Positions 1 to 64,000 of a DNA stretch of 64,000 bases are shown piece after piece; positions within the stretch are counted from its first letter, which is position 1; every line of letters starts with the position of its first letter. Both the position numbers and the translations under genes were made by a program. The notes below the pieces were generated by a model, which was not told the DNA's origin, ran no database searches, and saw nothing but the letters and a program-made list of their open reading frames with translations. The stretch comes from Candidatus Zixiibacteriota bacterium (lineage in GTDB: Bacteria > Zixibacteria > MSB-5A5 > GN15 > FEB-12). The DNA is taken from NCBI GenBank assembly GCA_040756055.1, contig JBFLZR010000004.1:310001-374000 (forward strand), read 5' to 3'.

Positions 1-286
1 GCATAGTGAAAGCCAGCAAAACGGCCATGGTAACGCTGCTCCAGTTGGCGGTTTTGTCCTTTGACGGTACCACCATATTTGACAGCGCGTCAAAAGACAC
101 CGAACACACTACGGTCATACCGATAATGCGCAGACTGTTGAAGCCGAACAACCAGACGCTGGCGATCATGGCCGGAAGGAGAGCTATCAGCCAGACCTGC
201 TGCGAACGCGCTATCGAACTGCCGTCACGCCAGTGAGGACTGGAGGCGACATTTAGAGGGTTCGGATTCAGTGTAACAACGTTCAC
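1..286 (-). CDS. rnfD: RnfD, ion-translocating oxidoreductase membrane subunit (partial, N-terminal part)
   Basis: Membrane subunit D of the Rnf ferredoxin:NAD+ oxidoreductase, cut by the window edge; about 95 N-terminal residues are visible. I read it from a GTG at 286-284. This start overlaps the TGA of rnfC (GTGA at 286-283), which suggests translational coupling. After a polar head the protein becomes hydrophobic (VWLIALLPAMIASVWLFGF, then segments around MTVVCSVSF and VTMAVLLAF), as expected for the first membrane helices of the RnfD/NqrB family. In this family a threonine near the C-terminal half carries covalent FMN; that site is outside the window, but the divergent apbE gene at 3114 encodes the enzyme that would attach it. 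The call rests on position directly after rnfC plus the helix pattern; the frame itself is secure. Confidence 0.8.
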   Translation of the reverse strand, partial: MNVVTLNPNPLNVASSPHWRDGSSIARSQQVWLIALLPAMIASVWLFGFNSLRIIGMTVVCSVSFDALSNMVVPSKDKTANWSSVTMAVLLAFTM

Positions 287-1590
287 AGTTCTATCCTATC
301 ATATTGAATGCTCATTTTGATCAGCTGCACCAGCGGCCGGTGAGCGGGGCATACATAAGTGCAGAGACCACAGGCGTTGCAGGCTTCGGGATGAAACGTT
401 TTCGACTCAGCCAGAAGACCGTGCTCAACATAGCGGCCGATAAGGTGAACCTGCAGCCGCACCGGACAGGCCCGCGTACACCTGCCGCAATTTATGCACG
501 TCAGGTTGACTTCCTCGGGAATGGCCTCTCGCGGCACCAGGTATATTCCATGACTCGATTTCGTCAGCGGGGTTTCATCGGTAAACTGGGCATTGCCCTT
601 CATCGGGCCGCCGACAACTATCCTGCCATAGGAATTGCCGTTGGTACCGACTCCCGCTAAAACAGACTTAATGGTCGTGCCAACCGGAAACGCTACCGTC
701 ACTGGCGCCTGTCCATCACCCGACGACACCGTGAGATGTTTGGTCACGAACGGCCCGACACCATCAAGAGCATCCACCATACTCAACAGATACTCAGCCG
801 AAACAACGGCTATTCCCTTTTTGCGATAGGGTTCCGTATTGGGAACATCGATCCCGGTGATCTTCGGCACCACGAGCCGCTCGATGCGATCTTTGTACTC
901 ATCGGAGAGCACCACGACCTTAAGCTGACTACCGAACAGCTTTTTCGCCCAGCTTTCCAGCCGACGGGGCACTGTCAGCCACTTCTGAGCCTTCGGAGCC
1001 AGATTGCCAAGCCGATTGAGCCCCTTGAGAACCTTTTCCGCCTGCCGCTGAAGGAGAATTTCGAAGATAAAAACGGATGGTTCCTCGTTCACTCCCTTGA
1101 TGATGATATGCTGGACATCGGGAAAATCGCCCACATCCTCTTCCTGATGGAACCGTCCCGGCAAAGTCCACGGAGAGACAACCCCCGCCGCTTTGAGACG
1201 CTGAAGCCTGGTAGCCGACTGATACTGGACACCGTACTGTTCGAAAAGGTCATCCATCGTCCAGGCCGGCTCGTCGTTTCGGTCGATGACGACTGCCGGG
1301 ACGTTGAAACTGCGAGCGGTCCAGATCGGCTTAATTTCTCTGACCGTGCCGCTTACGGATGCGTGGACACAGTTGCCGAGCGCCGACTTGCCTATAATCT
1401 GGTTTTTTCGGACTTTTGTACCCGCCTTGACCAGCGGCTTGTAAAGAACCTGTCCCGGGTATTCCAGCGGAATGATAACATACTCGGGCTCCAGCATGCG
1501 GGCAACAGTGTCCTCGAACCCGGTCATTCTCGGTACATGAGCAAAGGGTCTCAATATGGTGCTAAGGAAATCCATTGAAGACTCAATCAA
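283..1590 (-). CDS. rnfC: RnfC, NADH/ferredoxin-binding Fe-S subunit of Rnf complex
   Basis: Soluble, membrane-associated subunit of the Rnf complex, which passes electrons between ferredoxin and NAD+ while moving Na+ or H+. The 435-residue length is normal for the short RnfC form. The C-terminal end carries two 4Fe-4S ferredoxin motifs, CINCGRCTRACP from about residue 365 and CNACGLCTYVCP from about 404. The N-terminal part has the biotinyl-lipoyl-like RnfC domain (PGQVLYKPLVKAGTKV, IIGKSALGNCVHASVSGTV), and the middle has the FMN/NADH-binding SLBB-type region (VVVGGPMKGNAQ). The listed start is a TTG at 1590 with AAGGA just upstream; an ATG at 1575 (MDFLSTIL) is an alternative. It follows the cytochrome gene by 6 bases and overlaps rnfD, so it is clearly in one operon. 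Confidence 0.95.
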   Translation of the reverse strand: MIESSMDFLSTILRPFAHVPRMTGFEDTVARMLEPEYVIIPLEYPGQVLYKPLVKAGTKVRKNQIIGKSALGNCVHASVSGTVREIKPIWTARSFNVPAVVIDRNDEPAWTMDDLFEQYGVQYQSATRLQRLKAAGVVSPWTLPGRFHQEEDVGDFPDVQHIIIKGVNEEPSVFIFEILLQRQAEKVLKGLNRLGNLAPKAQKWLTVPRRLESWAKKLFGSQLKVVVLSDEYKDRIERLVVPKITGIDVPNTEPYRKKGIAVVSAEYLLSMVDALDGVGPFVTKHLTVSSGDGQAPVTVAFPVGTTIKSVLAGVGTNGNSYGRIVVGGPMKGNAQFTDETPLTKSSHGIYLVPREAIPEEVNLTCINCGRCTRACPVRLQVHLIGRYVEHGLLAESKTFHPEACNACGLCTYVCPAHRPLVQLIKMSIQYDRIEL

Positions 1591-1596
1591 TCCTTA

Positions 1597-2232
1597 TCAT
1601 TTCAGGTGGCACACGTTACAACGCGAATTGCCGTTTTCATCGACAAACAATTTCGGATTTTCACGGGCATGGCAGCGGTCACACTGCTCGTGGTAAACAT
1701 CGGCCGCTGACCTAACCACATGGCAGGCATCGCAAGTATGCCCCTCAATAGCCAGCATCTCGTCATGAGTGATTGTGTCCTCGGTATACTCATCGCTGTG
1801 ACATTCCGGGCAGGCCACGATGCGGTTTTCTTCGTCCTGTGTTTTGGGGTGACACTCCCGGCAATTCTGGATAGGCATCGATTCATCCTTGAGATGGCAC
1901 AACCCGCACTCGTGCGACTCAATCGCCATCAGGTCCGCGTGGTCAAAATCCTTGGCGTCGAAATCTTCCCCGTGGCATTCGCTGCAATCGCGCTCGACAT
2001 CGCCTCTAATCACCTCGTGATGACAATTCTCGCAGGCATCGGACATTTCGAAATGCGCCCGGTGCTCAAACATCACCGGCCCGCCCGGGTTGTTCCAATA
2101 ATAGCGCTCGCCATGAGAGGGTGATTTTTCCATTACGAATCCCGCTACTCCGGCAATCCCGGCCAGGACCACTATCACTATCAGTGTAATGGATTTGGTT
2201 TTTTTGTCTAATTTACCATTCATCGCTGTCAT
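1597..2232 (-). CDS. Octaheme c-type cytochrome of the Rnf operon
   Basis: Membrane-anchored periplasmic multiheme cytochrome c. I count eight CXXCH heme-binding motifs (CENCH, CSECH, CGLCH, CRECH, CPECH, CDACH, CDRCH, CNVCH) between about residues 67 and 209 of 211. A single hydrophobic segment at 15-33 (ITLIVIVVLAGIAGVAGF) would serve as signal anchor. Histidines scattered between motifs (FEHRAHF, DHADL, THDEM) could give bis-His ligation as in cytochrome c3/c7-like proteins. It lies immediately upstream of rnfC and overlaps the end of the zinc-ribbon gene. Rnf operons with a multiheme cytochrome are known from Methanosarcina and sulfate reducers, where the cytochrome links Rnf to periplasmic electron carriers; the same role is inferred here. 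A second ATG at 2223 is possible. The heme count is direct from sequence. Confidence 0.9.
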   Translation of the reverse strand: MTAMNGKLDKKTKSITLIVIVVLAGIAGVAGFVMEKSPSHGERYYWNNPGGPVMFEHRAHFEMSDACENCHHEVIRGDVERDCSECHGEDFDAKDFDHADLMAIESHECGLCHLKDESMPIQNCRECHPKTQDEENRIVACPECHSDEYTEDTITHDEMLAIEGHTCDACHVVRSAADVYHEQCDRCHARENPKLFVDENGNSRCNVCHLK

Positions 2233-2683
2233 CTAAGATTATTTGGGTTTCATCGGCGGCGGAAATATCGTGCCAGTGACAACCTTCGCGCATGCAGATA
2301 AAAAACGGAACCTTGGTGTTCGAGATACCGATTAAAAAGGACGCCGCGTGTGAATCGCACGCCCGACAATACCGCTCAACCATCAGCGACTTATGACACT
2401 CCGGACATCGAAGGTCACGCGCCTCCTGGCCGGCCGGTAGTTTTATGTCGGTCTTGTGCTCAAAGACGTTCAGATACGGGCTGAGCTGCAGCGAACCTGA
2501 GGCTCCCTCAATATTGATCACTTCAAGCTGGATCACATTGTCGCGAGTCAGCTCCGCATCGCAGTGAGGGCAAAAGGAACGAAGGTACGAACCTGATTTC
2601 AGCTTCTTACGCTCGTTGTACTTGTGCGGCTCCCAAACCAGCCCTTCCCAGCTATCTTTCTTATCGCGCTCTTTGTCTTTCAT
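2213..2683 (-). CDS. Zinc-ribbon-like protein, first gene of the Rnf operon
   Basis: Small soluble protein of 156 residues without signal peptide or membrane segment; I do not recognise a named family. It has four cysteine pairs: CPHC near residue 38, CPEC near 94, CRAC near 107 and a final C-X4-C (CMREGC). This looks like two zinc-ribbon or rubredoxin-like knuckles. The N-terminal 30 residues are very charged (MKDKERDKKDSWEG). The start is an ATG with a strong GGAGG site six bases upstream. The 3' end overlaps the cytochrome gene by 20 bases, so it is part of the Rnf operon and is its first gene after the promoter at 2853-2881. A role in metal or heme handling, or in assembly of the complex, would be plausible but is only inferred from position. 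Confidence 0.8.
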   Translation of the reverse strand: MKDKERDKKDSWEGLVWEPHKYNERKKLKSGSYLRSFCPHCDAELTRDNVIQLEVINIEGASGSLQLSPYLNVFEHKTDIKLPAGQEARDLRCPECHKSLMVERYCRACDSHAASFLIGISNTKVPFFICMREGCHWHDISAADETQIILDDSDEW

Positions 2684-3113
2684 GCAGCCTCCTATATCGG
2701 CTCACCGCCACCTTGCCAATGGTAATGTATCTCCTTAAGACCGGAGCGCTGTGAAACCTGCCGATACAAGAGGTACTTTCGCAGACTGTTGTCATTTTTC
2801 CAATTCGCACAGCGTAGTTTCTTCGGGCGCACCCCGGATTCAATTTGAGAATATGATAAGCATAGCCTGAGATTCTGGCAAGAGAAAAATTTCACAAGGC
2901 CCCTTCGCGGACTGTCAATCTAATCTATTGCCAAACAGTAGTATACGCGGCAATACGATGTTAGTGAATGCTAACCAGATAGGGTATTTATGCGTATTTA
3001 GGCGTAGCGCAACGATTTGGGCCGCATCTTGGATATAAGCGGTTGCGTTAAACGGTCATTGCGTGTAATTTTCAGCGATCGCACAGTTTTGAAAGTTCAA
3101 GGGAGAAGTGATA
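2684..3113. other. Divergent intergenic region between the Rnf operon and apbE
   Basis: This 430-base stretch separates the minus-strand Rnf operon from plus-strand apbE. It holds a convincing minus-strand promoter (listed separately) and the GGGAG ribosome site of apbE at 3101-3105. Two short open frames on the minus strand (2661-2843 and 2692-2895) cross the promoter and have no family features, so I do not call them. I see no clear plus-strand promoter; a TTGCC...TATACG pair near 2930-2950 has wrong spacing. Confidence 0.6.
2853..2881 (-). promoter_or_regulatory. Sigma-70-type promoter of the Rnf operon
   Basis: On the minus strand TTGCCA (2881-2876) and TATCAT (2858-2853) are separated by exactly 17 bases; each differs from consensus at one position. 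Transcription would start near 2846, giving a leader of about 160 bases before the first gene at 2683. Confidence 0.65.
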
Positions 3114-4175
3114 ATGAAATCGACATCCGACATCATCAGCAATTTCAAACCATGGACCGTAATCGTTGTAACGTCGCTGATAACCATCGCGGGTTGCTCG
3201 AGTACCCCGCGGCAACCGGCGCCGGCTGAGCTGTCCGGCCAAACGATGGGAACCGAGTACCATGTAAAGATTGTCACCGACTCCACCTTGCCTGAAAGCG
3301 AAATCCAGATACTTTCGGCAGCCATTGACACCATGCTGGCCGAAATAAATCGCCAGATGTCTGTCTATGACGAAAATTCCGAAATAAGCGCCTTCAACAA
3401 ATTCAACGACACCGATTGGTTTCCCGTATCGATCGCCACCTCGAGAGTTGTCGCGCACTCAATAAGCGTCAGTGAACTGACCAGCGGCGCTTTCGACATC
3501 ACCGTCGGGCCGCTGGTAAACCTGTGGGGCTTTGGTCCATCGCCCGATAGCGGACAAATCCCTGGCGATGAGCAGATAGAAAATGCTCTGGACAACGTTG
3601 GCTATTACCGTCTGGCGGTGAGGTCGTCGCCTCCGGCTGTGAAGAAAGAGTTTGTCGGAGCCCAAAGCGACCTGGGAGGTGTGGCTAAGGGCTATGGAGT
3701 CGATCAGATCGCCGGTATTATCCGTGGTCGGGGTTATGCTAATTATCTCGTCGAAATTGGCGGGGAGGTCTGCGCTTCCGGTGTGAACCAAAATGGCGTT
3801 CCCTGGCAGGTTGGCGTACAGAAACCCGGAACGGATTTCGGCACGGTGGCCACCGTTTCCCTCAACAATATCTGTATGGCCACCTCGGGCGACTACCAGA
3901 ATTATTTTGAAAAGGATGGCGTGAGATACTCGCATCTGATTGATCCCCGCACCGGACGTCCCATCACCCACAACCTGGCCTCGGTCACAGTGATCGACCA
4001 GACGTGCATTCGCGCCGATGCTCTCGCGACAGGGCTGAACGTTCTGGGGCCCGAAGCCGGATGGGAACTCGCCAACGAGCTTGGGCTGGCGGCGCAGTTT
4101 GTGACACGGGAGGGTGATGGTTTTGTCGTACGAAATACACAGAGATTCGAGAAGTACCTGCTGCAAAACAAATAG
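3114..4175 (+). CDS. apbE: FAD:protein FMN transferase (ApbE), lipoprotein
   Basis: Periplasmic flavin transferase that uses FAD to attach FMN covalently to a threonine of target proteins such as RnfD and RnfG. The protein has a lipoprotein signal ending in LITIAGC, then the ApbE fold: MGTEYHVK near residue 45, DLGGVAKGYGVD near 186, the GGEVCASG loop near 214, ATSGDYQNYF near 257, SHLIDPRTGRP near 272, and ADALATGLNVLG near 300. These include the acidic and glycine-rich residues that bind Mg2+ and FAD. Length (353 residues) is normal. I choose ATG 3114, eight bases after GGGAG, over a GTG two codons upstream. The gene is transcribed away from the Rnf operon, and this pairing is functionally sensible because Rnf needs flavinylation. 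Confidence 0.95.
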   Translation: MKSTSDIISNFKPWTVIVVTSLITIAGCSSTPRQPAPAELSGQTMGTEYHVKIVTDSTLPESEIQILSAAIDTMLAEINRQMSVYDENSEISAFNKFNDTDWFPVSIATSRVVAHSISVSELTSGAFDITVGPLVNLWGFGPSPDSGQIPGDEQIENALDNVGYYRLAVRSSPPAVKKEFVGAQSDLGGVAKGYGVDQIAGIIRGRGYANYLVEIGGEVCASGVNQNGVPWQVGVQKPGTDFGTVATVSLNNICMATSGDYQNYFEKDGVRYSHLIDPRTGRPITHNLASVTVIDQTCIRADALATGLNVLGPEAGWELANELGLAAQFVTREGDGFVVRNTQRFEKYLLQNK

Positions 4176-4204
4176 CAGTCGCACAAATGGCTGGGAACCA
4201 GACG

Positions 4205-4230
4205 GGGCAGGTGCCTTACGGCTCCTGCCC
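4205..4230. terminator. Hairpin between convergent apbE and beta-barrel gene
   Basis: GGGCAGG (4205-4211) pairs with CCTGCCC (4224-4230), with an inner GCC/GGC pairing. No T-run follows on either strand, so termination is only a guess. It sits between two convergent genes. Confidence 0.35.
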
Positions 4231-4283
4231 TGTGCCATGTTACAAATAATGATGTCGCGTTTCAGCCAATATGAACCTTGGTT

Positions 4284-4946
4284 TTAGAATACGAATCCGA
4301 ATCCCACTCCAAATTCGGCGCCGCTGTAGTTGTCCTTGTCTCCCAGTTCAATATCAAAATCCGACATCAGGTTGTAACCGGCGTTGATGCCTATCATAAA
4401 GTGGCGACCGGCCTGCATATCGATGCCGCCTCCAAAGTGCGCTCCGACTGCCGTGTAGGTGTCAGTGTCGTCGTACAAACCGTAATACAGGAATCGCTGG
4501 CTGCCGAATACCGGGCCGGCCTGGAGCGTAATATATGGGCGGACCGGCGAACGCAGGCCGGGGGCCGTTAGATAATGGCGCATTCCGACAAAAATCGGCA
4601 CGACGCTATATTCTTCGGTGTAACCACCCGCGAAATCCAGATAGTCGATCTCCTCGGCAGCAAGAACCTTCAACGATAAACTGAACGCCGTGCGCTCATC
4701 GGCAAAATAATTGTATCCGAAAGACACGAAAGCATCTCCAAGGCCGCTGCGACTCAGCGCCGGGTCGGTGTAAAAATCATTCAGATCGTGGGTGTCATTT
4801 CGGACACCGAACCGAACCTCGATCTGCGATCTGTTCTCAAGCGAGTAATAGTTGCGCTTTCGCACCGAAACCGCCTCGGCCAGATTGGGCGACAAACTCA
4901 CCGATAACATTGTCAGTGCGACCGTGTAGCTAATAATCCGTTTCAT
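4284..4946 (-). CDS. Outer-membrane beta-barrel protein, OmpW/OmpA-barrel-like, unknown function
   Basis: Exported protein of 220 residues with a signal peptide (MKRIISYTVALTMLSVSLSPNLAEA) and alternating aromatic/small residues typical of an eight-stranded beta-barrel. It ends in GVGFGFVF, a terminal aromatic strand of the kind recognised by the BAM machinery. Internal strands such as DAFVSFGYNYF, VVPIFVGMRHYL and RPYITLQAGPVFG fit the small porin-like 'outer membrane beta-barrel protein' group. The start ATG has a GGGAG site upstream. It stands alone, convergent with apbE. No substrate or ligand can be read from the sequence. Confidence 0.75.
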   Translation of the reverse strand: MKRIISYTVALTMLSVSLSPNLAEAVSVRKRNYYSLENRSQIEVRFGVRNDTHDLNDFYTDPALSRSGLGDAFVSFGYNYFADERTAFSLSLKVLAAEEIDYLDFAGGYTEEYSVVPIFVGMRHYLTAPGLRSPVRPYITLQAGPVFGSQRFLYYGLYDDTDTYTAVGAHFGGGIDMQAGRHFMIGINAGYNLMSDFDIELGDKDNYSGAEFGVGFGFVF

Positions 4947-5178
4947 TTCAGTTCTCCCTGCCGTCTCTATTGAACGACATTTATTGGATTTAAAATTAAC
5001 ATCAAATTGTCTGTCACATCAGACACCTCTGCAAGGCCTGTGCCGGAGTTGACAAGTGACTGTGTAACAATCGTGTAGCTGGACAAGCTATAACAAATGG
5101 AGAAGTCTTGCGCACAAAAAATGTGCGGCTACCGAAAATGCGGAGACAAATTTTGGGCGCGCCCTGTGGTTAAACAAC

Positions 5179-5469
5179 TCAGTTACGGCCTTCGATCAGG
5201 ACGATGTTGGCGTCGGCGGCACCGTGACGGTACCGGGCAATCTTCTGATATTCCTCAGACCGGTACCATCTCTGGGCCTCGTCCTTATCGCGAAAACGAA
5301 TCAAGACTGTTCGAGTGCACGGCCAGCCTCCTTCGAGAATGACGGGTGCATCGTCAACCGCAACGACCGTACCCGAGTACCTGTCGAAAACCTCGTCAAA
5401 ACTGTCGAGATATCTTTCATACAGGTCGGGGTCGTGTATTGTTATCTGTGCCACGAAATAGCAGCTCAT
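5179..5469 (-). CDS. DUF1330 family protein
   Basis: Cytoplasmic 96-residue protein of the DUF1330 ferredoxin-like alpha/beta fold. Typical family features are visible: an N-terminal strand YFVAQITIHDPDLYERYL, a central VVAVDDAPVILEGGWP, and RTVLIRFRDKDEAQRWYRSEEYQ followed by a helix with IARYRHGAADANIVLIEG at the end. Family members are small dimeric proteins of unknown biochemical activity. The ATG start has GGAG four bases upstream. It lies 41 bases from the lipoprotein gene at 5510-5944, on the same strand and downstream of it. Confidence 0.88.
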   Translation of the reverse strand: MSCYFVAQITIHDPDLYERYLDSFDEVFDRYSGTVVAVDDAPVILEGGWPCTRTVLIRFRDKDEAQRWYRSEEYQKIARYRHGAADANIVLIEGRN

Positions 5470-5509
5470 AATACTCCATTTCTAAACTGTCTCCTGCGGC
5501 ACCCGTCAG

Positions 5510-5944
5510 TTATGGCGTCTGGCACGAGTCAGTCCAGCTTGAATAATCGATATCGGAGAAAGTGAATACCACCGGCGTGCACATTCCGCTGATGATCTCC
5601 GAACGCACGCACCTGTGCTCGCTCCCGGCGGTCAGACCCTCACCGGCCACCCAGTTTTCCGGCGGCGGGTATCCGGTCCCCACCAGCAGTTGCCGACCGG
5701 TATCGGCGTAGGTCGGGTAGAGATATCGGTCCGGCGCGGTGGGATCATCCGGCAGGAAATCAAAGAGCACGATTACGGCGTTGCTGCAGATACTGGCGCC
5801 GGCGCTATCATCGACTATATAGACAATAGTGGCCGTTCCCGGGTACTCGACATACCGGCAGGGACCGTCGGTGGTCTCCTCGTCGGAACAAGCGATAACC
5901 ACCGTCAGTACCGCCAATCCCATCAGGGCGACTTTGCTTTTCAC
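5510..5944 (-). CDS. Hypothetical lipoprotein
   Basis: Small exported protein of unknown function. A lipoprotein signal peptide ends in VLTVVIAC followed by SDEET, so the cysteine is the probable lipidation site. The mature part (about 120 residues) contains further cysteines (GPCRYVEY, SICSNA, HRCVRSE, SGMCTP, DSCQTP) that could form disulfides, and a beta-rich pattern. I place the start at a GTG (5944-5942) because GGAGGG lies just upstream; an ATG at 5956 is the alternative. It may be transcribed with the DUF1330 gene, which follows after 40 bases. No family recognised. Confidence 0.7.
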   Translation of the reverse strand: MKSKVALMGLAVLTVVIACSDEETTDGPCRYVEYPGTATIVYIVDDSAGASICSNAVIVLFDFLPDDPTAPDRYLYPTYADTGRQLLVGTGYPPPENWVAGEGLTAGSEHRCVRSEIISGMCTPVVFTFSDIDYSSWTDSCQTP

Positions 5945-6221
5945 AAAACCCTCCATCCTGTTAAACTACCAGTGACTTTGAGACAACAGTTCTACAAGTC
6001 CAGGGCCGCAAAGTTGCGCCGGCAGAAATATTATCTGTCGTGGCGGAGGCTTGTGGACCGCTGCTCCAACCAAGGTAATACTTGACTTATGCGACGCTCT
6101 TGTCTACTTTAATATTATAGTATCAGCGGCACATTTGCGGTTTTCCGGCCGGCTTGAAAAATCAGGAAACAAACCTCACTCTGTATAAAAACACCATTCA
6201 TTACTTCGAGGAGGTAAGGCA

Positions 6222-6416
6222 ATGAAGAAGTTTATCGGCATCATGTTGCTGGTAGTATTCGTCATGTCGTTTGTGGCGGGCGCCATGGTCAGCCCGACTC
6301 AGGCCAAGGGGTCCGACGATTGTCGCGAAATTTGCCATCGAGCCCTGTTGTTTATGTGCTGCGGACCGAATACCACGCTCGGCCCCGGATGTATCCAGAT
6401 TGGCCGGTGCGAATAA
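6222..6416 (+). CDS. Small secreted six-cysteine peptide, copy 1
   Basis: Precursor of 64 residues with a clear signal peptide (MKKFIGIMLLVVFVMSFVAGAM, cleavage probably after PTQA) and a mature part of about 35 residues. The mature part has six cysteines spaced C-X3-C-X7-CC-X9-C-X5-C. The start is supported by GAGGAGG upstream. The gene at 6503 encodes a related precursor with the same cysteine order, and each gene has its own terminator. The framework C-C-CC-C-C is also that of inhibitor-cystine-knot peptides, but also of many unrelated disulfide-rich peptides. No known family recognised; function unknown. Confidence 0.75.
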   Translation: MKKFIGIMLLVVFVMSFVAGAMVSPTQAKGSDDCREICHRALLFMCCGPNTTLGPGCIQIGRCE

Positions 6417-6434
6417 AACGATTACGCTACCCGA

Positions 6435-6463
6435 GGGAAGAAGGTTGTTCTTCTTCCCTTTTT
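6435..6463 (+). terminator. Rho-independent terminator of peptide copy 1
   Basis: GGGAAGAA (6435-6442) pairs perfectly with TTCTTCCC (6451-6458), followed by five T. It lies 19 bases after the stop codon of copy 1 and 40 bases before the start of copy 2, so it may attenuate rather than separate the two. Confidence 0.75.
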
Positions 6464-6502
6464 ATGATGAAGCATCAAAGAATCTAATCGGAGGCGAAAA
6501 AA

Positions 6503-6724
6503 ATGAAGAAAGTGCTCAGCGTGGCATTGATTGCCGTATTTGCCGTGTCCTTTGTGATTGGCGGAGCGGTTACGAAGGCGGATATTATCCCAACCAGCAT
6601 TTGCATGGCTACATGTGATTTCTCGGTAGGATTGACCTGGATCTGCTGCCCGATTTATAAAGGCAACAGCGGTAAGGTGAAATGGGATTGTTTCTACGGC
6701 GACCCCTGCGGTCCGCTTCCGTAA
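6503..6724 (+). CDS. Small secreted six-cysteine peptide, copy 2
   Basis: Precursor of 73 residues, paralogous to the gene at 6222. The signal peptide is similar (MKKVLSVALIAVFAVSFVIGGAV against MKKFIGIMLLVVFVMSFVAGAM). The mature region has cysteines spaced C-X3-C-X9-CC-X13-C-X5-C, so the order is preserved while the loops differ in length. It ends in DPCGPLP. A GGAGG ribosome site precedes the ATG. The pattern of conserved leader and cysteines with variable loops is typical of secreted disulfide peptides under diversification. It converges on the permease gene at 6776-8029. No known family recognised. Confidence 0.75.
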   Translation: MKKVLSVALIAVFAVSFVIGGAVTKADIIPTSICMATCDFSVGLTWICCPIYKGNSGKVKWDCFYGDPCGPLP

Positions 6725-6749
6725 TAGATCTTTTTTTTGATTGGAAAAG

Positions 6750-6774
6750 AGAGGCCTGATCGGCCTCTTTTTTT
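6750..6774. terminator. Terminator between peptide copy 2 and permease gene
   Basis: AGAGGCC (6750-6756) pairs with GGCCTCT (6762-6768) and is followed by T7 on the plus strand. The convergent permease gene stops at 6776, so this hairpin probably serves both directions. Confidence 0.8.
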
Positions 6775-6775
6775 A

Positions 6776-8029
6776 TCACTCATACCGCAGGGCTTCGATC
6801 GGGTCGATGCGGGCGGCGCGCCAGGCCGGGTACATCCCCGCAAGTATCCCCGTACCGGCCGAAACCGACACCCCGATAAAAATCCAGAGCGGCGACAGAT
6901 AATAAGTCCAATCCAGCGCGGCCGTAATCACCAGCCCGATGAGGGCGCCGAAAAGAATACCTACGATTCCTCCCAGCCCGGTGAGCGTGGCAGCTTCCAC
7001 CAAAAACTGCAGCAGGATATTGACGCGTCGCGCTCCAATAGCCTTGCGCACGCCAATCTCGCGCGTTCGCTGGGTAACCGCCACCAGCATGATATTCATC
7101 ACGCCGATTACACCTACCATCAGACCGACCGCGGCCACCGCCGTGGCGGCAAGCTGCACTTTCTTGGTGATATCGAGCACCTGCTCCTTGAATCTGTCCT
7201 GGGTGAGAATTCCGAAATTGTTCTCATCTTCCGACCGAAGTCCGCGCACCCGCCTGAGAGCATTGACCACCTGGTCGTAGGCCTGGTAAAAGGTCTCCTT
7301 GCTGGTGGCGCTGCACAAAAGGTAAACTCGCTCGGTGTTGGGATAAAGCTTATCGAAAGTGCTCATGGGGATATAGATAAAATCGTTTTCGCTTATGCCG
7401 AACAGATCCTCGATCTTCTCCTGCACTCCGATGACAGTAAACTTGTAACCGTTGATCCGCAGTTCCTTGCCCACCGCCTCGGCATGCGTCTCAAAGAGAG
7501 CATCGGCAATCTCCGGGCCGATAACACAAACCATAGCTTTGCGGCGCATGTCCCCGTCATCGAGAAACCGCCCGAAAGCGACATCGCGGTTGGTCACAAT
7601 CGGTTGAGTCGGCCAGCACCCGCGGAAATCATCCGGCGTATGAACTTCTTTGTCGCCGTATTTGATGACGTTTCGAAGCGCCTTCTTTTCCGGTGAAACC
7701 GCCTTCACCAGCGGGCACATCTCCATGATAGCTTCGGCCTCTCTCATGGTGATGTCCTTGCGTCGTCGCTCCTCTTCGGTAAGGTTGGAAAAGTCGGTAT
7801 CCTCGGACCACTTGGTGACGTACATGACATTGCTGCCGATCTTGTCAATCGAGGACTCCGCGTACTCGTTGAAACCGTCCATGATAGTGTTGACCAGGAT
7901 GACGGCGCCGACACCGATCATGACGCCGACGATGGTCATCAGGCTGCGGAATTTATTGCCGCGGATCGATTCCAGCGCCAGCTTGACACCTTCCCGAATC
8001 TCCGCGTATGAGGCAAACCATTTACTCAT
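6776..8029 (-). CDS. MacB/FtsX-type ABC transporter permease
   Basis: Inner-membrane permease of the MacB/LolC type, 417 residues, without a fused ATPase domain. The layout is the usual one: one N-terminal helix (LMTIVGVMIGVGAVILVNTI), a large periplasmic MacB_PCD domain (about residues 55-260), then three C-terminal helices ending in AGMYPAWRAARIDPIEALRYE, the classic FtsX-like tail. The cytoplasmic coupling segment TQRTREIGVRKAIGARR is intact. It is the last gene of a three-gene set with the permease at 8039 and the adaptor at 9266. The pair of permeases probably forms a heterodimer. No ATPase gene accompanies the set. Likely function is tripartite efflux or outer-membrane-directed export of an unknown substrate. 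Confidence 0.93.
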   Translation of the reverse strand: MSKWFASYAEIREGVKLALESIRGNKFRSLMTIVGVMIGVGAVILVNTIMDGFNEYAESSIDKIGSNVMYVTKWSEDTDFSNLTEEERRRKDITMREAEAIMEMCPLVKAVSPEKKALRNVIKYGDKEVHTPDDFRGCWPTQPIVTNRDVAFGRFLDDGDMRRKAMVCVIGPEIADALFETHAEAVGKELRINGYKFTVIGVQEKIEDLFGISENDFIYIPMSTFDKLYPNTERVYLLCSATSKETFYQAYDQVVNALRRVRGLRSEDENNFGILTQDRFKEQVLDITKKVQLAATAVAAVGLMVGVIGVMNIMLVAVTQRTREIGVRKAIGARRVNILLQFLVEAATLTGLGGIVGILFGALIGLVITAALDWTYYLSPLWIFIGVSVSAGTGILAGMYPAWRAARIDPIEALRYE

Positions 8030-8038
8030 ATAGCATCT

Positions 8039-9259
8039 CTATTCATAGCTTAACGCTTTTATGGGATCGTAGCGGGCCGCTTTCATCGCCGGGTAAATCC
8101 CGAAAAACAGGCCGACGCCGATAGCGATTCCGGCTCCCATGATGATAGCCATTCCGGTCGGGGCGACATAGATGTCCATCAGCGATGACAACATCCACTC
8201 ACCGACCCACACGCCCGTAATTATTCCCGTGCCCCCCCCGATAAGCGATAATATCAGCGATTCGTACAGGAATTGCTGAAGGATATTTCTGCGTCGCGCG
8301 CCGATCGATTTGCGGATGCCAATCTCCCGTGTTCGTTCCGTGACGGAGATCATCATGATATTCATAATCACGATACCGCCAATAACGATAGACAGCAGCG
8401 GAATCGATACCATTACCGCCCGAAACGCCCTCGTGATGTCGTTAATGAAGCTGAGAATGGTGTCCGCGGTTACGATCTCGAAATCATCAGTGTCACTGTA
8501 CGGAATGCGACGAACCGATCGAAGAATCACCCGCACCTCATCCATGGCGGTTTGAAGTGTTTCCGTTGATGTCGAGCTGATTACCAGGTTGACGGGATTG
8601 CCGGGTTGACGAAACATGTTCTGGTGGGTCGATAGCGGAATGGCCACAAAATCATCCATACCGTCAACCATGGTGCCATCGAGTTTTTCCGCCACCCCTA
8701 TTACCAGAAACTCCCGTCCCGCTACCCGCATCTTCTTGCCGACCGGGTCTTCCCCCTGGAAAAGCTTTTCTTTAATGGTCTGGCCGATAAAGGCGACATT
8801 TTTGCGTCGGTACTCATCCTGCCAGGTAAAATAGCGGCCATCGGTAACATCGAAATTGCGCATCTCCAGTACGTTGGGAGTTTCCCCCCGCACTTCGGTA
8901 CGACGCGTCTTGGAGCCGTATTTCACGGTTTCATAGGAGTATCCTTCGGCCCCCACCTGGGCGCAATTGACACAGCCTTCTTCTATCAGGGGAATCAACT
9001 CGCGGGTGAGTTTCTTGCGCTTCATCCGCTTGGCGTAGTCTTCCCAGGTAAGTACCAGGCCGAAGCGCGTAACCGTGAAGGTGTTCGGCCCCCACGATTC
9101 GAACGATCGCTCGATATCTTCCTGCATCCCCTCGACCGTGGCTACGATCGCTATTACCGAGGTCACACCCATTATCATACCGAGGACAGTAAGGCCGGAC
9201 CTCAGACGGTTGGCCCAGAGGGCCGCCGTAGCTTCTTTAACCAGGGAGATCAGTATCAT
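8039..9259 (-). CDS. MacB/FtsX-type ABC transporter permease
   Basis: Second permease of the set, 406 residues. The N-terminal helix (RSGLTVLGMIMGVTSVIAIVATV) precedes a MacB_PCD-type periplasmic domain, and the C-terminal FtsX domain contains TERTREIGIRKSIGARRRNI and the tail GIYPAMKAARYDPIKALSYE. Two cysteines in the periplasmic domain (GCVNCAQVG) could form a disulfide. It lies 9 bases upstream of the other permease and 6 bases downstream of the adaptor gene, so all three are one operon. No ATP-binding domain is present. Confidence 0.93.
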   Translation of the reverse strand: MILISLVKEATAALWANRLRSGLTVLGMIMGVTSVIAIVATVEGMQEDIERSFESWGPNTFTVTRFGLVLTWEDYAKRMKRKKLTRELIPLIEEGCVNCAQVGAEGYSYETVKYGSKTRRTEVRGETPNVLEMRNFDVTDGRYFTWQDEYRRKNVAFIGQTIKEKLFQGEDPVGKKMRVAGREFLVIGVAEKLDGTMVDGMDDFVAIPLSTHQNMFRQPGNPVNLVISSTSTETLQTAMDEVRVILRSVRRIPYSDTDDFEIVTADTILSFINDITRAFRAVMVSIPLLSIVIGGIVIMNIMMISVTERTREIGIRKSIGARRRNILQQFLYESLILSLIGGGTGIITGVWVGEWMLSSLMDIYVAPTGMAIIMGAGIAIGVGLFFGIYPAMKAARYDPIKALSYE

Positions 9260-9265
9260 TGTCTG

Positions 9266-10621
9266 CTACTCTTGTTTCATCTTTTCCAGAGAGGCAGGCT
9301 CTATGACCACCTGGTCGCCTACCGAAAGCTTACGGAGCGTCTGGAACGACCCGCTCACGACCGTGTCGCCGGGATTGAGGCCGTTGAGAGCCACTATGTT
9401 GCGGTCATCGGCTATGCCCGTTGCCACCGCCACAAACTCGGCTTTACCATCCTTGACAATGAAAACACCCGACTTTTTGACTTTTTCTTTCTTTTTGGGC
9501 GACGTTGTCGTATCGGCCGAAGAATCGGCGGCGCTGTCTTGACCATCACCGGACTCATCCACCTCGGCGGCGTGAACTTCACCCGATGGCTGCGTAGTCG
9601 CGGCCGAGTCCGTATCCTTCGCCTTCAGCGAGTCTGAATCAAACTCACGCTCTACGATAGAGGCGTAAGGAATCAGCAAAGCTTCGTCCTGCTTTGCCGT
9701 AGTAACATCCACACTGGCCGACATCCCCGGGCGAATGGGAGCATCGGTGGGGTCGAAACGAACCTTCACGCGAAAACTTGTCGTATAACTGTCGGTGCCT
9801 TCACCGCTGATTATGGCCGAATTGCCGACCTCAATCACACTGCCGGCGAAAATACTGTCCGGGAAAGCATCGACACGGATGCTCGACGAATGCCCGGTCT
9901 TCACCCGGGCCACTTCGGTCTCATCCACATCGACTTCGACTTCAAAAACAGACAGATCGGCAATCGTCAGAAGCGTTTTGCCCTGCGTGAAACTCGTCTG
10001 AGCCTGGGCTATCTCGCCAACTTCGGCGTTGATGTATGTCACCACGCCGTCCATCGGCGCCGTTATAACGGTCTTGCTCAGGTTGTCTTGGGCTTTTTCC
10101 AGTCTGGCCTGCGCGTTTCTGGACTGAGCCAGCATCGCCTCATAATTGGCCTTGGAGTTCTCATAGGCGAACTCAGCGTCGGCGAATTCCGTCTCCGAAC
10201 TGAGCTTCTGCTCGAACAGACTTTTTTGACGATCATACTCGCGCTTGTCGCGGTCAAACTGGGCCAAAGCCGCCTGGGTGCGGGCGGTAATCTCGTCGAG
10301 CGAGAAGCGCGCCTGCGCTACATCGGACTGATATTGAATCGTATCCAAAAGCAACAGTCGCTGACCGCGGCTGACTTGCTCGCCGTCGGTCACGTATACC
10401 TGGACTATTTCCGCCGAGACCTCCGATGTTATATCCACTTTCGTCTGCGGCTGAATCCGACCCGATGCCGTAACCAACTCGGATATATCACCCAAATAGG
10501 CCAGATCAGCCTGTACCATGGTGCCTTCGCCGTTGGAGCCGGTAAAGTTCATCACCGCGATGACAGCTACCACAACCACCGCCGCGCCAATAATCAGAAT
10601 TTTCTTGGAACGTTTTTTCAT
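9266..10621 (-). CDS. MacA/HlyD-type periplasmic adaptor protein
   Basis: Membrane-fusion protein of 451 residues that would bridge the two permeases to an outer-membrane channel. An N-terminal anchor (KKILIIGAAVVVVAVIAVMNF) is followed by a split lipoyl domain (SGRIQPQTKVDITSEVSAEI and KTVITAPMDGVVTYINAEVG), a long alpha-hairpin (about residues 75-165) and a beta-barrel domain. The C-terminal third is unusual: an acidic, Ser/Thr/Asp-rich linker around residues 335-380 followed by KKKEKVKKSG, then the membrane-proximal domain (VFIVKDGKAEFVAVATGI). First gene of the operon; the start is ATG 10621. Confidence 0.92.
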   Translation of the reverse strand: MKKRSKKILIIGAAVVVVAVIAVMNFTGSNGEGTMVQADLAYLGDISELVTASGRIQPQTKVDITSEVSAEIVQVYVTDGEQVSRGQRLLLLDTIQYQSDVAQARFSLDEITARTQAALAQFDRDKREYDRQKSLFEQKLSSETEFADAEFAYENSKANYEAMLAQSRNAQARLEKAQDNLSKTVITAPMDGVVTYINAEVGEIAQAQTSFTQGKTLLTIADLSVFEVEVDVDETEVARVKTGHSSSIRVDAFPDSIFAGSVIEVGNSAIISGEGTDSYTTSFRVKVRFDPTDAPIRPGMSASVDVTTAKQDEALLIPYASIVEREFDSDSLKAKDTDSAATTQPSGEVHAAEVDESGDGQDSAADSSADTTTSPKKKEKVKKSGVFIVKDGKAEFVAVATGIADDRNIVALNGLNPGDTVVSGSFQTLRKLSVGDQVVIEPASLEKMKQE

Positions 10622-10875
10622 GATTTACACTCTTATATTTGATTTGTCCTCTTATCGCACTGTTAGTTTTATCTTACGATGAACCTACCACGGAGTTCGG
10701 ATTTTATTCGGGTTTGTACCGATTCATAACATGGTCTGCCTGATTAGACCGGACTGAGATAGAAATGTTGCGCGCAGCCTGAAAACAGAATCTGCTATGA
10801 GCGAACGAAAAATCCATTATATTAAGCATATAGGTGTGCTCAACGTCTCTCCTTTGACCAATGAGGAGGTATTTC

Positions 10876-13818
10876 ATGAAAAAATCGCTGATTACTACCA
10901 TACTTCTATCGATCGTCGCAATTTCCGCCAGCGCGGACGACTTATATAAGGTAACGCTGCACGGACGGACCGACGCCTTAGCTCTTGAAAGGCTTAAAGT
11001 TGAACCGATAATGGCCGTCTTTGGCGGCTACCTGGTACTGGCCGATGAATCCCTATCAAAGAAACTTGAGTCTTCCAGTCTTGATTTCCAACTGATTAAA
11101 TCCTCAATTTCGTGCGACCAATTGGCTATGGACGGTCGCCAGGATAGCAAGAATACCGAAAGGTTCGAAGTGATCTACGAAGAGGGTCGTATCAGACTTC
11201 TGAAAGTCGACTTTGATCAACTCATGGCTGACCGCATCCGGGCTGAAGTCTTCCCCATCCGACAAAGACCGATCAAGATTGAGTATCATCCGGTTCTTGC
11301 ACAGGAGCTTTCCCCAATAGCGACGACTACATTGGAGTCGGGTGAACTCGAGGACCTTATGGCGCTCATCGAGCAGGATACGCTGGAATCTTATGTCGGC
11401 CGTCTTGAGGCCTTCTACCGCCGTCTGGCCGGCACCGACTCCAACTATGCCGCCCGCGACTGGATTGCTTCCAAGTTCGCCGAATTCGGTTACGATTCGA
11501 TTACAATCGACCCGTTTCTGGGCCAGCAACTCTGGGATCGTCACTGGGTCCAATGCTATAATGTCATTGCCACCAAAGTCGGTTCGAAGTATCCGGATAA
11601 ACAGATCGTAATCGGAGGACATTTCGATGCCGTGCCGGACTGCCCGGGCGCGGACGATAACGCTTCCGGCACAGCTACCGTGCTCGAGATAGCACGGGTA
11701 CTTAAAAATATCGAAACCGATATGACGATAATATTCATCGGCTTCGATGCCGAGGAATCCTGGATGTGGGGCTCGTATCATTATGTTGATGAGGCCGTCG
11801 CCCGCGGTGATGACATAGTTCTGATGATAAATCCGGACATGGTGGCCCATAAGACCAATACTGATGCAGCTAATCTCTATTACGGGGTGGAGCAAGGCTA
11901 TGCCGAGCTCTGGGATCAACTGGCCAATACTTACATGGGAATAGACGCGGCGCTTGCCGGAAGTACGGCCTCGGACCATCTGCCCTTTCAGGAAGCCGGC
12001 TTCGACGTTATATTCGTTCAGGAAGGCATCTTCTCTACCAACTATCATCAATCGGACGACAGCACCGTCCATCTTAATTTTGAATACATGACCAGGATGG
12101 TCAAAACGACCCTCGCCACATTGTATGTCACCGATCAGTCCCCGCCGCCGGTTGACAACGCCACCCTGTACGAGCCGGGCGACGGGCAATCACAGATGAT
12201 CGCCTGGCAACCCAGCACCGTTTCGGAATTGGACCATTACTCCGTCTATTATTACCCTACATCCAATCAAGGGGACATGCACCAAATCAACATCCCCAGC
12301 TCAGACACCGCATACACCGTAAACGGTCTCACCGAAGGGATTGAATACTGTTTTTGGGTAGCTGCCGTGGACGGCGACGGTATGAGTTCAATTGGAAACG
12401 ACAAGCTCTACGGCACCCCGTCCTCTCTGCCCGGCACCCCGCACGACCTGTTAGCCTTGCCGGTTCGCGATGGAATCCGCTTCACATGGAATTACGGCTA
12501 CCTTGAACTCGATTTCGCGCGCTTCGATATCATCCGCGACGGCGCCATCATTGACCAGGCATTTGCCGAGGAATACATAGATGACGACCCATCACTCGGT
12601 TCCGAATTTCACTCCTACCATGTGGTAGCGGTCGACAACGATGACAACCACTCCGACACCGTAGGGATCGCTCCAGTGTGGATGAAAGCCGCCACTCTCG
12701 ACCCCGGCCGGATTCTCGCCGTTAACAGAACCTCGGTGCACAATCTCGATTACGTGGACGAAGTTGAAACGGGTGTCTTTCTTCGCGAGGCCCTCGATGG
12801 TTACGATTTTGCCTACTATTCCGATACGGTGGCCACGACTGTCCCCGATATTCCGGATACGTTACAGCTCATTGACATGGTTGACTACGGTATCATGATA
12901 ATCGGCGCCGATGCGGGCCGATATGACGATATCGGCGGCGATCCCGAATGGAGGGGAATCCTTGACACTATCGCTTACTATGCCTCGATTGGAGGTAAAG
13001 TCGTTGTGTTCGGTCGCTGGGGCACCAAGACCGTGCTTGATACTATCGATTATCAAACGACCTCGGCCACATTCGATGACGCCTACCGCGACTTCTTCCA
13101 CATCGAACGTCGCGTCCTGACTCCAACCATCCAGCCCACAACCTATTCGCTTGTTTCGGACCTGGTCGGTGCGCACAGTCAGCAGACCGGTTATCCGACA
13201 CTCGAGTGGGATTCGCTGGCGACACTCTCACATACAAACAGCAACAGTTATACCTTTTTCACTGATGTCGCCGGCATCCCCTGCGCCACTTTTGTCGATC
13301 TCGTGCCGGGCGAGGCAGAAGTGATCTATACCTATGATTCACGCGACAACAGCATCTACACCGAGGGCTTCCCTGTCGCGTGGCGGTATCTTGGCGATGA
13401 TTACCAGTATGTTTATTTTGATATTCCTCTCTCGTTTTTTGACCGCTCGGACGCTATCGCGGCCCTGAGAAAGGCTGTCGACGAACTGCTGGCCTGGTCA
13501 ACCCCGGTGGAGGAGATTACCGGCTTTGATGATTTACCGGGCGCGTACACTCTGTCGCAAAACTATCCCAACCCTTTCAATCCGGCGACAGAAATTGCAT
13601 ACTCAATTCCAGAAAAAGCTCATGTTACTCTGTCGGTGTACAATATCCTCGGGCAAAAAGTGACCACGCTGGTGGACGAAGAAAAAACCGCTGGAACTCA
13701 TCATGTTCAGTGGAACGGAACAAACGAGAAAGGCGTTATGGCAGCTACCGGAATATATCTCTACAAAATGGAGGCGGGCCGGTACAAAGACTCCAAAAAG
13801 ATGTTGCTCTTGAAATAA
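10876..13818 (+). CDS. Secreted M28 metallopeptidase with FN3-like modules and type IX sorting domain, copy 1
   Basis: Zinc aminopeptidase of the M28 family, 980 residues, with signal peptide (KKSLITTILLSIVAISASA). An N-terminal prodomain (about 20-140) precedes the catalytic domain. The two-zinc set looks complete: GGHFDA near residue 248, GADDNASG near 257, the FDAEE pair near 290, NPDMV near 320 and SDHLPF near 366. Two fibronectin-III-like modules follow (about 420-610), then an alpha/beta module with ILAVNRT and AGRYDDIGG, and last the sorting domain [11 protein letters not shown] to KKMLLLK. I choose ATG 10876 because GAGGAGG lies before it. It is the first of three tandem paralogues. 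A role in degrading extracellular protein is inferred. Confidence 0.93.
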   Translation: MKKSLITTILLSIVAISASADDLYKVTLHGRTDALALERLKVEPIMAVFGGYLVLADESLSKKLESSSLDFQLIKSSISCDQLAMDGRQDSKNTERFEVIYEEGRIRLLKVDFDQLMADRIRAEVFPIRQRPIKIEYHPVLAQELSPIATTTLESGELEDLMALIEQDTLESYVGRLEAFYRRLAGTDSNYAARDWIASKFAEFGYDSITIDPFLGQQLWDRHWVQCYNVIATKVGSKYPDKQIVIGGHFDAVPDCPGADDNASGTATVLEIARVLKNIETDMTIIFIGFDAEESWMWGSYHYVDEAVARGDDIVLMINPDMVAHKTNTDAANLYYGVEQGYAELWDQLANTYMGIDAALAGSTASDHLPFQEAGFDVIFVQEGIFSTNYHQSDDSTVHLNFEYMTRMVKTTLATLYVTDQSPPPVDNATLYEPGDGQSQMIAWQPSTVSELDHYSVYYYPTSNQGDMHQINIPSSDTAYTVNGLTEGIEYCFWVAAVDGDGMSSIGNDKLYGTPSSLPGTPHDLLALPVRDGIRFTWNYGYLELDFARFDIIRDGAIIDQAFAEEYIDDDPSLGSEFHSYHVVAVDNDDNHSDTVGIAPVWMKAATLDPGRILAVNRTSVHNLDYVDEVETGVFLREALDGYDFAYYSDTVATTVPDIPDTLQLIDMVDYGIMIIGADAGRYDDIGGDPEWRGILDTIAYYASIGGKVVVFGRWGTKTVLDTIDYQTTSATFDDAYRDFFHIERRVLTPTIQPTTYSLVSDLVGAHSQQTGYPTLEWDSLATLSHTNSNSYTFFTDVAGIPCATFVDLVPGEAEVIYTYDSRDNSIYTEGFPVAWRYLGDDYQYVYFDIPLSFFDRSDAIAALRKAVDELLAWSTPVEEITGFDDLPGAYTLSQNYPNPFNPATEIAYSIPEKAHVTLSVYNILGQKVTTLVDEEKTAGTHHVQWNGTNEKGVMAATGIYLYKMEAGRYKDSKKMLLLK

Positions 13819-13903
13819 TCCGGGAGCGATTTTTGACATAAATTGCGTATTTACAGTTGCCAACCCAGAGCGAACAGCACATAGCTATTGAGGAGCGTTC
13901 TTC

Positions 13904-16825
13904 ATGAATAGAGTACTCGCATTTCTCGTTATATTTTTCGTTTTGCCCGGTATTACCTTTGCCGACGACTTGTACAAAGTAGTTGTATCAAGTCAGTCTC
14001 AGGCTCAGGCCCTCAGAAGCAGCGGGGCTGATCCGCTGGTACAAATCAGCGACGGCTATTTGGTCCTTGCCGACGAGGATGCTTCCTATCGCCTCAGGAA
14101 TTCCGCCCTCGATGTTCGCCTTATAGCAGGCGACGTAACCAAAGAGACGCTGGCGCTCGACGGCCTATGGGATGATACCAATGCCCGTAGATTTAAGGTG
14201 TTGTTTGAACGGGACGGTGTGAGATTGCTGCAGGTAGACGGCCTGTCAAAAGCCGTGGCCGGGGGGCAGTATGGTCTCATAGAGATCAGCAACGAGAACC
14301 TTACCATTGAGTACACGCCCGCGTCAGCGAACACTTTTCTCGACATCACCTGGCCTGATGATCTTCAGGGCGTTATCGATTCGGTCAACACCGATTCGCT
14401 TTATTCGTATGTCTGGGCTCTTCAGAGCTACCCGTTTCGCTCGGTCGGAACCGAAAACAACCGCCTCGCCAGAAATTGGATCTACAACAAATTCGTCGAA
14501 TTCGGTTACGACTCCGTCGTCGTTGACACCTTCACCACATACTTTTACACCTGCTACAACGTTGTGGCCTACAAAATCGGGACAACTTATCCTGACCAGC
14601 ATGTTGTCGTAGGAGGACATTTTGACGCCGTGTCAGCGTCGCCGGGAGCCGACGACAACGCTTCCGGCACTGCCGGGGTGCTGGAGATGGCCCGTGTGCT
14701 CAAAGACGTGGATGTTCCCATGACTTTTGTCTTCGCCGCCTTTGACGCCGAGGAAGTCGGTCTTTATGGCTCCGATTACTACGCCGACAGGGCTGTGGCT
14801 GAAAACGAGCAAATCGCGTTCATGATGAATATGGACATGATCGGATACTATCAGGGCATTGACCTGGTCGACCTGTACTATGGCGCCGAGGCTGGTTATG
14901 CCCTGTTGTGGGACGAGTTGGGACAAACATATACCGGTCTGAGCGGCCGTTTCCTCGGGACAAGCACTCGCTCTGACCACTACCCTTTTCAGCGCAATGG
15001 ATACGATGTCTGTTTTTGCATAGAGTGGGGCTTCACGGAAAACCCCAACTATCATACATCTCATGACAGTATCGACTATGTGAACTTCGACTACGCTACT
15101 CGCATAGTCCAGACTTCTCTGGCGACAACTTACACTGTCGCCCATTACCCGCCTCCGCTCAGGATTGTCGATTTTGAGGAGCCGGGCGATGGCAGCTCTG
15201 CGGTAGTGAACTGGCTTAACGTCAACTCGCCCGCGGTGGACCACCTGACGATATACTTCTACCCCTTGGGCAGCCCGCAACTGATAGACTCTGTCCAGGT
15301 GTCGCCACTGGACACCATGTATCAGGTGACAGGCCTTCTCGACGGAACCGAGCATGTGTTCTATATCAGAGCCTATGACTCTGAAGGCCGGACATCGCTC
15401 GGACAATACGAGGCCTACTTCACCCCTACCTCGATTCCTCACGCCCCAACCAACCTCCTGGCATTGCCCTTGTACGATGCCATAAGGGTGACATGGCAAC
15501 ATTCCGACCCGGAGCTCGACTTTGACGGCTTCATGGTTTTCCGCGATGGTGAGATAGCAGCTGTCACTGACGACACTATCTTTGTCGATAGCTCTGCTTC
15601 GCTGGGCGCTGATTTACACAGCTACAAAGTCGCTGCTATCGACCTCGATGATAACATATCGGACACCCTTCTCATGACTGCATCCACCACAAGGGCAGCC
15701 ACGCTCGAAGAAGGGCGGATACTCGCTATAAATCGAACCGTTCGCCACACCCTTGACTACGCTGATGAGTCGCTGACGACCGATTTCCTGTTCGAAGCGC
15801 TTCAGGGCTACGACTTCGAGTATTTCTCAGATACTGCCGCCACCACCGATTTCTATGGGCCAATCCAGCTCGGTTTGCTCGACATGCTGGACTACGAAGT
15901 GTTAATCGTCGGGGCCGAAGCCGGCAGGTATGATGATATCGCCGTCAATCCTGTATTCAACGGCATCCTCGATACCCTGGCTTATTACGCTTCGATTGGC
16001 GGAAAGATCATCGTTTTCGGACGGTGGGGTAACAAGACCGTGCTCGACACTGTTGACTATATGGCCAACTCCTACTCTTACGACAACGCCTATCACGACA
16101 TGTTCCACATTGATAACAGGGTACTCACGCCGACCACTCAAGTGGAGGATACTATTTTTGCCTCCGACCTGATCGGCGCTCACAGTGTCCACGACGACTA
16201 CCCCAACTTACAATGGGATTCGTTGCTGACGCTTACGCACACCAATGGCAATGATTATACTTTCTTCACCGATATTACCGGCATCTCCTGCGCCACTTAT
16301 GTGAATCTCGTGCCCGGTGATGCCGAGGTCATATACACTTACGATTCCCGCGATGACTATATCGAAGACGAAGGCAAGCCGGTGGCGTGGCGCTATCTCG
16401 GCGAGGATTATCGCTACGTGTTTTTCGACATCCCCCTGTCAGCTTTTGACCGCACTACGGCAATCACGGTCCTCAGGCAGGCAATAGCCGATGTAACCGG
16501 CGGCTCAACATCGGTTGAGGATTTCACCGACCTGAATGTTATACCGTCATCGTACGCGCTCTCGCAGAACTACCCGAATCCATTTAACCCGACCACACGG
16601 ATAAGTTATTCGGTGCCGCGCCGAGCGCACGTGACACTTGAGGTTTACAATATTCTCGGACAGAAGGTGACAACGTTGGTGGATGAATCCAAAGCGGCAG
16701 GTAATTATACGATATCGTGGGACGGCTCCGACGAGCGTGGAGGCAAAGTCGCCACCGGTATCTATTTCTACAAGTTGCAGGCGGGTGATTTCATCGATTC
16801 GAAAAAGATGCTGCTTTTGAAATAG
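13904..16825 (+). CDS. Secreted M28 metallopeptidase with type IX sorting domain, copy 2
   Basis: Second member of the tandem triplet, 973 residues, with the same domain order as copy 1: signal peptide (LAFLVIFFVLPGITFA), prodomain, M28 catalytic domain, two FN3-like modules, alpha/beta module, sorting domain ending KKMLLLK. Zinc and catalytic residues are intact (GGHFDAVSASPGADDNASG near residue 238, FDAEEVGLYGS near 284, NMDMIGYY near 308, RSDHYPF near 355). Compared with copy 1 it has an extra Cys pair after the last zinc ligand (DVCFCIE), shared with copy 3. ATG 13904 is preceded by GAGGAG. The gap to copy 1 is 85 bases and contains no terminator, so co-transcription is likely. Confidence 0.93.
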   Translation: MNRVLAFLVIFFVLPGITFADDLYKVVVSSQSQAQALRSSGADPLVQISDGYLVLADEDASYRLRNSALDVRLIAGDVTKETLALDGLWDDTNARRFKVLFERDGVRLLQVDGLSKAVAGGQYGLIEISNENLTIEYTPASANTFLDITWPDDLQGVIDSVNTDSLYSYVWALQSYPFRSVGTENNRLARNWIYNKFVEFGYDSVVVDTFTTYFYTCYNVVAYKIGTTYPDQHVVVGGHFDAVSASPGADDNASGTAGVLEMARVLKDVDVPMTFVFAAFDAEEVGLYGSDYYADRAVAENEQIAFMMNMDMIGYYQGIDLVDLYYGAEAGYALLWDELGQTYTGLSGRFLGTSTRSDHYPFQRNGYDVCFCIEWGFTENPNYHTSHDSIDYVNFDYATRIVQTSLATTYTVAHYPPPLRIVDFEEPGDGSSAVVNWLNVNSPAVDHLTIYFYPLGSPQLIDSVQVSPLDTMYQVTGLLDGTEHVFYIRAYDSEGRTSLGQYEAYFTPTSIPHAPTNLLALPLYDAIRVTWQHSDPELDFDGFMVFRDGEIAAVTDDTIFVDSSASLGADLHSYKVAAIDLDDNISDTLLMTASTTRAATLEEGRILAINRTVRHTLDYADESLTTDFLFEALQGYDFEYFSDTAATTDFYGPIQLGLLDMLDYEVLIVGAEAGRYDDIAVNPVFNGILDTLAYYASIGGKIIVFGRWGNKTVLDTVDYMANSYSYDNAYHDMFHIDNRVLTPTTQVEDTIFASDLIGAHSVHDDYPNLQWDSLLTLTHTNGNDYTFFTDITGISCATYVNLVPGDAEVIYTYDSRDDYIEDEGKPVAWRYLGEDYRYVFFDIPLSAFDRTTAITVLRQAIADVTGGSTSVEDFTDLNVIPSSYALSQNYPNPFNPTTRISYSVPRRAHVTLEVYNILGQKVTTLVDESKAAGNYTISWDGSDERGGKVATGIYFYKLQAGDFIDSKKMLLLK

Positions 16826-16917
16826 TGAGGAATATAACTCTACCTTTATAACAACCACGCGCGGCAATCCAGGTCGTCTCCGGCGGAGCACAAACAAACA
16901 TTTTGGGAGAACGACCT

Positions 16918-19833
16918 ATGAAACAAGGACTGTTAACTCTTGCCGTCCTGCTGACAATTTCTGCTGTGGCTGCTGCTGATGACCTGTACAAGGTCAACCT
17001 GTTCAGCCCCACCGAGGCGCAAACCCTCACAAACACCGGCGTTGAACCCCTTTTGTGGGTGGACGGCGGTTATCTTGTTCTCGCCGACGAATACGCCTCG
17101 GCCAGGCTCGAGAACACGGGGCTCGACTTTTTGCTTCTTGCATCTTCCGTGAGCAAAGAGCGCCTTGCCCTTGACGGTCGCTTCGACGACACCAACACAC
17201 GCCGCTACCCGGTATTATATGAGACTCAAGGAATCAGACTTCTTCTGATCGACTCGCCCCCCAAAGTGACCGGCGCCGAGCATCCCGGACTGGTTCCCCT
17301 GTTGAGCGAAAACGTGACAATAGAGTACCACCCGACCCACATGGCTCCAGCTCTTTCGTCCCCATCAATAGCGGGTCTCGATACGCTCGTGGATAAAGTC
17401 TCGCCGGACTCGCTTCTCGCCTATGTGGCCGCGCTGCAGTCTTTCCCCGGTCGATGGGTTGGAACCGTCAACAATCACGGAGCACGTGACTGGCTCTACC
17501 ACAAATTCAGAGATATTGGCTACGATTCCGTCGTCATCGACACTTTCGTCGACGGCTACACCGGCTACAACGTTGTCGCTTACAAGCCGGGCACTATCTA
17601 TCCCGAAAGACAGGTGGTGGTCGGCGGGCACTTTGATGCTGTTTCGAACTCGCCGGGTGCCGACGACAACGGTTCCGGGACCGCCGGCGTGCTGGAGGTT
17701 GCCAGAGTGCTAAAGGACCTTGTGTCTCCCGCGACGCTGGTGTTCATCGCTTTCGACGCCGAAGAGGCCGGGCTTGTGGGGGCTCATCATTTTGCATCCA
17801 CCGCTTATGAAAACGGTGACAGGATTCTGTTAATGCAGAACATGGATATGATCGGCAACTGGGAAAATGACTACTATGCCGCCGTTCATTACGGGCCCGA
17901 GGATGCCTACGCCCAGTGGTGGAACGATCTCGGACAGAAATACGCCGGCATAACCGGCATCATGTCCGGCGGAAGCGCGCGGTCCGATCACTATGCTTTC
18001 CAGCAAAATGGTTACGATGTTTGCTTCTGTATCGAGGAGGATTTCTCGAATTACTACCATTCCGAACGCGACAGTATACAATATATAAGCTTCGATTACA
18101 TGACCCGTATGGTCAAAGCGTCGCTGGCCACAGTCTACGGCGCCAGCCAGGGACCCGAGCCCACAACCATCAAGTCGCTCGTTCAGGTGGGTGACGGCCA
18201 GTCCGTCGTGGTATCGTGGGAACCGATTGAATGCTACAACCTCGACCATTATCGTGTCGGTTACTATCGCACCGATGGCCAGGACGGTAATCAGTACGTC
18301 GATATTATACCGGGTAATTTTTCCGCCACGGTGGATGGCCTGACCGAGGGCGTAGAGCACGCCTTCTATGTTCAGGCCGTTGATAAAGACGGATTCGCGT
18401 CCGTACCCTACTACGGAGAAATTACCGTGACGCCAAGTGTCTGCCCGGATCCCCCCGAGAATGTTCTCGCCATGCCCCTCAAAGAGGCTATCCGTGTGAC
18501 CTGGGAGCGAACGATCCGCGAACTTGACCTTGACCACTATGTCGTCTACCGCGATGGCGACAGTGTCGGGATCGCTTTCGATACGATCTATATTGATGGC
18601 GACCCGATTATCGGACTGGATTTTCATTCATACGTGGCGGCAGCAGTTGATTTGGACGGAAACCGTTCCGACACCACCGGCCTGAAACAGTCAGTAGCCC
18701 GCGCCGGACTGCTCGATGAAAACCGGATCCTCGCTGTGAACCGCACCTGCCGCCATACGCTGGATTACGCCGACGAAGCCGTGAGCCGCGAGTTTCTCTT
18801 CGAGGCTCTCGACGGCTACGACTTCGACTACTACTCTGACACCGCCGCCACCACCGATCCTTTCGCCGAACAGCAATTCGACTTGATCGACATGATCGAC
18901 TATGGAACGATGGTTATCGCTGCGGAGGCGGGGAGATACGATGATATCGGTCTCAGCCCGATCTGGAACGGCATTATAGACACTCTCTCATACTACGTAT
19001 CAATGGGCGGTCGGCTCATCATATTCGGCCGGTGGGGCGACAAGGGCGATTGCGACACCATTGATTATATGGACAACTATCTGCCGTATGACGACTCTTA
19101 TCACAATGTTTTTCATATTGAAAGAAGGACTCTCACCCCGACTTACGAAGCCGAGCCTGCCACTCTCGTTTCCGATCTGGTGGGCGCTCACAGCCTGATG
19201 AGCGATTATCCCGACTTGCCGTTTGACTCCGCCCTCACCCTGCGGCATTCATCAGCCAATTATTACACCTTCTACACTCAGGTCGGCGGCGTAGCATGCG
19301 CCACGTTCGTCGATTTGACCTCCGATAATGCCGAAGTGATTTATACCTACGATTCCCGAGACAACATCGCGCTTCAGGAAGGCAAGCCGGTGGCGTGGCG
19401 ATATCTTGGCGAAGACTACCGATATGTCTGGTTTGACATCCCCCTTTCCGCCTTTGACAGAACCGCCGCTGTCAATGCTTTGCGGCAGGCGCTGGCCGAT
19501 ATTGCCGGCGAATCCACCGATATCCCGAACAACCAGCAGACCGATGAGTTGCCAGGCGCGTTCGTACTTCATCAGAATCATCCCAATCCCTTCAACCCGA
19601 ATACGATCATCGAATATCAATTGCCGCGCGCCGGCAAAGTCAATCTGACTGTCTTCAACTTGCTCGGACAGAAAGTGCGCACATTGGTTGACGAACAGCA
19701 GTCGGCCGGGACACAGAAAGTGAACTGGGATGGCGCCAATGACGCCGGCCACAAAGTCGCGACCGGTCTGTATCTTTACAGACTGCAGGTCGGTGACCAC
19801 GCGGAAAGCAGGAAAATGCTGCTGCTGAAATAA
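16918..19833 (+). CDS. Secreted M28 metallopeptidase with type IX sorting domain, copy 3
   Basis: Third tandem paralogue, 971 residues. The signal peptide is GLLTLAVLLTISAVAAA. The M28 residues are intact: GGHFDAVSNSPGADDNGSG near 235, FDAEEAGLVGA near 281, QNMDMIGNW near 304, ARSDHYAF near 350, then DVCFCIEEDF. FN3-like modules and the alpha/beta module (AAEAGRYDDIG) follow, and the protein ends with HQNHPNPFNPNT and KMLLLK; the normal 'QNYPNPFNP' is QNHPNPFNP here. I choose ATG 16918 after GGGAGAA rather than an upstream TTG. A strong bidirectional terminator follows. Differences concentrate around the active-site loops, which suggests different substrate preference among the three copies. 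Confidence 0.93.
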   Translation: MKQGLLTLAVLLTISAVAAADDLYKVNLFSPTEAQTLTNTGVEPLLWVDGGYLVLADEYASARLENTGLDFLLLASSVSKERLALDGRFDDTNTRRYPVLYETQGIRLLLIDSPPKVTGAEHPGLVPLLSENVTIEYHPTHMAPALSSPSIAGLDTLVDKVSPDSLLAYVAALQSFPGRWVGTVNNHGARDWLYHKFRDIGYDSVVIDTFVDGYTGYNVVAYKPGTIYPERQVVVGGHFDAVSNSPGADDNGSGTAGVLEVARVLKDLVSPATLVFIAFDAEEAGLVGAHHFASTAYENGDRILLMQNMDMIGNWENDYYAAVHYGPEDAYAQWWNDLGQKYAGITGIMSGGSARSDHYAFQQNGYDVCFCIEEDFSNYYHSERDSIQYISFDYMTRMVKASLATVYGASQGPEPTTIKSLVQVGDGQSVVVSWEPIECYNLDHYRVGYYRTDGQDGNQYVDIIPGNFSATVDGLTEGVEHAFYVQAVDKDGFASVPYYGEITVTPSVCPDPPENVLAMPLKEAIRVTWERTIRELDLDHYVVYRDGDSVGIAFDTIYIDGDPIIGLDFHSYVAAAVDLDGNRSDTTGLKQSVARAGLLDENRILAVNRTCRHTLDYADEAVSREFLFEALDGYDFDYYSDTAATTDPFAEQQFDLIDMIDYGTMVIAAEAGRYDDIGLSPIWNGIIDTLSYYVSMGGRLIIFGRWGDKGDCDTIDYMDNYLPYDDSYHNVFHIERRTLTPTYEAEPATLVSDLVGAHSLMSDYPDLPFDSALTLRHSSANYYTFYTQVGGVACATFVDLTSDNAEVIYTYDSRDNIALQEGKPVAWRYLGEDYRYVWFDIPLSAFDRTAAVNALRQALADIAGESTDIPNNQQTDELPGAFVLHQNHPNPFNPNTIIEYQLPRAGKVNLTVFNLLGQKVRTLVDEQQSAGTQKVNWDGANDAGHKVATGLYLYRLQVGDHAESRKMLLLK

Positions 19834-19854
19834 CAGCGTTCTTCGGCGAATGTT

Positions 19855-19889
19855 AAAAGCCCCCGGACCCGATGGTCCAGGGGCTTTTT
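19855..19889. terminator. Bidirectional terminator after M28 triplet
   Basis: AAAAGCCCC pairs with GGGGCTTTTT around an inner GGACC/GGTCC stem. It has A-run and T-run on the two sides and separates the convergent M28 copy 3 and the propeller lipoprotein. Confidence 0.9.
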
Positions 19890-19914
19890 GTGTGAAGCAT
19901 GACGTATGGTAAGG

Positions 19915-20964
19915 TCATTCGACCAGACTGAGAACATCGAAATTCATGCCGTTGTCCGATGGCACGATTGTCTTCACAACGTTGCCGGATTTCATCAAGA
20001 TTCCTTCGTGGTCGGTTGCCGCGAAAACCTTCCTGCCGTCCACTGCCAACGCGTTGACCGGGACTTCGCCAAGCTTATCGACCGGGATAATCTCACCATC
20101 GAAATAGGAAACCACACCACAGTCCGTGCCGACATAGACCACCCAGCCGCTGGCGTCGACCGAGGTAACCTTGTCCGACGGAAGGTCATTGGTCGAAGTC
20201 AATGTTTTCCAGCTGCCACCATCGAAAATATGGAAACCGTTATCGGTACCCATATAAAGATGATTGTGGTTGAAGGCGAGCGTGTTGACATAGTCGAACA
20301 GTGAAGTGTCCCGGCGCAGGAATCGCTTGTGGAACTCCTCGCCGTCCCAGCGATACAACCCTTCTCCGCTCGTACCAACCCACAGACCGGTTTCATCGGC
20401 CGCGATCGCCGAGACGGGAACATCCTCGAATACCAGTTCGTTGCCGAAAATGCCTGTCGCGTGAAGACCGGTCTCGGTTCCGATCATCAAACGATAACCG
20501 TAGCTGTAAAGACTGGTGATGACTCCGAACTCACCATCGACACGCTCCAGTACCGAATCCTTGACAGTGTAAAGATTGTCACCGCCAACATAGACCTTCC
20601 CGTCGTGGGCTTCCACTGCCCGAAGCTTCTCTTTTGACGGTATGACCGTGTAAGTCTTGTTCTCGATATCGTAGGCCGCCACACCACCATCAAAGACACC
20701 ATAGAGCTTGCCACCGACCAGTTTCAGACCAGCCACTTCATTGATCAGTTTCACCGGTCCCAGATCCGCCCTGGCTTCCATTGGTGTCGTGCTCGGAAGA
20801 GCTGCCTCATTAATATTCTTGGATACGGCGGAAGACAAACTATCGATCATCTCGTCAACGACACTGGTCCGCACGGGCTCGTCGCTGGAACCACAGCCGG
20901 CGATGACTAACGCAACTGACAAAACCGCCGCGGCCGCCACTGTGATAATGAATCTGCTTTTCAT
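19915..20964 (-). CDS. Beta-propeller lipoprotein
   Basis: Lipoprotein of 349 residues: signal peptide ending VALVIAGC with GSSDE after the cysteine. The mature part is a chain of about 40-residue beta repeats of the 'two-component regulator propeller' style, with recurring motifs such as KVYVGGDNLYTV, LWVGTSGEGLYRWDG, LYMGTDNGFHIFDGGSW, VVYVGTDCGVVSYFDG and KVFAATDHEGIL. Each repeat resembles blades seen in large sensor proteins, but no kinase part is present. I choose ATG 20964, preceded by AAGGAG, over upstream in-frame codons that would destroy the signal peptide. It is divergent from the signalling cassette at 21242 and shares its palindrome-rich intergenic region, so co-regulation is possible. 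Function unknown. Confidence 0.8.
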   Translation of the reverse strand: MKSRFIITVAAAAVLSVALVIAGCGSSDEPVRTSVVDEMIDSLSSAVSKNINEAALPSTTPMEARADLGPVKLINEVAGLKLVGGKLYGVFDGGVAAYDIENKTYTVIPSKEKLRAVEAHDGKVYVGGDNLYTVKDSVLERVDGEFGVITSLYSYGYRLMIGTETGLHATGIFGNELVFEDVPVSAIAADETGLWVGTSGEGLYRWDGEEFHKRFLRRDTSLFDYVNTLAFNHNHLYMGTDNGFHIFDGGSWKTLTSTNDLPSDKVTSVDASGWVVYVGTDCGVVSYFDGEIIPVDKLGEVPVNALAVDGRKVFAATDHEGILMKSGNVVKTIVPSDNGMNFDVLSLVE

Positions 20965-21087
20965 GACTTTCTCCTTTGGGTTCAGGTTAGTTTCTGCCGG
21001 AATATCTATCAAAGATGATGCCTGAAACGTAAGCGACCATATAGCAGCAGTTTACGCTTGACAACCGGATACGCGCCGGTCATAGTC

Positions 21088-21103
21088 GTGTCAATATTGA
21101 CAC
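21088..21103. promoter_or_regulatory. 16-bp perfect palindrome, candidate operator
   Basis: GTGTCAATATTGACAC is a perfect palindrome in the divergent region between the propeller lipoprotein and the sensor cassette. It shares the half-site GTGTCAA/TTGACAC with the inverted repeat at 21163-21182. Confidence 0.6.
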
Positions 21104-21162
21104 AGCATTATTAAGGCAAGATAGGTAACTCGTTGAAATACAAGGACACAAAAGTGGCATAT

Positions 21163-21182
21163 TTGACACATTATTGTGTCAA
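21163..21182. promoter_or_regulatory. Inverted repeat with the same half-site, candidate operator
   Basis: TTGACACA (21163-21170) and TGTGTCAA (21175-21182) are perfect inverted repeats around TTAT. They lie 60 bases before the start at 21242. The half-sites match those of the palindrome at 21088 but point the opposite way, so one protein could bind both. A simple hairpin is an alternative. Confidence 0.55.
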
Positions 21183-21241
21183 TTTTTCCTTGTTTTTTGG
21201 GCAAAAATTTAAGTTTGTTGTATAAACCGGTGGAGGTGGTA

Positions 21242-22540
21242 ATGTCCGGCAGACTAAAATCCATAATCGTGACTGTGATAGCATTAGCGGTGGTAACCGC
21301 GTCACCCGTGGTCTCCGCGGCTGAGTTCGAAAGCAAAATTCTTCAGTACAAACACGGCCGGATATATTTCGACGCCGGTGAAGAGCAGTTGATCTTTCCC
21401 GGATCCCGCTTCACGCTCTACCGCGATGACGACTCGGTTTACTCCGGGCGCATCGAACGAGCCTTTTTCGGCATAAGTTACAGCGCCCCTACTTTCAATT
21501 TTAGCGACAGTTCCAAAATCGACAAACTCCGCGCCCTGATACAAACAGCCGATATCGACAGCGTCTCGACCATCGTCCTGTGCTGCCGCGACCTGACAGC
21601 ATCGGAAATGATATCGCCGGTTATCGACAGCACGGGAGCGCTGGTTATAAGATCAGGCAAGGACCCGCTTTTTGCCGCACGCGGCAACTCCGTACGGATT
21701 GAGCCGGTGGATGATTACGTTCTTACCAGTGATTTGGCGGGCATGACGTGCGATGGTGTTCTGTCGACAGAGCCGCTCCCAGAACCATTCTCCGCGCCGG
21801 ACAAAGTTGTCGTTCACGACGCTCCGTTCTTCGCGGCTCTGCTTCCGAATCTCTCCAAAGAGACCAACCGGGATGCTTATCCATCAACATCACTGTACTA
21901 CCGTTTCGATGTTCGCATTATGTGGCCTGCCGTTTTCGGCAGCAAAACTCCAACGCCTGTTCACAGGTTGTACGCTGTCAGTGGTGTTTCTCCCCGTTCG
22001 TATGACTATGACCCTGACAAAGGCAGGCAGCTGCTTTCCAAAAACCACAACCGCCCAAAGAAAATCACAATCGGCGTCCTCAACAGCCGCCTTCAGAAAG
22101 TAGCCGAGTTTTTTGCCGATGTTCTCTCGCGCGACAAAATCAACGTCCAGATAAATCAAAACGACACCGAAGCCGACCTGCTTCTCACCTTCGTGCCGAT
22201 AGTCTGGGATGACCCCGCTGTCAGTCTCTGGTACATCCTTGGTCTTCTCAGCACCCACGAACCCGCGACCAAAGCCCAGAGAGAGGCCCTGACTATCGCG
22301 GCCAGCTATGTTCAGAATTCCCGCTCGGCTGAAGACGCTGCCACGCGCTTTTATTTCTGCCGCCTGGCGGACCGTAGCCTTCAACAGGACCTGGGCGTCT
22401 TTCCTCTGTTCAGACCCAGCGTCTATTTCTCACCCGGCATGAATCTCATGGAGGCCGGCTTCGATGAATCCGGCTATCCGAATCTCGAGACATTGACAAA
22501 GTTGCGTCTTCCCGCCTTGAGCGAAGGGATGGCCCCATGA
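21242..22540 (+). CDS. Exported protein with a degenerate peptide-binding-protein-like C-terminal half, upstream of a sensor kinase
   Basis: Protein of 432 residues with signal peptide (IIVTVIALAVVTASPVVSA). The first 170 residues are beta-rich and unrecognised. The last 170 resemble the C-terminal lobe of family 5 extracellular solute-binding proteins: YDYDPDKGRQLLSKN, KKITIGVLNSRLQKVAEFFADV, INVQINQNDTEADLLLTF, and FPLFRPSVYFSPGMNL near the end. The resemblance is weak and was judged by eye. ATG 21242 is chosen for the GGAGG upstream. Its TGA overlaps the ATG of the histidine kinase (ATGA at 22537-22540), so the two are translationally coupled. I infer that it is a periplasmic ligand sensor or accessory protein for the kinase. 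Confidence 0.65.
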   Translation: MSGRLKSIIVTVIALAVVTASPVVSAAEFESKILQYKHGRIYFDAGEEQLIFPGSRFTLYRDDDSVYSGRIERAFFGISYSAPTFNFSDSSKIDKLRALIQTADIDSVSTIVLCCRDLTASEMISPVIDSTGALVIRSGKDPLFAARGNSVRIEPVDDYVLTSDLAGMTCDGVLSTEPLPEPFSAPDKVVVHDAPFFAALLPNLSKETNRDAYPSTSLYYRFDVRIMWPAVFGSKTPTPVHRLYAVSGVSPRSYDYDPDKGRQLLSKNHNRPKKITIGVLNSRLQKVAEFFADVLSRDKINVQINQNDTEADLLLTFVPIVWDDPAVSLWYILGLLSTHEPATKAQREALTIAASYVQNSRSAEDAATRFYFCRLADRSLQQDLGVFPLFRPSVYFSPGMNLMEAGFDESGYPNLETLTKLRLPALSEGMAP

Positions 22541-24168
22541 GCCTGACCGCAAGGATCCGCATCTATCTCGTTCTCGTAGCGGTTCTTCCCTGCCTGGCCG
22601 TGATGGCGGTCATCTATTTCCATTCGGTGGGCCAGTTCGAATCGATGGACCAAAGACAGATACACCGCAATGTCGAAAGGTTTAACGGTTTTTTCAATTC
22701 GACGCGCTCGGAGATGCGCTCGATGGTGACTCAAATGACGGCTTCATCGGACTTCCAAAAAGCAATCGCCAACCTGAAAGCCGGACGGATGGCGAGGTCA
22801 CAACTCGACCCCAGGCCCTATGGACTGGACTTCCTGGAAATAACCGATTCATCTTTCAACGTCCTGGCCACCTTCAACCGCCCCGGCCTGATGGGCCAAC
22901 CGGTGCACCCCGGCTTGAAACCTTCCCCCGATGATTCCCTGCGCGGTCTTGAAACTGTCGAGTACGACATTGAAGGACCTCATGCTTCGTTCACTTTTGT
23001 CAGACCCCTCGGTTCGAACCTGTATCTGTACACCGGCAAATATATTCAGGACAATTTTGAGCGGAGTCTCGCTGTTCTGCTCGACGCGACTGTCGAGATT
23101 CATTTCGCAGACGCCTCCGGGGCGGTTTATGAAAGAATGGACCCCGGCTCGGTTTACAAGGTGGATCAAACCTACCAGGCCCTCCTCTCGGGCGGATCCA
23201 ACGCTGATTATTACATGATCGCGACTTTCGCCACCGGCGCCGACAAACCGATCTTTCTGGATCTGCTGACTGCCACCGGCGTTGTCGCGCTGGTCTCGAT
23301 TCTCGCTGCGATTGGATTGGGCATGTATATCACCGGGCGCGCCAAGCGCGAGATCGACAATCTCGTCTCGGCAACATCACGAGTAGCCTCGGGCGATTTC
23401 TCTTCCCCGGTGATGGCCTACGAGGAAGGCGAGTTCTCGCAACTCGCCGATTCATTCAGCGACATGATGTTGAAACTGCGTGATACGCAAAAGCGCCTTG
23501 CCACCAGCGAGAAGATAGCGGCCTGGCAGTCGGTCGGCAGAAAGATTGCCCACGAAGTCAAAAACCCTTTAACCCCGATTTCGATCAGTATCGACGACCT
23601 GAGGCGGTCCCACGCCGAGGGTCAACCGAATTTCGATAAGATCCTCACTGAAACAACGACCACCATTAAAAGCGAGGTCCAGCGTCTGACAAAACTCCTC
23701 GACCAGTTCGTCGGTTTCGCCCGCATGCAAGCGCCTGAAATTACCACAGTCAACCCGACTTCCTTTGTCGAAAGCATCGCCGCGATGTTCAAGCGCGAAA
23801 TTGAAGACAAGAAACTTCGCATTGTCAACGCCAGCATCCGGACTTCCTTCGCGTTTGACCCGGACGCCATCAAGCAGGTGATTATCAACCTCGTCAAAAA
23901 CGGATTTGAATCCGATGATTTCGCCACGGTGGCCATCGGCATAAGCGATGTTGGCAGTCAACTCGAAATACTCATCGAAGACACCGGACCCGGCTTTCCA
24001 CCCAAGAAACTTGAAAACAGCTTCGAACCTTACGTGACAACCAAGAAAGATGGTTCCGGTCTCGGGCTGGTGATATGCCATCGCATCGTGCACGACCATG
24101 GCGGCACAATGGAACTATTTAACCGGATCGAAGAAGGCGGTGGTGTGCGTATCCATCTGCCGCAATGA
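22537..24168 (+). CDS. Sensor histidine kinase, NtrY/NtrB-like
   Basis: Membrane sensor kinase of 543 residues. Helix 1 (IYLVLVAVLPCLAVMAVIYF) and helix 2 (VVALVSILAAIGLGMYITG, near 250) enclose a periplasmic domain of about 210 residues, probably Cache-like. A HAMP linker (about 265-320) leads to the HisKA domain with GRKIAHEVKNPLTPI; the phosphorylated histidine is about residue 339. The ATPase domain has the N box (NLVKNGFES near 451), DTGPGF near 482 and GSGLGL near 507. The HE-K-NPLTPI H-box is typical of kinases that pair with NtrC-type regulators, and one follows at 24347. Start overlaps the preceding gene by four bases. Confidence 0.94.
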   Translation: MSLTARIRIYLVLVAVLPCLAVMAVIYFHSVGQFESMDQRQIHRNVERFNGFFNSTRSEMRSMVTQMTASSDFQKAIANLKAGRMARSQLDPRPYGLDFLEITDSSFNVLATFNRPGLMGQPVHPGLKPSPDDSLRGLETVEYDIEGPHASFTFVRPLGSNLYLYTGKYIQDNFERSLAVLLDATVEIHFADASGAVYERMDPGSVYKVDQTYQALLSGGSNADYYMIATFATGADKPIFLDLLTATGVVALVSILAAIGLGMYITGRAKREIDNLVSATSRVASGDFSSPVMAYEEGEFSQLADSFSDMMLKLRDTQKRLATSEKIAAWQSVGRKIAHEVKNPLTPISISIDDLRRSHAEGQPNFDKILTETTTTIKSEVQRLTKLLDQFVGFARMQAPEITTVNPTSFVESIAAMFKREIEDKKLRIVNASIRTSFAFDPDAIKQVIINLVKNGFESDDFATVAIGISDVGSQLEILIEDTGPGFPPKKLENSFEPYVTTKKDGSGLGLVICHRIVHDHGGTMELFNRIEEGGGVRIHLPQ

Positions 24169-24272
24169 CGAAGAGGCAGTAAAGGATTGTCGATACTGAA
24201 CATCGATAGCACAGCAGGCAGGCATTTGATTTATCAAATGCGAGTTGAAACGAAACAGACTTCAGGCTGTTG

Positions 24273-24314
24273 TGTCTGGTCTTGTCCCGACGAAGTCGGG
24301 CTGTGACCTGACAG
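24273..24314. other. Long imperfect hairpin between kinase and regulator genes
   Basis: CCCGAC (24286-24291) and GTCGGG (24295-24300) pair around GAA. Outside a 4x4 internal loop, TGTCTGGTC (24273-24281) pairs with GACCTGACA (24305-24313) with one mismatch. No T-run follows, so it is probably not a terminator; it may be an RNA processing or attenuation element or a dispersed palindrome. Confidence 0.5.
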
Positions 24315-24346
24315 ACAAACCGATACAGGACTGGACAAAAGATACT

Positions 24347-25663
24347 ATGGCGCGCATACTGATCATAGACGACGAAGAACAAATCCGCACATCGCTCAAG
24401 TCCGCCCTCGAACGGCGCAACCACGAGATAGTCACGGCTGAAAACCTCGCGCAGGGACGTCAATTCGCCCAGGCGGGGTTCGACCTGGTCTTTCTCGATG
24501 TCATGCTTCCCGATGGCAACGGGCTGGACCTTCTGGAGGAACTCCTCGCCCGCGATAGCCGTCAGATAGTCGTCATGATCTCCGGCCACAGTGATATCGA
24601 CACCGCCGTGAAGGCGATTCGCGTCGGCGCCTACGACTTTATCGAAAAACCCATCTCGCTCGACCGCGTCCTGATAACGATCGACAACGCCACCCGCACC
24701 ACCAGCCTCATTTCAGAAAAAGATCGCCTGACCTCGGCCGTGTATGGGAATTTCGTGGGACGATCCGAACCGATATTGAGGCTTATCGACGAGGTCCATC
24801 GCTCCGCCCCCAAAGCCACCCGCTTTCTGATAACCGGCGAGAACGGCACCGGCAAGGAACTCGTAGCGCACATGATTCATCAACGAAGCCGCTTCGCCGA
24901 TGGTCCTTTCGTGGCGGTCAATTGCGCCGCGCTGCCGTCGGAGCTGGTCGAGTCCGAGCTGTTCGGCCACAGCGCCGGAGCGTTCACGGGAGCTGTCAAG
25001 GCACGTAAAGGAAAATTCGTCGAGGCCAACGGCGGATCGATCTTTCTCGATGAAATCAGCGAAATGCCTCTCGCGGCGCAGGCCAAAATTCTTCGCGTCA
25101 TCGAAACCAAACAGATCACGCCGGTCGGGCAGGAGAAACCGGTAACAGTCGAGTGCAACATCATTGCCGCCTCTAACCGCGACCTGATAAAGATGGTGGC
25201 CGACAAATCGTTCCGCCAGGATCTTCTCTACCGCATCAACGCCGTTCAATTCAAACTCCTGCCAATTCGCGAGCGACGCGAAGATATCGTGCCGATTGCC
25301 GAACACTTTCTTCAATTATTCGCCAATGAAACCAAAACACGGACCAAGACACTCTCTGCTGAGACACAGCAGCTTCTGAGATCGATGGATTTCCCAGGCA
25401 ACGTGCGCGAACTGAAGAACCTGATGGAACGCGTTAATATCTATTGCGACGCCGACACCATCCTGCCCGCCGATATCGAGTCGCTCCTTCCGAGATCATC
25501 GACATCGACGCCTCAGGGGCTCAAAGAGGCCGTGTCCCAATTCGAACGGGACTTCATCAAGACCGCTCTCGCGCGCAACGGCGGTAATGTCACTCAGACC
25601 GCCCGTGAACTCGGCCTCGAACGCTCGCATTTGTATAAGAAATTGAGAAAGTTCGACAGTTAG
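24347..25663 (+). CDS. Sigma-54-dependent response regulator, NtrC family
   Basis: Transcription activator of 438 residues with all three domains. The receiver domain starts at ARILIIDDEEQ and has the phosphorylated aspartate in LVFLDVMLPDG near residue 52. The AAA+ domain has Walker A GENGTGKE near 164, the GAFTGA loop near 211 that contacts sigma-54, and Walker B GGSIFLDEI near 230. The C-terminal Fis-type helix-turn-helix is NVTQTARELGLERSHLYKKL. I choose ATG 24347 because the receiver domain starts there; upstream in-frame codons from 24245 run through the hairpin. It is the cognate regulator of the kinase at 22537, and the palindromes at 21088 and 21163 are candidate binding sites. Confidence 0.95.
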   Translation: MARILIIDDEEQIRTSLKSALERRNHEIVTAENLAQGRQFAQAGFDLVFLDVMLPDGNGLDLLEELLARDSRQIVVMISGHSDIDTAVKAIRVGAYDFIEKPISLDRVLITIDNATRTTSLISEKDRLTSAVYGNFVGRSEPILRLIDEVHRSAPKATRFLITGENGTGKELVAHMIHQRSRFADGPFVAVNCAALPSELVESELFGHSAGAFTGAVKARKGKFVEANGGSIFLDEISEMPLAAQAKILRVIETKQITPVGQEKPVTVECNIIAASNRDLIKMVADKSFRQDLLYRINAVQFKLLPIRERREDIVPIAEHFLQLFANETKTRTKTLSAETQQLLRSMDFPGNVRELKNLMERVNIYCDADTILPADIESLLPRSSTSTPQGLKEAVSQFERDFIKTALARNGGNVTQTARELGLERSHLYKKLRKFDS

Positions 25664-25873
25664 GACGAGGGGCACATCAAAAGCAAGGGGGAGTAAGTGT
25701 GCGAAAAGATATCGTATTGATATAGCGATGCTCTGTGTTGGCCCATCGGAGCCATCATTCTAATTGTAGGATTCGGACTGAGCGGCGGCCTATAACCGCA
25801 TGCAATAAGAAAGGCAGGCACACAATGAGTATGTACCTGCCATAATTTTCCGAATGGCGACCACCGCGAATTC

Positions 25874-26875
25874 CTAACGCGTACTCGCCATCAAATACGG
25901 CACCCACTTTTGAGCCTTCTTGTTGCCCGGCTCGTAATACAGTACCCGCTCGAAATCGCTCAGTGCTTCTTTCAAACGATTCAGTTTCACATAACATCCG
26001 GCGCGGTAACTGAGCCATCTGACTGTCTCGCCGAATTCCATAGCCATAGTATAAAACTCAGCGGACCTATTATAGTTGCCGTCCTCCCATTCATACCCCG
26101 CCAGATCGGCGAAAATCTCCCCTTGAAGAATCCAAAGCCGCGGGTTCAATTCGGCATACTCGATCGACTCCATAGCAAACGATGCCATGGCCTCGTATGA
26201 CCCGCCCCATCTGGGCAAAAGAGAATTCATATACTGAAGTCTTACATAAAATGTCTTTTTATCCTGCTCAAGCGCCCGGTCGAGCATCTCTCTGGCGGTG
26301 TATGGCATCGGTGTCATTTTGGCCAGAATTACCAGCCAGGCGTAGGCGGATACCAGCGAAGTTTTTTTCTCAACAGCAACGAGCAGATCCTTGCCGGCCT
26401 CGGCGGCGAGGTCGGCCATCGTTTCGAGATTTTCTTTGGCAGTGTACTGAATATACTGATGACCTCTGGCGCTACCGGCCAACTGTGCCAGAAATGTCCC
26501 GCGCGCCGCGTATGCCGCATAGCTGTCGGTTGAATCGACCCATCGATTCAAAAGCTCTATATCAAACCCTGCCGCCGGACAGAACAGATCATATGCTCCT
26601 CTGAGATGCGCTTCTCTCTGAGGATTCTCCTGATAAGACTGCAAAGCACCCTCCAGCACCTCTTCCACCCTGGCAAAGTCTCCGGTCTCCAAGAGATGCT
26701 TTATCCATGAAGCCACCAGCCAACCACCGCTGAGCGACTCTTTGAGCGCCTCATTAGCCTGTCTTTTCTGCTCCTCCAGCGGGACCTCGAATTCTTGAGC
26801 CGCTACCGACAACACCTGGAGAGTGCAGATAGACAGGACCACTGCGATTAAGTAGAATCTTGATAACTTGAACAT
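25874..26875 (-). CDS. Exported tetratricopeptide-repeat protein
   Basis: Protein of 333 residues with signal peptide (FYLIAVVLSICTLQVLSVAAQ). The rest is helical with TPR-like 34-residue repeats, best seen at the C-terminal end: ESIEYAELNPRLWILQGEIF, YNRSAEFYTMAMEFGETVRW and LKEALSDFERVLYYEPGNKKAQ. TPR proteins act as scaffolds; no partner can be named here. The ATG at 26875 is preceded by GGGAGGA; the open frame extends upstream but would bury the signal peptide. It stands alone between the regulator gene and the NmrA-like gene. Confidence 0.8.
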   Translation of the reverse strand: MFKLSRFYLIAVVLSICTLQVLSVAAQEFEVPLEEQKRQANEALKESLSGGWLVASWIKHLLETGDFARVEEVLEGALQSYQENPQREAHLRGAYDLFCPAAGFDIELLNRWVDSTDSYAAYAARGTFLAQLAGSARGHQYIQYTAKENLETMADLAAEAGKDLLVAVEKKTSLVSAYAWLVILAKMTPMPYTAREMLDRALEQDKKTFYVRLQYMNSLLPRWGGSYEAMASFAMESIEYAELNPRLWILQGEIFADLAGYEWEDGNYNRSAEFYTMAMEFGETVRWLSYRAGCYVKLNRLKEALSDFERVLYYEPGNKKAQKWVPYLMASTR

Positions 26876-27045
26876 CGTTATTTCCTCCCGGAAAATGGAT
26901 AAACCACGGCATTTTCTTTGGCTATACCGCCTGAATTTGATCAAAGGTGTCGGCGAATGGGTGCTTTTACAGGGATAGCTCTTTTGCTGTATTATCGGTC
27001 TTTGGAGGGGATGATTTTAGTCGATATCCGGGGGCTGATAACAAA

Positions 27046-27071
27046 CAGGGGTTCAACACTTTGAACCCCTG
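27046..27071 (-). terminator. Terminator of the NmrA-like gene
   Basis: CAGGGGTTCAA (27046-27056) pairs perfectly with TTGAACCCCTG (27061-27071), an 11-bp stem with a four-base loop. On the minus strand it is followed by TTTGTT. It lies 31 bases beyond the stop codon at 27103. Confidence 0.75.
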
Positions 27072-27102
27072 CTATAAGAGTATCTAACTTACGGTAGCTG
27101 AG

Positions 27103-28053
27103 CTACTCAATCGGAATCCGTGTCTTGTTCTTGGCCAGCCACGTGTCAAGAGTCTGCATCGATGGATTAAGAGTCTTCGCCACCTTCGGGTCGCGCGCCC
27201 CACGGTAATCGTTTTCGTACTCCTGCCAGAACTGGAACATGTTCCCCAGATCATCGGCCCCCGGGAAACCAAACCCGCGGTAAGTCTCCGGTGTCACCGA
27301 ATTGTAGAACACATCCTTCCCCAGCGCCTTCGAAAGCGCCTTCGCGATCTCGTTGCCGGTCAGATGTTCACCCGAGATACCGACTGTCTTGCCGATATAG
27401 TGCGTCCCCTGCTTGAATATCCCGTACGCGCACCTGCCGATATCCTCGGCCGCGATAGCCGGCATCTTGTGATTGCCCAGCGGAAGTGTGAGCGCCAGTT
27501 TACCATCGGCGGTCTTCTTCGGGCCCATCCCGAAATTGATGAAATTGTCCCAGTAAAACGAGGTCAACAGGTAGGTGGTCGGCACACCAATCTCGGAAAA
27601 GATCCGGTTCGCCTCACCTTTGGCATCGAAATGCGGGACCTTGTAATTGTCCATTAAAGTCGGCATCCGGGTATCATCGACCGGAATCCACTTGCGGGTA
27701 TCTTCAAGGGTCGACCAGATGACATGCTTGAGATTAGCTTGTTTGGCGGCCATCGCCAGATTGCGCGCCTGGGTCTTCTCCGTCTCCGGGTTCATGTGCG
27801 ACCAGTAAAATGTTACCAGATACGCTCCATAGGCACCCTCGAACGCCTTCTTCAGACTCTCAACATCGTTAATATCCGCCTGAACGACCTGCGCGCCCAT
27901 GCGAGCCAACTCCCTCGCCTTTTCGGATTCGGTGTTGCGCGTAATTGCCCGCACCGTAAAATCTCCCTTTTTGTCCTCTAAGATAGCGCGAACCAGTCCG
28001 CTTCCCTGCGAGCCTGTAGCGCCAACCACCGCGATGATCTTCTTCGTTGCCAT
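27103..28053 (-). CDS. NmrA-like NAD(P)-binding protein
   Basis: Cytoplasmic Rossmann-fold protein of 316 residues in the NmrA/HSCARG branch of the atypical short-chain dehydrogenases. The dinucleotide-binding motif GATGSQGSGLV is at residues 11-21. Further family features are RAITRNTESEKARELARMGAQVVQADIND, the YLVTFYWSHM region where the usual catalytic Tyr-Lys pair is missing, and a late AAEDIGRCAYGIF segment. Proteins of this type often sense the redox state through NADPH/NADP+ binding instead of catalysing a reaction. The ATG at 28053 has AAGGAG upstream; upstream in-frame residues do not belong to the fold. Divergent from the gene at 28273. Confidence 0.88.
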   Translation of the reverse strand: MATKKIIAVVGATGSQGSGLVRAILEDKKGDFTVRAITRNTESEKARELARMGAQVVQADINDVESLKKAFEGAYGAYLVTFYWSHMNPETEKTQARNLAMAAKQANLKHVIWSTLEDTRKWIPVDDTRMPTLMDNYKVPHFDAKGEANRIFSEIGVPTTYLLTSFYWDNFINFGMGPKKTADGKLALTLPLGNHKMPAIAAEDIGRCAYGIFKQGTHYIGKTVGISGEHLTGNEIAKALSKALGKDVFYNSVTPETYRGFGFPGADDLGNMFQFWQEYENDYRGARDPKVAKTLNPSMQTLDTWLAKNKTRIPIE

Positions 28054-28272
28054 TTTGTTCTCCTTGGTAATCCGTTTCTGCCCGGGATTATATCTTCTGT
28101 CTGCGTAAAGACTAAAACAAGACCGTATTAGTCTGGTTCCCGTAATGGGTTCCTCGGCTGCCTTGTCCAGTAAGATGTTAACTACTAATAATTTAGTGTG
28201 GACCAACAGAACAGAGGGTCCAGTTTTCGTCTTGCTCGCTTGAAAAGGAATCACTATCTTGTCGAAAACCTA

Positions 28273-29727
28273 ATGACTTCTACAGGGAGGATTTCCATAA
28301 GATTTTTATTCGCGATAATTTTAATTGTTCTGGCTGTGTTCTTCGGAGCAGCCGTCATCAGTGCGCAGGAATGGGGAGTAATCAGCGATGCCGAGCGGCA
28401 GGTGGGGACGCCGCTGGAATTTCCCGATGCCGATGCGGTCGTAATCTATGATCGGGGCAGAGTGACTGCCGAACTGCGCGGCTTGATTTATGAGCGCCAC
28501 ACGAGAATTAAGGTGCTCGAAACATCGGGAGTCGAGAAAGTCAAAGACGTAAAAATCGAAGCATATGACTATGACCACATTTACGGTATAAAGGCTCGGG
28601 TTGAAAAATCCGATGGTCGGACGTTTGAATTTGACGACAAGCAGTTTGAGAAAATATCCCGCGGCTCAATCGTTGAAAGGCGATTCACCTTCCCCAATCT
28701 CGAACCCGGCGATATCCTGGAGTATGCTTATGGCATTGAATACTATGGCGGCCTCGAGAAGCTGGGACCCGAGAAGTATTTCCTGTTCAGCCAGGAAAAA
28801 TACTATGGAGCCTATGAATCCCGGAAAAAGGGAATCTATCCGGATGACGAGGATCTGGAGAAGAACGTATCCAATGTCCCCTCCTGGTATTTCGACCATC
28901 CGGTCTTCTGCCTCTCTTCCGTGTTCGTTCTTAAACTCGGCTCCGAGCTGGATTACACCTATTTCACGGCGAACATCCCGAACGAGCGAATTGATCCTGA
29001 AATGGAGCGCATCAAATTCATCACCGCTACGGTCTACAAACAATATACCTGGACAATGGAAAACATACCTCCGCCGCCGATGGATTCTTCCCGAACTTTG
29101 GACAATGAGGTTATCCGAGCCGGACTGCACTTTCAATTATTTTCCACGATCGGTCAAAATCGCGCGCTTCGGGGAATCTATACCGATGAGCACTGGCAGC
29201 ACCTCGGCGAGAGCTTTCAGGGTTATCTCAACGAGTACATGAAAAAGACCAAGAAGATGCACAAGAAGGTTTCCGAGCTTGTAAAAGATCAGCCCGATGC
29301 CCGGTCGAAAGCAACGGCTATCTACGACTATATTTCACAGAACTACACTCTCGACAGCACCGGATTCGTGCTCCGTCCGCGTCACAGCAACGTTGATAAA
29401 CTTTTCAAGGATGGTTCCGGTATGCCGTTCGAGATTAATATTCTTCTGGTGCAGATGCTCCGGATGGCCGGGTTTGAGTCCTGGCCGGTGCTTATCAACA
29501 CCACGAACAAACTCCCTTTCCGGCGCTCCGCCACATTCAATCACATGCTGGCGCTGGTGGACATAGATGGCGAGCGGGTTTTTCTGGATGCAACGGCTGG
29601 AAGATGCCCGATGGGTATGCTTGCGCCAATGTCTATGACTAATGAAGGATTACTGGTCGACTACAGCGACTCCAAACCGGTTGCCATAAAGGCAGAGGTG
29701 TGCAAGTCCGCTCCACCGCTTGATTGA
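28273..29727 (+). CDS. DUF3857/transglutaminase-like exported protein without the catalytic cysteine
   Basis: Exported protein of 484 residues. A hydrophobic N-terminal segment (IRFLFAIILIVLAVFFGAAVISA) is followed by a DUF3857 domain (about 55-215, with ERHTRIKVLETSG and FTFPNLEPGDILEYAYGIE) and a transglutaminase-like domain (about 330-450). In the latter the position expected for the catalytic cysteine reads KDGSGMPFEINILLVQMLR, with no cysteine; the histidine (TFNHMLALV) and aspartate (VFLDATAG) are present. It is shorter than most relatives, which carry another C-terminal domain. Start uncertain: ATG 28273 lacks a good ribosome site, while GGGAGG lies just inside it with no ATG, GTG or TTG at the right distance. 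Probably a protein-binding or peptide-binding role. Confidence 0.8.
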   Translation: MTSTGRISIRFLFAIILIVLAVFFGAAVISAQEWGVISDAERQVGTPLEFPDADAVVIYDRGRVTAELRGLIYERHTRIKVLETSGVEKVKDVKIEAYDYDHIYGIKARVEKSDGRTFEFDDKQFEKISRGSIVERRFTFPNLEPGDILEYAYGIEYYGGLEKLGPEKYFLFSQEKYYGAYESRKKGIYPDDEDLEKNVSNVPSWYFDHPVFCLSSVFVLKLGSELDYTYFTANIPNERIDPEMERIKFITATVYKQYTWTMENIPPPPMDSSRTLDNEVIRAGLHFQLFSTIGQNRALRGIYTDEHWQHLGESFQGYLNEYMKKTKKMHKKVSELVKDQPDARSKATAIYDYISQNYTLDSTGFVLRPRHSNVDKLFKDGSGMPFEINILLVQMLRMAGFESWPVLINTTNKLPFRRSATFNHMLALVDIDGERVFLDATAGRCPMGMLAPMSMTNEGLLVDYSDSKPVAIKAEVCKSAPPLD

Positions 29728-29784
29728 AAAATTGATCTACGGGATAGATGCGTTGTACGGCGCCCACCAGGAGCCGTCCATTGG

Positions 29785-30135
29785 CTATTTCGTATAATGC
29801 TCCAGCACGTTCATGGCGAAGCGGGCGTGGGCCGTGGCCGGACCGCCACCCATCTCCATCCCGACCTCGATCGCCTCGATTATCTGCTGCGGCGACACAC
29901 CGTCATCGAGCGCCTGCTTGATGTGCCACTCCATGCACGACTCGCAATTGATAGCGACCGAAACACCCGTAGCGATCAACTCTTTCGTTTTCTTATCCAG
30001 CGCGCCATCGCTGTAAGTCGCTTTTTCCATCTCCAGAAAAGCGCGGTAGACTTTCGATGTTCTCAGGTAGTAGCCGTGCGCTTCTTTACGAAGACGGGCA
30101 ATCTGTTCGATTTTCGTTTTATCGTTCGTCTCCAT
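29785..30135 (-). CDS. Carboxymuconolactone decarboxylase family protein (AhpD-like)
   Basis: Small cytoplasmic protein of 116 residues with the AhpD-like fold. The redox motif is CESCMEWHIKQALDDG near residue 68, with the CXXC pair and the following histidine, plus the conserved upstream glutamate (KELIATGVSVAINCESC). Family members act as peroxidase partners, alkylhydroperoxidase-like enzymes or decarboxylases; the CXXC-X3-H arrangement favours a thiol-redox role. There are three in-frame ATGs; I choose the third (30135) because GGAG lies six bases before it. The gene is convergent with the DUF3857 gene, without a recognisable terminator in the 57-base gap. Confidence 0.9.
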   Translation of the reverse strand: METNDKTKIEQIARLRKEAHGYYLRTSKVYRAFLEMEKATYSDGALDKKTKELIATGVSVAINCESCMEWHIKQALDDGVSPQQIIEAIEVGMEMGGGPATAHARFAMNVLEHYTK

Positions 30136-30199
30136 AATCATCTCCATGTAAATTGGAGGTGCGACCTGCTCATGAAGCTAGTGAACCAATAGGCGGAAG

Positions 30200-30760
30200 C
30201 TAATGTGCCCCTTGTCTATATACGGTCCTGTACAGCGGCTTTATATGATCAAAACTCCTTATGTCTTCGCTGCCTTCATAAAGAAACTCCACACCGTCAA
30301 TCCATCCACCCATATATTCGCGTTGAAGGAACGATTCTATAAGAATTCCCGATGTGACCCGTCCGCCAGTAGAGCCCTCGAAATATCCGCCTGCCCATCG
30401 AGCGCAGGAACCCTTGCGCTCCTTCAGATCTACGACAGCCACACTACCTTCGGGCCTGTCTTCAATTCTAAGCACCTGGATCGGAAGGTTGCAGAAACGA
30501 GTTCTGGAGAGCTTGGAGGCTATTGCCTCTACTTTCTCAGGCAGAGACAGAGTATCATCCAGAGTGATGTAAAAATCAACTTCAGACTCATAGCTCCAAG
30601 AATTGACGCCGTAAATCCGAAACATGCCTTCACCTAGTTTTGTGGCTGTGTCTCTTTCGCCGCCACTGCCGTCAAATTCTTTCTTGCCGACCGGGTTCCA
30701 TGCTGTCGTCACAGTAAATACGATTGTCGCGGTTATTAGACACGCAATAACGGTTTTCAT
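30200..30760 (-). CDS. Hypothetical exported protein, possibly GerMN-like
   Basis: Protein of 186 residues with an N-terminal signal or anchor (TVIACLITATIVFTVTTAW). The second half contains GSVAVVDLKERKG, FEGSTGGRVTSGILIESFL and GWIDGVEFLYEGS. This layout resembles the GerMN domain (a strand with a hydrophobic-D-L pattern, a GSTGG turn, a helix, then I-x-x-V-x-F), but the match is by eye and weak. Start ATG has GGAGGG upstream. On the minus strand between the YCII-SRPBCC gene and the AhpD-like gene, with 64-94 base gaps. Function unknown. Confidence 0.7.
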   Translation of the reverse strand: MKTVIACLITATIVFTVTTAWNPVGKKEFDGSGGERDTATKLGEGMFRIYGVNSWSYESEVDFYITLDDTLSLPEKVEAIASKLSRTRFCNLPIQVLRIEDRPEGSVAVVDLKERKGSCARWAGGYFEGSTGGRVTSGILIESFLQREYMGGWIDGVEFLYEGSEDIRSFDHIKPLYRTVYRQGAH

Positions 30761-30854
30761 CAGCCCTCCATGAGAGATTCAATGTGCCCCAACACTGAGG
30801 CCTTCCATGTTTGCACTCGACTCACCCATCACCAGTTCAAAATGCTTCTCCACG

Positions 30855-31745
30855 TCACTCCCACTCTATCGGCCCGGTGGTGAAACGCTGGTGAAGATTG
30901 TTCAGAACGTATTCCCACGCCTTGTCGAAATAATCGTAAACCTCGTTCCACTGCCCCCCCTCGCCCCATCCGTGATGCGTGAGCGTCACCCGGGTCTCGC
31001 CCGTCTCGAGTTCATCGAGCATCACCACCACCTGCGTGTGAATTTTGCGAAGTTCGGGAAATTGCGGCGGCGCGTTCCACTCGAACGACAACATCGTGCT
31101 CGGAAGATACCCCAGCACCCGGCAACCTTCTGAGCCACGCTGCCCATCCGGACTGTCGGGACTGAAGTATATCTCGTAGGGACCGTTGGGTTTCAATTCC
31201 ACATGAGCGTCAGGCGCGAAAAATGTCTCTACGCCCTCGGTAGAGGTCCAAGCTCTGTAAACTTCGGCTATGCCGGCATCGACAAGAACCTCTTTGACGA
31301 GTCTCCGGCTGCTCGGATTGGCCACGTAGCGATCCTGCGCAACATTGTCAACCAGCAATGACACCCGCATGGGATGAATCTCGAAAGTGTGCAGCCCGGC
31401 GATGACCGATGGATCCTTTTCTATTATCGCTCTCGCGTCCGCTTTCGACGCCGCCTCGACAACTATCAATCCGAACACCGGATCAAAAACCGGCCCGGCC
31501 ATCAGCACTGTTCCCTGCGCAACTAAATCCTTGAGGTAGAAGTAGTGCGCCGTCATTGTTGATTCCTCGGCCGGGGTCATGTTATCCGGCCAGTTCTCGC
31601 GCGTGCCCAGAAGCTGTATGAAAAAATGCTCTTTCTGCTCGGCCACTTTTTCTCCTTCGTCTGCCGCAATCACGGCGGGCCCGATCTGGAGGATAACCAC
31701 CAGCAGCAACATAGTTACACGTTTAAGCTTGTCTGTCCTTTTCAT
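30855..31745 (-). CDS. Exported fusion of YCII-like and SRPBCC (AHSA1-type) domains
   Basis: Protein of 296 residues with an apparent signal peptide (RVTMLLLVVILQIGPAVIAA). Residues about 38-128 look like a YCII-related ferredoxin-like domain (HFFIQLLGTR, EESTMTAHYFYLKDLVAQGTV, MAGPVFDPVFGLIVVEA, DPSVIAGLHTFEIHPM). Residues about 145-290 are an AHSA1-like START-fold domain (VEVLVDAG-type start, VYRAWTSTEGVETFFAPDAHVE, GGPYEIYF-like strand, TRVTLTHHGWGEGGQWNEVYDYFDKAW). Both domains are usually separate cytoplasmic proteins, so the fusion and the signal peptide are unusual. A hydrophobic ligand-binding role is plausible for the START fold. ATG 31745, weak ribosome site AAAGG. Confidence 0.85.
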   Translation of the reverse strand: MKRTDKLKRVTMLLLVVILQIGPAVIAADEGEKVAEQKEHFFIQLLGTRENWPDNMTPAEESTMTAHYFYLKDLVAQGTVLMAGPVFDPVFGLIVVEAASKADARAIIEKDPSVIAGLHTFEIHPMRVSLLVDNVAQDRYVANPSSRRLVKEVLVDAGIAEVYRAWTSTEGVETFFAPDAHVELKPNGPYEIYFSPDSPDGQRGSEGCRVLGYLPSTMLSFEWNAPPQFPELRKIHTQVVVMLDELETGETRVTLTHHGWGEGGQWNEVYDYFDKAWEYVLNNLHQRFTTGPIEWE

Positions 31746-31760
31746 AGTACTTATATGCCT

Positions 31761-32255
31761 TTAAATTCGTTGGCCATATTCCTGAACCCGGTTTAAGCTA
31801 TAGGCAGCATCAACCACCACCGTACCGGCCAGATGGTCGTGAAGGCACCGGCGGTGCTTTCCGAAGATAAAAAGTACGTCGGCCAGACTCACGAGCGTTC
31901 CTAACATCGGTATAGAAGCAAGCAGTCCGATTACAACATATCTGAGGAAAAACAGCTTGGCGAAACCCGGAATCCTCCCCTCCAGATCAACGATCCTGGT
32001 TTTGACGATGGCTTTACCGATTGTCTGCCCGCGTTTATACAGAAGATAACCATTCAGAATTAAGAATGTGCTCCAGCCCAGTCCGAACATGAATACCTGT
32101 TGCTCGAAGGTGATTTCACCCTGCTTCACAATGTTCTGAAAAATGCCCGTCCCGAACAAAAGCGGGAAAATCACTATCATTGATATTATACCGTCAATGA
32201 TTGCCCCGCCGAGTCGCTCACCATAGCCCGCCAGATCCTGTGTTGTTGGCTTCAA
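31761..32255 (-). CDS. RDD family membrane protein
   Basis: Inner-membrane protein of 164 residues with the RDD domain: GYGERLGGAIIDGIISMIVIF near the start (the conserved R and D of helix 1), a second helix (LGWSTFLILNGYLLY), the KRGQTIGKAIVKTRIVD loop and a third helix (RYVVIGLLASIPMLGTLVSL), ending with a basic HDHLAGTVVV segment. RDD proteins are proposed to be transporters or ion exchangers, but function is mostly unknown. Start is a TTG (32255-32253) with AGGAGGGG upstream. It is followed at 31745 by the YCII-SRPBCC gene on the same strand after 15 bases, which suggests co-transcription. Confidence 0.9.
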   Translation of the reverse strand: MKPTTQDLAGYGERLGGAIIDGIISMIVIFPLLFGTGIFQNIVKQGEITFEQQVFMFGLGWSTFLILNGYLLYKRGQTIGKAIVKTRIVDLEGRIPGFAKLFFLRYVVIGLLASIPMLGTLVSLADVLFIFGKHRRCLHDHLAGTVVVDAAYSLNRVQEYGQRI

Positions 32256-32310
32256 ATACCCCTCCTGTCATCTTAAACGTTCACCAGGCCCAAAGACAAT
32301 GCCGGAATTA

Positions 32311-33621
32311 TCAATACGGATAAAAGACGAAAAACAGCGCCGACAAAACCGCCAGGATCCACATCCCGGCGTGCACCTCGCGCACCCGCCCATCGAAAAT
32401 CTTCATTATCGGATAAACCACAAATCCGGCCGTGATACCGATACCCAGATTGTAAGTGAAACTCATCAGCACTATCACCGCGAAGGCCGGCACGGCCTCC
32501 GACAAATCACTGAAATCGAGCTTCGTAATCGTGGTCATCATCAGCAAACCAACCACGATGAGCGCCGGACCGTAGGCGCACGGCGGCACGGCCGTAAGAA
32601 ACGGCGCGACAAACAGACCGGACAAAAACAGAATGGCTGTCACCACCGATGTAAACCCGCTGCGTCCCCCCGCCTCCATCCCCGCCGCCGACTCTATAAA
32701 CGTGCCGGTCGTGGTTGTGCCCAGCAGCGCCCCCACCACTGTGGCGGTCGAGTCACAAAGCATCGGCTTTTCTATTTCCGGAAGGTTACCGTTCTCGTCG
32801 AGCAATCCCGCCTTGAGCGACAGCCCCAGCAGCGTGCCGGTCGTGTCGACAAAATCCATCACGAACACGGTGAGGATCACCGAGAAGAATCCCCAAGTGA
32901 AAGCTCCGGCAATGTCGAGTTTCATGAATATCGGCGCGAGCGATGGCGGCAGGCTGACAAGCCGCTCCGGCGGCTCGGCCACGCTGAAAACGAAAGCGAG
33001 AACGGTGGTGATCAAGATTCCGATCAAAAGCGCCCCGGTCACTCTCCTGATCATAAGCACCGTCATCACCAGAAAACACCCCACGGCCAGAATCACGGAA
33101 ACATCGCCAAGCTGTCCCACATGAACCGGCGCGCCGGGAACGCCAATAGTCACGATTCCCGTGTCATTCAGTCCGATGAAGGCCAAAAACAATCCGATAC
33201 CCACCGCGAAGGCCACTTTCAGCGAGTCCGGAATACTGTTGGCCAGCCAGCTTCGAATCCGAAAAGCGCTCACCAGCGTAAACAGAACGCCGCCGATAAA
33301 AATCGCCCCCAGCGCCGTCTGCCAGCTATAACCAAGCACACCGCACACCGTGTAGGCGATAAAAGCGTTCTCCCCCATATAGGGCGCTATCGCGAACGGC
33401 CTTCGGGCATAAACACCCATCGCCAGCGTTCCAAACGAGGCCGCCAGAATCGTGGCCACCATCGACGGACCAAACGGAATCCCCGCGGCTTCGAGAATTT
33501 TCGGATTGACTATAATGATATAAGACATTGTAAAGAAGGTGGTCAGGCCCGCTATAATCTCGCGCCTGAAGTTCGTCTGATGACGATCGAACTGAAAGAA
33601 TTTTCTCAATCCCGCAAGCAC
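32311..33621 (-). CDS. NCS2 family purine permease, AzgA/PbuG type
   Basis: Integral membrane transporter of 436 residues for hypoxanthine, guanine or adenine uptake by proton symport, AzgA-like branch of NCS2. Diagnostic segments are EIIAGLTTFFTMSYIIIVNP near residue 22, PFAIAPYMGENAFIAYTVCG near 74, KVAFAVGIGLFLAFIGL near 134, FVMDFVDTTGTLLG near 245 and ESAAGMEAGGRSGFTSVVTA near 300. About 12-14 hydrophobic helices are present. Start is a GTG with GGGGAG upstream. I searched the 297 bases upstream for a purine riboswitch and did not find the conserved loop sequences. It stands alone, divergent from the mrp-nfu pair. Confidence 0.93.
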   Translation of the reverse strand: MLAGLRKFFQFDRHQTNFRREIIAGLTTFFTMSYIIIVNPKILEAAGIPFGPSMVATILAASFGTLAMGVYARRPFAIAPYMGENAFIAYTVCGVLGYSWQTALGAIFIGGVLFTLVSAFRIRSWLANSIPDSLKVAFAVGIGLFLAFIGLNDTGIVTIGVPGAPVHVGQLGDVSVILAVGCFLVMTVLMIRRVTGALLIGILITTVLAFVFSVAEPPERLVSLPPSLAPIFMKLDIAGAFTWGFFSVILTVFVMDFVDTTGTLLGLSLKAGLLDENGNLPEIEKPMLCDSTATVVGALLGTTTTGTFIESAAGMEAGGRSGFTSVVTAILFLSGLFVAPFLTAVPPCAYGPALIVVGLLMMTTITKLDFSDLSEAVPAFAVIVLMSFTYNLGIGITAGFVVYPIMKIFDGRVREVHAGMWILAVLSALFFVFYPY

Positions 33622-33783
33622 TTACGTACTCCCCAATCGTTTATAAAACGAATCTAAACGCCCCCGAATCCAATGTCAGCAAAAAAATAGTCACCCTCTC
33701 CTACTGTGAATTCTCAACGCATGAAAAGCCCCGCCCACAAAAAGGACTTGCCCCGCCCCCGGACGCTACGCACGGGAAATCGG

Positions 33784-33814
33784 TTGACATTCCGAACAAA
33801 AATGCTCTTATAGT
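33784..33814 (+). promoter_or_regulatory. Candidate promoter of the mrp-nfu pair
   Basis: TTGACA (33784-33789) is followed by TATAGT (33809-33814) at 19 bases, slightly wide spacing. Leader to the start at 33919 would be about 100 bases. Confidence 0.4.
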
Positions 33815-33918
33815 GTTTCTATTGTTATATTTGCGGGCGGGACGACCGTAAAACATGCGCGGTCTCCACTGCTGAGATTTTTAACGTAACAAACAGGTAG
33901 TCCCGAGGATATATACCG

Positions 33919-35076
33919 ATGGCACATCAAAAGACTTCGCCAGCCGAATCCGACTCAAAAGTCGGTCTGTCCGGCATTAAACACATAATCGCCGTGGCCA
34001 GCGGCAAAGGTGGGGTCGGCAAATCCACCGTATCGGTCAACCTGGCCGTCGCCCTCAAACAGTTGGGTGCGAAAGTGGGGCTTATGGATGCCGACATCTA
34101 CGGCCCCAGTCAACCCGGCATGCTCGGTTCGTCCGATGCCAAACCGGACATCGTCAACAACCAGCTCCGGCCCATCAACAAATACGGTATCGATTTCATC
34201 TCGATGGGTCTTCTGGTCGGCGAAGATCAACCGGTCATCTGGCGCGCGCCAATCGCCATGAAAATGATTCATCAGTTTCTGGGCGCGGTAACCTGGGGCG
34301 AGTTGGATTACTTACTTATCGACCTTCCTCCGGGAACCGGCGATGTTCAGCTCACGCTCGCGCAGCAGGCCTCACTCACCGGCGCGATTATCGTAACCAC
34401 CCCTCAACAGGTGGCGCTCGGTGTCGCCCGCAAAGGTCTTCGGATGTTCGATCAGGTCAATGTTCCCATTATCGGTATTATCGAAAACATGAGCGGCTTC
34501 ACCTGTGGCCACTGCGGCAAAGTCACGCCGATTTTCTCCGAAGGCGGCGGCAAGGAAATGGCCGAGAACATGCGCATACAATATCTCGGCGCCATTCCTC
34601 TCGACCCGTCCATCATGACATCCGGCGAAGACGGCAAACCGGTATTGCTCGACGGCTCGGACACGGCCGCGGCTCAGGCCTTCATGAAGATCGCCGAAAG
34701 AGTCAAGAAAACCGCCGAACAGTTCGCCGAGGCTGTCCTGAAAACCGAACCGAGAGATATTGGCCTGACCGATGATGGCAATCTGCGCGTTGTCTGGCCC
34801 GATGGTCACGAGAGCACTTACACTCCCTACAACCTTCGCGTCGCCTGTGGCTGCGCCACCTGTGTCGATGAAGATACCGGCAAGAAAACACTGGACCCGA
34901 AAAAAGTCCCGCTGGATATAAAGATAACCGGCTTCAATCGCGTCGGAAGATACGGACTCGCAGTAGCCTTTTCCGACGGTCACAACACCGGTATATACAT
35001 ATATGAACGGCTCAGGGACCTGTGCGAATGCGAAATCTGTTCTAAAGATAAAAGACAGGACTCGTTCAGCATATAG
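33919..35076 (+). CDS. Mrp/NBP35-type Fe-S carrier ATPase fused to DUF971
   Basis: Cytoplasmic P-loop ATPase (385 residues) that carries and inserts Fe-S clusters. The deviant Walker A motif SGKGGVGKS is at residues 28-36, switch regions follow ([29 protein letters not shown]), and the cluster-binding CXXC is CGHCGK near 196. From about residue 280 a second domain begins that matches DUF971 ([21 protein letters not shown], then [13 protein letters not shown] and a final CECEIC). DUF971 is found alone or joined to Mrp proteins in other bacteria; the extra cysteines suggest metal binding. The next gene, 19 bases on, is an Nfu scaffold, so the two form a cluster-assembly operon. GAGGAT site precedes the ATG. 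Confidence 0.94.
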
Positions 35077-35094
35077 CACGGCAGGAGATATATC

Positions 35095-35685
35095 ATGTCT
35101 GAAGATCAGAACATAAAAATAACCGGCGAACCATCGCTGGACCCAATGGTGTGCAAGTTCATAGTCGACCGGCCGCTTCTGAGCGAAGGTTCGTTCAACT
35201 GTCGCCGCAAAGATATGGCCGAGGGCTCTCCGCTCCTGAAGGCTTTGTTCGAAATCGACGGCATCACGCAGGTGATGATTTCCGGCAACACGCTCACTAT
35301 CGCCAAGTCAACTCCCGACCCCTGGCCGCAGTTGGGACAGAAAATCGGAGCCGTCATTCGCGAAAGGATCCGCTCCGGACAACCGCTGGTTGCCGCCAAT
35401 GTCGATAAAATGAAACCATCCGAAGAAAAAATCCGGCAGCTGGTCGAAGATTTGTTCGAGAAGCAGATCAATCCGATGATCGCGTCGCACGGCGGACGGG
35501 TGGAGCTTGCCGATGTCAAGGGCACTCAGGTGTTCGTCCGTCTCGGCGGAGGATGCCAGGGATGCGCCTCGGCAAATGTCACCCTAAAACACGGCATCGA
35601 GAAAGCCATACGCGAGACAATACCGGAAGTCACCGATATTATCGATGCTACCGATCACGCCGCGGGCACCAATCCCTTCTATTGA
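35095..35685 (+). CDS. Nfu-type Fe-S scaffold protein
   Basis: Cytoplasmic protein of 196 residues with two domains: an Nfu N-terminal domain (about 5-95; PMVCKFIVDRPLL, SPLLKALFEIDGITQVMISGNTL split around it) and a NifU C-terminal domain (about 110-180) with the cluster-binding CQGC motif near 154 in GGGCQGCASANVTLK. This is the domain order of eukaryotic NFU1 and its bacterial relatives, which hand 4Fe-4S clusters to target enzymes. AGGAGA site precedes the ATG. It directly follows the Mrp-DUF971 gene and is closed by a strong terminator at 35721. Confidence 0.94.
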   Translation: MSEDQNIKITGEPSLDPMVCKFIVDRPLLSEGSFNCRRKDMAEGSPLLKALFEIDGITQVMISGNTLTIAKSTPDPWPQLGQKIGAVIRERIRSGQPLVAANVDKMKPSEEKIRQLVEDLFEKQINPMIASHGGRVELADVKGTQVFVRLGGGCQGCASANVTLKHGIEKAIRETIPEVTDIIDATDHAAGTNPFY

Positions 35686-35720
35686 TTTCGGCCTAGCTCT
35701 TTGCCACAGATACGCTTAGC

Positions 35721-35759
35721 AAAAGAAGCGACCGCCTGACAGGCTGTCGCTTCTTTTTT
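35721..35759 (+). terminator. Terminator of the mrp-nfu operon
   Basis: GAAGCGAC pairs with GTCGCTTC around an inner GCCT/AGGC stem, followed by T6. It lies 36 bases after the nfu stop codon. Confidence 0.9.
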
Positions 35760-35852
35760 GTGAGGATAATCGAATAAGTTTGAAAAAAGTGGGTAATATT
35801 GTATATTTAACACGTTATCAGAACCAATTCTTAATCAAAATGGGAGGAAAAA

Positions 35853-38561
35853 ATGCGTTATCGCAGCGTCTTATTTTTGTCCCTTGCCCTCACACTAAGT
35901 CTCACATCCGTAGCGGCGCCACCAAACGACATGGCCGCTCCGACCGCTCCGACAACAATGACTATCGATAAAACATCTTTCATCGACGCCAACAAAATTC
36001 TCATGTTCGTAACCAATTTCGGCAACTTCGGTCGTGATCTTGATGCTGTGTTCGGCCATGACTATGGAACATTTTATCCGTACATCGGCACCGAATACAT
36101 CGAAGATGGCCGTCTGATAGCCTCTCCCCTTTATGCCGCCGGACTGTGGTTCGGGGCTATCGACTCAGCCACCGGCGAGACAAGGGTTGTCATTTCGGAA
36201 TACGGCAGCGAGTATACGCCGGGACCGATGGAGGCAGGCACGTTCCAACCGGATTGTCCGGAATTCCAAGTCTACAAGCTCTACCACGACAGCCTTCAGA
36301 CCAATCCGAATTCCGATTATCTCAACTGGCCGGTCGATCAGGGAGCGCCGGTCGATGAGTACGGCCGCCCGCTGATGCGCGGTCATCAGACCCTCTGGAC
36401 TGTCTTCAACGACGCCGACCCCGCCAAGCACACTAACGACGCCGGTGACACCAACCCGCTGGGCATCGAGGTACGCCTGATGGCGTGGGCGATGGACGAA
36501 CCCGGTGTCGAAGTCATACCCGGGACCGACGAGTTAGCCGTTACCCAGGTCGGCACCACGACCGCCGGTGTGACAGTCAGAGTTGTGGACCCAATGTCAC
36601 TGACAGGCCATGACTACATGGTAGTAATCGACAGCAGCGAAACGCTCGGCCCGGTGTGGCACCTGATTGACCAAACCACGGCACTTACGGTCCGTGAAAA
36701 TATCCCCGTCACCGTCGTGGACACAGTTCTTGGATTGGAAATATCAGTCGATCTCGGTGTTTCCGCCTTCTCCAGTTTCGAGGTCGTAGCCAACGCCGCG
36801 GGAGTTCTGGACCCACCGGAGCCCGGCGCTTTGGCGTTTGCCGGTTTCCCGGTACCAACCGAATATGACCCCAGCGGCTACATAAGCGATCGCCAGCAAT
36901 CCACTGACGACGGTCAATGGGCTATTCACACCGATGACAACGGCGGCACCAGCGGCGGCGGGACTCGCGGCTCCTACGACGCCTTTCTGGACCGGGTCAC
37001 CCGCACCGGAGCCAATTACGAAGCGATTGGTTGCTACGATTACGAAATGCGCTTCACCGGATCGTACGATAACTACGGTACCAATGGCAGCTACGTGTTC
37101 GAGTGGTACAACGACGAAAACGTCTTCTGGGTACCGTTCGAACTCTGGCAAATAGGAATAGGTACACCCGATGACCCCAGCGATGATGTGAGGCTGATAC
37201 CAATCGTCATTGATGACGGCGACGATGATACATACAATCTGGAGAGCTATGGCTCTTCCCTCGACCTTACCTGCGCGGCTGGCTGCGAACACTCCGCCTC
37301 GGGCGGCGACGATGATCCCTTTACTGACTGGACCTACTGGATTCGACCGGTGGATAGCTCCCCCGGTGAAGCCGGCTACCTCGCGGCCGAAACCGATATG
37401 CTGGCCGGCACTTTTGGCACGAACGTCGACAGTCACTACGCCACCGAGATTCTGGCGCGGATCGTATTGATCAACTGGAACGGCGGCGTGATACCGCCAT
37501 TTACTATGGATCTTCCCGAACAGGGAACGATCTTCAGAATCTGCACTACCAAAGAACAGCCTCGCGATACCTTCACCTTCACCGCCACGGCCATGCCGGA
37601 TATTACCACCGGCGACGAAGGCCTGAATATCTACCTCGAGTACTGGGTTCACAATAAAGGTGGAAGAACTCTCAACAACTCGTACATCTCTCTCTGGTCG
37701 GATCCCGACCTGGGCGGCGCAGGCGATGACTTGGTCGGCTGTGATTCACTTAATAACCTCTTCTTCTGTTACAACGCCGACGATGATGATACCGACTATG
37801 GAACCAATCCGCCTGCGATGGGATTCAAGTACCTCGTCGGACCGCTGGTTCCCTGGCAGGGAGAAACGGCGGATTTCTATGGCGAGCCCCTGATCAATCA
37901 CAAAGATATCGGCATGACCGGTTTCATAAAATACTTCAACGGCACAGATCCGGACAATTTCTCGGAAACATACCAATCCATGCAAACCATCACCAAGGGC
38001 GGCGATCCATACATATACGACGGACACGTCTTGATGTATATGCACTCGGGTGACCCGGTAGCAGCAACCGGCGATCTTGACATGTATCCGGCCGACCGCA
38101 GAATGATGGGCAATTCCGGGCCGTTTACGTTCCGACCGGGTGACAGCCTGTATATGCTGATCCGCATGACAGCTAAACACGGCACCGATTATCTCAACGC
38201 TATCACCGAGCTAAAGAGAGTGCTCAACCTGCCGGTGGATTTGATGACCGATGTTCCCGGAGAAACGCCCGGCCAACTTCCGGATAAGTTCGCTGTCAAA
38301 CAGAACTATCCCAACCCCTTCAACCCATCAACCACGATTCAATACTCTCTGCCCGAGAGAACACATGTGACTATCGACATCTACAACCTGCTCGGCCAGA
38401 AAGTCCGTCAACTGGTCGATGAAATGCAGACGGCGGGTGAACACACGGTCTTATGGGATGGCAACGACGAAGGCGGTAACGGTGTGGCTACCGGTATGTA
38501 CTTCTACCGCGTCAAAGCCGGAGATTTTATCGACAATAAAAAGATGTTGCTGGTGAAATAA
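35853..38561 (+). CDS. Secreted surface protein with type IX sorting domain, triplet copy 1
   Basis: Large secreted protein, 902 residues, of unknown function. Signal peptide RSVLFLSLALTLSLTSVAA, mature start at PPND. A conserved N-terminal block follows (FIDANKILMFVTNFGNFGRD, SPLYAAGLWFGAIDSATGET). A central module of about 370 residues includes DNGGTSGGGTRGSYDAF, MRFTGSYDNYGTNGSYVFEW and VFWVPFELWQIG, and a third block has YLEYWVHNKGGRTLNNSYIS and SDPDLGGAGDDLVGCD. The C-terminal sorting domain is [12 protein letters not shown] to KKMLLVK. The many Asp/Asn-rich turns suggest calcium-binding beta-structure. GGGAGGA precedes the ATG. First of three tandem paralogues; no enzymatic motif recognised. 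Confidence 0.88.
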   Translation: MRYRSVLFLSLALTLSLTSVAAPPNDMAAPTAPTTMTIDKTSFIDANKILMFVTNFGNFGRDLDAVFGHDYGTFYPYIGTEYIEDGRLIASPLYAAGLWFGAIDSATGETRVVISEYGSEYTPGPMEAGTFQPDCPEFQVYKLYHDSLQTNPNSDYLNWPVDQGAPVDEYGRPLMRGHQTLWTVFNDADPAKHTNDAGDTNPLGIEVRLMAWAMDEPGVEVIPGTDELAVTQVGTTTAGVTVRVVDPMSLTGHDYMVVIDSSETLGPVWHLIDQTTALTVRENIPVTVVDTVLGLEISVDLGVSAFSSFEVVANAAGVLDPPEPGALAFAGFPVPTEYDPSGYISDRQQSTDDGQWAIHTDDNGGTSGGGTRGSYDAFLDRVTRTGANYEAIGCYDYEMRFTGSYDNYGTNGSYVFEWYNDENVFWVPFELWQIGIGTPDDPSDDVRLIPIVIDDGDDDTYNLESYGSSLDLTCAAGCEHSASGGDDDPFTDWTYWIRPVDSSPGEAGYLAAETDMLAGTFGTNVDSHYATEILARIVLINWNGGVIPPFTMDLPEQGTIFRICTTKEQPRDTFTFTATAMPDITTGDEGLNIYLEYWVHNKGGRTLNNSYISLWSDPDLGGAGDDLVGCDSLNNLFFCYNADDDDTDYGTNPPAMGFKYLVGPLVPWQGETADFYGEPLINHKDIGMTGFIKYFNGTDPDNFSETYQSMQTITKGGDPYIYDGHVLMYMHSGDPVAATGDLDMYPADRRMMGNSGPFTFRPGDSLYMLIRMTAKHGTDYLNAITELKRVLNLPVDLMTDVPGETPGQLPDKFAVKQNYPNPFNPSTTIQYSLPERTHVTIDIYNLLGQKVRQLVDEMQTAGEHTVLWDGNDEGGNGVATGMYFYRVKAGDFIDNKKMLLVK

Positions 38562-38949
38562 GTTACCTCGGCAAATTCGCTACGTTTTGGCCGGTCTGCG
38601 CAAGCCGATCGGCCATTCGCTTGTCAGACAAGACCATAAGCAAATCTACGCGGCCACCGCACCACAATTTCAGAACACCCCTGCTCATATTTAGTTGTTT
38701 GACAATGGGTTTTTGAAACGTATCTTAATTGAGAGGGCTTAGTCTCGATTTTCACGTGGAGTGGAGGGAAAACACGTGACCTTCAAACACCAGTGCCGTG
38801 CACCCTGCGAAAACCTCCTCCCCACCTAAAACCGCCACGTTATTGGTTATATAAACGATCGAACAGTTGGAGAAACAAAACTCCCGTGCTCACAAAACAG
38901 ATAAGACAAAACATAACAACACAATATTTGAGGCAATTCAGGAGGGACA
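38562..38949 (+). other. Intergenic region between surface protein copies 1 and 2
   Basis: A 388-base non-coding stretch. It holds a possible promoter (TTGACA at 38699-38704, TATCTT at 38721-38726, 16 bases apart) and a hairpin formed by TCACGTG (38752-38758) and CACGTGA (38773-38779), each arm containing CACGTG. AGGAGGG at the end is the ribosome site of the next gene. No clear terminator follows copy 1. Confidence 0.5.
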
Positions 38950-41733
38950 ATGAAACTCGTTAACTTAATCACTTACATCTGGCTTCTCACATTGACAATC
39001 TCAGCAACAGCGGCTCCGCCGGATGACAAAAACCTCACTATATCCTCAACCGCAACCCTCACCATAGACAACACGACTTTCATCGATGCCAACCAGATCC
39101 TCATGTTCGTCACCAATCACGGCGCTTTCGGCAGAGACATCTCCGGCGTCTTTGGCTATCTCTACGGCGTCGGGACCTGGTGGCCATATACAGGGGATAC
39201 ATCTTTGATAAGAGCCAACATAGACAGTATCGCCTACAAATCACCCCTGTATGCCGCGGGTCTATGGATGGGCGGTATCGACTCTGCCACTGGAGAGACA
39301 CGTGTGGTAATATCCGAGTATTCCAGTGAGTATGTCCCCGGCCCAATGGTGGGCGGTACATTCCTGCCCGATGAACCGGCCTTCAGAAACTACAAACTAT
39401 ACATCGACAGCCTCGAAACCAATCCCAACACCGACTACCTCAGTTGGCCGATTGACCAGGGCGCCCCGCTCGATGACATGGGCAATCCCTATATGCTCGG
39501 ACGACAGATGCTCTGGTCTGTTTACAACGACGCCGACCCTTCGGCTCACACCAACGATGCCGGAGAAACAGCGCCTCTCGGCGTAGAAGTCCAGCAGACA
39601 TTCTGGGCCGGCGATGAACTCGGTGAAGACACCATTTACTACAATACCGTGTTTGATGTAACCCAGATTGGCACCTCCGGTGTGCAGGTAACCGCCTACA
39701 TTGCGGACCGCGCGGCTCTCACAGGCGATGATTACCGGGTAGTTTTCGAAGACACTATCCTGGCCGATACCACCATCGATCCCGTCGAAGGCACCATCAT
39801 CGACACCCTCTACTACTACGCCTGGCATCTGGAAAACATCACCACCGCACAGCGCGTTCTTGAGTGGCAGTATCCGGACAGCCTTTCGGAAGTTGTAGAT
39901 GGATTCAGAGTCAGGGTAAGCTCCGCGCCGGGTGGGTTCTCCGGTTTCGAAGTTGTAGCCAACGCGTCAGGTTCACTGCCATCTCCGTTGCCGGGCGCCA
40001 TGGCATCAATGGGCTTTCCCACGCCCGGTGACGTTGATCCCGGTTCCGACCAGCAGGTCGGCGATGCTATCTGGCTGTTCCATACCTCCGACAATGGCGG
40101 CACCAGCGGCGGCGGCACCAGAGCCGATTTCGACGCCTTCATATCGCGCGTCACCCGTGATGGCAACAACGACTCAGCACGCGGCTATTATGACTACGAA
40201 ATGCGCTTCACCGGCTCTTATGACAACCCCGGTGTCAATGGCAGCTACGTCATAGAATTTTACAACGATGACAACGTCTTCTGGGTACCGTTCGAACTGT
40301 GGCAAACCGGTGTCGGCACCCCCGAGGACCCGAGCGATGACGTCCGCCTCATTATGTTCGTCATTGATGATTACACCGATTCCTGGACCGGCAACGATGC
40401 CTACGGCCTCGAAAGCTGGGGCTCGACAGCCGACGGTACTTGCTCGGGCGATTGCGAGCACTCTGTCTCCGATGGCGATGATGACCCGTTCACCGACTGG
40501 ATCTACTGGATAAGGCCGGTCGATGACTCCCCGGGCGAGTCCGGCTACCTCGCCGCCGAGACTGACATGCTGGCCGGGACTTTTGTCGATAATTACGGAG
40601 ACCACTATGGCGCCGAACTAATGGCGCGCACTGTGCTCGTCGGCCTCAACGCCGGCAAAGAGCCACCCTTCGCTATGGATTATCCCGAACAAGGGACGGT
40701 TTTCAGAATTACGACCACCAAGCCATTCACCCCTCCCGATACCTTTACATTCACCGCGGACACCCCCCCCTATTACGTCACCACGCTCGAGGGTTCGTCG
40801 GTTTATATCAAATACAAGCTCTACAACAGAGGCAATAGGGTCATTAAGGATATGTATCTGGGCTACTGGAGTGATCCGGACCTCGGCCAGGGCGGCGATG
40901 ATTTCGTCGGATGCGATACGCTCAACAACATATGGTTCTGTTATAACTACGACAACGATGATACCTATTACGGCCCTGCTCCGCCGGTCCTCGGATTCAA
41001 GGTGCTCTATGGTCCGGTGGTCCCTGCCGCCGGTCAAACGGCCTATTTTGACGGCCAACCTATGGCTGATTTCGAAAACCTCGGATTAACCGCGTTCGTG
41101 AAGTTCATCGGAGGAGAGGACCCGGACAGTTACTCGCAAACTTACGGCTTTCTGCAAGGCCTGACAAAATCGGGTGAGCCATACACTTACGACGGCGATA
41201 CTCTCACTTACATATTCAGCGGCGACCCGGTAACCGGAGTCGGCGACCTTGATATCGCCCCCGCCGATCGCAGAATGCTTGGGGTCAGCGGACCGTTCGA
41301 TTTTCGACCCGGTGACAGCCAATTCGTGCTGATAAAAATGGCCGTGGGACAAGGAACCAGCAACCTGAATTCAATCACCGAGGTCAAAGCCATCCTCAAT
41401 GAACCGTTCGATCCGCTCACCGATGTTATCGCCGGCGGCCCGGAGCCTCTTCCTCGGAAATTCTCCGTCAGCCAGAACTACCCCAACCCATTCAATCCGA
41501 CCACGACCATTCAATACGCGCTGCCTGAACGGGCGAAGGTGACTTTGGATATTTACAACATCCTCGGACAGAAAGTCCGCAGATTAGTGGATGAAACCCA
41601 GCCAGCCGGGACTCACACCGTTGTGTGGGACGGAAGAAACGAAACCAACCAGCCCGTAGCGACCGGACTTTATTTCTACCGCATGACAACGGGAGACTTT
41701 CAAGAGTCCAGAAAAATGATACTGTTGAAATAA
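38950..41733 (+). CDS. Secreted surface protein with type IX sorting domain, triplet copy 2
   Basis: Paralogue of the gene at 35853, 927 residues, with the same order of blocks. Signal peptide NLITYIWLLTLTISATAA is followed by PPDD. The N-terminal block has FIDANQILMFVTNHGAFGRD and GLWMGGIDSATGETRVVIS; the central module has DNGGTSGGGTRADFDAF and VFWVPFELWQTGVGTPEDP; the third block has YIKYKLYNRGNRVIKDMYLG. It is a little longer than copy 1 because of inserts around residues 220-300. Sorting domain [12 protein letters not shown] to KMILLK. Function unknown. The 19-base gap to copy 3 indicates co-transcription of copies 2 and 3. Confidence 0.88.
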   Translation: MKLVNLITYIWLLTLTISATAAPPDDKNLTISSTATLTIDNTTFIDANQILMFVTNHGAFGRDISGVFGYLYGVGTWWPYTGDTSLIRANIDSIAYKSPLYAAGLWMGGIDSATGETRVVISEYSSEYVPGPMVGGTFLPDEPAFRNYKLYIDSLETNPNTDYLSWPIDQGAPLDDMGNPYMLGRQMLWSVYNDADPSAHTNDAGETAPLGVEVQQTFWAGDELGEDTIYYNTVFDVTQIGTSGVQVTAYIADRAALTGDDYRVVFEDTILADTTIDPVEGTIIDTLYYYAWHLENITTAQRVLEWQYPDSLSEVVDGFRVRVSSAPGGFSGFEVVANASGSLPSPLPGAMASMGFPTPGDVDPGSDQQVGDAIWLFHTSDNGGTSGGGTRADFDAFISRVTRDGNNDSARGYYDYEMRFTGSYDNPGVNGSYVIEFYNDDNVFWVPFELWQTGVGTPEDPSDDVRLIMFVIDDYTDSWTGNDAYGLESWGSTADGTCSGDCEHSVSDGDDDPFTDWIYWIRPVDDSPGESGYLAAETDMLAGTFVDNYGDHYGAELMARTVLVGLNAGKEPPFAMDYPEQGTVFRITTTKPFTPPDTFTFTADTPPYYVTTLEGSSVYIKYKLYNRGNRVIKDMYLGYWSDPDLGQGGDDFVGCDTLNNIWFCYNYDNDDTYYGPAPPVLGFKVLYGPVVPAAGQTAYFDGQPMADFENLGLTAFVKFIGGEDPDSYSQTYGFLQGLTKSGEPYTYDGDTLTYIFSGDPVTGVGDLDIAPADRRMLGVSGPFDFRPGDSQFVLIKMAVGQGTSNLNSITEVKAILNEPFDPLTDVIAGGPEPLPRKFSVSQNYPNPFNPTTTIQYALPERAKVTLDIYNILGQKVRRLVDETQPAGTHTVVWDGRNETNQPVATGLYFYRMTTGDFQESRKMILLK

Positions 41734-41752
41734 CATTGAGAAAGGAGTATCT

Positions 41753-43351
41753 GTGAGGGGTACATACCTAACCGCCATTCTTGTCGTTTTTGCCGCGATC
41801 GCTGCGGCCGCACCGCCGCCCGGTGAAGCGGAGCAACCGACACCCGCCGTTATTCTGGAATACGATAACAACGTATTTATCGACGCTAACAATATCCTGA
41901 TGTTCATCACCAATCACGGTCAATTCGGCCGTGACCTCGCCAATGTATTCGGATATAGCTATGGCACCTGGTTCCCCTACACCGGAGATACAGCGGCTAT
42001 TGCCGATAACCTCAACGGCGCGGGTGAGCATTCGCCCCAATATGCCGCCGGTCTGTGGATAGCGGGTGTGGATGGCGCCGATATCAAAGTGGCTATCTGC
42101 TCGCAAAACACCGATGAATACACTCCCGGCCCGATGGCCGACAGCTCTTTCGTCCCCGATGACCCGGCCTACAAAGTCTACAAACTCTACTCCGACAGCC
42201 TCGAAGGCAATCCCAACAGCGACTATACCAACTGGCCCGAAGGTCAGGGGGCGCCAGTCGACGCTCTGGGTAATCCGGTTATGCTCGGCGACCAGATGCT
42301 CTGGTCGGTTTTCAACGACGCCAATCCCGCCCGTCACACCGTGACCGGGGGAAAAACTCCGCCGCTCGCTGTCGAAATCCGGCATACCACCTACGCCTAC
42401 GATCGTACCGACTATCGAGGTTATGTCGTGTTCCTTCGCTATAAGCTCTACAATCGCGGTCCGAACACTCTGACCGATTGCTATGTCGGCATCTGGGCCG
42501 ACCCTGATATTGGCAACTCCTCCGATGACCTGACTGGCTGCGACACAACCAGCGATATCTTCTATGCCTATAACGGCTACAGCACCGACGCTCAGTACGG
42601 TTCAAATCCGCCCGCTATGGCCTACAAAATTCTCAAAGGGCCAATCGTCCCTTCCGTAAACGACACGGCCTACTTCGATGGATACTTGATTCCGGATTGC
42701 AAAAACCTCCGCCTGGAATCCTTCAGGCGATACGGCACCGCGGATGGACCCACCGACAGCTCCGAGACTTACAATATCATGCGCGGACTTCTCAAGGATG
42801 GCTCCCCTCTTGTCATCGGCGGCACCTGGGACGTACCCGGAGATCCTATCGAAGAGGAAGGTTCCTATGATCTGGGTCCGGGCGACCGCGCCATGCTCGG
42901 CTGCTGCGGTCCGTTCAACTTCAACCCCGGTGATAGTCAATATGTGCTGGTCGCTCTAGCCTGCGGCCAAGGGACCGACTACAAGAACTCAATAACCGTC
43001 GCGATAAACATCCTCAACCAGATTACTGACTTCCCGCTCGACGCTCCCCCTGTCCAGTCGCGCACACTGCCTTCGAGCTTTATCGTCAAACAGAACTACC
43101 CCAACCCCTTCAACCCTGTCACCATCATTGAATATTCCCTGCCTGCCCGCGCTCAGGTTAATATCAGTATTTACAATATTCTCGGGCAACGCGTGACGAC
43201 CATCGTCGATTCCGAACAACCGGCCGGAACTCACACTGCCGTTTGGGATGGCAGGGATCAATCGGGAGCACCCGTATCGAGTGGCTTCTACTTCTATAGG
43301 GTAAGCGCCGGTGAGTTGATCGATACTAAGAAAATGTTACTCCTGAAGTAA
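41753..43351 (+). CDS. Secreted surface protein with type IX sorting domain, short triplet copy 3
   Basis: Third paralogue, only 532 residues. Start is GTG 41753 with AGGAG upstream. The signal peptide (LTAILVVFAAIAAAA) is followed by PPPGE, as in the other copies. It keeps the N-terminal block (FIDANNILMFITNHGQFGRD, QYAAGLWIAGVDG) and the third block (FLRYKLYNRGPNTLTDCYVG, ADPDIGNSSDDLTGCD), and ends in [11 protein letters not shown] to KKMLLLK. It lacks the whole central module with the TGSYDN and FWVPFELW motifs, so this module can be gained or lost as a unit. The frame is intact, so this is a shorter architecture and not a decayed gene. Confidence 0.88.
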   Translation: MRGTYLTAILVVFAAIAAAAPPPGEAEQPTPAVILEYDNNVFIDANNILMFITNHGQFGRDLANVFGYSYGTWFPYTGDTAAIADNLNGAGEHSPQYAAGLWIAGVDGADIKVAICSQNTDEYTPGPMADSSFVPDDPAYKVYKLYSDSLEGNPNSDYTNWPEGQGAPVDALGNPVMLGDQMLWSVFNDANPARHTVTGGKTPPLAVEIRHTTYAYDRTDYRGYVVFLRYKLYNRGPNTLTDCYVGIWADPDIGNSSDDLTGCDTTSDIFYAYNGYSTDAQYGSNPPAMAYKILKGPIVPSVNDTAYFDGYLIPDCKNLRLESFRRYGTADGPTDSSETYNIMRGLLKDGSPLVIGGTWDVPGDPIEEEGSYDLGPGDRAMLGCCGPFNFNPGDSQYVLVALACGQGTDYKNSITVAINILNQITDFPLDAPPVQSRTLPSSFIVKQNYPNPFNPVTIIEYSLPARAQVNISIYNILGQRVTTIVDSEQPAGTHTAVWDGRDQSGAPVSSGFYFYRVSAGELIDTKKMLLLK

Positions 43352-43373
43352 GACTGTTTGACAAACATGACAC

Positions 43374-43411
43374 GAAAGAGCCGACTCAAAATTGAGGGGT
43401 TGGCTCTTTTC
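43374..43411 (+). terminator. Terminator of the surface-protein operon
   Basis: GAAAGAGCC (43374-43382) pairs with GGCTCTTTTC at the other side around a loop with minor inner pairing, followed by TTT. It lies about 22 bases after the stop at 43351. Confidence 0.75.
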
Positions 43412-43490
43412 TTTGAGACAGACTTTCTCGATAATCGTTACGGAGCAGGGGAAACAATACCAAACATGGATTGATTTAGCATTTTTCGAC

Positions 43491-43519
43491 TTGACACCTT
43501 GCTGTCAAGCGTGTATACT
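43491..43519 (+). promoter_or_regulatory. Near-consensus sigma-70 promoter of the large dockerin protein gene
   Basis: TTGACA (43491-43496), a spacer of exactly 17 bases, then TATACT (43514-43519). The -35 is perfect and the -10 has one mismatch. The same hexamers and spacing recur at 47645-47673 before the second dockerin gene. Confidence 0.85.
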
Positions 43520-43904
43520 ACTCTTGCAGTAAGCAAGAGGGCAGAGCCTTTTTGGGAGAAGTCCTTAATTGCGCAACCGCCAGTTTTCTATGCGATTGAA
43601 AAAACCTCACACATCAACATCCCCGCGTTCCCAAACGCTTCATCGAGCGTAGCGACTCGCCAAAACCGCCAAAACCGCCAGTTGAATTTGTAGCGTGGTT
43701 CTGTATCAAATTGAGAAGATTCTGTTGCGGTGGTAGCCGCTGGAGAATCAGCTTCAACTCCGTGCTGGTTACCCCCCGACGTAGATTGCGTCTGAAGATA
43801 GACGAAGAGTGAATCGGAAAAACCGGGCGAATTGTTTTTCCTGAACACTTGCTTCGAGCCTCAAAACGTGTGCCCTGAAGTGCGCCCGCGATGGACCGAT
43901 TGTG

Positions 43905-44031
43905 GTTACTGAAACCGGGTCGTCTGCGGTAAAGGGTAACTGTGTGTATTCCTCGAGGCTCCGACGATAGGTCGAAGAGGATACGACAACTTTCCGAAGG
44001 GAACAAAATGAGACTTATCCGTAAGGATAAG
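43905..44031 (+). promoter_or_regulatory. Structured 5' leader segment, possible RNA regulator
   Basis: Within the leader, GTTAC/GTAAC with inner ACCG/CGGT forms a two-part stem (43905-43940). A CCTC/GAGG stem lies at 43951-43980. A perfect seven-base stem closed by a GTAA (GNRA-type) loop lies at 44014-44031, just before the ribosome site. I could not match it to a riboswitch class; regulation is inferred from leader length and structure. Confidence 0.4.
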
Positions 44032-44064
44032 TGACACGTCTTTCACTCTCGAAAGGAGGGGTGA

Positions 44065-47000
44065 ATGTTGAAAAAGACTTCTACAATCCTCATTGTTTCG
44101 CTTCTGATGTTCGTGCTTTTGGCGACTTCAGCTTTTGCCGCACAATCCAAGAGCAAAGGCACACTCTCGCCGAGCGCGCGGATTAAAGCTTCTGCCAACG
44201 CCCTGGCGTACTCGTTCACCGATGAAAGGCCGGCCGGCGCCACCGGCGCGCTTCAGCAGGGACGGATCCCGATCGGGGCCGTCGCCTATTCCTCGGCGGC
44301 TATCTCGCCAGGCCGAACGGTCGGCGATACCTGGTACGACCAGCAGCATAACGGCTCGATGGGTCGCATGATCGAAACCGGTCCTCACTCCGGACAGACG
44401 GGCGCAACAACCGTCCACTTCAGCTGGATGTACTCTCCCGATGCTACCATCGAGGAACGTTCATATGCCTATAATGCATACATCAGTGGTACTCATCAGT
44501 ATGCCGGCGCTTATGTGTTGCACTCCTGGGAATACTCCGGATATGTCAATATCGATGTAACCCCGGATAACCGTGGTATCGTCGGTGGCCACACCGATGT
44601 TCACGGCCTCGTGAAATATCAGCCGCAAATGCATTTCGATGATTGCTCAACGTGCGAAGATTTCGCGGCTTTTACACGCCTGCCTGATTCTCTGGCCGTT
44701 TATGGGCAGGAAGGCGGCAATACCGAGGCTACCTGGCCCAAGTTCTTCCTGCAGTTCGGTACCGATACCGTGCTCCATGTCGTGGCCGGCAATGATTACG
44801 GCGCCTATTATATGTCCCTCATGTATTTCCGCTGCGTCGGATACGAAGGACAGGGTATCTGGGATTATCCGCCCTATGTTTTCGACACGGTTCGCGATAT
44901 TGCCTATGATATCACTGCCCAGAGAATGGACGACCGCGTGGGTATCACCTGGATGGCCCACCCTCCATATGAGGAGCCATGGTGCGATACCTGCTCGGGC
45001 AACACTCCGACCGCCTATCTCGACTGGGGAGTCGGCCAGATGGATAACGACGTCTATGTGCAGGTGTCCAACGATCAGGGTGCCAATTGGGAACCCAAAC
45101 AGAACCTGACCAAGGTGCCGATTGGCGAAGCAGCCCTTAAAGGATATTGCGATAACTCTATTTTGCTCGATCAGGAGGGTTATCTGCACGTCATCTGGCA
45201 CGCCCACCCGTGGCCCTCAGATCCTGACCTCACCATGAACTGGGGCGGCGATGGATTCTTCTGGCCTGATAAATCCCGCCTGATGCACTGGTCCGAAAAC
45301 GTACCATACCTCAGAACAATTTGCGATCACACCTATGACCCGAGCGACAGCTGCGGTTCGCCCGGCTGGGCCATGACAGTTGCCAAACCCACTCTGTCTG
45401 AGTGCGACGGCAAACTGTACGCTATCTGGTCGCAGTTCAATGATGTCCCCGGAGGTATCATCGACGACTGTGCCGACTGGCGCTGGGATGACTGGAACAA
45501 CTACTATTGGGGCGGAGCCAACGCCGAAATCTGGGTGTCTGTCTCCGACGACGGCGGACTCACCTGGGATCGTCAGCGTAACCTGACCAACTCTTATACT
45601 CCGTACTGCGATCCCGAGATCGGCGAGGACTGCCAGAGCGATTACTGGGCCTCTATGTCTCGCTGGGGCCGTCAGGTCCAGGCAGGGGAAGACTGGTCTG
45701 CCGCCGATATCGTCGACCCGTCAGGTGGATCATCACCGACCAACTGGTATCTTGACATACAGTATGTCAACGATCTCGAGGCCGGACGAGCCATCAGCAC
45801 CGACGACTACGAAGGCGAATTCACCAACAACCCCATCAAGTGGTTCAGAATGCCTTGCGTGGAGCCGGTCCCCAACCCCATTCCTGTATTTTCTCTGTCT
45901 TCTATCGGCTTCCCGGCATGGGAGAAACCGGGCGTGGAATTCGATACCCTGCTCCTGATCGAAAACGTCGGTAACGCCAACTACAATTATACCGTGTCGT
46001 TCGAGGAAGACAACGGCACCGCCGGCTGGCTGGGCGTATCCGGACTCTCGGGTACATGCCCCTCCGGTTTGGACAATGTCGAAACCGGAGCCATCGTCAT
46101 CAACCAGGGCGGAATTGTCGACTACGCGGTCATTCTTACCGGACGAGTAACCTTCAGCTGTACCGAAATCGAAACACCGACCGTTATCGATATCGAGTTC
46201 CTCGTTGCCGATACTCTCATCTTCCCCGACTACGATACCGTTCATACCAGCTGTATCGCTCTGATCTGCGGCAACAACGGTAACGTTGGCGGCAATGGCT
46301 ATCCCGGCGTCACTATGGACTATATCCGCGACGGTGACTGTGATACCACTGCCCTCAACTATATGTTCGAAGGCTCTCCGCTGATCGGATGGGTCAACGG
46401 CGATGACACTGTAGTGAACTACTACATGTGGGGTGGAAACTGGGCTAACGAAGAGGGTCTGTTGCCTCAGGGCGGCATGATCGCCACCAAGGTGTGCGAC
46501 AACCTCAATGCCGAGGTATTTCATTCCGGTGTCTTCTCCTCTAACGACTCGACCATCGCTATGGAGAAAGTCGTCGTGGCCCCGCTCGATGACTGCCCGT
46601 TCATTATTGAGTACCTGAAGGTATATTCCTACGACGGTCTCGCTCACTCCGGCCTGCTGGTCGGTGAGGCTATCGACTGGGATATTCCCTGGGATTACCG
46701 CGATGATGATACGGCCGGCGACTACTGGGACGTCAACAACTACGGCGGTTTCGACGCCCCGAGAGCTCTCGTTTACCAGCAGGGTTACGAAGCTTCGGGC
46801 GACTGGGATACCCTGTATCCTTTCGACTGCCAGCTCAATAACGAGCGCTATGGCGGTAACGCCTTTGTAGCTTCGTACTTCAACGGCTCGTTCGCGGCCG
46901 GTGGACCCTACAGCGCATTCGTTCAGGAGAACGACTCGTTGCAGGAAACCGACGGCTGGTTTGAAGGTAAGCTCTACTACGAACTCATGGGTACCGGCTT

Positions 47001-47487
47001 CAAGGCTACCGACTCGATCGAAGATCTGCACACGGCAATGTGCTTTGACCCGAGCCTCGACCTCGGCGCGACTGACTATTACGAGGTCGTCACGGTCCTG
47101 GCTACGGTACACCAGGGCACCCTGGCCGACCTGCAGGCCGCAGTCGACGCCGGTAAGACCTGGTATACAAACAATGGCGGCATCGCCATGTTCGCCGATG
47201 TCGATGGCGCCGGCGGTATCGATATGTGCCAGGGCTGCTGCGAACTTGTCGGCGATCTAAACGGCGACGATTACCTGGACCCGCTTGATGTCACCTTCTA
47301 TGTCAACTGGCTATGGAAGGGAGGCCCCGCGCCGAGCTGTTGCGCGGAAGCCGACATCAACGGAGACTGCTTTACCGACCCGCTCGACCTGACTGCAATG
47401 GTCAATTACATCTGGAAAGGCGGTTTGCCGCCGGCCAGTTCCTGTGATATGTCTTGCTGGCTGACATGCACCGGGTCATGCGATTAA
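44065..47487 (+). CDS. Large secreted protein with sialidase-type repeats and C-terminal dockerin-like module
   Basis: Secreted protein of 1140 residues. Signal peptide STILIVSLLMFVLLATSAFA. The N-terminal half carries Asp-box-like turns of sialidase/BNR propellers (SNDQGANWEPKQNLT near residue 335, SDDGGLTWDRQRNLT near 495). A middle Ig-like stretch (about 620-710) leads to a block (about 720-1050) shared with the next gene: CIALICGNNGN, MDYIRDGDCDTTA, PFIIEYLKVYSYDG. The end is a dockerin-like pair of calcium loops, DLNGDDYLDPLD and DINGDCFTDPLD, followed by cysteine-rich residues. It has no type IX sorting domain. Strong promoter and long leader precede it; AAAGGAGG precedes the ATG. Dockerins bind cohesins, but none is visible in this window. 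Confidence 0.9.
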   Translation: MLKKTSTILIVSLLMFVLLATSAFAAQSKSKGTLSPSARIKASANALAYSFTDERPAGATGALQQGRIPIGAVAYSSAAISPGRTVGDTWYDQQHNGSMGRMIETGPHSGQTGATTVHFSWMYSPDATIEERSYAYNAYISGTHQYAGAYVLHSWEYSGYVNIDVTPDNRGIVGGHTDVHGLVKYQPQMHFDDCSTCEDFAAFTRLPDSLAVYGQEGGNTEATWPKFFLQFGTDTVLHVVAGNDYGAYYMSLMYFRCVGYEGQGIWDYPPYVFDTVRDIAYDITAQRMDDRVGITWMAHPPYEEPWCDTCSGNTPTAYLDWGVGQMDNDVYVQVSNDQGANWEPKQNLTKVPIGEAALKGYCDNSILLDQEGYLHVIWHAHPWPSDPDLTMNWGGDGFFWPDKSRLMHWSENVPYLRTICDHTYDPSDSCGSPGWAMTVAKPTLSECDGKLYAIWSQFNDVPGGIIDDCADWRWDDWNNYYWGGANAEIWVSVSDDGGLTWDRQRNLTNSYTPYCDPEIGEDCQSDYWASMSRWGRQVQAGEDWSAADIVDPSGGSSPTNWYLDIQYVNDLEAGRAISTDDYEGEFTNNPIKWFRMPCVEPVPNPIPVFSLSSIGFPAWEKPGVEFDTLLLIENVGNANYNYTVSFEEDNGTAGWLGVSGLSGTCPSGLDNVETGAIVINQGGIVDYAVILTGRVTFSCTEIETPTVIDIEFLVADTLIFPDYDTVHTSCIALICGNNGNVGGNGYPGVTMDYIRDGDCDTTALNYMFEGSPLIGWVNGDDTVVNYYMWGGNWANEEGLLPQGGMIATKVCDNLNAEVFHSGVFSSNDSTIAMEKVVVAPLDDCPFIIEYLKVYSYDGLAHSGLLVGEAIDWDIPWDYRDDDTAGDYWDVNNYGGFDAPRALVYQQGYEASGDWDTLYPFDCQLNNERYGGNAFVASYFNGSFAAGGPYSAFVQENDSLQETDGWFEGKLYYELMGTGFKATDSIEDLHTAMCFDPSLDLGATDYYEVVTVLATVHQGTLADLQAAVDAGKTWYTNNGGIAMFADVDGAGGIDMCQGCCELVGDLNGDDYLDPLDVTFYVNWLWKGGPAPSCCAEADINGDCFTDPLDLTAMVNYIWKGGLPPASSCDMSCWLTCTGSCD

Positions 47488-47525
47488 ACAACATCTTTTG
47501 AACTGACACAATGCCTTTATCCAAA

Positions 47526-47554
47526 GGGCGGCTCAACCCCACGTTGAGCCGCCC
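47526..47554 (+). terminator. Strong hairpin after the large dockerin gene
   Basis: GGGCGGCTCAAC pairs perfectly over 12 bases with GTTGAGCCGCCC around CCCAC. The following sequence is T-poor (TCCCCATT), so it may terminate weakly or protect the 3' end of the transcript. Confidence 0.65.
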
Positions 47555-47644
47555 TCCCCATTAACGCTCCTATCCCAACTCCTCAAAACAGAGTAGCTTC
47601 CCAAAACCGAACCGAGTAACATAGAGCCCACAATCCCTTTTGTC

Positions 47645-47673
47645 TTGACACAACCCACCGCAAGACTTATACT
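47645..47673 (+). promoter_or_regulatory. Near-consensus sigma-70 promoter of the second dockerin gene
   Basis: TTGACA (47645-47650), 17-base spacer, TATACT (47668-47673): the same hexamers and spacing as at 43491. The sequences around the hexamers also share TTGACAC and TATACTA. Confidence 0.85.
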
Positions 47674-47852
47674 AACATTGCACAAGGGAGTGCTCAGTTT
47701 CTCAAACAGTTTCCGGGAGGGCAGAAATTGCTTACTGCACCTCACGGCCCTTAAGTTCTTCTCGCTTACGTTAGAAAAAACAGCTCGTTTTATGTGTGTC
47801 GCGACAAAACATGGTAGTCTGTCCGCAAAGCAAATCTAAACGGAGGGATCAG

Positions 47853-49277
47853 ATGAAAAGTCCATTCTCAACGTCACTCTCGCTCGCCCTGTCAATTTTC
47901 TTGCTCGCCGGTCTGACGGCACAAGCCGGTATCGACAAGAAAACCGCCTCTAAACAGGTTGGCAAACCCGCGCTCGTCCGAACCAACGCGCAAGCCTACG
48001 CCATCCCGGCCGAACCCGATGTCTTCCTGGTCTGGGACACCGTACAAACCTCCTGCCTCGCCCTGACCTGCAGCCCCCACGGTAACATGGGACGTCAGGG
48101 ATTCGGCAAAGTCAACATGGATTACTACCCCGAGGACTGCGACACAACGGCTCAGGTCTATATGTACGATGGCTCACCGGTAATCGGTCGCATAATCGGT
48201 GACGACACTGTCTTCAACTCGGCTATCTACGACGCCACCTGGTTTGACGAAGTTGGCTTCCTGCCACAGGGCGGTACAAAACAGACAGCATACTGCATCG
48301 CACTAAATGCCGAGGTCTATCACACCGGCACCTTCACAACTACAGACTCAAGTATCGCCCTTAACCGCGTTTACATTGCCCCTCAGAACAACTGTCCATT
48401 TATAATCGAGTATACGCGGGTTTACTCCTTCGACGGCGCGGCCCACGATGACATCATGATCGGCGAAGTTGTCGATTGGGATGTGCCCTGGGATTTCCTC
48501 GAGGATGATGAATATCACTACTGCGTCAACTACGGAGGCCTTGACGTACCCAGAAACCTGGTGTATCAGCAGGGCTACGAAGCCACCTGGGATGACGACG
48601 AACAAGACGCAGACTGCCAGCAAAACGATTACCGTTTCGCGGGTATCGCCTTCGCGCAGTCTTTCTTGAACGGTACCGTCTTTAGCCCCGTTCCCTACAG
48701 CGGCTTCGTAGGTGAGTTCGACTCTCTGACCGGGCTCGATGACCTCGATGCCGGCGGCCTTTTCGCGAACATGATTCAAGCCGGTTTCATGGCAACAGAC
48801 TCGGTCGAGGATCTGATATCAGTCGTGTGCTATCATCCCAATCTCGATATCGGCGCCGATGATTACTTCGAGGTAGTTAATATCCTCGCGACAGTACACG
48901 AGGGATCACTTGCCGATCTTCAGGCAGCGATCGACGCCGGCAAGGCATGGTATCAATCTCACGGCGGTATGGACATATTTACCGACGTCGATGGGAACGG
49001 TCGGATCGATCTCTGCACCGGCACCTGCTGCGAGATCGCAGGCGATCTTAACGGAGATGGCGCCGCCGATCCTCTCGACACCTATATGGTCAACTGGCTC
49101 TGGAAAGGCGGTCCAGGTCCAGTGTGCTGTGCTTCAGCAGATCTCAATTGCGATTGTCACATTGACCCAAATGACGTGGGCTTCTACGTCGGCTGGTTGT
49201 GGAAAGGTTGGCTGAATCCCTGTAACGCCTGCCAGGAGGAATGTTGGGAAGACATCGGCGGTCCTCCCTGCCCGTAA
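47853..49277 (+). CDS. Secreted dockerin-type protein, free-standing copy of the C-terminal part of the preceding protein
   Basis: Secreted protein of 474 residues with signal peptide (FSTSLSLALSIFLLAGLTAQA). From about residue 55 it aligns along its length with the C-terminal part of the 1140-residue protein: CLALTCSPHGNMG, MDYYPEDCDTTA, NNCPFIIEYTRVYSFDG, NLVYQQGYEAT, ILATVHEGSLADLQAAIDAGKAW. It ends in two calcium loops, DLNGDGAADPLD and DLNCDCHIDPND, and a cysteine-rich tail. It thus lacks the propeller part. ATG 47853 has GGAGGG upstream; longer in-frame starts lie in the leader. The shared block is not a family I recognise. The dockerin part may attach it to the cell surface or to a partner. 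Confidence 0.9.
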   Translation: MKSPFSTSLSLALSIFLLAGLTAQAGIDKKTASKQVGKPALVRTNAQAYAIPAEPDVFLVWDTVQTSCLALTCSPHGNMGRQGFGKVNMDYYPEDCDTTAQVYMYDGSPVIGRIIGDDTVFNSAIYDATWFDEVGFLPQGGTKQTAYCIALNAEVYHTGTFTTTDSSIALNRVYIAPQNNCPFIIEYTRVYSFDGAAHDDIMIGEVVDWDVPWDFLEDDEYHYCVNYGGLDVPRNLVYQQGYEATWDDDEQDADCQQNDYRFAGIAFAQSFLNGTVFSPVPYSGFVGEFDSLTGLDDLDAGGLFANMIQAGFMATDSVEDLISVVCYHPNLDIGADDYFEVVNILATVHEGSLADLQAAIDAGKAWYQSHGGMDIFTDVDGNGRIDLCTGTCCEIAGDLNGDGAADPLDTYMVNWLWKGGPGPVCCASADLNCDCHIDPNDVGFYVGWLWKGWLNPCNACQEECWEDIGGPPCP

Positions 49278-49304
49278 GACTTGGCAAAGTAGAGTAACAA
49301 AAAA

Positions 49305-49340
49305 GAGCCATCCGCCCCAAAGCGGGTGGCTTCATTATTT
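49305..49340. terminator. Terminator between dockerin gene and usher gene
   Basis: GCCATCCGC (49307-49315) pairs with GCGGGTGGC (49322-49330) with one G-T pair, with an A-run before and a T-rich run after. It separates two convergent transcripts. Confidence 0.75.
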
Positions 49341-49348
49341 GGGGAAAA

Positions 49349-51955
49349 TCACTGAGTGGAAACTGTCTCGTCGGAATTCACCGGCACCAGAAGGAAATTG
49401 ACCCCCTCTATCATCGTGCCCCCCTCGACCGGTTTTATCTCGAACTCAATCTGCGCCGGCTGGGAAACATAACCAAACTGCTTGAGCTGCTCGGGATCAA
49501 TGTACGCTTTGTAAGAACCGGGAATAAGCCCAAGATAATAGAAATCGCCGCTGGTAAACGATGTCAACTCGATCAGCGTCTCTTTGGAAAGATTCATCAG
49601 AATAATTTTCGTGCCGCCCACACCTCTCAGCGCCGCGCCCACATGCCTGTCAACCCGTCCCGATATTTCACTGGTAGTAACAATCGGAACCTTGATCGCT
49701 GTAACCTCATTCGGATTGACCTTGACCTTATAATTGTCATAGCTGGGCTTCAAAAGCGGGTTATCCAGGCTGTACTGGTCAATCTGCACGGTGTACTCTT
49801 CGTAGGGACGGAGACCATCATAATAGTATTGCCTGTCCGCTCCCCTGATACTCACATGTCCGCCGGCGATTCTCGCCCTGAGACCCGACAGATATTCCTC
49901 GCCGTCATCCATCACCCCATTGTAATTTACGTCATGGAACGGACGGACCACCGCCGACCCGGTGCCAACGGCGTTCCTTCGATCGAACTGAACGCCGTGC
50001 GTCTCCTTGTTGTAGCGGATGGAACCCCGCTGCACCTGGTTCATTGTCGTGCGCTTCGAAGTGTGCATCACGCGCGACGTAAAGTCCGCGAAAGGCGTCA
50101 GCAGATTGAAGGTGGCCATAATAGTATTGCTCTTGGTGAGCGCGTTGTGCTCCATCGAAAGCGTTATCTGGCTCGTTCTGAATATCCTCTTCGCGAGATG
50201 GACGCCATATTTCGACGGCTTGTTCTGCACGTGGTCATAGTCTATCTGGAACTGCGGGCTTAAAAATCTCAAGAGCCTCGATGACAGCATGAGCTGGCTG
50301 GACATGCTCTCAACCGTCTTGTTCGAATACGCCGTGCTCTTATACTTACCCATATATGTAAGATGGACCGGGAATACCGAAGCGTTGAATCCGAAGTTCA
50401 TGTTCATCGACCTCAGCGTAGGATACTCATCAGCGGATATGTTATAACGCAGACCGATATAGTTGCCACCCAGCCGGATCGGCATCGACACCGAAAAATT
50501 TATTTTCGAGAGCTGGTCGAGCGGATTGCGAATGGCATTTTCATAGTATTTCGTGTATCCGGCCGCGACATTAATCGACGATGGCCGGCTGAAGCTCAGA
50601 CTCGCCTTCGACTCATAATTGAAAGCGTGCGCTCCGTTCACTGTCATGCTGCCGAACAATTGATAGGTCGCGTCGGCCGCCACCACCGACTTCTCGCCAT
50701 CGTCCGCCCCTACCGGCAAATCATAGCTGAGACCGAACGTCAAACCGCTCAGAACACCATAGTAAGCATTCGCTTGGGCATATGTTCTCTTCTGCTGATT
50801 GAACTGAAGAGACCCACCGGCCAGGTTATACTCAAACTCCCCCTTGGGAAGCAGCGTGTACGGAACCCGAATCACCTGTTGATTGGTTCGCATCTCGCCG
50901 CTGGGGCCGAACATCTTAATTTCAATGTTCGAAGCGCCGTAATACACATCCGCGTTAAAATCATAGAATCCATCGAAACCGGTGAAAACATAATCAGTCA
51001 ACTTGTTGTCTACCCACAGTTCAACCTCCCAGCCTTCTCCGATATAATCTCTCAGATGGATAGTCTGAAAATATTCCCGCCGCTGCTGTGGCTTGTTGGT
51101 AATCATGGCGCCATCGAGACCTCGCCCCAGCGCGCCGCCGGCGTTGACCTTGCCAACTGTGGCCTGGCTGAGATACTTGTTATCGGACAGGAAATAGTGC
51201 CAGCCGTAGGTGAACTGATCCGCGTCAAACGGCTCTTCGTTGCTGCCGCCGGTTGTCATCTCAAAATCCCCGCCCAGGAGAATCCCGCCGGTGGTCAGGC
51301 TGTAATAATGATTGTTTCTTCCGCCAATCGGGTTAGCCGAAATCGACCAGTCAACCGCCGCGCCGCTCAGGTAGCGTCGCTCATGCCCCAGATCAACCAC
51401 ATCCTTCAGCGACGCCATCCGCTGGCTGAGCTTCTCCCTCGCAATCTTGCGCTTCAGTTTCTGGTAAGCCGGAAAATCCTCGTCCAGCGGAACATACACG
51501 CGCAGCATCGTGAAATCGAAACTCATACGCAGGTTGAACAGGTTGGCCAACAACTCCACCCGCACATACAGATCATCTCCACCGACATAGTAATCCGAGG
51601 CCAGGTAAGGATACTCCTTCCCCAGCGCCTTAATCCGGAAATTGGCAAGATCGAACTCATAATGCTGATCCTTGGAAATGAAAAAGCCCTGAAACCTCTT
51701 CTTCTCCAGATCGGCTTCTATATTAATGTCGAGGAGGCTGAAGACCTTGACCAGCGGAAGGTACACGGTGTGACCGTCGTACTGCACGAAAAGATCCTGC
51801 TGAACCAGCTTGGGGACCTCGAAACTGATTACGATCTCTTCGAAATTTCTGCTCTGACTGGCGTTTATCTGGGCCGACACTGACGCGGCGGTCAGAATTA
51901 CACCTAACAGAACCCCGCAAGGAATATATCGGCATGTTCTACGAAGCATATCCAT
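49349..51955 (-). CDS. Usher-like outer-membrane protein of a fimbrial-type locus
   Basis: Outer-membrane protein of 868 residues with signal peptide (CGVLLGVILTAASVSA). After an N-terminal periplasmic part (about 30-180) the sequence is dominated by alternating beta-strands (about 200-650; SLTTGGILLGGDFEMTTGG, LRYNISADEYPTLRSM), consistent with a large barrel. Then comes DVNYNGVMDDGEEYLSG near residue 675 and two small beta-sandwich modules (about 745-860, VTTSEISGRVDRHVG). This size and order fit fimbrial ushers of the alternate type, though similarity to PapC is not obvious by eye. The call depends strongly on the neighbours: it is the last gene after a PapD-like chaperone and six pilin-like exported proteins. 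It would secrete and assemble the subunits. Confidence 0.7.
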   Translation of the reverse strand: MDMLRRTCRYIPCGVLLGVILTAASVSAQINASQSRNFEEIVISFEVPKLVQQDLFVQYDGHTVYLPLVKVFSLLDINIEADLEKKRFQGFFISKDQHYEFDLANFRIKALGKEYPYLASDYYVGGDDLYVRVELLANLFNLRMSFDFTMLRVYVPLDEDFPAYQKLKRKIAREKLSQRMASLKDVVDLGHERRYLSGAAVDWSISANPIGGRNNHYYSLTTGGILLGGDFEMTTGGSNEEPFDADQFTYGWHYFLSDNKYLSQATVGKVNAGGALGRGLDGAMITNKPQQRREYFQTIHLRDYIGEGWEVELWVDNKLTDYVFTGFDGFYDFNADVYYGASNIEIKMFGPSGEMRTNQQVIRVPYTLLPKGEFEYNLAGGSLQFNQQKRTYAQANAYYGVLSGLTFGLSYDLPVGADDGEKSVVAADATYQLFGSMTVNGAHAFNYESKASLSFSRPSSINVAAGYTKYYENAIRNPLDQLSKINFSVSMPIRLGGNYIGLRYNISADEYPTLRSMNMNFGFNASVFPVHLTYMGKYKSTAYSNKTVESMSSQLMLSSRLLRFLSPQFQIDYDHVQNKPSKYGVHLAKRIFRTSQITLSMEHNALTKSNTIMATFNLLTPFADFTSRVMHTSKRTTMNQVQRGSIRYNKETHGVQFDRRNAVGTGSAVVRPFHDVNYNGVMDDGEEYLSGLRARIAGGHVSIRGADRQYYYDGLRPYEEYTVQIDQYSLDNPLLKPSYDNYKVKVNPNEVTAIKVPIVTTSEISGRVDRHVGAALRGVGGTKIILMNLSKETLIELTSFTSGDFYYLGLIPGSYKAYIDPEQLKQFGYVSQPAQIEFEIKPVEGGTMIEGVNFLLVPVNSDETVSTQ

Positions 51956-51994
51956 ATGCTCACCTGATAAGCCGGCGAATGTTCCCGTACCCGC

Positions 51995-52870
51995 TTATTC
52001 CTCCACGTTCATGGTGAAAAGAATATCGTTGCCGAATATCATCTCTTCCTGCGGAAGGTCCTTGCGGCCCTTATTTGTTACATTAACCTCAACGGTAAAC
52101 GGCCGCTTGAAATCCCCTGCCACAATGGGAAGTTCCACGCGCCGGCGCAGGTCGTGATAGACCGCCAGATGAATCTCGCTCTTACTGATTTCCTTGCCGT
52201 CGGCATCCAGCAAACGGCAGCTCAGAAGTCCCACGTATGAGACATTACCGCGATTCACCAGGTCAACAACCGCGTACACATTGGAGTCCGTGACCTGAGT
52301 TTCGGAATTTGTCAACTCAACATTGGCGACACAATCCCCCTTGCGATACTTGAGCATAATCGCTGTGCGCATGATCATATTCAGCTTGGTGGTAATCTTG
52401 TTGTCGTCTTCGGGAGTCGGTATCGTGGTTGTTCCCTCTTGCGCCTGAACCACGACCCTCGCCCAGTATTCGCCGTCAGCCAGGTCTTTCGGCGGATCCG
52501 CCACGAATCTCACAATCTGAGAACCGTTGGCGGGAATGATCAACTTGCGCGGAAACGCCTTCACCCATCCCATCGCCGACCGGGGATCGGTCACGGCCGA
52601 GTCCTGAAGATCAATACTGACATTACCGAGACTGTCGGATTCGGGAATGCCGAAGGCGAAGTCAATCGTGACTTCCTTGGGAGCGTTGGTCGGATTCTGA
52701 ACAGTGAGCCGCCCCGTCCGGCCTTTTTCGGAGATAAACACTACCGGAGGAGCTACCAGAACACCCGCCAGAATATCTGCCAGCGGCAGAAGGACCAGCA
52801 TTAATGCACAAAATATCCCCTGCCGAAATACCCTTTTTAACGACAGGGGATTCAATTTCAAATCAGTCAT
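51995..52870 (-). CDS. PapD-like periplasmic pilus chaperone
   Basis: Exported protein of 291 residues. A long signal region (RQGIFCALMLVLLPLADILAG) is followed by an immunoglobulin-like domain with features of pilus chaperones: VVFISEKGRTGRLTVQNPTN (strand A1/B region), SAMGWVKAFPRKLIIPANGSQ and IVRFVADPPKDLADGEYWARV (strand G1 and following, where subunits are gripped). A second beta-domain (about 160-285) contains ANVELTNSETQ, NRGNVSYVGLLSCRLLDADG and FTVEVNVTNKGRKDLP. The G1-like motif 'P-x-x-S-Q-I-V-R' is the best evidence. It lies between the pilin-like genes and the usher-like gene, with gaps of 120 and 39 bases. The role inferred is donor-strand stabilisation of the DUF4402-like subunits. 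Confidence 0.75.
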   Translation of the reverse strand: MTDLKLNPLSLKRVFRQGIFCALMLVLLPLADILAGVLVAPPVVFISEKGRTGRLTVQNPTNAPKEVTIDFAFGIPESDSLGNVSIDLQDSAVTDPRSAMGWVKAFPRKLIIPANGSQIVRFVADPPKDLADGEYWARVVVQAQEGTTTIPTPEDDNKITTKLNMIMRTAIMLKYRKGDCVANVELTNSETQVTDSNVYAVVDLVNRGNVSYVGLLSCRLLDADGKEISKSEIHLAVYHDLRRRVELPIVAGDFKRPFTVEVNVTNKGRKDLPQEEMIFGNDILFTMNVEE

Positions 52871-52990
52871 CTTGTCTACATCCTATGCTTGTGTTAAAGT
52901 CGCCGTGAGAACCGCAAATCCATCGCGGCCTCATCCCATCCAAGGGAAACTTAACCGGAGCGACTTTAAATCGTCAATTTTTAACAGTCA

Positions 52991-53545
52991 TCAGTTACCG
53001 GTATAGGCAGCCGTCAGAACGATATCGCCCGAATAAGCGCCCACCGCCTGGTCAACCGCCGGATAAACGGTACCGACCAGGTACACATGCAAACCATTGT
53101 CAGCGCCGAGCGTGGTGGCGGTCAGGTTGTATGGATCCTCTACCGTCTCCGAACCACTCTTGGTGGCGGCATCACCGGCCAGGAACGGATCGATTTCGCA
53201 ATCGGTGGCCCCGAACGAAATGATCATACGGTCGGTGTTAGTGGAATTCCAAAGGTACTCGGGAAGCTGAAAGTAAAGAGCAACTTCACTACCGCCGGCA
53301 CCGGCGACCTGGAAGTCGGCGGCTTCAGCCACGACATCGATGTCGGCTGAAGTCGGGACGCCCTGAAGCACGCTACCGAAGTTAAGGTCTTGAACCGAAG
53401 TTACCGCCAGAACGGCCAATACCGTAGCATTGGCGCCGCCTGTGGCCACTTCCTGAGCCTGAGTGTTCGCAGCCGCGAACATCAGAACAAACAGCGCAAC
53501 CGCGATAAGCGGTGAAGCGAATTTCTTGTGTGATTTGAATAGCAT
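52991..53545 (-). CDS. DUF4402-like exported subunit, major pilin candidate A
   Basis: Exported beta-rich protein of 184 residues with signal peptide (SPLIAVALFVLMFAAANTQAQ). It fits the DUF4402 pattern: an N-terminal strand ATVLAVLAVTSVQDLNFGSV, a LPEYLWNSTNTDRMIISF strand pair, a single cysteine in ATDCEIDPF, and a last strand SGDIVLTAAYTGN. The C-terminal alternation of hydrophobic residues with a near-terminal tyrosine resembles that of chaperone-usher pilins. It is very similar to the next gene upstream (53570-54124), the result of a recent duplication. AGGAGA precedes the ATG. Located immediately upstream of the chaperone gene; inferred structural subunit of a surface fibre. Confidence 0.82.
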   Translation of the reverse strand: MLFKSHKKFASPLIAVALFVLMFAAANTQAQEVATGGANATVLAVLAVTSVQDLNFGSVLQGVPTSADIDVVAEAADFQVAGAGGSEVALYFQLPEYLWNSTNTDRMIISFGATDCEIDPFLAGDAATKSGSETVEDPYNLTATTLGADNGLHVYLVGTVYPAVDQAVGAYSGDIVLTAAYTGN

Positions 53546-53569
53546 TGTTTATCTCCTGGTTACGTTATT

Positions 53570-54124
53570 CTAATTTCCTGTGTAAGCCGCAGTCAGCACG
53601 ATATCAGCCGTGTAGGAACCCACCGCCTGATCCACCGCCGGAAATACCGAACCCGCCAGATAGACGTGAAGGATATTATCGGTCGCGTGGAGATTGGTGG
53701 CCGGAAGAGCATAAGGATCGGCCACGACCGGCGCTACTTTCGTAGCAGCGGTTCCAATGTTGGCGTCGATCTCACAGTCCGTCGATGAAAACGAAATGAT
53801 CATCCGGTCCGTGTTCGTTGAATTCCACAAATACTCCGGCAACTGAAGATACAGCGCGACCTCGGCGCCACCCGAACCGGTGACACTGAAATCCGCGGCC
53901 TCAGCTACCACGTCAATATCCGCAGAACTCGGGACACCCTGGAGTACGTTACCGAAGTTCAGATCCTGAACCGAAGTAACGGCAAGTACAGCCTGGACGG
54001 TGGCAGTGGCCTGACCGACCGCAACTTCCTGTGCCGGCGCCGTCAGAGGAATCAGAAGAACTACCACAACCAGACCCACGATGACAATCTTGGAATACTC
54101 CAGGCATCGTCTTAGTCTACTCAT
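53570..54124 (-). CDS. DUF4402-like exported subunit, major pilin candidate B
   Basis: Near-duplicate of the preceding subunit, 184 residues, with signal peptide (IVIVGLVVVVLLIPLTAPAQ). Shared stretches include AVLAVTSVQDLNFGNVLQGV, SADIDVVAEAADF, LQLPEYLWNSTNTDRMIISF and ADIVLTAAYTGN. Differences concentrate around residues 110-145. The single cysteine lies in STDCEIDAN. I choose ATG 54124 with GGGAG seven bases before, over ATG 54148. It is the first gene after a terminator-like hairpin at 54400-54426, so together with subunit A, the chaperone and the usher it may form its own transcript. Confidence 0.82.
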   Translation of the reverse strand: MSRLRRCLEYSKIVIVGLVVVVLLIPLTAPAQEVAVGQATATVQAVLAVTSVQDLNFGNVLQGVPSSADIDVVAEAADFSVTGSGGAEVALYLQLPEYLWNSTNTDRMIISFSSTDCEIDANIGTAATKVAPVVADPYALPATNLHATDNILHVYLAGSVFPAVDQAVGSYTADIVLTAAYTGN

Positions 54125-54454
54125 GTTTAACTCCCATCCGTTGTTCATTATTTTGACATATCCGTTTTTCGAGTCCTTTTGTATGTTTAATCGTCATACA
54201 GTTCACTTTCTTAACAACCCTTTAGAAAAATTTTTGCGATTTGCAATGCTCCCTTTCAGCTTTTCGCATTCCGCCATAGACCACTTACAACATCCCTGTT
54301 TCAAATCAAAAACATGCTGAAAAAAATGAAAGGGAAGACAAGCCGCCATGGCAACGCAAAGCGCTGTTAGACAATATGATATGTCGCTTTTTTGGGGGGG
54401 AACAAAAAAGGAGAGCTGAGCTCTCCTGCGTATTCGTCGCGAATGACCGGCCGG
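54125..54454 (-). other. Intergenic region inside the fimbrial-type locus
   Basis: A 330-base stretch with a terminator-like hairpin for the upstream subunit gene at 54400-54426 and then A/T-rich sequence, including AAAAATTTTT around 54230. A promoter for the pilin-chaperone-usher genes is expected here, but I cannot pick one with confidence. Confidence 0.45.
54400..54426 (-). terminator. Internal terminator of the fimbrial-type locus
   Basis: On the minus strand GGAGAGC and GCTCTCC (54410-54416 and 54420-54426) form a 7-bp stem with a 3-base loop, followed by TTTTTTGTT. It lies 29 bases after the stop of the subunit gene at 54455. Confidence 0.8.
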
Positions 54455-55021
54455 CTATGTTCCGGTGTAGGCCACGGTTACGGTAATGTCGGCGCTGTAA
54501 GGCCCCGAAGTTTGGTCAACAGAAGGAGTTACGCGTCCGCCAAGAAAGATGGCCGTTATGTTTGGACCGGCCGAACCAACCACCAGGCTGGTCGGCAAGT
54601 TGTAAGGATTAACATCCGGCCAGCCATCTCCGAACGCCGATGGATCAATATTGCCGGTCGAATCTACCGAGCAATCAGTCGCCCCAAACCCGACAACCAT
54701 CCGGTCGTCACCGCTGGCTGTCGCAAGGTATTCCGGCAAAGAAATATAAACCGATATCCCGGCCCCACCCAGACCGGAAATCATGAAAATACCTGAATTG
54801 AGAGCATCGTTATTGCCGACTGTCTTGGCTACCCCCTGCAGGACATCTCCGAAATCAAGGTCCTGCACGGAAACGACCGACAAACCCGTGAGAACGTTGG
54901 CTATTGCCAGCCCGTGGGCTACTTCCTGACCGACTACCGGATTCGACAGGGTCAGCACGATTATACCGACGATAACAAAAATACTCCCGAGTGAGCGTGC
55001 GCGATGTTTATAGGTATTCAT
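54455..55021 (-). CDS. DUF4402-like exported subunit C
   Basis: Exported protein of 188 residues with signal peptide (SLGSIFVIVGIIVLTLSNPVVG). It has the family features: AIANVLTGLSVVSVQDLDFGDV at the mature N-terminus (shown here in two halves by its VSVQDLDFG core), ISVYISLPEYLATASGDDRMV, the single cysteine in GATDCSVDST, and the C-terminal strand ADITVTVAYTGT. I choose ATG 55021 because GCAGGAG precedes it; an upstream in-frame ATG at 55078 lacks a site. It diverges from subunits A and B, so it may be a minor or adaptor subunit. It is followed by the internal terminator. Confidence 0.8.
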   Translation of the reverse strand: MNTYKHRARSLGSIFVIVGIIVLTLSNPVVGQEVAHGLAIANVLTGLSVVSVQDLDFGDVLQGVAKTVGNNDALNSGIFMISGLGGAGISVYISLPEYLATASGDDRMVVGFGATDCSVDSTGNIDPSAFGDGWPDVNPYNLPTSLVVGSAGPNITAIFLGGRVTPSVDQTSGPYSADITVTVAYTGT

Positions 55022-55190
55022 GAACGACTCCTGCTTATAGAGAATATTTTCCCGCGTCCCGCCGCTATGACGGCGCATATTCTATAGATAAAATCGCCAT
55101 CGTGCACGCATGTAATTACCTCTGCGGTAATAATACCGGCGCCACCGCCAAAGGCTGTATCAAATCTAAGCAAACTATGGGGAGAATACC

Positions 55191-55685
55191 CTAATTTCCG
55201 GTGTATTGCACCGTGATGACAATCGAAGCGTTATAGCTTCCCTGTTGCTGACGGATACCTGGAATAACGGTCCCGCCGAGCCATATCGTCAGCCCGTTCG
55301 AACCGAGCCGATAAGTCAGCGTGTGCCAGGGATCGAGATCATCGAACTCGGGATCAGATTGATCAGGGCTGGCAGTCGTATCAATAGCGCAATCCGTCTC
55401 GTTGAAAATCATCTGCATATTGAAACCACCGGCGTTCATGTATGTCGGCAGCGTGAAGTTTATCGAAATTTCGTCACCGGCAGTGCCGGTGATCTGAAAC
55501 TCACAGGCCGATCCGGGTGTGGCTTTGTCGATAGCCTTGGGTATGCCGGGGAACACCGCTCCGAACGCGAGATCGTTGTTGATAGTCACATTCTGCGCGA
55601 ACGAGCTCCCTCCCGCGAAAAGAAGTATCGCAAGTGCCGCGAAGCTTAAACCCCTCGCAATAACGAAACCGAATGATGATCTCAT
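55191..55685 (-). CDS. DUF4402-like exported subunit D
   Basis: Exported protein of 164 residues with signal peptide (GLSFAALAILLFAGGSSFAQ). It is the shortest of the five DUF4402-like proteins and starts the mature part with NVTINNDLAFGAVFPGIPKA, a compact version of the conserved N-terminal strand. The single cysteine block is FNETDCAIDTT, preceded by ISINFTLPTYMN, plus an extra cysteine early in the mature part (SACEFQITG). The last strand is NASIVITVQYTGN. No strong ribosome site precedes ATG 55685. The missing N-terminal extension could mean a terminal position in a fibre, since such a subunit could not donate a strand; this is inference. Confidence 0.78.
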   Translation of the reverse strand: MRSSFGFVIARGLSFAALAILLFAGGSSFAQNVTINNDLAFGAVFPGIPKAIDKATPGSACEFQITGTAGDEISINFTLPTYMNAGGFNMQMIFNETDCAIDTTASPDQSDPEFDDLDPWHTLTYRLGSNGLTIWLGGTVIPGIRQQQGSYNASIVITVQYTGN

Positions 55686-55755
55686 GGGAAAAAACTATGA
55701 GAAGATGACTCCCACGTCAACTTTTAACTGAAGACCCGAACCGCTCGGAAGATAC

Positions 55756-56235
55756 TCAATTTTCAGTATAAATGAGAGTGATCGTACAACTGCCGCAGTC
55801 CGCCGATAGACTGCCTATGACTTCATTCAGATCAAGAAGGGCATTTCCCGGTTGATAGGGATCGGCCGAAACGGATGCGAACCGAAGGTGCCGCACTGCC
55901 GGACCCGAAAATCGTCCCTGCGTATCATCATCCGAGGACACTTCAATCAGCACCGACCCGACAGACGGAGAACGCAAAAACAGATTATCGAGCCGCAGGG
56001 ATTCTTCGCTGCTTTCGCCCCATGATGCCATCGTCATACCGATTTGCGTTTGCGGACTCATTGTCAAAAGAGTGTCTTCCGGCGACACAATCCCGATCGC
56101 CGGCACGACTGTAGCCGTGGCCGAAATCGAAGCCGATGCCCGACCGATGAACATCTCCGCCACCCCGGGCGCGAATGAAATCGCGAAAATCACCGCTGTT
56201 GATAAAATGATTCTAAGCAGCCGACCAAGTCCCAT
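55756..56235 (-). CDS. Divergent exported subunit E of the fimbrial-type locus
   Basis: Exported protein of 159 residues with signal peptide (LLRIILSTAVIFAISFAPGVA). It does not show the DUF4402 'dLnFG' motif, but it has similar size, a mature N-terminus with alternating residues (ASASISATATVVPAIGIVSP) and the same kind of last strand, CTITLIYTEN. Two cysteines near the end (DCGSC) are unique in the set. Position between two DUF4402-like genes on the same strand supports membership of the same assembly; it could be a tip, adaptor or regulatory subunit. It is separated from the first gene of the locus by 215 bases and from subunit D by 70. No family recognised. Confidence 0.7.
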   Translation of the reverse strand: MGLGRLLRIILSTAVIFAISFAPGVAEMFIGRASASISATATVVPAIGIVSPEDTLLTMSPQTQIGMTMASWGESSEESLRLDNLFLRSPSVGSVLIEVSSDDDTQGRFSGPAVRHLRFASVSADPYQPGNALLDLNEVIGSLSADCGSCTITLIYTEN

Positions 56236-56450
56236 GTCAGTACCTGATTAACAAATGGTGTGTACACCATCAAGATACCGAAAAAACCGAATTTGTCAAT
56301 GAGATTGTCGACAGCCAAAATTAAAGTGGACCCGTATCATCCACAGAAATCAGAGCATACGGCTGCAATGGAAAACACGGGCAGAACAATGCCCTCTCCC
56401 CCGGATCAAACGATGACAATAGCGGATGAAGCCCGCCCTATCCGCTATCG

Positions 56451-56981
56451 TCAACTTCCCGTATAAGCAACCGTCAACACAACATCGCTGGCGTAGTCGC
56501 CGCCGGTCTGGGACACTGTCGGAAGCACCGTTCCGCCAATCCAGATCATCAGCGTCGCGCCCGCTCCGATATTGAGCGTAGCCGGTCCGTTGGGATCCAA
56601 TACACCGGCCGGGGATGTCTGCCCGGCTCCGGTGCCGTCGTCGTACGAAGCATCGGTGTTGTTGAATATGACCCGCAGGTAAGCCAGTGAATCCGACGTT
56701 ACGAGCGAGTCCGGAAGCTCAAAGTCGACCGAAACCTCGGCATTGCTCGTACCGGTCACGGTCCACTCACCGGCAAAGCCCACCGTCGCCTTATTAACCG
56801 ACTTATTCACTCCGGGCGTCACCGTTCCGAACTGAAGGTTGTTGGTACCGACGACATTCAGAGTTGACACTACTGTTGCTAGAGCCTGGATGGTTCCCCG
56901 CTCCTGCGCTTGCGACAGGGCTGTCAACAAAAGCAGACAAACAAGTACTCCAAACAGGGCCCGGCCTATTGTTCTGGCCAA
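56451..56981 (-). CDS. DUF4402-like exported subunit F, first gene of the locus
   Basis: Exported protein of 176 residues with signal peptide (ALFGVLVCLLLLTALSQAQ). Mature N-terminus GTIQALATVVSTLNVVGTNN and then LQFGTVTPGVNKSV follow the DUF4402 pattern; later SVDFELPDSLVTSD, NNTDASYDDG and the final strand SDVVLTVAYTGS. The cysteine found in the other copies at TDC is alanine here (TDA), so this subunit has no cysteine in the mature part. The start is a TTG with AAGGAGG upstream. It is the first gene of the minus-strand locus; the upstream region at 56982-57292 should hold its promoter. Confidence 0.8.
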   Translation of the reverse strand: MARTIGRALFGVLVCLLLLTALSQAQERGTIQALATVVSTLNVVGTNNLQFGTVTPGVNKSVNKATVGFAGEWTVTGTSNAEVSVDFELPDSLVTSDSLAYLRVIFNNTDASYDDGTGAGQTSPAGVLDPNGPATLNIGAGATLMIWIGGTVLPTVSQTGGDYASDVVLTVAYTGS

Positions 56982-57292
56982 AGCAACCTCCTTGTTTCAG
57001 GTTTCCAAGTTCTCTGAAACACTGAAAGTGCAAGGCCGATGCCGTAGCGCCTCTTACAGCCAACCCCTTGTCGTTCAGTCTGATGCCGTTAGCACGTCTG
57101 CCTGACAGCCTTTGTCGGAACATCCCGCAGTGAGGGAAAATCCCCACACCTGACCACTTAAGCCCTTACCCGCCAAAATATTTTGGGGAGGCCCTAAAGT
57201 ATTGCCACGCCTTTCCGATTAAATGCAGTGAAGCGACTGTTCAAAAATTAAACAGCGCACTTGAAATAGGATAATTCAAGGACGACCACGCC
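56982..57292. other. Divergent regulatory region upstream of the fimbrial-type locus
   Basis: A 311-base stretch between subunit F (minus) and the propeller gene at 57293 (plus). It contains a 14-bp perfect palindrome CCAAAATATTTTGG (57173-57186) and, on the minus strand, a GGGGATTTTCCC element (around 57135-57145). No clear sigma-70 promoter was seen for either direction. The AAGGAGG ribosome site of subunit F lies at its left end. Confidence 0.5.
57173..57186. promoter_or_regulatory. 14-bp palindrome, candidate operator
   Basis: CCAAAATATTTTGG is perfectly palindromic and lies in the divergent region about 190 bases upstream of subunit F and 107 bases upstream of the gene at 57293. Length and A/T core fit a dimeric regulator site. 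Confidence 0.45.
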
Positions 57293-58774
57293 ATGTTTAG
57301 GCATATGGGATATGCTCCAAAAATTCTGGTGGCACTGGCAATCAGTGCATCGCCGGTCCTCTGCCAGGACCTGCTGTGGTACAAAAACTACGGCGGGCCA
57401 TACAACGAATTCGGCAACTCCTGCCAGCAGGACGCCAACGGCGACTTCTATTTTCTTGGCACCACCTACTCCGACGCTACCAACGGCTTCGATATCTACC
57501 TTGTAAAAACCGATTCGCTCGGAAATCGACTGTTCGCCAGAACATATGGCGGCGCTCTCTCCGAATACGGTTACGACTTGCGCATGACGACCGATGGCGG
57601 TTTCGTCATTGTCGGAAGCACCAAATCGTATGGGGCAGGTGAAAAGGATGTTTATCTGCTCAAAATCAATGCCGACGGTGACCTTCAATGGAGCCGCACC
57701 TACGGCGGTGTCGCCGATGACGAGGGTCGATCGGTCAGACAGACTACCGATGACGGCTTCATCATCGCCGGCGGCACCTTCTCATTCGGCGCCGGCTATC
57801 AGGATGTCTACCTCATCAAAACAGATCAGTACGGCAATCTCGTCTGGCAGGAAACGTTCGGGGGCGCGGGCGGAGAATCCGCCGCGGCTGTACGCCAAAC
57901 GCCCGATGGTGGATATATCGCGGTGGGTTCCACCGGGTCCTTCGGCGATGGCTACAGCAGCATCTATGCGGTTCGCGTCAGTCAGGCCGGCGACTCCATG
58001 TGGGCCGCCACCTATGGGGGACTGAAAGCCGACTACGGTTACTCGGTGGAAACAGCGATGGATGGCGGCATAATAATCGCGGGCGCTACCGCCTCGTTCG
58101 GAGCGGGCTCCTCCGATGCTTACCTGATAAAAACCGATCCGAGCGGCTATGTTGAATGGCAACGAACCTATGGCGGCGCCGATGATGATCGCGCCTATTC
58201 CGTGAAGGAGACACCCGCCGGTGACTTTATACTGGCAGGAAGCACCCTTTCGTTCAGCTCCACCTTTAACGTCTATCTGGTCAAAACCAATCCCGTTGGC
58301 GAGGCAATCTGGTCCCGAAATTACGGAGGCGTGGAATCCGACTACTGCGAAATGATCCTCCGCGACAAAGATAACAACTACATTCTGGTCGGACGCTCCT
58401 ACTCCTACACCTCCGGCGGATCCGACCTCTATGTGCTAAAAATACTTGGCGACCCCGCTACCGATGTCTTCGAACAGCTCCCCGGAGAGCTTCCCGCCAT
58501 CGCCGAGCTGGCCCAGAACTATCCGAATCCGTTTAACCTGTCAACGGCTATCGAGTTCTCGCTCAATTCACGAAGCCCGGTAACGCTCTCCATATACAAT
58601 GTCCTTGGGCAGAGAGTGAAACAATGGTCGGAGCCATCGCTGGCCGCCGGCATTTACCGATACGAGTGGGACGGCCAATCCGAGTCCGGCAACACCGTGG
58701 CATCAGGCGTTTATTTCTATCACCTCGAGGCCGGCGTGTTCAGCGAGTCCAGAAAAATGATTTTACTGAAATAA
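57293..58774 (+). CDS. Secreted repeat propeller with type IX sorting domain
   Basis: Secreted protein of 493 residues with signal peptide ([14 protein letters not shown]). It contains about seven repeats of roughly 50 residues with the pattern '[27 protein letters not shown]', for example [34 protein letters not shown] and [10 protein letters not shown]. This makes a beta-propeller. The end is the sorting domain [12 protein letters not shown] to RKMILLK, so the protein should be exported by type IX secretion. It is divergent from the fimbrial-type locus and might share regulation with it. ATG 57293 has AAGGACG upstream; ATG 57305 is an alternative. No enzymatic residues recognised. Confidence 0.88.
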
Positions 58775-58807
58775 GACAACCATGTGAATACATTGTCATT
58801 CTCCACG

Positions 58808-58841
58808 AAAAAAGTCGGGACCAAAAAGTCCCGACTTTTTT
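58808..58841. terminator. Bidirectional terminator
   Basis: AAAAAAGTCGGGAC (58808-58821) pairs perfectly with GTCCCGACTTTTTT (58828-58841), a 14-bp stem ending in A-run/T-run. It separates the convergent propeller and ABC-ATPase genes. Confidence 0.95.
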
Positions 58842-58868
58842 ATCAGCACTAGCTCCACAAGGGAATTC

Positions 58869-59549
58869 TTACAGCAAATTCCCGTTGGTGTCAATCAGAC
58901 CGTCTTTGAGTTTGATGATTCTCTCGGTCCGTTTGGCGATATTCATGTCGTGCGTGATAATGATGATCGTCTTGCCCATTTCACGAAGTTCGTCGAAAAT
59001 CTTAACGATTTCACCGCCCGATTTACTGTCGAGATTACCGGTCGGTTCATCGGCGAGGATTATGTCCGGTTCGTTCGCCAGCGCCCGCGCGATAGCCACG
59101 CGCTGCATCTCACCGCCCGACATTTCCGTTGGCTTATTATTGAGCTTATCGGCCAACCCGACTCGCGCCAGCAGATCCAGCACCCGCCTGCGGCGATTCT
59201 TGCCGTTGGTGCGGGAAAACAGCAGGGGAAGTTCCACGTTTTCAAAAGCGGTCGCGTATGGCAACAAATTGAACGCCTGAAACACGAAACCTATCTTCTG
59301 ATTGCGAATATCAGCCAGTTGATTCGAAGTCATACTGTTTACCGGCTGACCGTCCAGCAAATAATCGCCCGCCGTCGGTACATCAAGACAGCCTACGATA
59401 TTCATCAGTGTCGACTTGCCCGAACCCGATGGTCCTACCACGGCTACGTATTCACCTTTTCGCACCTGAAAATCTATGCCCTTGAGGGCCTTGAACTCCA
59501 CGCTTCCCGTTATATAAGCCTTCTCGACTTTCTTCAAATCTATCAGCAT
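58869..59549 (-). CDS. ABC transporter ATPase, LolD/MacB type
   Basis: Cytoplasmic ATPase of 226 residues that powers the adjacent permeases. All motifs are intact: Walker [10 protein letters not shown] near residue 42, Q-loop ([14 protein letters not shown] near 90), signature [15 protein letters not shown] near 140, Walker [13 protein letters not shown] near 165, and the switch histidine in TIIIITHDM. The sequence is typical of the LolD/MacB group. I choose ATG 59549, six bases after GGGAG, over ATG 59555. It is the last gene of a four-gene operon (adaptor, permease, permease, ATPase). Confidence 0.96.
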
Positions 59550-59588
59550 ATTCATCTCCCGTCCGCGCTCTATCTCCCGCCTGGTCCT

Positions 59589-60836
59589 TTACTCATATCT
59601 CAACGACTCCACCGGGCTTACCGAAGCCGCCTTCATGGCCGGAAACAGCCCGGAGAGAATTCCCATAATCCCGAGGATGATAATGACAATTACGCCAATC
59701 TCCAGCGAGATAGTCGGCCGACCCATCATCTCCAGCACATCCGATTCTATCGGGACACGCTTGAAAGCCTCAGTCATAATGTAACTGATCGCCATTCCCC
59801 CAAACCCGCCGAAGAACGTGATAATCAGAGCCTCGATCAAAAACTGTATCAGTATGTACGATCTGCGCGCGCCCATGGCCATCTTGATACCTATCTCACG
59901 GGTTCTTTCCTTGATGGATACATACATGATATTCGCCACGCCGACACCGGCGATCAGCAGCGTCAATCCGCCGATAATACCAAGAAATATCTTTATCCCG
60001 ACCAGAACGTTGGTAAATTCCTTACTTGAGGCTACCGTGTCCCAGAGCGAGAGAGCCCGATCGTCCTTGGGATCAAACTTGTACTTCGCCCCCATCGCCT
60101 CAAACAGCTTCTTTTCCACTGCTTCGTTTTGATTCGCATCACGAAGCTGATACACAATGTCATCCAGATAGGGATCGCCATACATAGCCTCAAAAGTCGT
60201 CAGCGGAATCACCAGCTTGTCCTCATCCATCCCGGAGTAGTTGCCCATCACTCGTTTTTCCTTCATGACGCCAACGACTGTAAACGGCACGGAATTGACC
60301 ATCACCTGCTCACCTATCGCATTCTCCTTGCCAAAAATGCGATCCTTGAGTTCCCATCCCAGAAACGCCACTCGTCGCCTCAACTCCATGTCCTTGTCAT
60401 TAATCATGCGACCGCCCCACTCGGGAATGTAGTTGCGCATCTGCTCGTAGTTCGGAGTCACGCCGATCACGTGTTCACTCAAAACAACGTCCTTGAACTC
60501 CACGCGCTGGCCCCAACGGTCATATTCGCCACCAACGCGCTCAATCTCGGGAATCTTGTTTTTGATATAGTCAATATCTTCCTGCTTCAGATAGACCTTC
60601 CTGCCCTTTCCCATCCCCTGATAAGCCACCGATGTCTGTCCGCCCCAGAGAACGACGATATTCTGCCCCATTCCCTTCTGCTGCGTGCCGAGCTGCCGGT
60701 GAAGTCCCTCACCGAATCCCAGAAGCAACATGATTGAAACCGTACCCCAACCGAGGGCCATAAGAGTCAGAGTGATCCGCTTTTTCTGCTTGCGAAAATC
60801 GCGAATGAAAACGTTGTAGATTATTGATAGTCTCAT
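59589..60836 (-). CDS. MacB/FtsX-type ABC transporter permease
   Basis: Inner-membrane permease of 415 residues without ATPase domain. The N-terminal helix (ITLTLMALGWGTVSIMLLLGF) is followed by the MacB periplasmic domain (about 50-270) and three C-terminal helices. The coupling segment is KERTREIGIKMAMGARRSY and the FtsX-like tail is GLFPAMKAASVSPVESLRYE. It pairs with the permease at 60842, from which it is separated by 5 bases. Compared with the orphan set at 6776-9259 it shares the same architecture. The exporter substrate cannot be inferred. Confidence 0.93.
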   Translation of the reverse strand: MRLSIIYNVFIRDFRKQKKRITLTLMALGWGTVSIMLLLGFGEGLHRQLGTQQKGMGQNIVVLWGGQTSVAYQGMGKGRKVYLKQEDIDYIKNKIPEIERVGGEYDRWGQRVEFKDVVLSEHVIGVTPNYEQMRNYIPEWGGRMINDKDMELRRRVAFLGWELKDRIFGKENAIGEQVMVNSVPFTVVGVMKEKRVMGNYSGMDEDKLVIPLTTFEAMYGDPYLDDIVYQLRDANQNEAVEKKLFEAMGAKYKFDPKDDRALSLWDTVASSKEFTNVLVGIKIFLGIIGGLTLLIAGVGVANIMYVSIKERTREIGIKMAMGARRSYILIQFLIEALIITFFGGFGGMAISYIMTEAFKRVPIESDVLEMMGRPTISLEIGVIVIIILGIMGILSGLFPAMKAASVSPVESLRYE

Positions 60837-60841
60837 AATGC

Positions 60842-62077
60842 CTAAAACAACTTAAGTGCCTGCACCGGCTGCAAATTAGCGGCCCTTCGCGCCGGAAATA
60901 TTCCTGCTCCCAGACCAACCAATCCGAGAATCGCCATAGTACTTACCGCCGCCCCGAAATCAACGCTGGGCGTACCCACGAAATCACCAAGATTTAGACT
61001 CGGAAATATCGCTATTATCAACCAGGCGAACAAGAACCCAAGAACACCGCCCACACCGGTTATGAGCAAGGTCTCGAAGACAAACTGCCACAGGATAAAG
61101 CTCTTGCGCGCTCCCAATGCCATCTTGATGCCAATCTCTTTCGTGCGCTCCTCCAGCACCACATTCATGATATTCGTCACGCCGATACCACCGGTGATGA
61201 GAGTCGCCACGCCGATTCCCACAAGAAACATCGAAAACGCCATAAAGAAATTCTTCAAAAACGCAAACCCTTTCGTGGTGTCCCACACCGAAATTGCCTC
61301 TCGATCAGTCGGATCGAACCGGTATTTCGCGCCGAGAATCTCAAAAACTTCCTTGCGGGCTTCTTCCATCGAACCGTTCGGCCAACACTGCCCGACGAAA
61401 TTGTTGACATACCGACGGCTATACATCGATTCGAACGTAGTCAACGGAATGAAAATCGCCCTGCTGTCGCGCCCACTGTATGAACTGTTCTGCTGCTTCT
61501 TCACCATGTGTCCCACGACCGTGAACGGCATTCCGTTGATTAAGATTTCTTTGCCGACAGCATCTTCATCACCGAACAAATCCTCCTTGAGAAGATTGCC
61601 TATAAAGCACACGCGACGTCTTTCATCCAAATCGCGGTCGTTAATGAAGCGCGAACCGAAGGTCGGGTTCACATTGCGCATCGGGCCATATTCCGGCCAG
61701 ATACCATGGATCGAGCGGAGAGTGGACTGCTTGCCGTATCTGACATTCACGTTCCAGTTGATGTACTCGGGCGAAATACGCTGAAAATGTTGCGTCTTGG
61801 ATTTAATGAGACTCACGTCTTCAGCCGTCGGACGAATAGCACGTCCTTTCGGAAGCCCCTGGAACTCCTTGGCCGTAAGCTGGCCCCAGAAAATGGCGAT
61901 ATTCTCGCCCATACCTCGCTGGGATTTCAACTGTGCCTCGGTGATCCCCTTGCCGAACCCAAACAACAGCACAATCGAACAGGTGCCCCAGAAAATCCCG
62001 AACATCGTCATGGCCGTCCGAAGTTTCTGGCGACGCATGTCGTTGAGAAATTGTTTTATCGTAACCAGCGGTATCAC
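60842..62077 (-). CDS. MacB/FtsX-type ABC transporter permease
   Basis: Second permease of the complete exporter, 411 residues. It has an N-terminal helix (LRTAMTMFGIFWGTCSIVLLF), a MacB-type periplasmic domain and the C-terminal FtsX domain with LEERTKEIGIKMALGARKSF and tail GIFPARRAANLQPVQALKLF. I choose a GTG start at 62077 because GGAGAG lies six bases upstream; the longer TTG start at 62095 is less likely. It follows the adaptor gene and probably forms a heterodimer with the permease at 59589. Confidence 0.92.
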   Translation of the reverse strand: MIPLVTIKQFLNDMRRQKLRTAMTMFGIFWGTCSIVLLFGFGKGITEAQLKSQRGMGENIAIFWGQLTAKEFQGLPKGRAIRPTAEDVSLIKSKTQHFQRISPEYINWNVNVRYGKQSTLRSIHGIWPEYGPMRNVNPTFGSRFINDRDLDERRRVCFIGNLLKEDLFGDEDAVGKEILINGMPFTVVGHMVKKQQNSSYSGRDSRAIFIPLTTFESMYSRRYVNNFVGQCWPNGSMEEARKEVFEILGAKYRFDPTDREAISVWDTTKGFAFLKNFFMAFSMFLVGIGVATLITGGIGVTNIMNVVLEERTKEIGIKMALGARKSFILWQFVFETLLITGVGGVLGFLFAWLIIAIFPSLNLGDFVGTPSVDFGAAVSTMAILGLVGLGAGIFPARRAANLQPVQALKLF

Positions 62078-62107
62078 GGCTCTCTCTCCAGACAATACTA
62101 CTTTGTG

Positions 62108-63208
62108 CTATTCCCAGATCTCAATATCTTTGGGAGGACGCTCAACAACCAACTCTCCTTCATCAACACCCGACACTACTTCGATATTAATGCCGTCGGA
62201 AAGACCGGTCTCGATTTCACGCTCCGTGATGGCCAGCGAGCTGTCCTGAATCTCCACAAAGTGAGAGGAATCCTTCGCGCGTACCAGGCGCTCGGGAATC
62301 AATATGATATCTTCTTTCTTCGTGATAATCACATCAGCGTTGGCGCTGTAACCGGCCCGAAGGAATGTCGAACCAACGTCCGTGATTGTAATCTCGACCT
62401 CGAAAAGCGTCGAACCCTCTTCCTTGTGCGCCTTTGGAGAAATCTTCGTCAACACCCCGGTCACCCGCTGTTCGGATGAAAGGGCGCCAACTTCTATCTC
62501 GGCGGACATACCCTCGCGAAGCTTGCCGACATCGATCTCATCGACATTTCCCCTGAAAATCAGGTCATCCATCTGGGCCAGAGTCATCAAATCCGTTCCG
62601 GCCTGATAGGACGTGAGAGGCACCACCGGGTCGCCCTCTTCAACCAGACGAGAAAGCACCGTGCCTGCTATCGGCGACTTGATAATATTGTCAACACTAC
62701 CCTTGGCGTCATTGGATTTCCCCGACTTGATAAGCGACAGCTTCTCCTGCGCCAGCTGAAGGCGAAGCCTCGAACCCTCGCATACCGCTTCCTGATTGTC
62801 ATACTCCTGCGGCGATATCAGGTTTTTGTCCGCCAGTGTCTTCAGACGGTCCAGTTCCCGCTTGTCGTTGTCGTAAGACACCTTGCGGATTTCCACCTCG
62901 CGCTCCGCTTCGGTCAGCTCGATCGGCGTCGGGTCCGGACCGATATCAAACAACGGGTCGCCGACTTTCACGCGGTCACCAACCTCGACATAAATCTTGC
63001 GGACAATGCCCGGAATCTTCGATTTGACAGAGATTTCAAGCTTGGGCTCAATCTTCCCGACCGCCAAAGCCTTGTCAATTATCGAACCCCGCTCGGCCGC
63101 GACAGTCTTATGAGCTTCCTCTTTCTTGGCAGCTCCATCCATCGCGAAAAAGAGGACGGCTCCGATCACTATTACAACTGTGACTATAATGGCTATTTTC
63201 TTAAACAT
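62108..63208 (-). CDS. MacA/HlyD-type periplasmic adaptor protein
   Basis: Membrane-fusion protein of 366 residues and first gene of the exporter operon. The N-terminal anchor is FKKIAIIVTVVIVIGAVLFF. The lipoyl-like half-motifs are AVGKIEPKLEISVKSKIPGI and IKSPIAGTVLSRLVEEGDPV; between them is a coiled-coil hairpin (about 100-165). The barrel domain contains GNVDEIDVGKLREGMSAEIE. It lacks the acidic linker seen in the adaptor at 9266. The ATG at 63208 is used; the 216 bases upstream show no clear promoter. Confidence 0.93.
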   Translation of the reverse strand: MFKKIAIIVTVVIVIGAVLFFAMDGAAKKEEAHKTVAAERGSIIDKALAVGKIEPKLEISVKSKIPGIVRKIYVEVGDRVKVGDPLFDIGPDPTPIELTEAEREVEIRKVSYDNDKRELDRLKTLADKNLISPQEYDNQEAVCEGSRLRLQLAQEKLSLIKSGKSNDAKGSVDNIIKSPIAGTVLSRLVEEGDPVVPLTSYQAGTDLMTLAQMDDLIFRGNVDEIDVGKLREGMSAEIEVGALSSEQRVTGVLTKISPKAHKEEGSTLFEVEITITDVGSTFLRAGYSANADVIITKKEDIILIPERLVRAKDSSHFVEIQDSSLAITEREIETGLSDGINIEVVSGVDEGELVVERPPKDIEIWE

Positions 63209-63424
63209 CGGCAGCTCTCCTATCTACATCCTACTGTTATCACCGTTGATTAGTATTAGATTACGACTTTACGGAACCTTTGTTTCGAGCCGGCGGGATT
63301 TTTGTTGGACCGAATGGTCGCCGTTACTACTATGCTTACGGCCAACGTATTATTGTATATACATTAACCTCATCACGGTAAGATGTAGCTGTAACTCAAA
63401 ATTTTACGTTAGAGAAACGCGGAT

Positions 63425-64000
63425 ATGGCGTCTATTTCGTTAAATTTTAAGCCCTTAACCCCCTCCCGCTGGGAAGACTTTGAGCAGCTTTTCGGAAAAC
63501 TCGGGGCCTGCGGAGGATGCTGGTGCATGTACTGGCGACTCAGAAACGCCGACTTTGATGAACAAAAAGGAGACCGCAACCGCGCCCAGATGAAAAGTTT
63601 GGTCTTGAAAAACTCCGTTCCCGGTATACTCGCCTACCACAAGAGCCAGCCGGTCGGATGGTGTGCTGTCGGCCCCCGCGACGATTACATAAGGTTCGAA
63701 ACCTCGCGAATCCTAAAACCGGTCGATGATCGCAAGGTCTGGTCAATCGTCTGCCTTTTCATCGACAAAAACTACCGTCGCAAAGGTGTCAGCGCGCGAT
63801 TGCTCAAAGCAGCCGTGGAACACGCCGCCCGTAGAGGCGCCACGATTATCGAAGGCTACCCGTTCGAACCAAAAAAGAAAGATATGCCCGACCCGTTCGT
63901 GTGGACCGGCCTGGCTTCAGCCTATCTTGAGCAGGACTTCGTTGAGGTAGCCAGACGCTCCCCCACCCGCCCCATCATGCGGTATTTCGTTAAACCGTGA
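63425..64000 (+). CDS. GNAT family N-acetyltransferase
   Basis: Cytoplasmic acetyltransferase of 191 residues with the stop codon on the last base of the window, so it is complete. The acetyl-CoA loop region is VWSIVCLFIDKNYRRKGVSARLLKAA: the R-R-K-G-V-S core matches the family Q/R-x-x-G-x-G/A motif around residue 120. An unusual N-terminal CGGCWCMYWRLR segment (near 32) is typical of a GNAT subgroup with 'CWCMxWR', and GYPFEPKKK near 160 also fits that group. Substrate unknown. A weak ribosome site precedes ATG 63425. It is divergent from the exporter operon. Confidence 0.88.
   Translation: MASISLNFKPLTPSRWEDFEQLFGKLGACGGCWCMYWRLRNADFDEQKGDRNRAQMKSLVLKNSVPGILAYHKSQPVGWCAVGPRDDYIRFETSRILKPVDDRKVWSIVCLFIDKNYRRKGVSARLLKAAVEHAARRGATIIEGYPFEPKKKDMPDPFVWTGLASAYLEQDFVEVARRSPTRPIMRYFVKP

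Follow-up and report, generated by a model that had tools for sequence, protein, structure and literature searches.

The window analysed here, a stretch of 64,000 nucleotides from the metagenome-assembled genome of an uncultured Candidatus Zixiibacteriota bacterium, holds at 49349-56981 a block of eight minus-strand open reading frames that we read, with a probability of about 0.9, as a complete, divergent and non-classical chaperone-usher pilus system. The block encodes six small exported proteins, a PapD-like chaperone and an 868-residue barrel, each frame opening with a signal-peptide-like stretch, and the system is chaperone-usher-like on every testable feature except the match to a curated usher profile. 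An earlier note on this DNA had described eight exported minus-strand genes, ordered as subunits, chaperone and usher, in a type IX-secreting bacterium. The genes, their strand and their order were borne out, with the addition of an extension-less subunit third in line that the note had missed. The secretion type is supported as well: SprA_N is found in the genome itself (E 2e-20) and in 10 of 10 relatives, and the neighbouring beta-propeller (DUF5122) protein, encoded at 57293-58774 on the plus strand and divergently from the operon head, ends in a type IX sorting tail (Por_Secre_tail).

Read 5' to 3' on the minus strand, the operon begins with a DUF4402-like pilin with donor extension (56451-56981, TTG start behind AGGAGG) and continues with a divergent small subunit (55756-56235), a DUF4402-like subunit without the N-terminal extension (55191-55685) and another pilin with donor extension (54455-55078), whose true start is probably an ATG near 55021. 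A 306-nt gap is followed by two more pilins with donor extension (53570-54148 and 52991-53545), which are 66% identical and probably the major subunits, and then by the chaperone (51995-52870, 291 residues) and usher (49349-51955) genes. An intrinsic-terminator-like hairpin lies on the minus strand at 54409-54427, 27 nt behind the 54455-55078 gene, where the gap starts. The gap of about 300 nt (54150-54455) thus stands ahead of the two similar subunit genes, and long gaps are seen again in other loci; a conserved terminator hairpin as its regulatory feature was dropped, because a hairpin was present in 3 of 14 long gaps. The promoter scan stayed at chance level, with 9 found and 7.3 expected. 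A hairpin with a T-run separates the usher gene from a convergent gene of dockerin type. Two related secreted proteins are encoded convergently downstream of the usher (44065-47487 and 47796-49277, plus strand), the latter with a dockerin-like repeat pair at its C-terminus, and homologues also flank the operon in locus L021.

Direct sequence routes from the barrel protein to known ushers failed, and its identity was settled by fold comparison. The Pfam search of the 868-residue protein gave a weak SdrD_B match only, and sequence searches of NCBIfam and the PDB (phmmer and profile) gave no match. The earlier note had proposed a search against usher families; here Pfam Usher (PF00577) matched in none of 61 relatives, although it does match in E. 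coli, and once, at E 0.07, among 21 members of the usher family. Aligned with hhalign, the plug-to-barrel stretch IRVPYTLLP..FEYNLAGG falls on FTVPYSSVP..TRYSITAG of FimD, a match that is weak alone, and EcpC gave a probability of 4%, which is no meaningful match. The AlphaFold model, built from 21 own and related sequences (pLDDT 85), shows an N-terminal domain, a barrel and two C-terminal sandwich domains. By DSSP count the barrel has six strands (196-286), a plug-like block (about 305-365) and eighteen more strands (374-649), 24 in total; in FimD the plug is likewise positioned after strand 6. When the model was compared with the PDB using Foldseek, FimD/PapC structures made up the 18 best matches (E 2e-28 to 4e-12), nearly full length at 12-15% identity, the first non-usher fold standing at E 1e-9 against 2e-28 for the best usher. 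Judged by its modelled fold, the 868-residue barrel is an usher, as the earlier note had supposed, and no TonB receptor comes near it. Pfam reads the two C-terminal sandwich domains as SdrD_B and CarboxypepD_reg, matches that recur, always C-terminally, in 21 of 21 and 19 of 21 family members, respectively. We rejected them as signs of a surface adhesin or a regulatory receptor, because they cover those two domains only. High divergence is the reason why standard annotation overlooked this usher.

By its sequence, the product of 51995-52870 is a PapD-like two-domain chaperone of non-classical type. PapD_N matches 15 of 21 family members (best E 3e-6), and its cut-off is exceeded in distant members (loci L121 and L100); the chaperone named in the earlier note is therefore PapD-like, but not of the classical type, since the column of the classical Lys112 anchor holds a lysine in 0 of 37 members. 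In Zixiibacteriota the stretch around Arg8 has the sequence P-T/P-V. Non-classical chaperones carry an invariant arginine in strand F of domain 1, Arg89 in CsuC and EcpB (PMC4654587). The arginine of GEYR in the proteobacterial and Bacteroidota chaperones aligns with it; those of Zixiibacteriota have GEYWxR, with an arginine two residues on, and a weak alignment with EcpB covers strand F1 including this anchoring arginine. The presumed donor strand, TKLNMIMRTAIMLKY, has alternating hydrophobic residues.

For five of the six small proteins PF14352 (DUF4402) is the only family found, as had been proposed for five DUF4402-like subunits, with scores of 17-25.0 bits just under the curated cut-off of 25.2 bits (E 3e-5 for 55191-55685 to 9e-3, with 0.0085 for 52991-53545); the divergent subunit 55756-56235 gave no DUF4402 match. 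In the wider family, PF14352 matches 62 of 64 operon subunit homologues in the order, at E up to 1 and with a best E of 8e-20, and its curated cut-off is exceeded in 24 of 132 phylum genomes. A PDB profile search with the subunits found nothing. The model of 52991-53545 (pLDDT 91) has as nearest solved folds CfaB (best), Csu (second), FimA, the PapG pilin domain and Caf1, a modest match (E about 1e-3, TM 0.37-0.47) that is distant but consistent with a pilin-like fold for the DUF4402-like subunits. Pilin features are seen at both ends. The C-terminus reads G-x-Y-x-x-D-I-x-L-T-V-A-Y-T-G-N or a near variant, an alternating strand that ends near an aromatic residue, and in most subunits about 23 residues (QDVAxGxATATVxxxLxV) separate the core motif LxFG from the likely signal cut, a stretch expected to be the donor strand. 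Measured from a heuristic cut site, with a few outliers checked by eye, this extension has exactly 23 residues in 45 subunits and 8 in 15, and about 23-27 residues in 52991-53545. The divergent subunit has a donor-type N-terminus (SASISATATV) and an alternating C-terminal strand.

The third gene, 55191-55685, belongs to the short class, with 8 residues between the signal cut and the core motif. An extension-less subunit occurs in 18 of 18 loci with at least three subunits, in one copy each except for two in L037; it stands directly after the divergent subunit wherever that subunit is present, and a counterpart of the divergent subunit occupies the second slot of most loci. Having no strand to donate, such a subunit could only be the tip, and the pattern is the predicted signature of a tip or initiator. 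Archaic pili carry a two-domain adhesin at their tip (PMC10104325).

The operon's gene content is not confined to this genome. The usher family is present in 60 of 98 relatives, and in 33 of 60 good genomes, and about 20 loci retain the order subunit-chaperone-usher, which marks the operon as conserved throughout the order and the block as more than a chance array. Among the nearest named relatives the usher is 65-66% identical. A genome-wide scan returned 63 usher loci, mostly from Zixiibacteriota and also from Saprospirales, Bacteroidales, Ignavibacteriota, Vibrio splendidus and others, with chaperone and subunit adjoining the usher in most of them; distant subunit-chaperone-usher loci occur in Bacteroidota, Ignavibacteriota and Proteobacteria. 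The set is also present in plasmid records from Polaromonas (JS666 and E5S), Sphingopyxis, Novosphingobium and Pseudoalteromonas; in Polaromonas sp. JS666 the proteins are WP_011486150 (DUF4402 subunit), WP_011486147 (chaperone) and WP_157046053 (usher). In these records RefSeq mostly gives the neighbouring products as DUF4402 and as 'molecular chaperone' or 'fimbria/pilus periplasmic chaperone', and labels the ushers 'carboxypeptidase regulatory-like' (those of Polaromonas and Sphingopyxis included), 'SdrD B-like' or hypothetical.

A quick tree of the ushers places the main Zixiibacteriota proteins together (support 100) and unites them with those of Bacteroidota and Ignavibacteriota in one group (100), apart from the proteobacterial ushers. 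One Zixiibacteriota genome has a second DUF4402-chaperone-usher locus, of proteobacterial type (L038, G037:C9:445000-461000), whose usher clusters with those of Proteobacteria in the tree, suggesting that the locus was gained by transfer. Very divergent usher-like proteins adjoining DUF4402 genes were detected by our own usher model in a genome from the class of Vibrio splendidus (L125:4706-7276, E 1e-29) and in a Vibrio splendidus genome (L131:4754-7204, E 4e-12); on their sequences, these are perhaps a further branch. In the Bacteroidota loci L091-L094 and L096-L098 the chaperone-usher genes lie directly 3' of large sensor-kinase/response-regulator-like genes, which suggests dedicated regulation.

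To our knowledge, no function has been assigned to DUF4402 (PF14352) so far, and a search of open-access articles found no paper on this domain and, in the same scope, none that treats chaperone-usher systems of Zixibacteria or Saprospira. To keep the choice of loci independent of the usher, we sampled three classes evenly for DUF4402 (the classes to which the Vibrio splendidus, Saprospirales and Phenylobacterium genomes belong) and scored the surroundings of each match with our own chaperone and usher models, leaving the centre genomes out. At E 0.01 these models matched neither FimD nor EcpC. A chaperone or usher of the family lies beside a DUF4402 gene in 16 of the 17 DUF4402-positive genomes and, counted by cluster, in 16 of 23. 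Seven clusters stand alone: six are in two related genomes with an usher elsewhere, and the remaining one is in a genome where the usher search found none. With matches to the C-terminal domains alone excluded, an usher is present anywhere in 15 of the 17 positive genomes as against 27 of 659 overall (Fisher p 1.8e-21, related genomes being not fully independent). The suggestion that the operon gives DUF4402 a function thus holds elsewhere. That the DUF4402 proteins are pilins, also proposed at the outset, gains from this coupling beyond the operon and from nearest folds that are all chaperone-usher pilins, although the fold match itself stays modest (TM <0.5). Neither of the two outcomes that the earlier note had named as refuting was seen. 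We conclude that DUF4402 is the pilin family of a divergent, non-classical chaperone-usher system.

In the mechanism that we propose, the subunits would be exported by Sec, and the chaperone would lend its strand (TKLNMIMRTAIMLKY) to an incomplete Ig-like DUF4402 pilin while holding the pilin's C-terminal strand. The usher would take up the chaperone-subunit pairs and catalyse strand exchange, in which the N-terminal extension of the next subunit (QDVAxGxATATVxxxL; the QEVATGGANATVLAV strand) would fill the groove of the previous one. The growing fibre would be threaded through the 24-strand barrel, with the extension-less 55191-55685 at the far tip. We infer this subunit order, a surface fibre as product and a role in adhesion.

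Other explanations can be put forward for the barrel, for the product and for the neighbouring propeller. That the barrel belongs to another exporter family, LptD-like, TonB receptor or alginate porin, with the Ig-like proteins as a secreted coat, would fit the missing Pfam Usher match and the appearance of such barrels lower in the fold list. The fold comparison largely refutes a non-usher identity, however, with FimD/PapC as 18 of the 18 best folds down to E 2e-28 along almost the whole protein, and with 24 strands, a plug after strand 6 and an adjoining PapD-like chaperone, this explanation is very improbable. The propeller protein 57293-58774 has a type IX sorting domain, and in 12 of 20 loci from relatives a homologue (E 1e-137 or better) adjoins the operon, likewise divergently, so it could be considered the real adhesin, for which the chaperone-usher genes build an anchor or carrier. 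Yet the operon lacks this neighbour in the nearest genus-mate (L021), as it does outside Zixiibacteriota, and a type IX cargo would reach the surface by itself; we regard this arrangement as improbable, and any role of the propeller protein in the pilus system as putative. The alternative with the greatest weight, if still an unlikely one, is a chaperone-usher-derived system for short or capsule-like polymers, similar to Caf1-type coats or spore-coat U systems, and without an extended pilus. Its subunits are indeed small and nearly uniform, Caf1 is among the near folds, and no two-domain adhesin is encoded, but an ordered fibre that has a defined tip is suggested by the several kinds of subunit and by the constant slot of the extension-less one.

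As a pilus system, the locus shares features with three known types. It is like archaic (sigma) pili, such as Csu of Acinetobacter and CupE of Pseudomonas, in its gene content, its small pilins with N-terminal donor strand and its PapD-like chaperone without the classical anchor pair, and an archaic Csu pilin is the second-best fold match of 52991-53545. Archaic pilins are of spore-coat-U type and their usher is recognised by Pfam Usher; here the pilins are DUF4402 proteins, the usher is invisible to Pfam, and where archaic pili have a two-domain adhesin there is a one-domain subunit without extension. With the alternative (alpha) pili it shares the best fold match of its subunit (CfaB of CFA/I) and the weak strand F1 alignment of EcpB from the E. 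coli common pilus, whereas its subunits are unrelated to theirs by sequence and its usher does not meaningfully match EcpC. From the classical FimD/PapC systems it differs in the low identity of the usher and the missing Lys112 anchor, while the full-length usher fold, the 24 strands and the plug position are alike. The system is probably, with less confidence than we attach to the pilus system itself, a separate and unnamed chaperone-usher branch that combines DUF4402 pilins with a cryptic usher. This branch would be largely vertical in the FCB group (Zixiibacteriota, Bacteroidota and Ignavibacteriota), with low-frequency spread in Proteobacteria, and its fibres would be started by a single-domain extension-less subunit with no two-domain adhesin.

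These results provide a function for a domain of unknown function, DUF4402, and add an usher family whose members are now misnamed 'carboxypeptidase regulatory-like' or 'SdrD B-like'. Archaic pili have been reported from Proteobacteria, Cyanobacteria and Deinococcus-Thermus (PMC4654587). Chaperone-usher pili are here extended beyond this reported range to Zixiibacteriota, Bacteroidota and Ignavibacteriota, so that surveys of adhesion and secretion in these groups are incomplete, and the system can be tested directly in cultured carriers, Polaromonas sp. JS666 among them.
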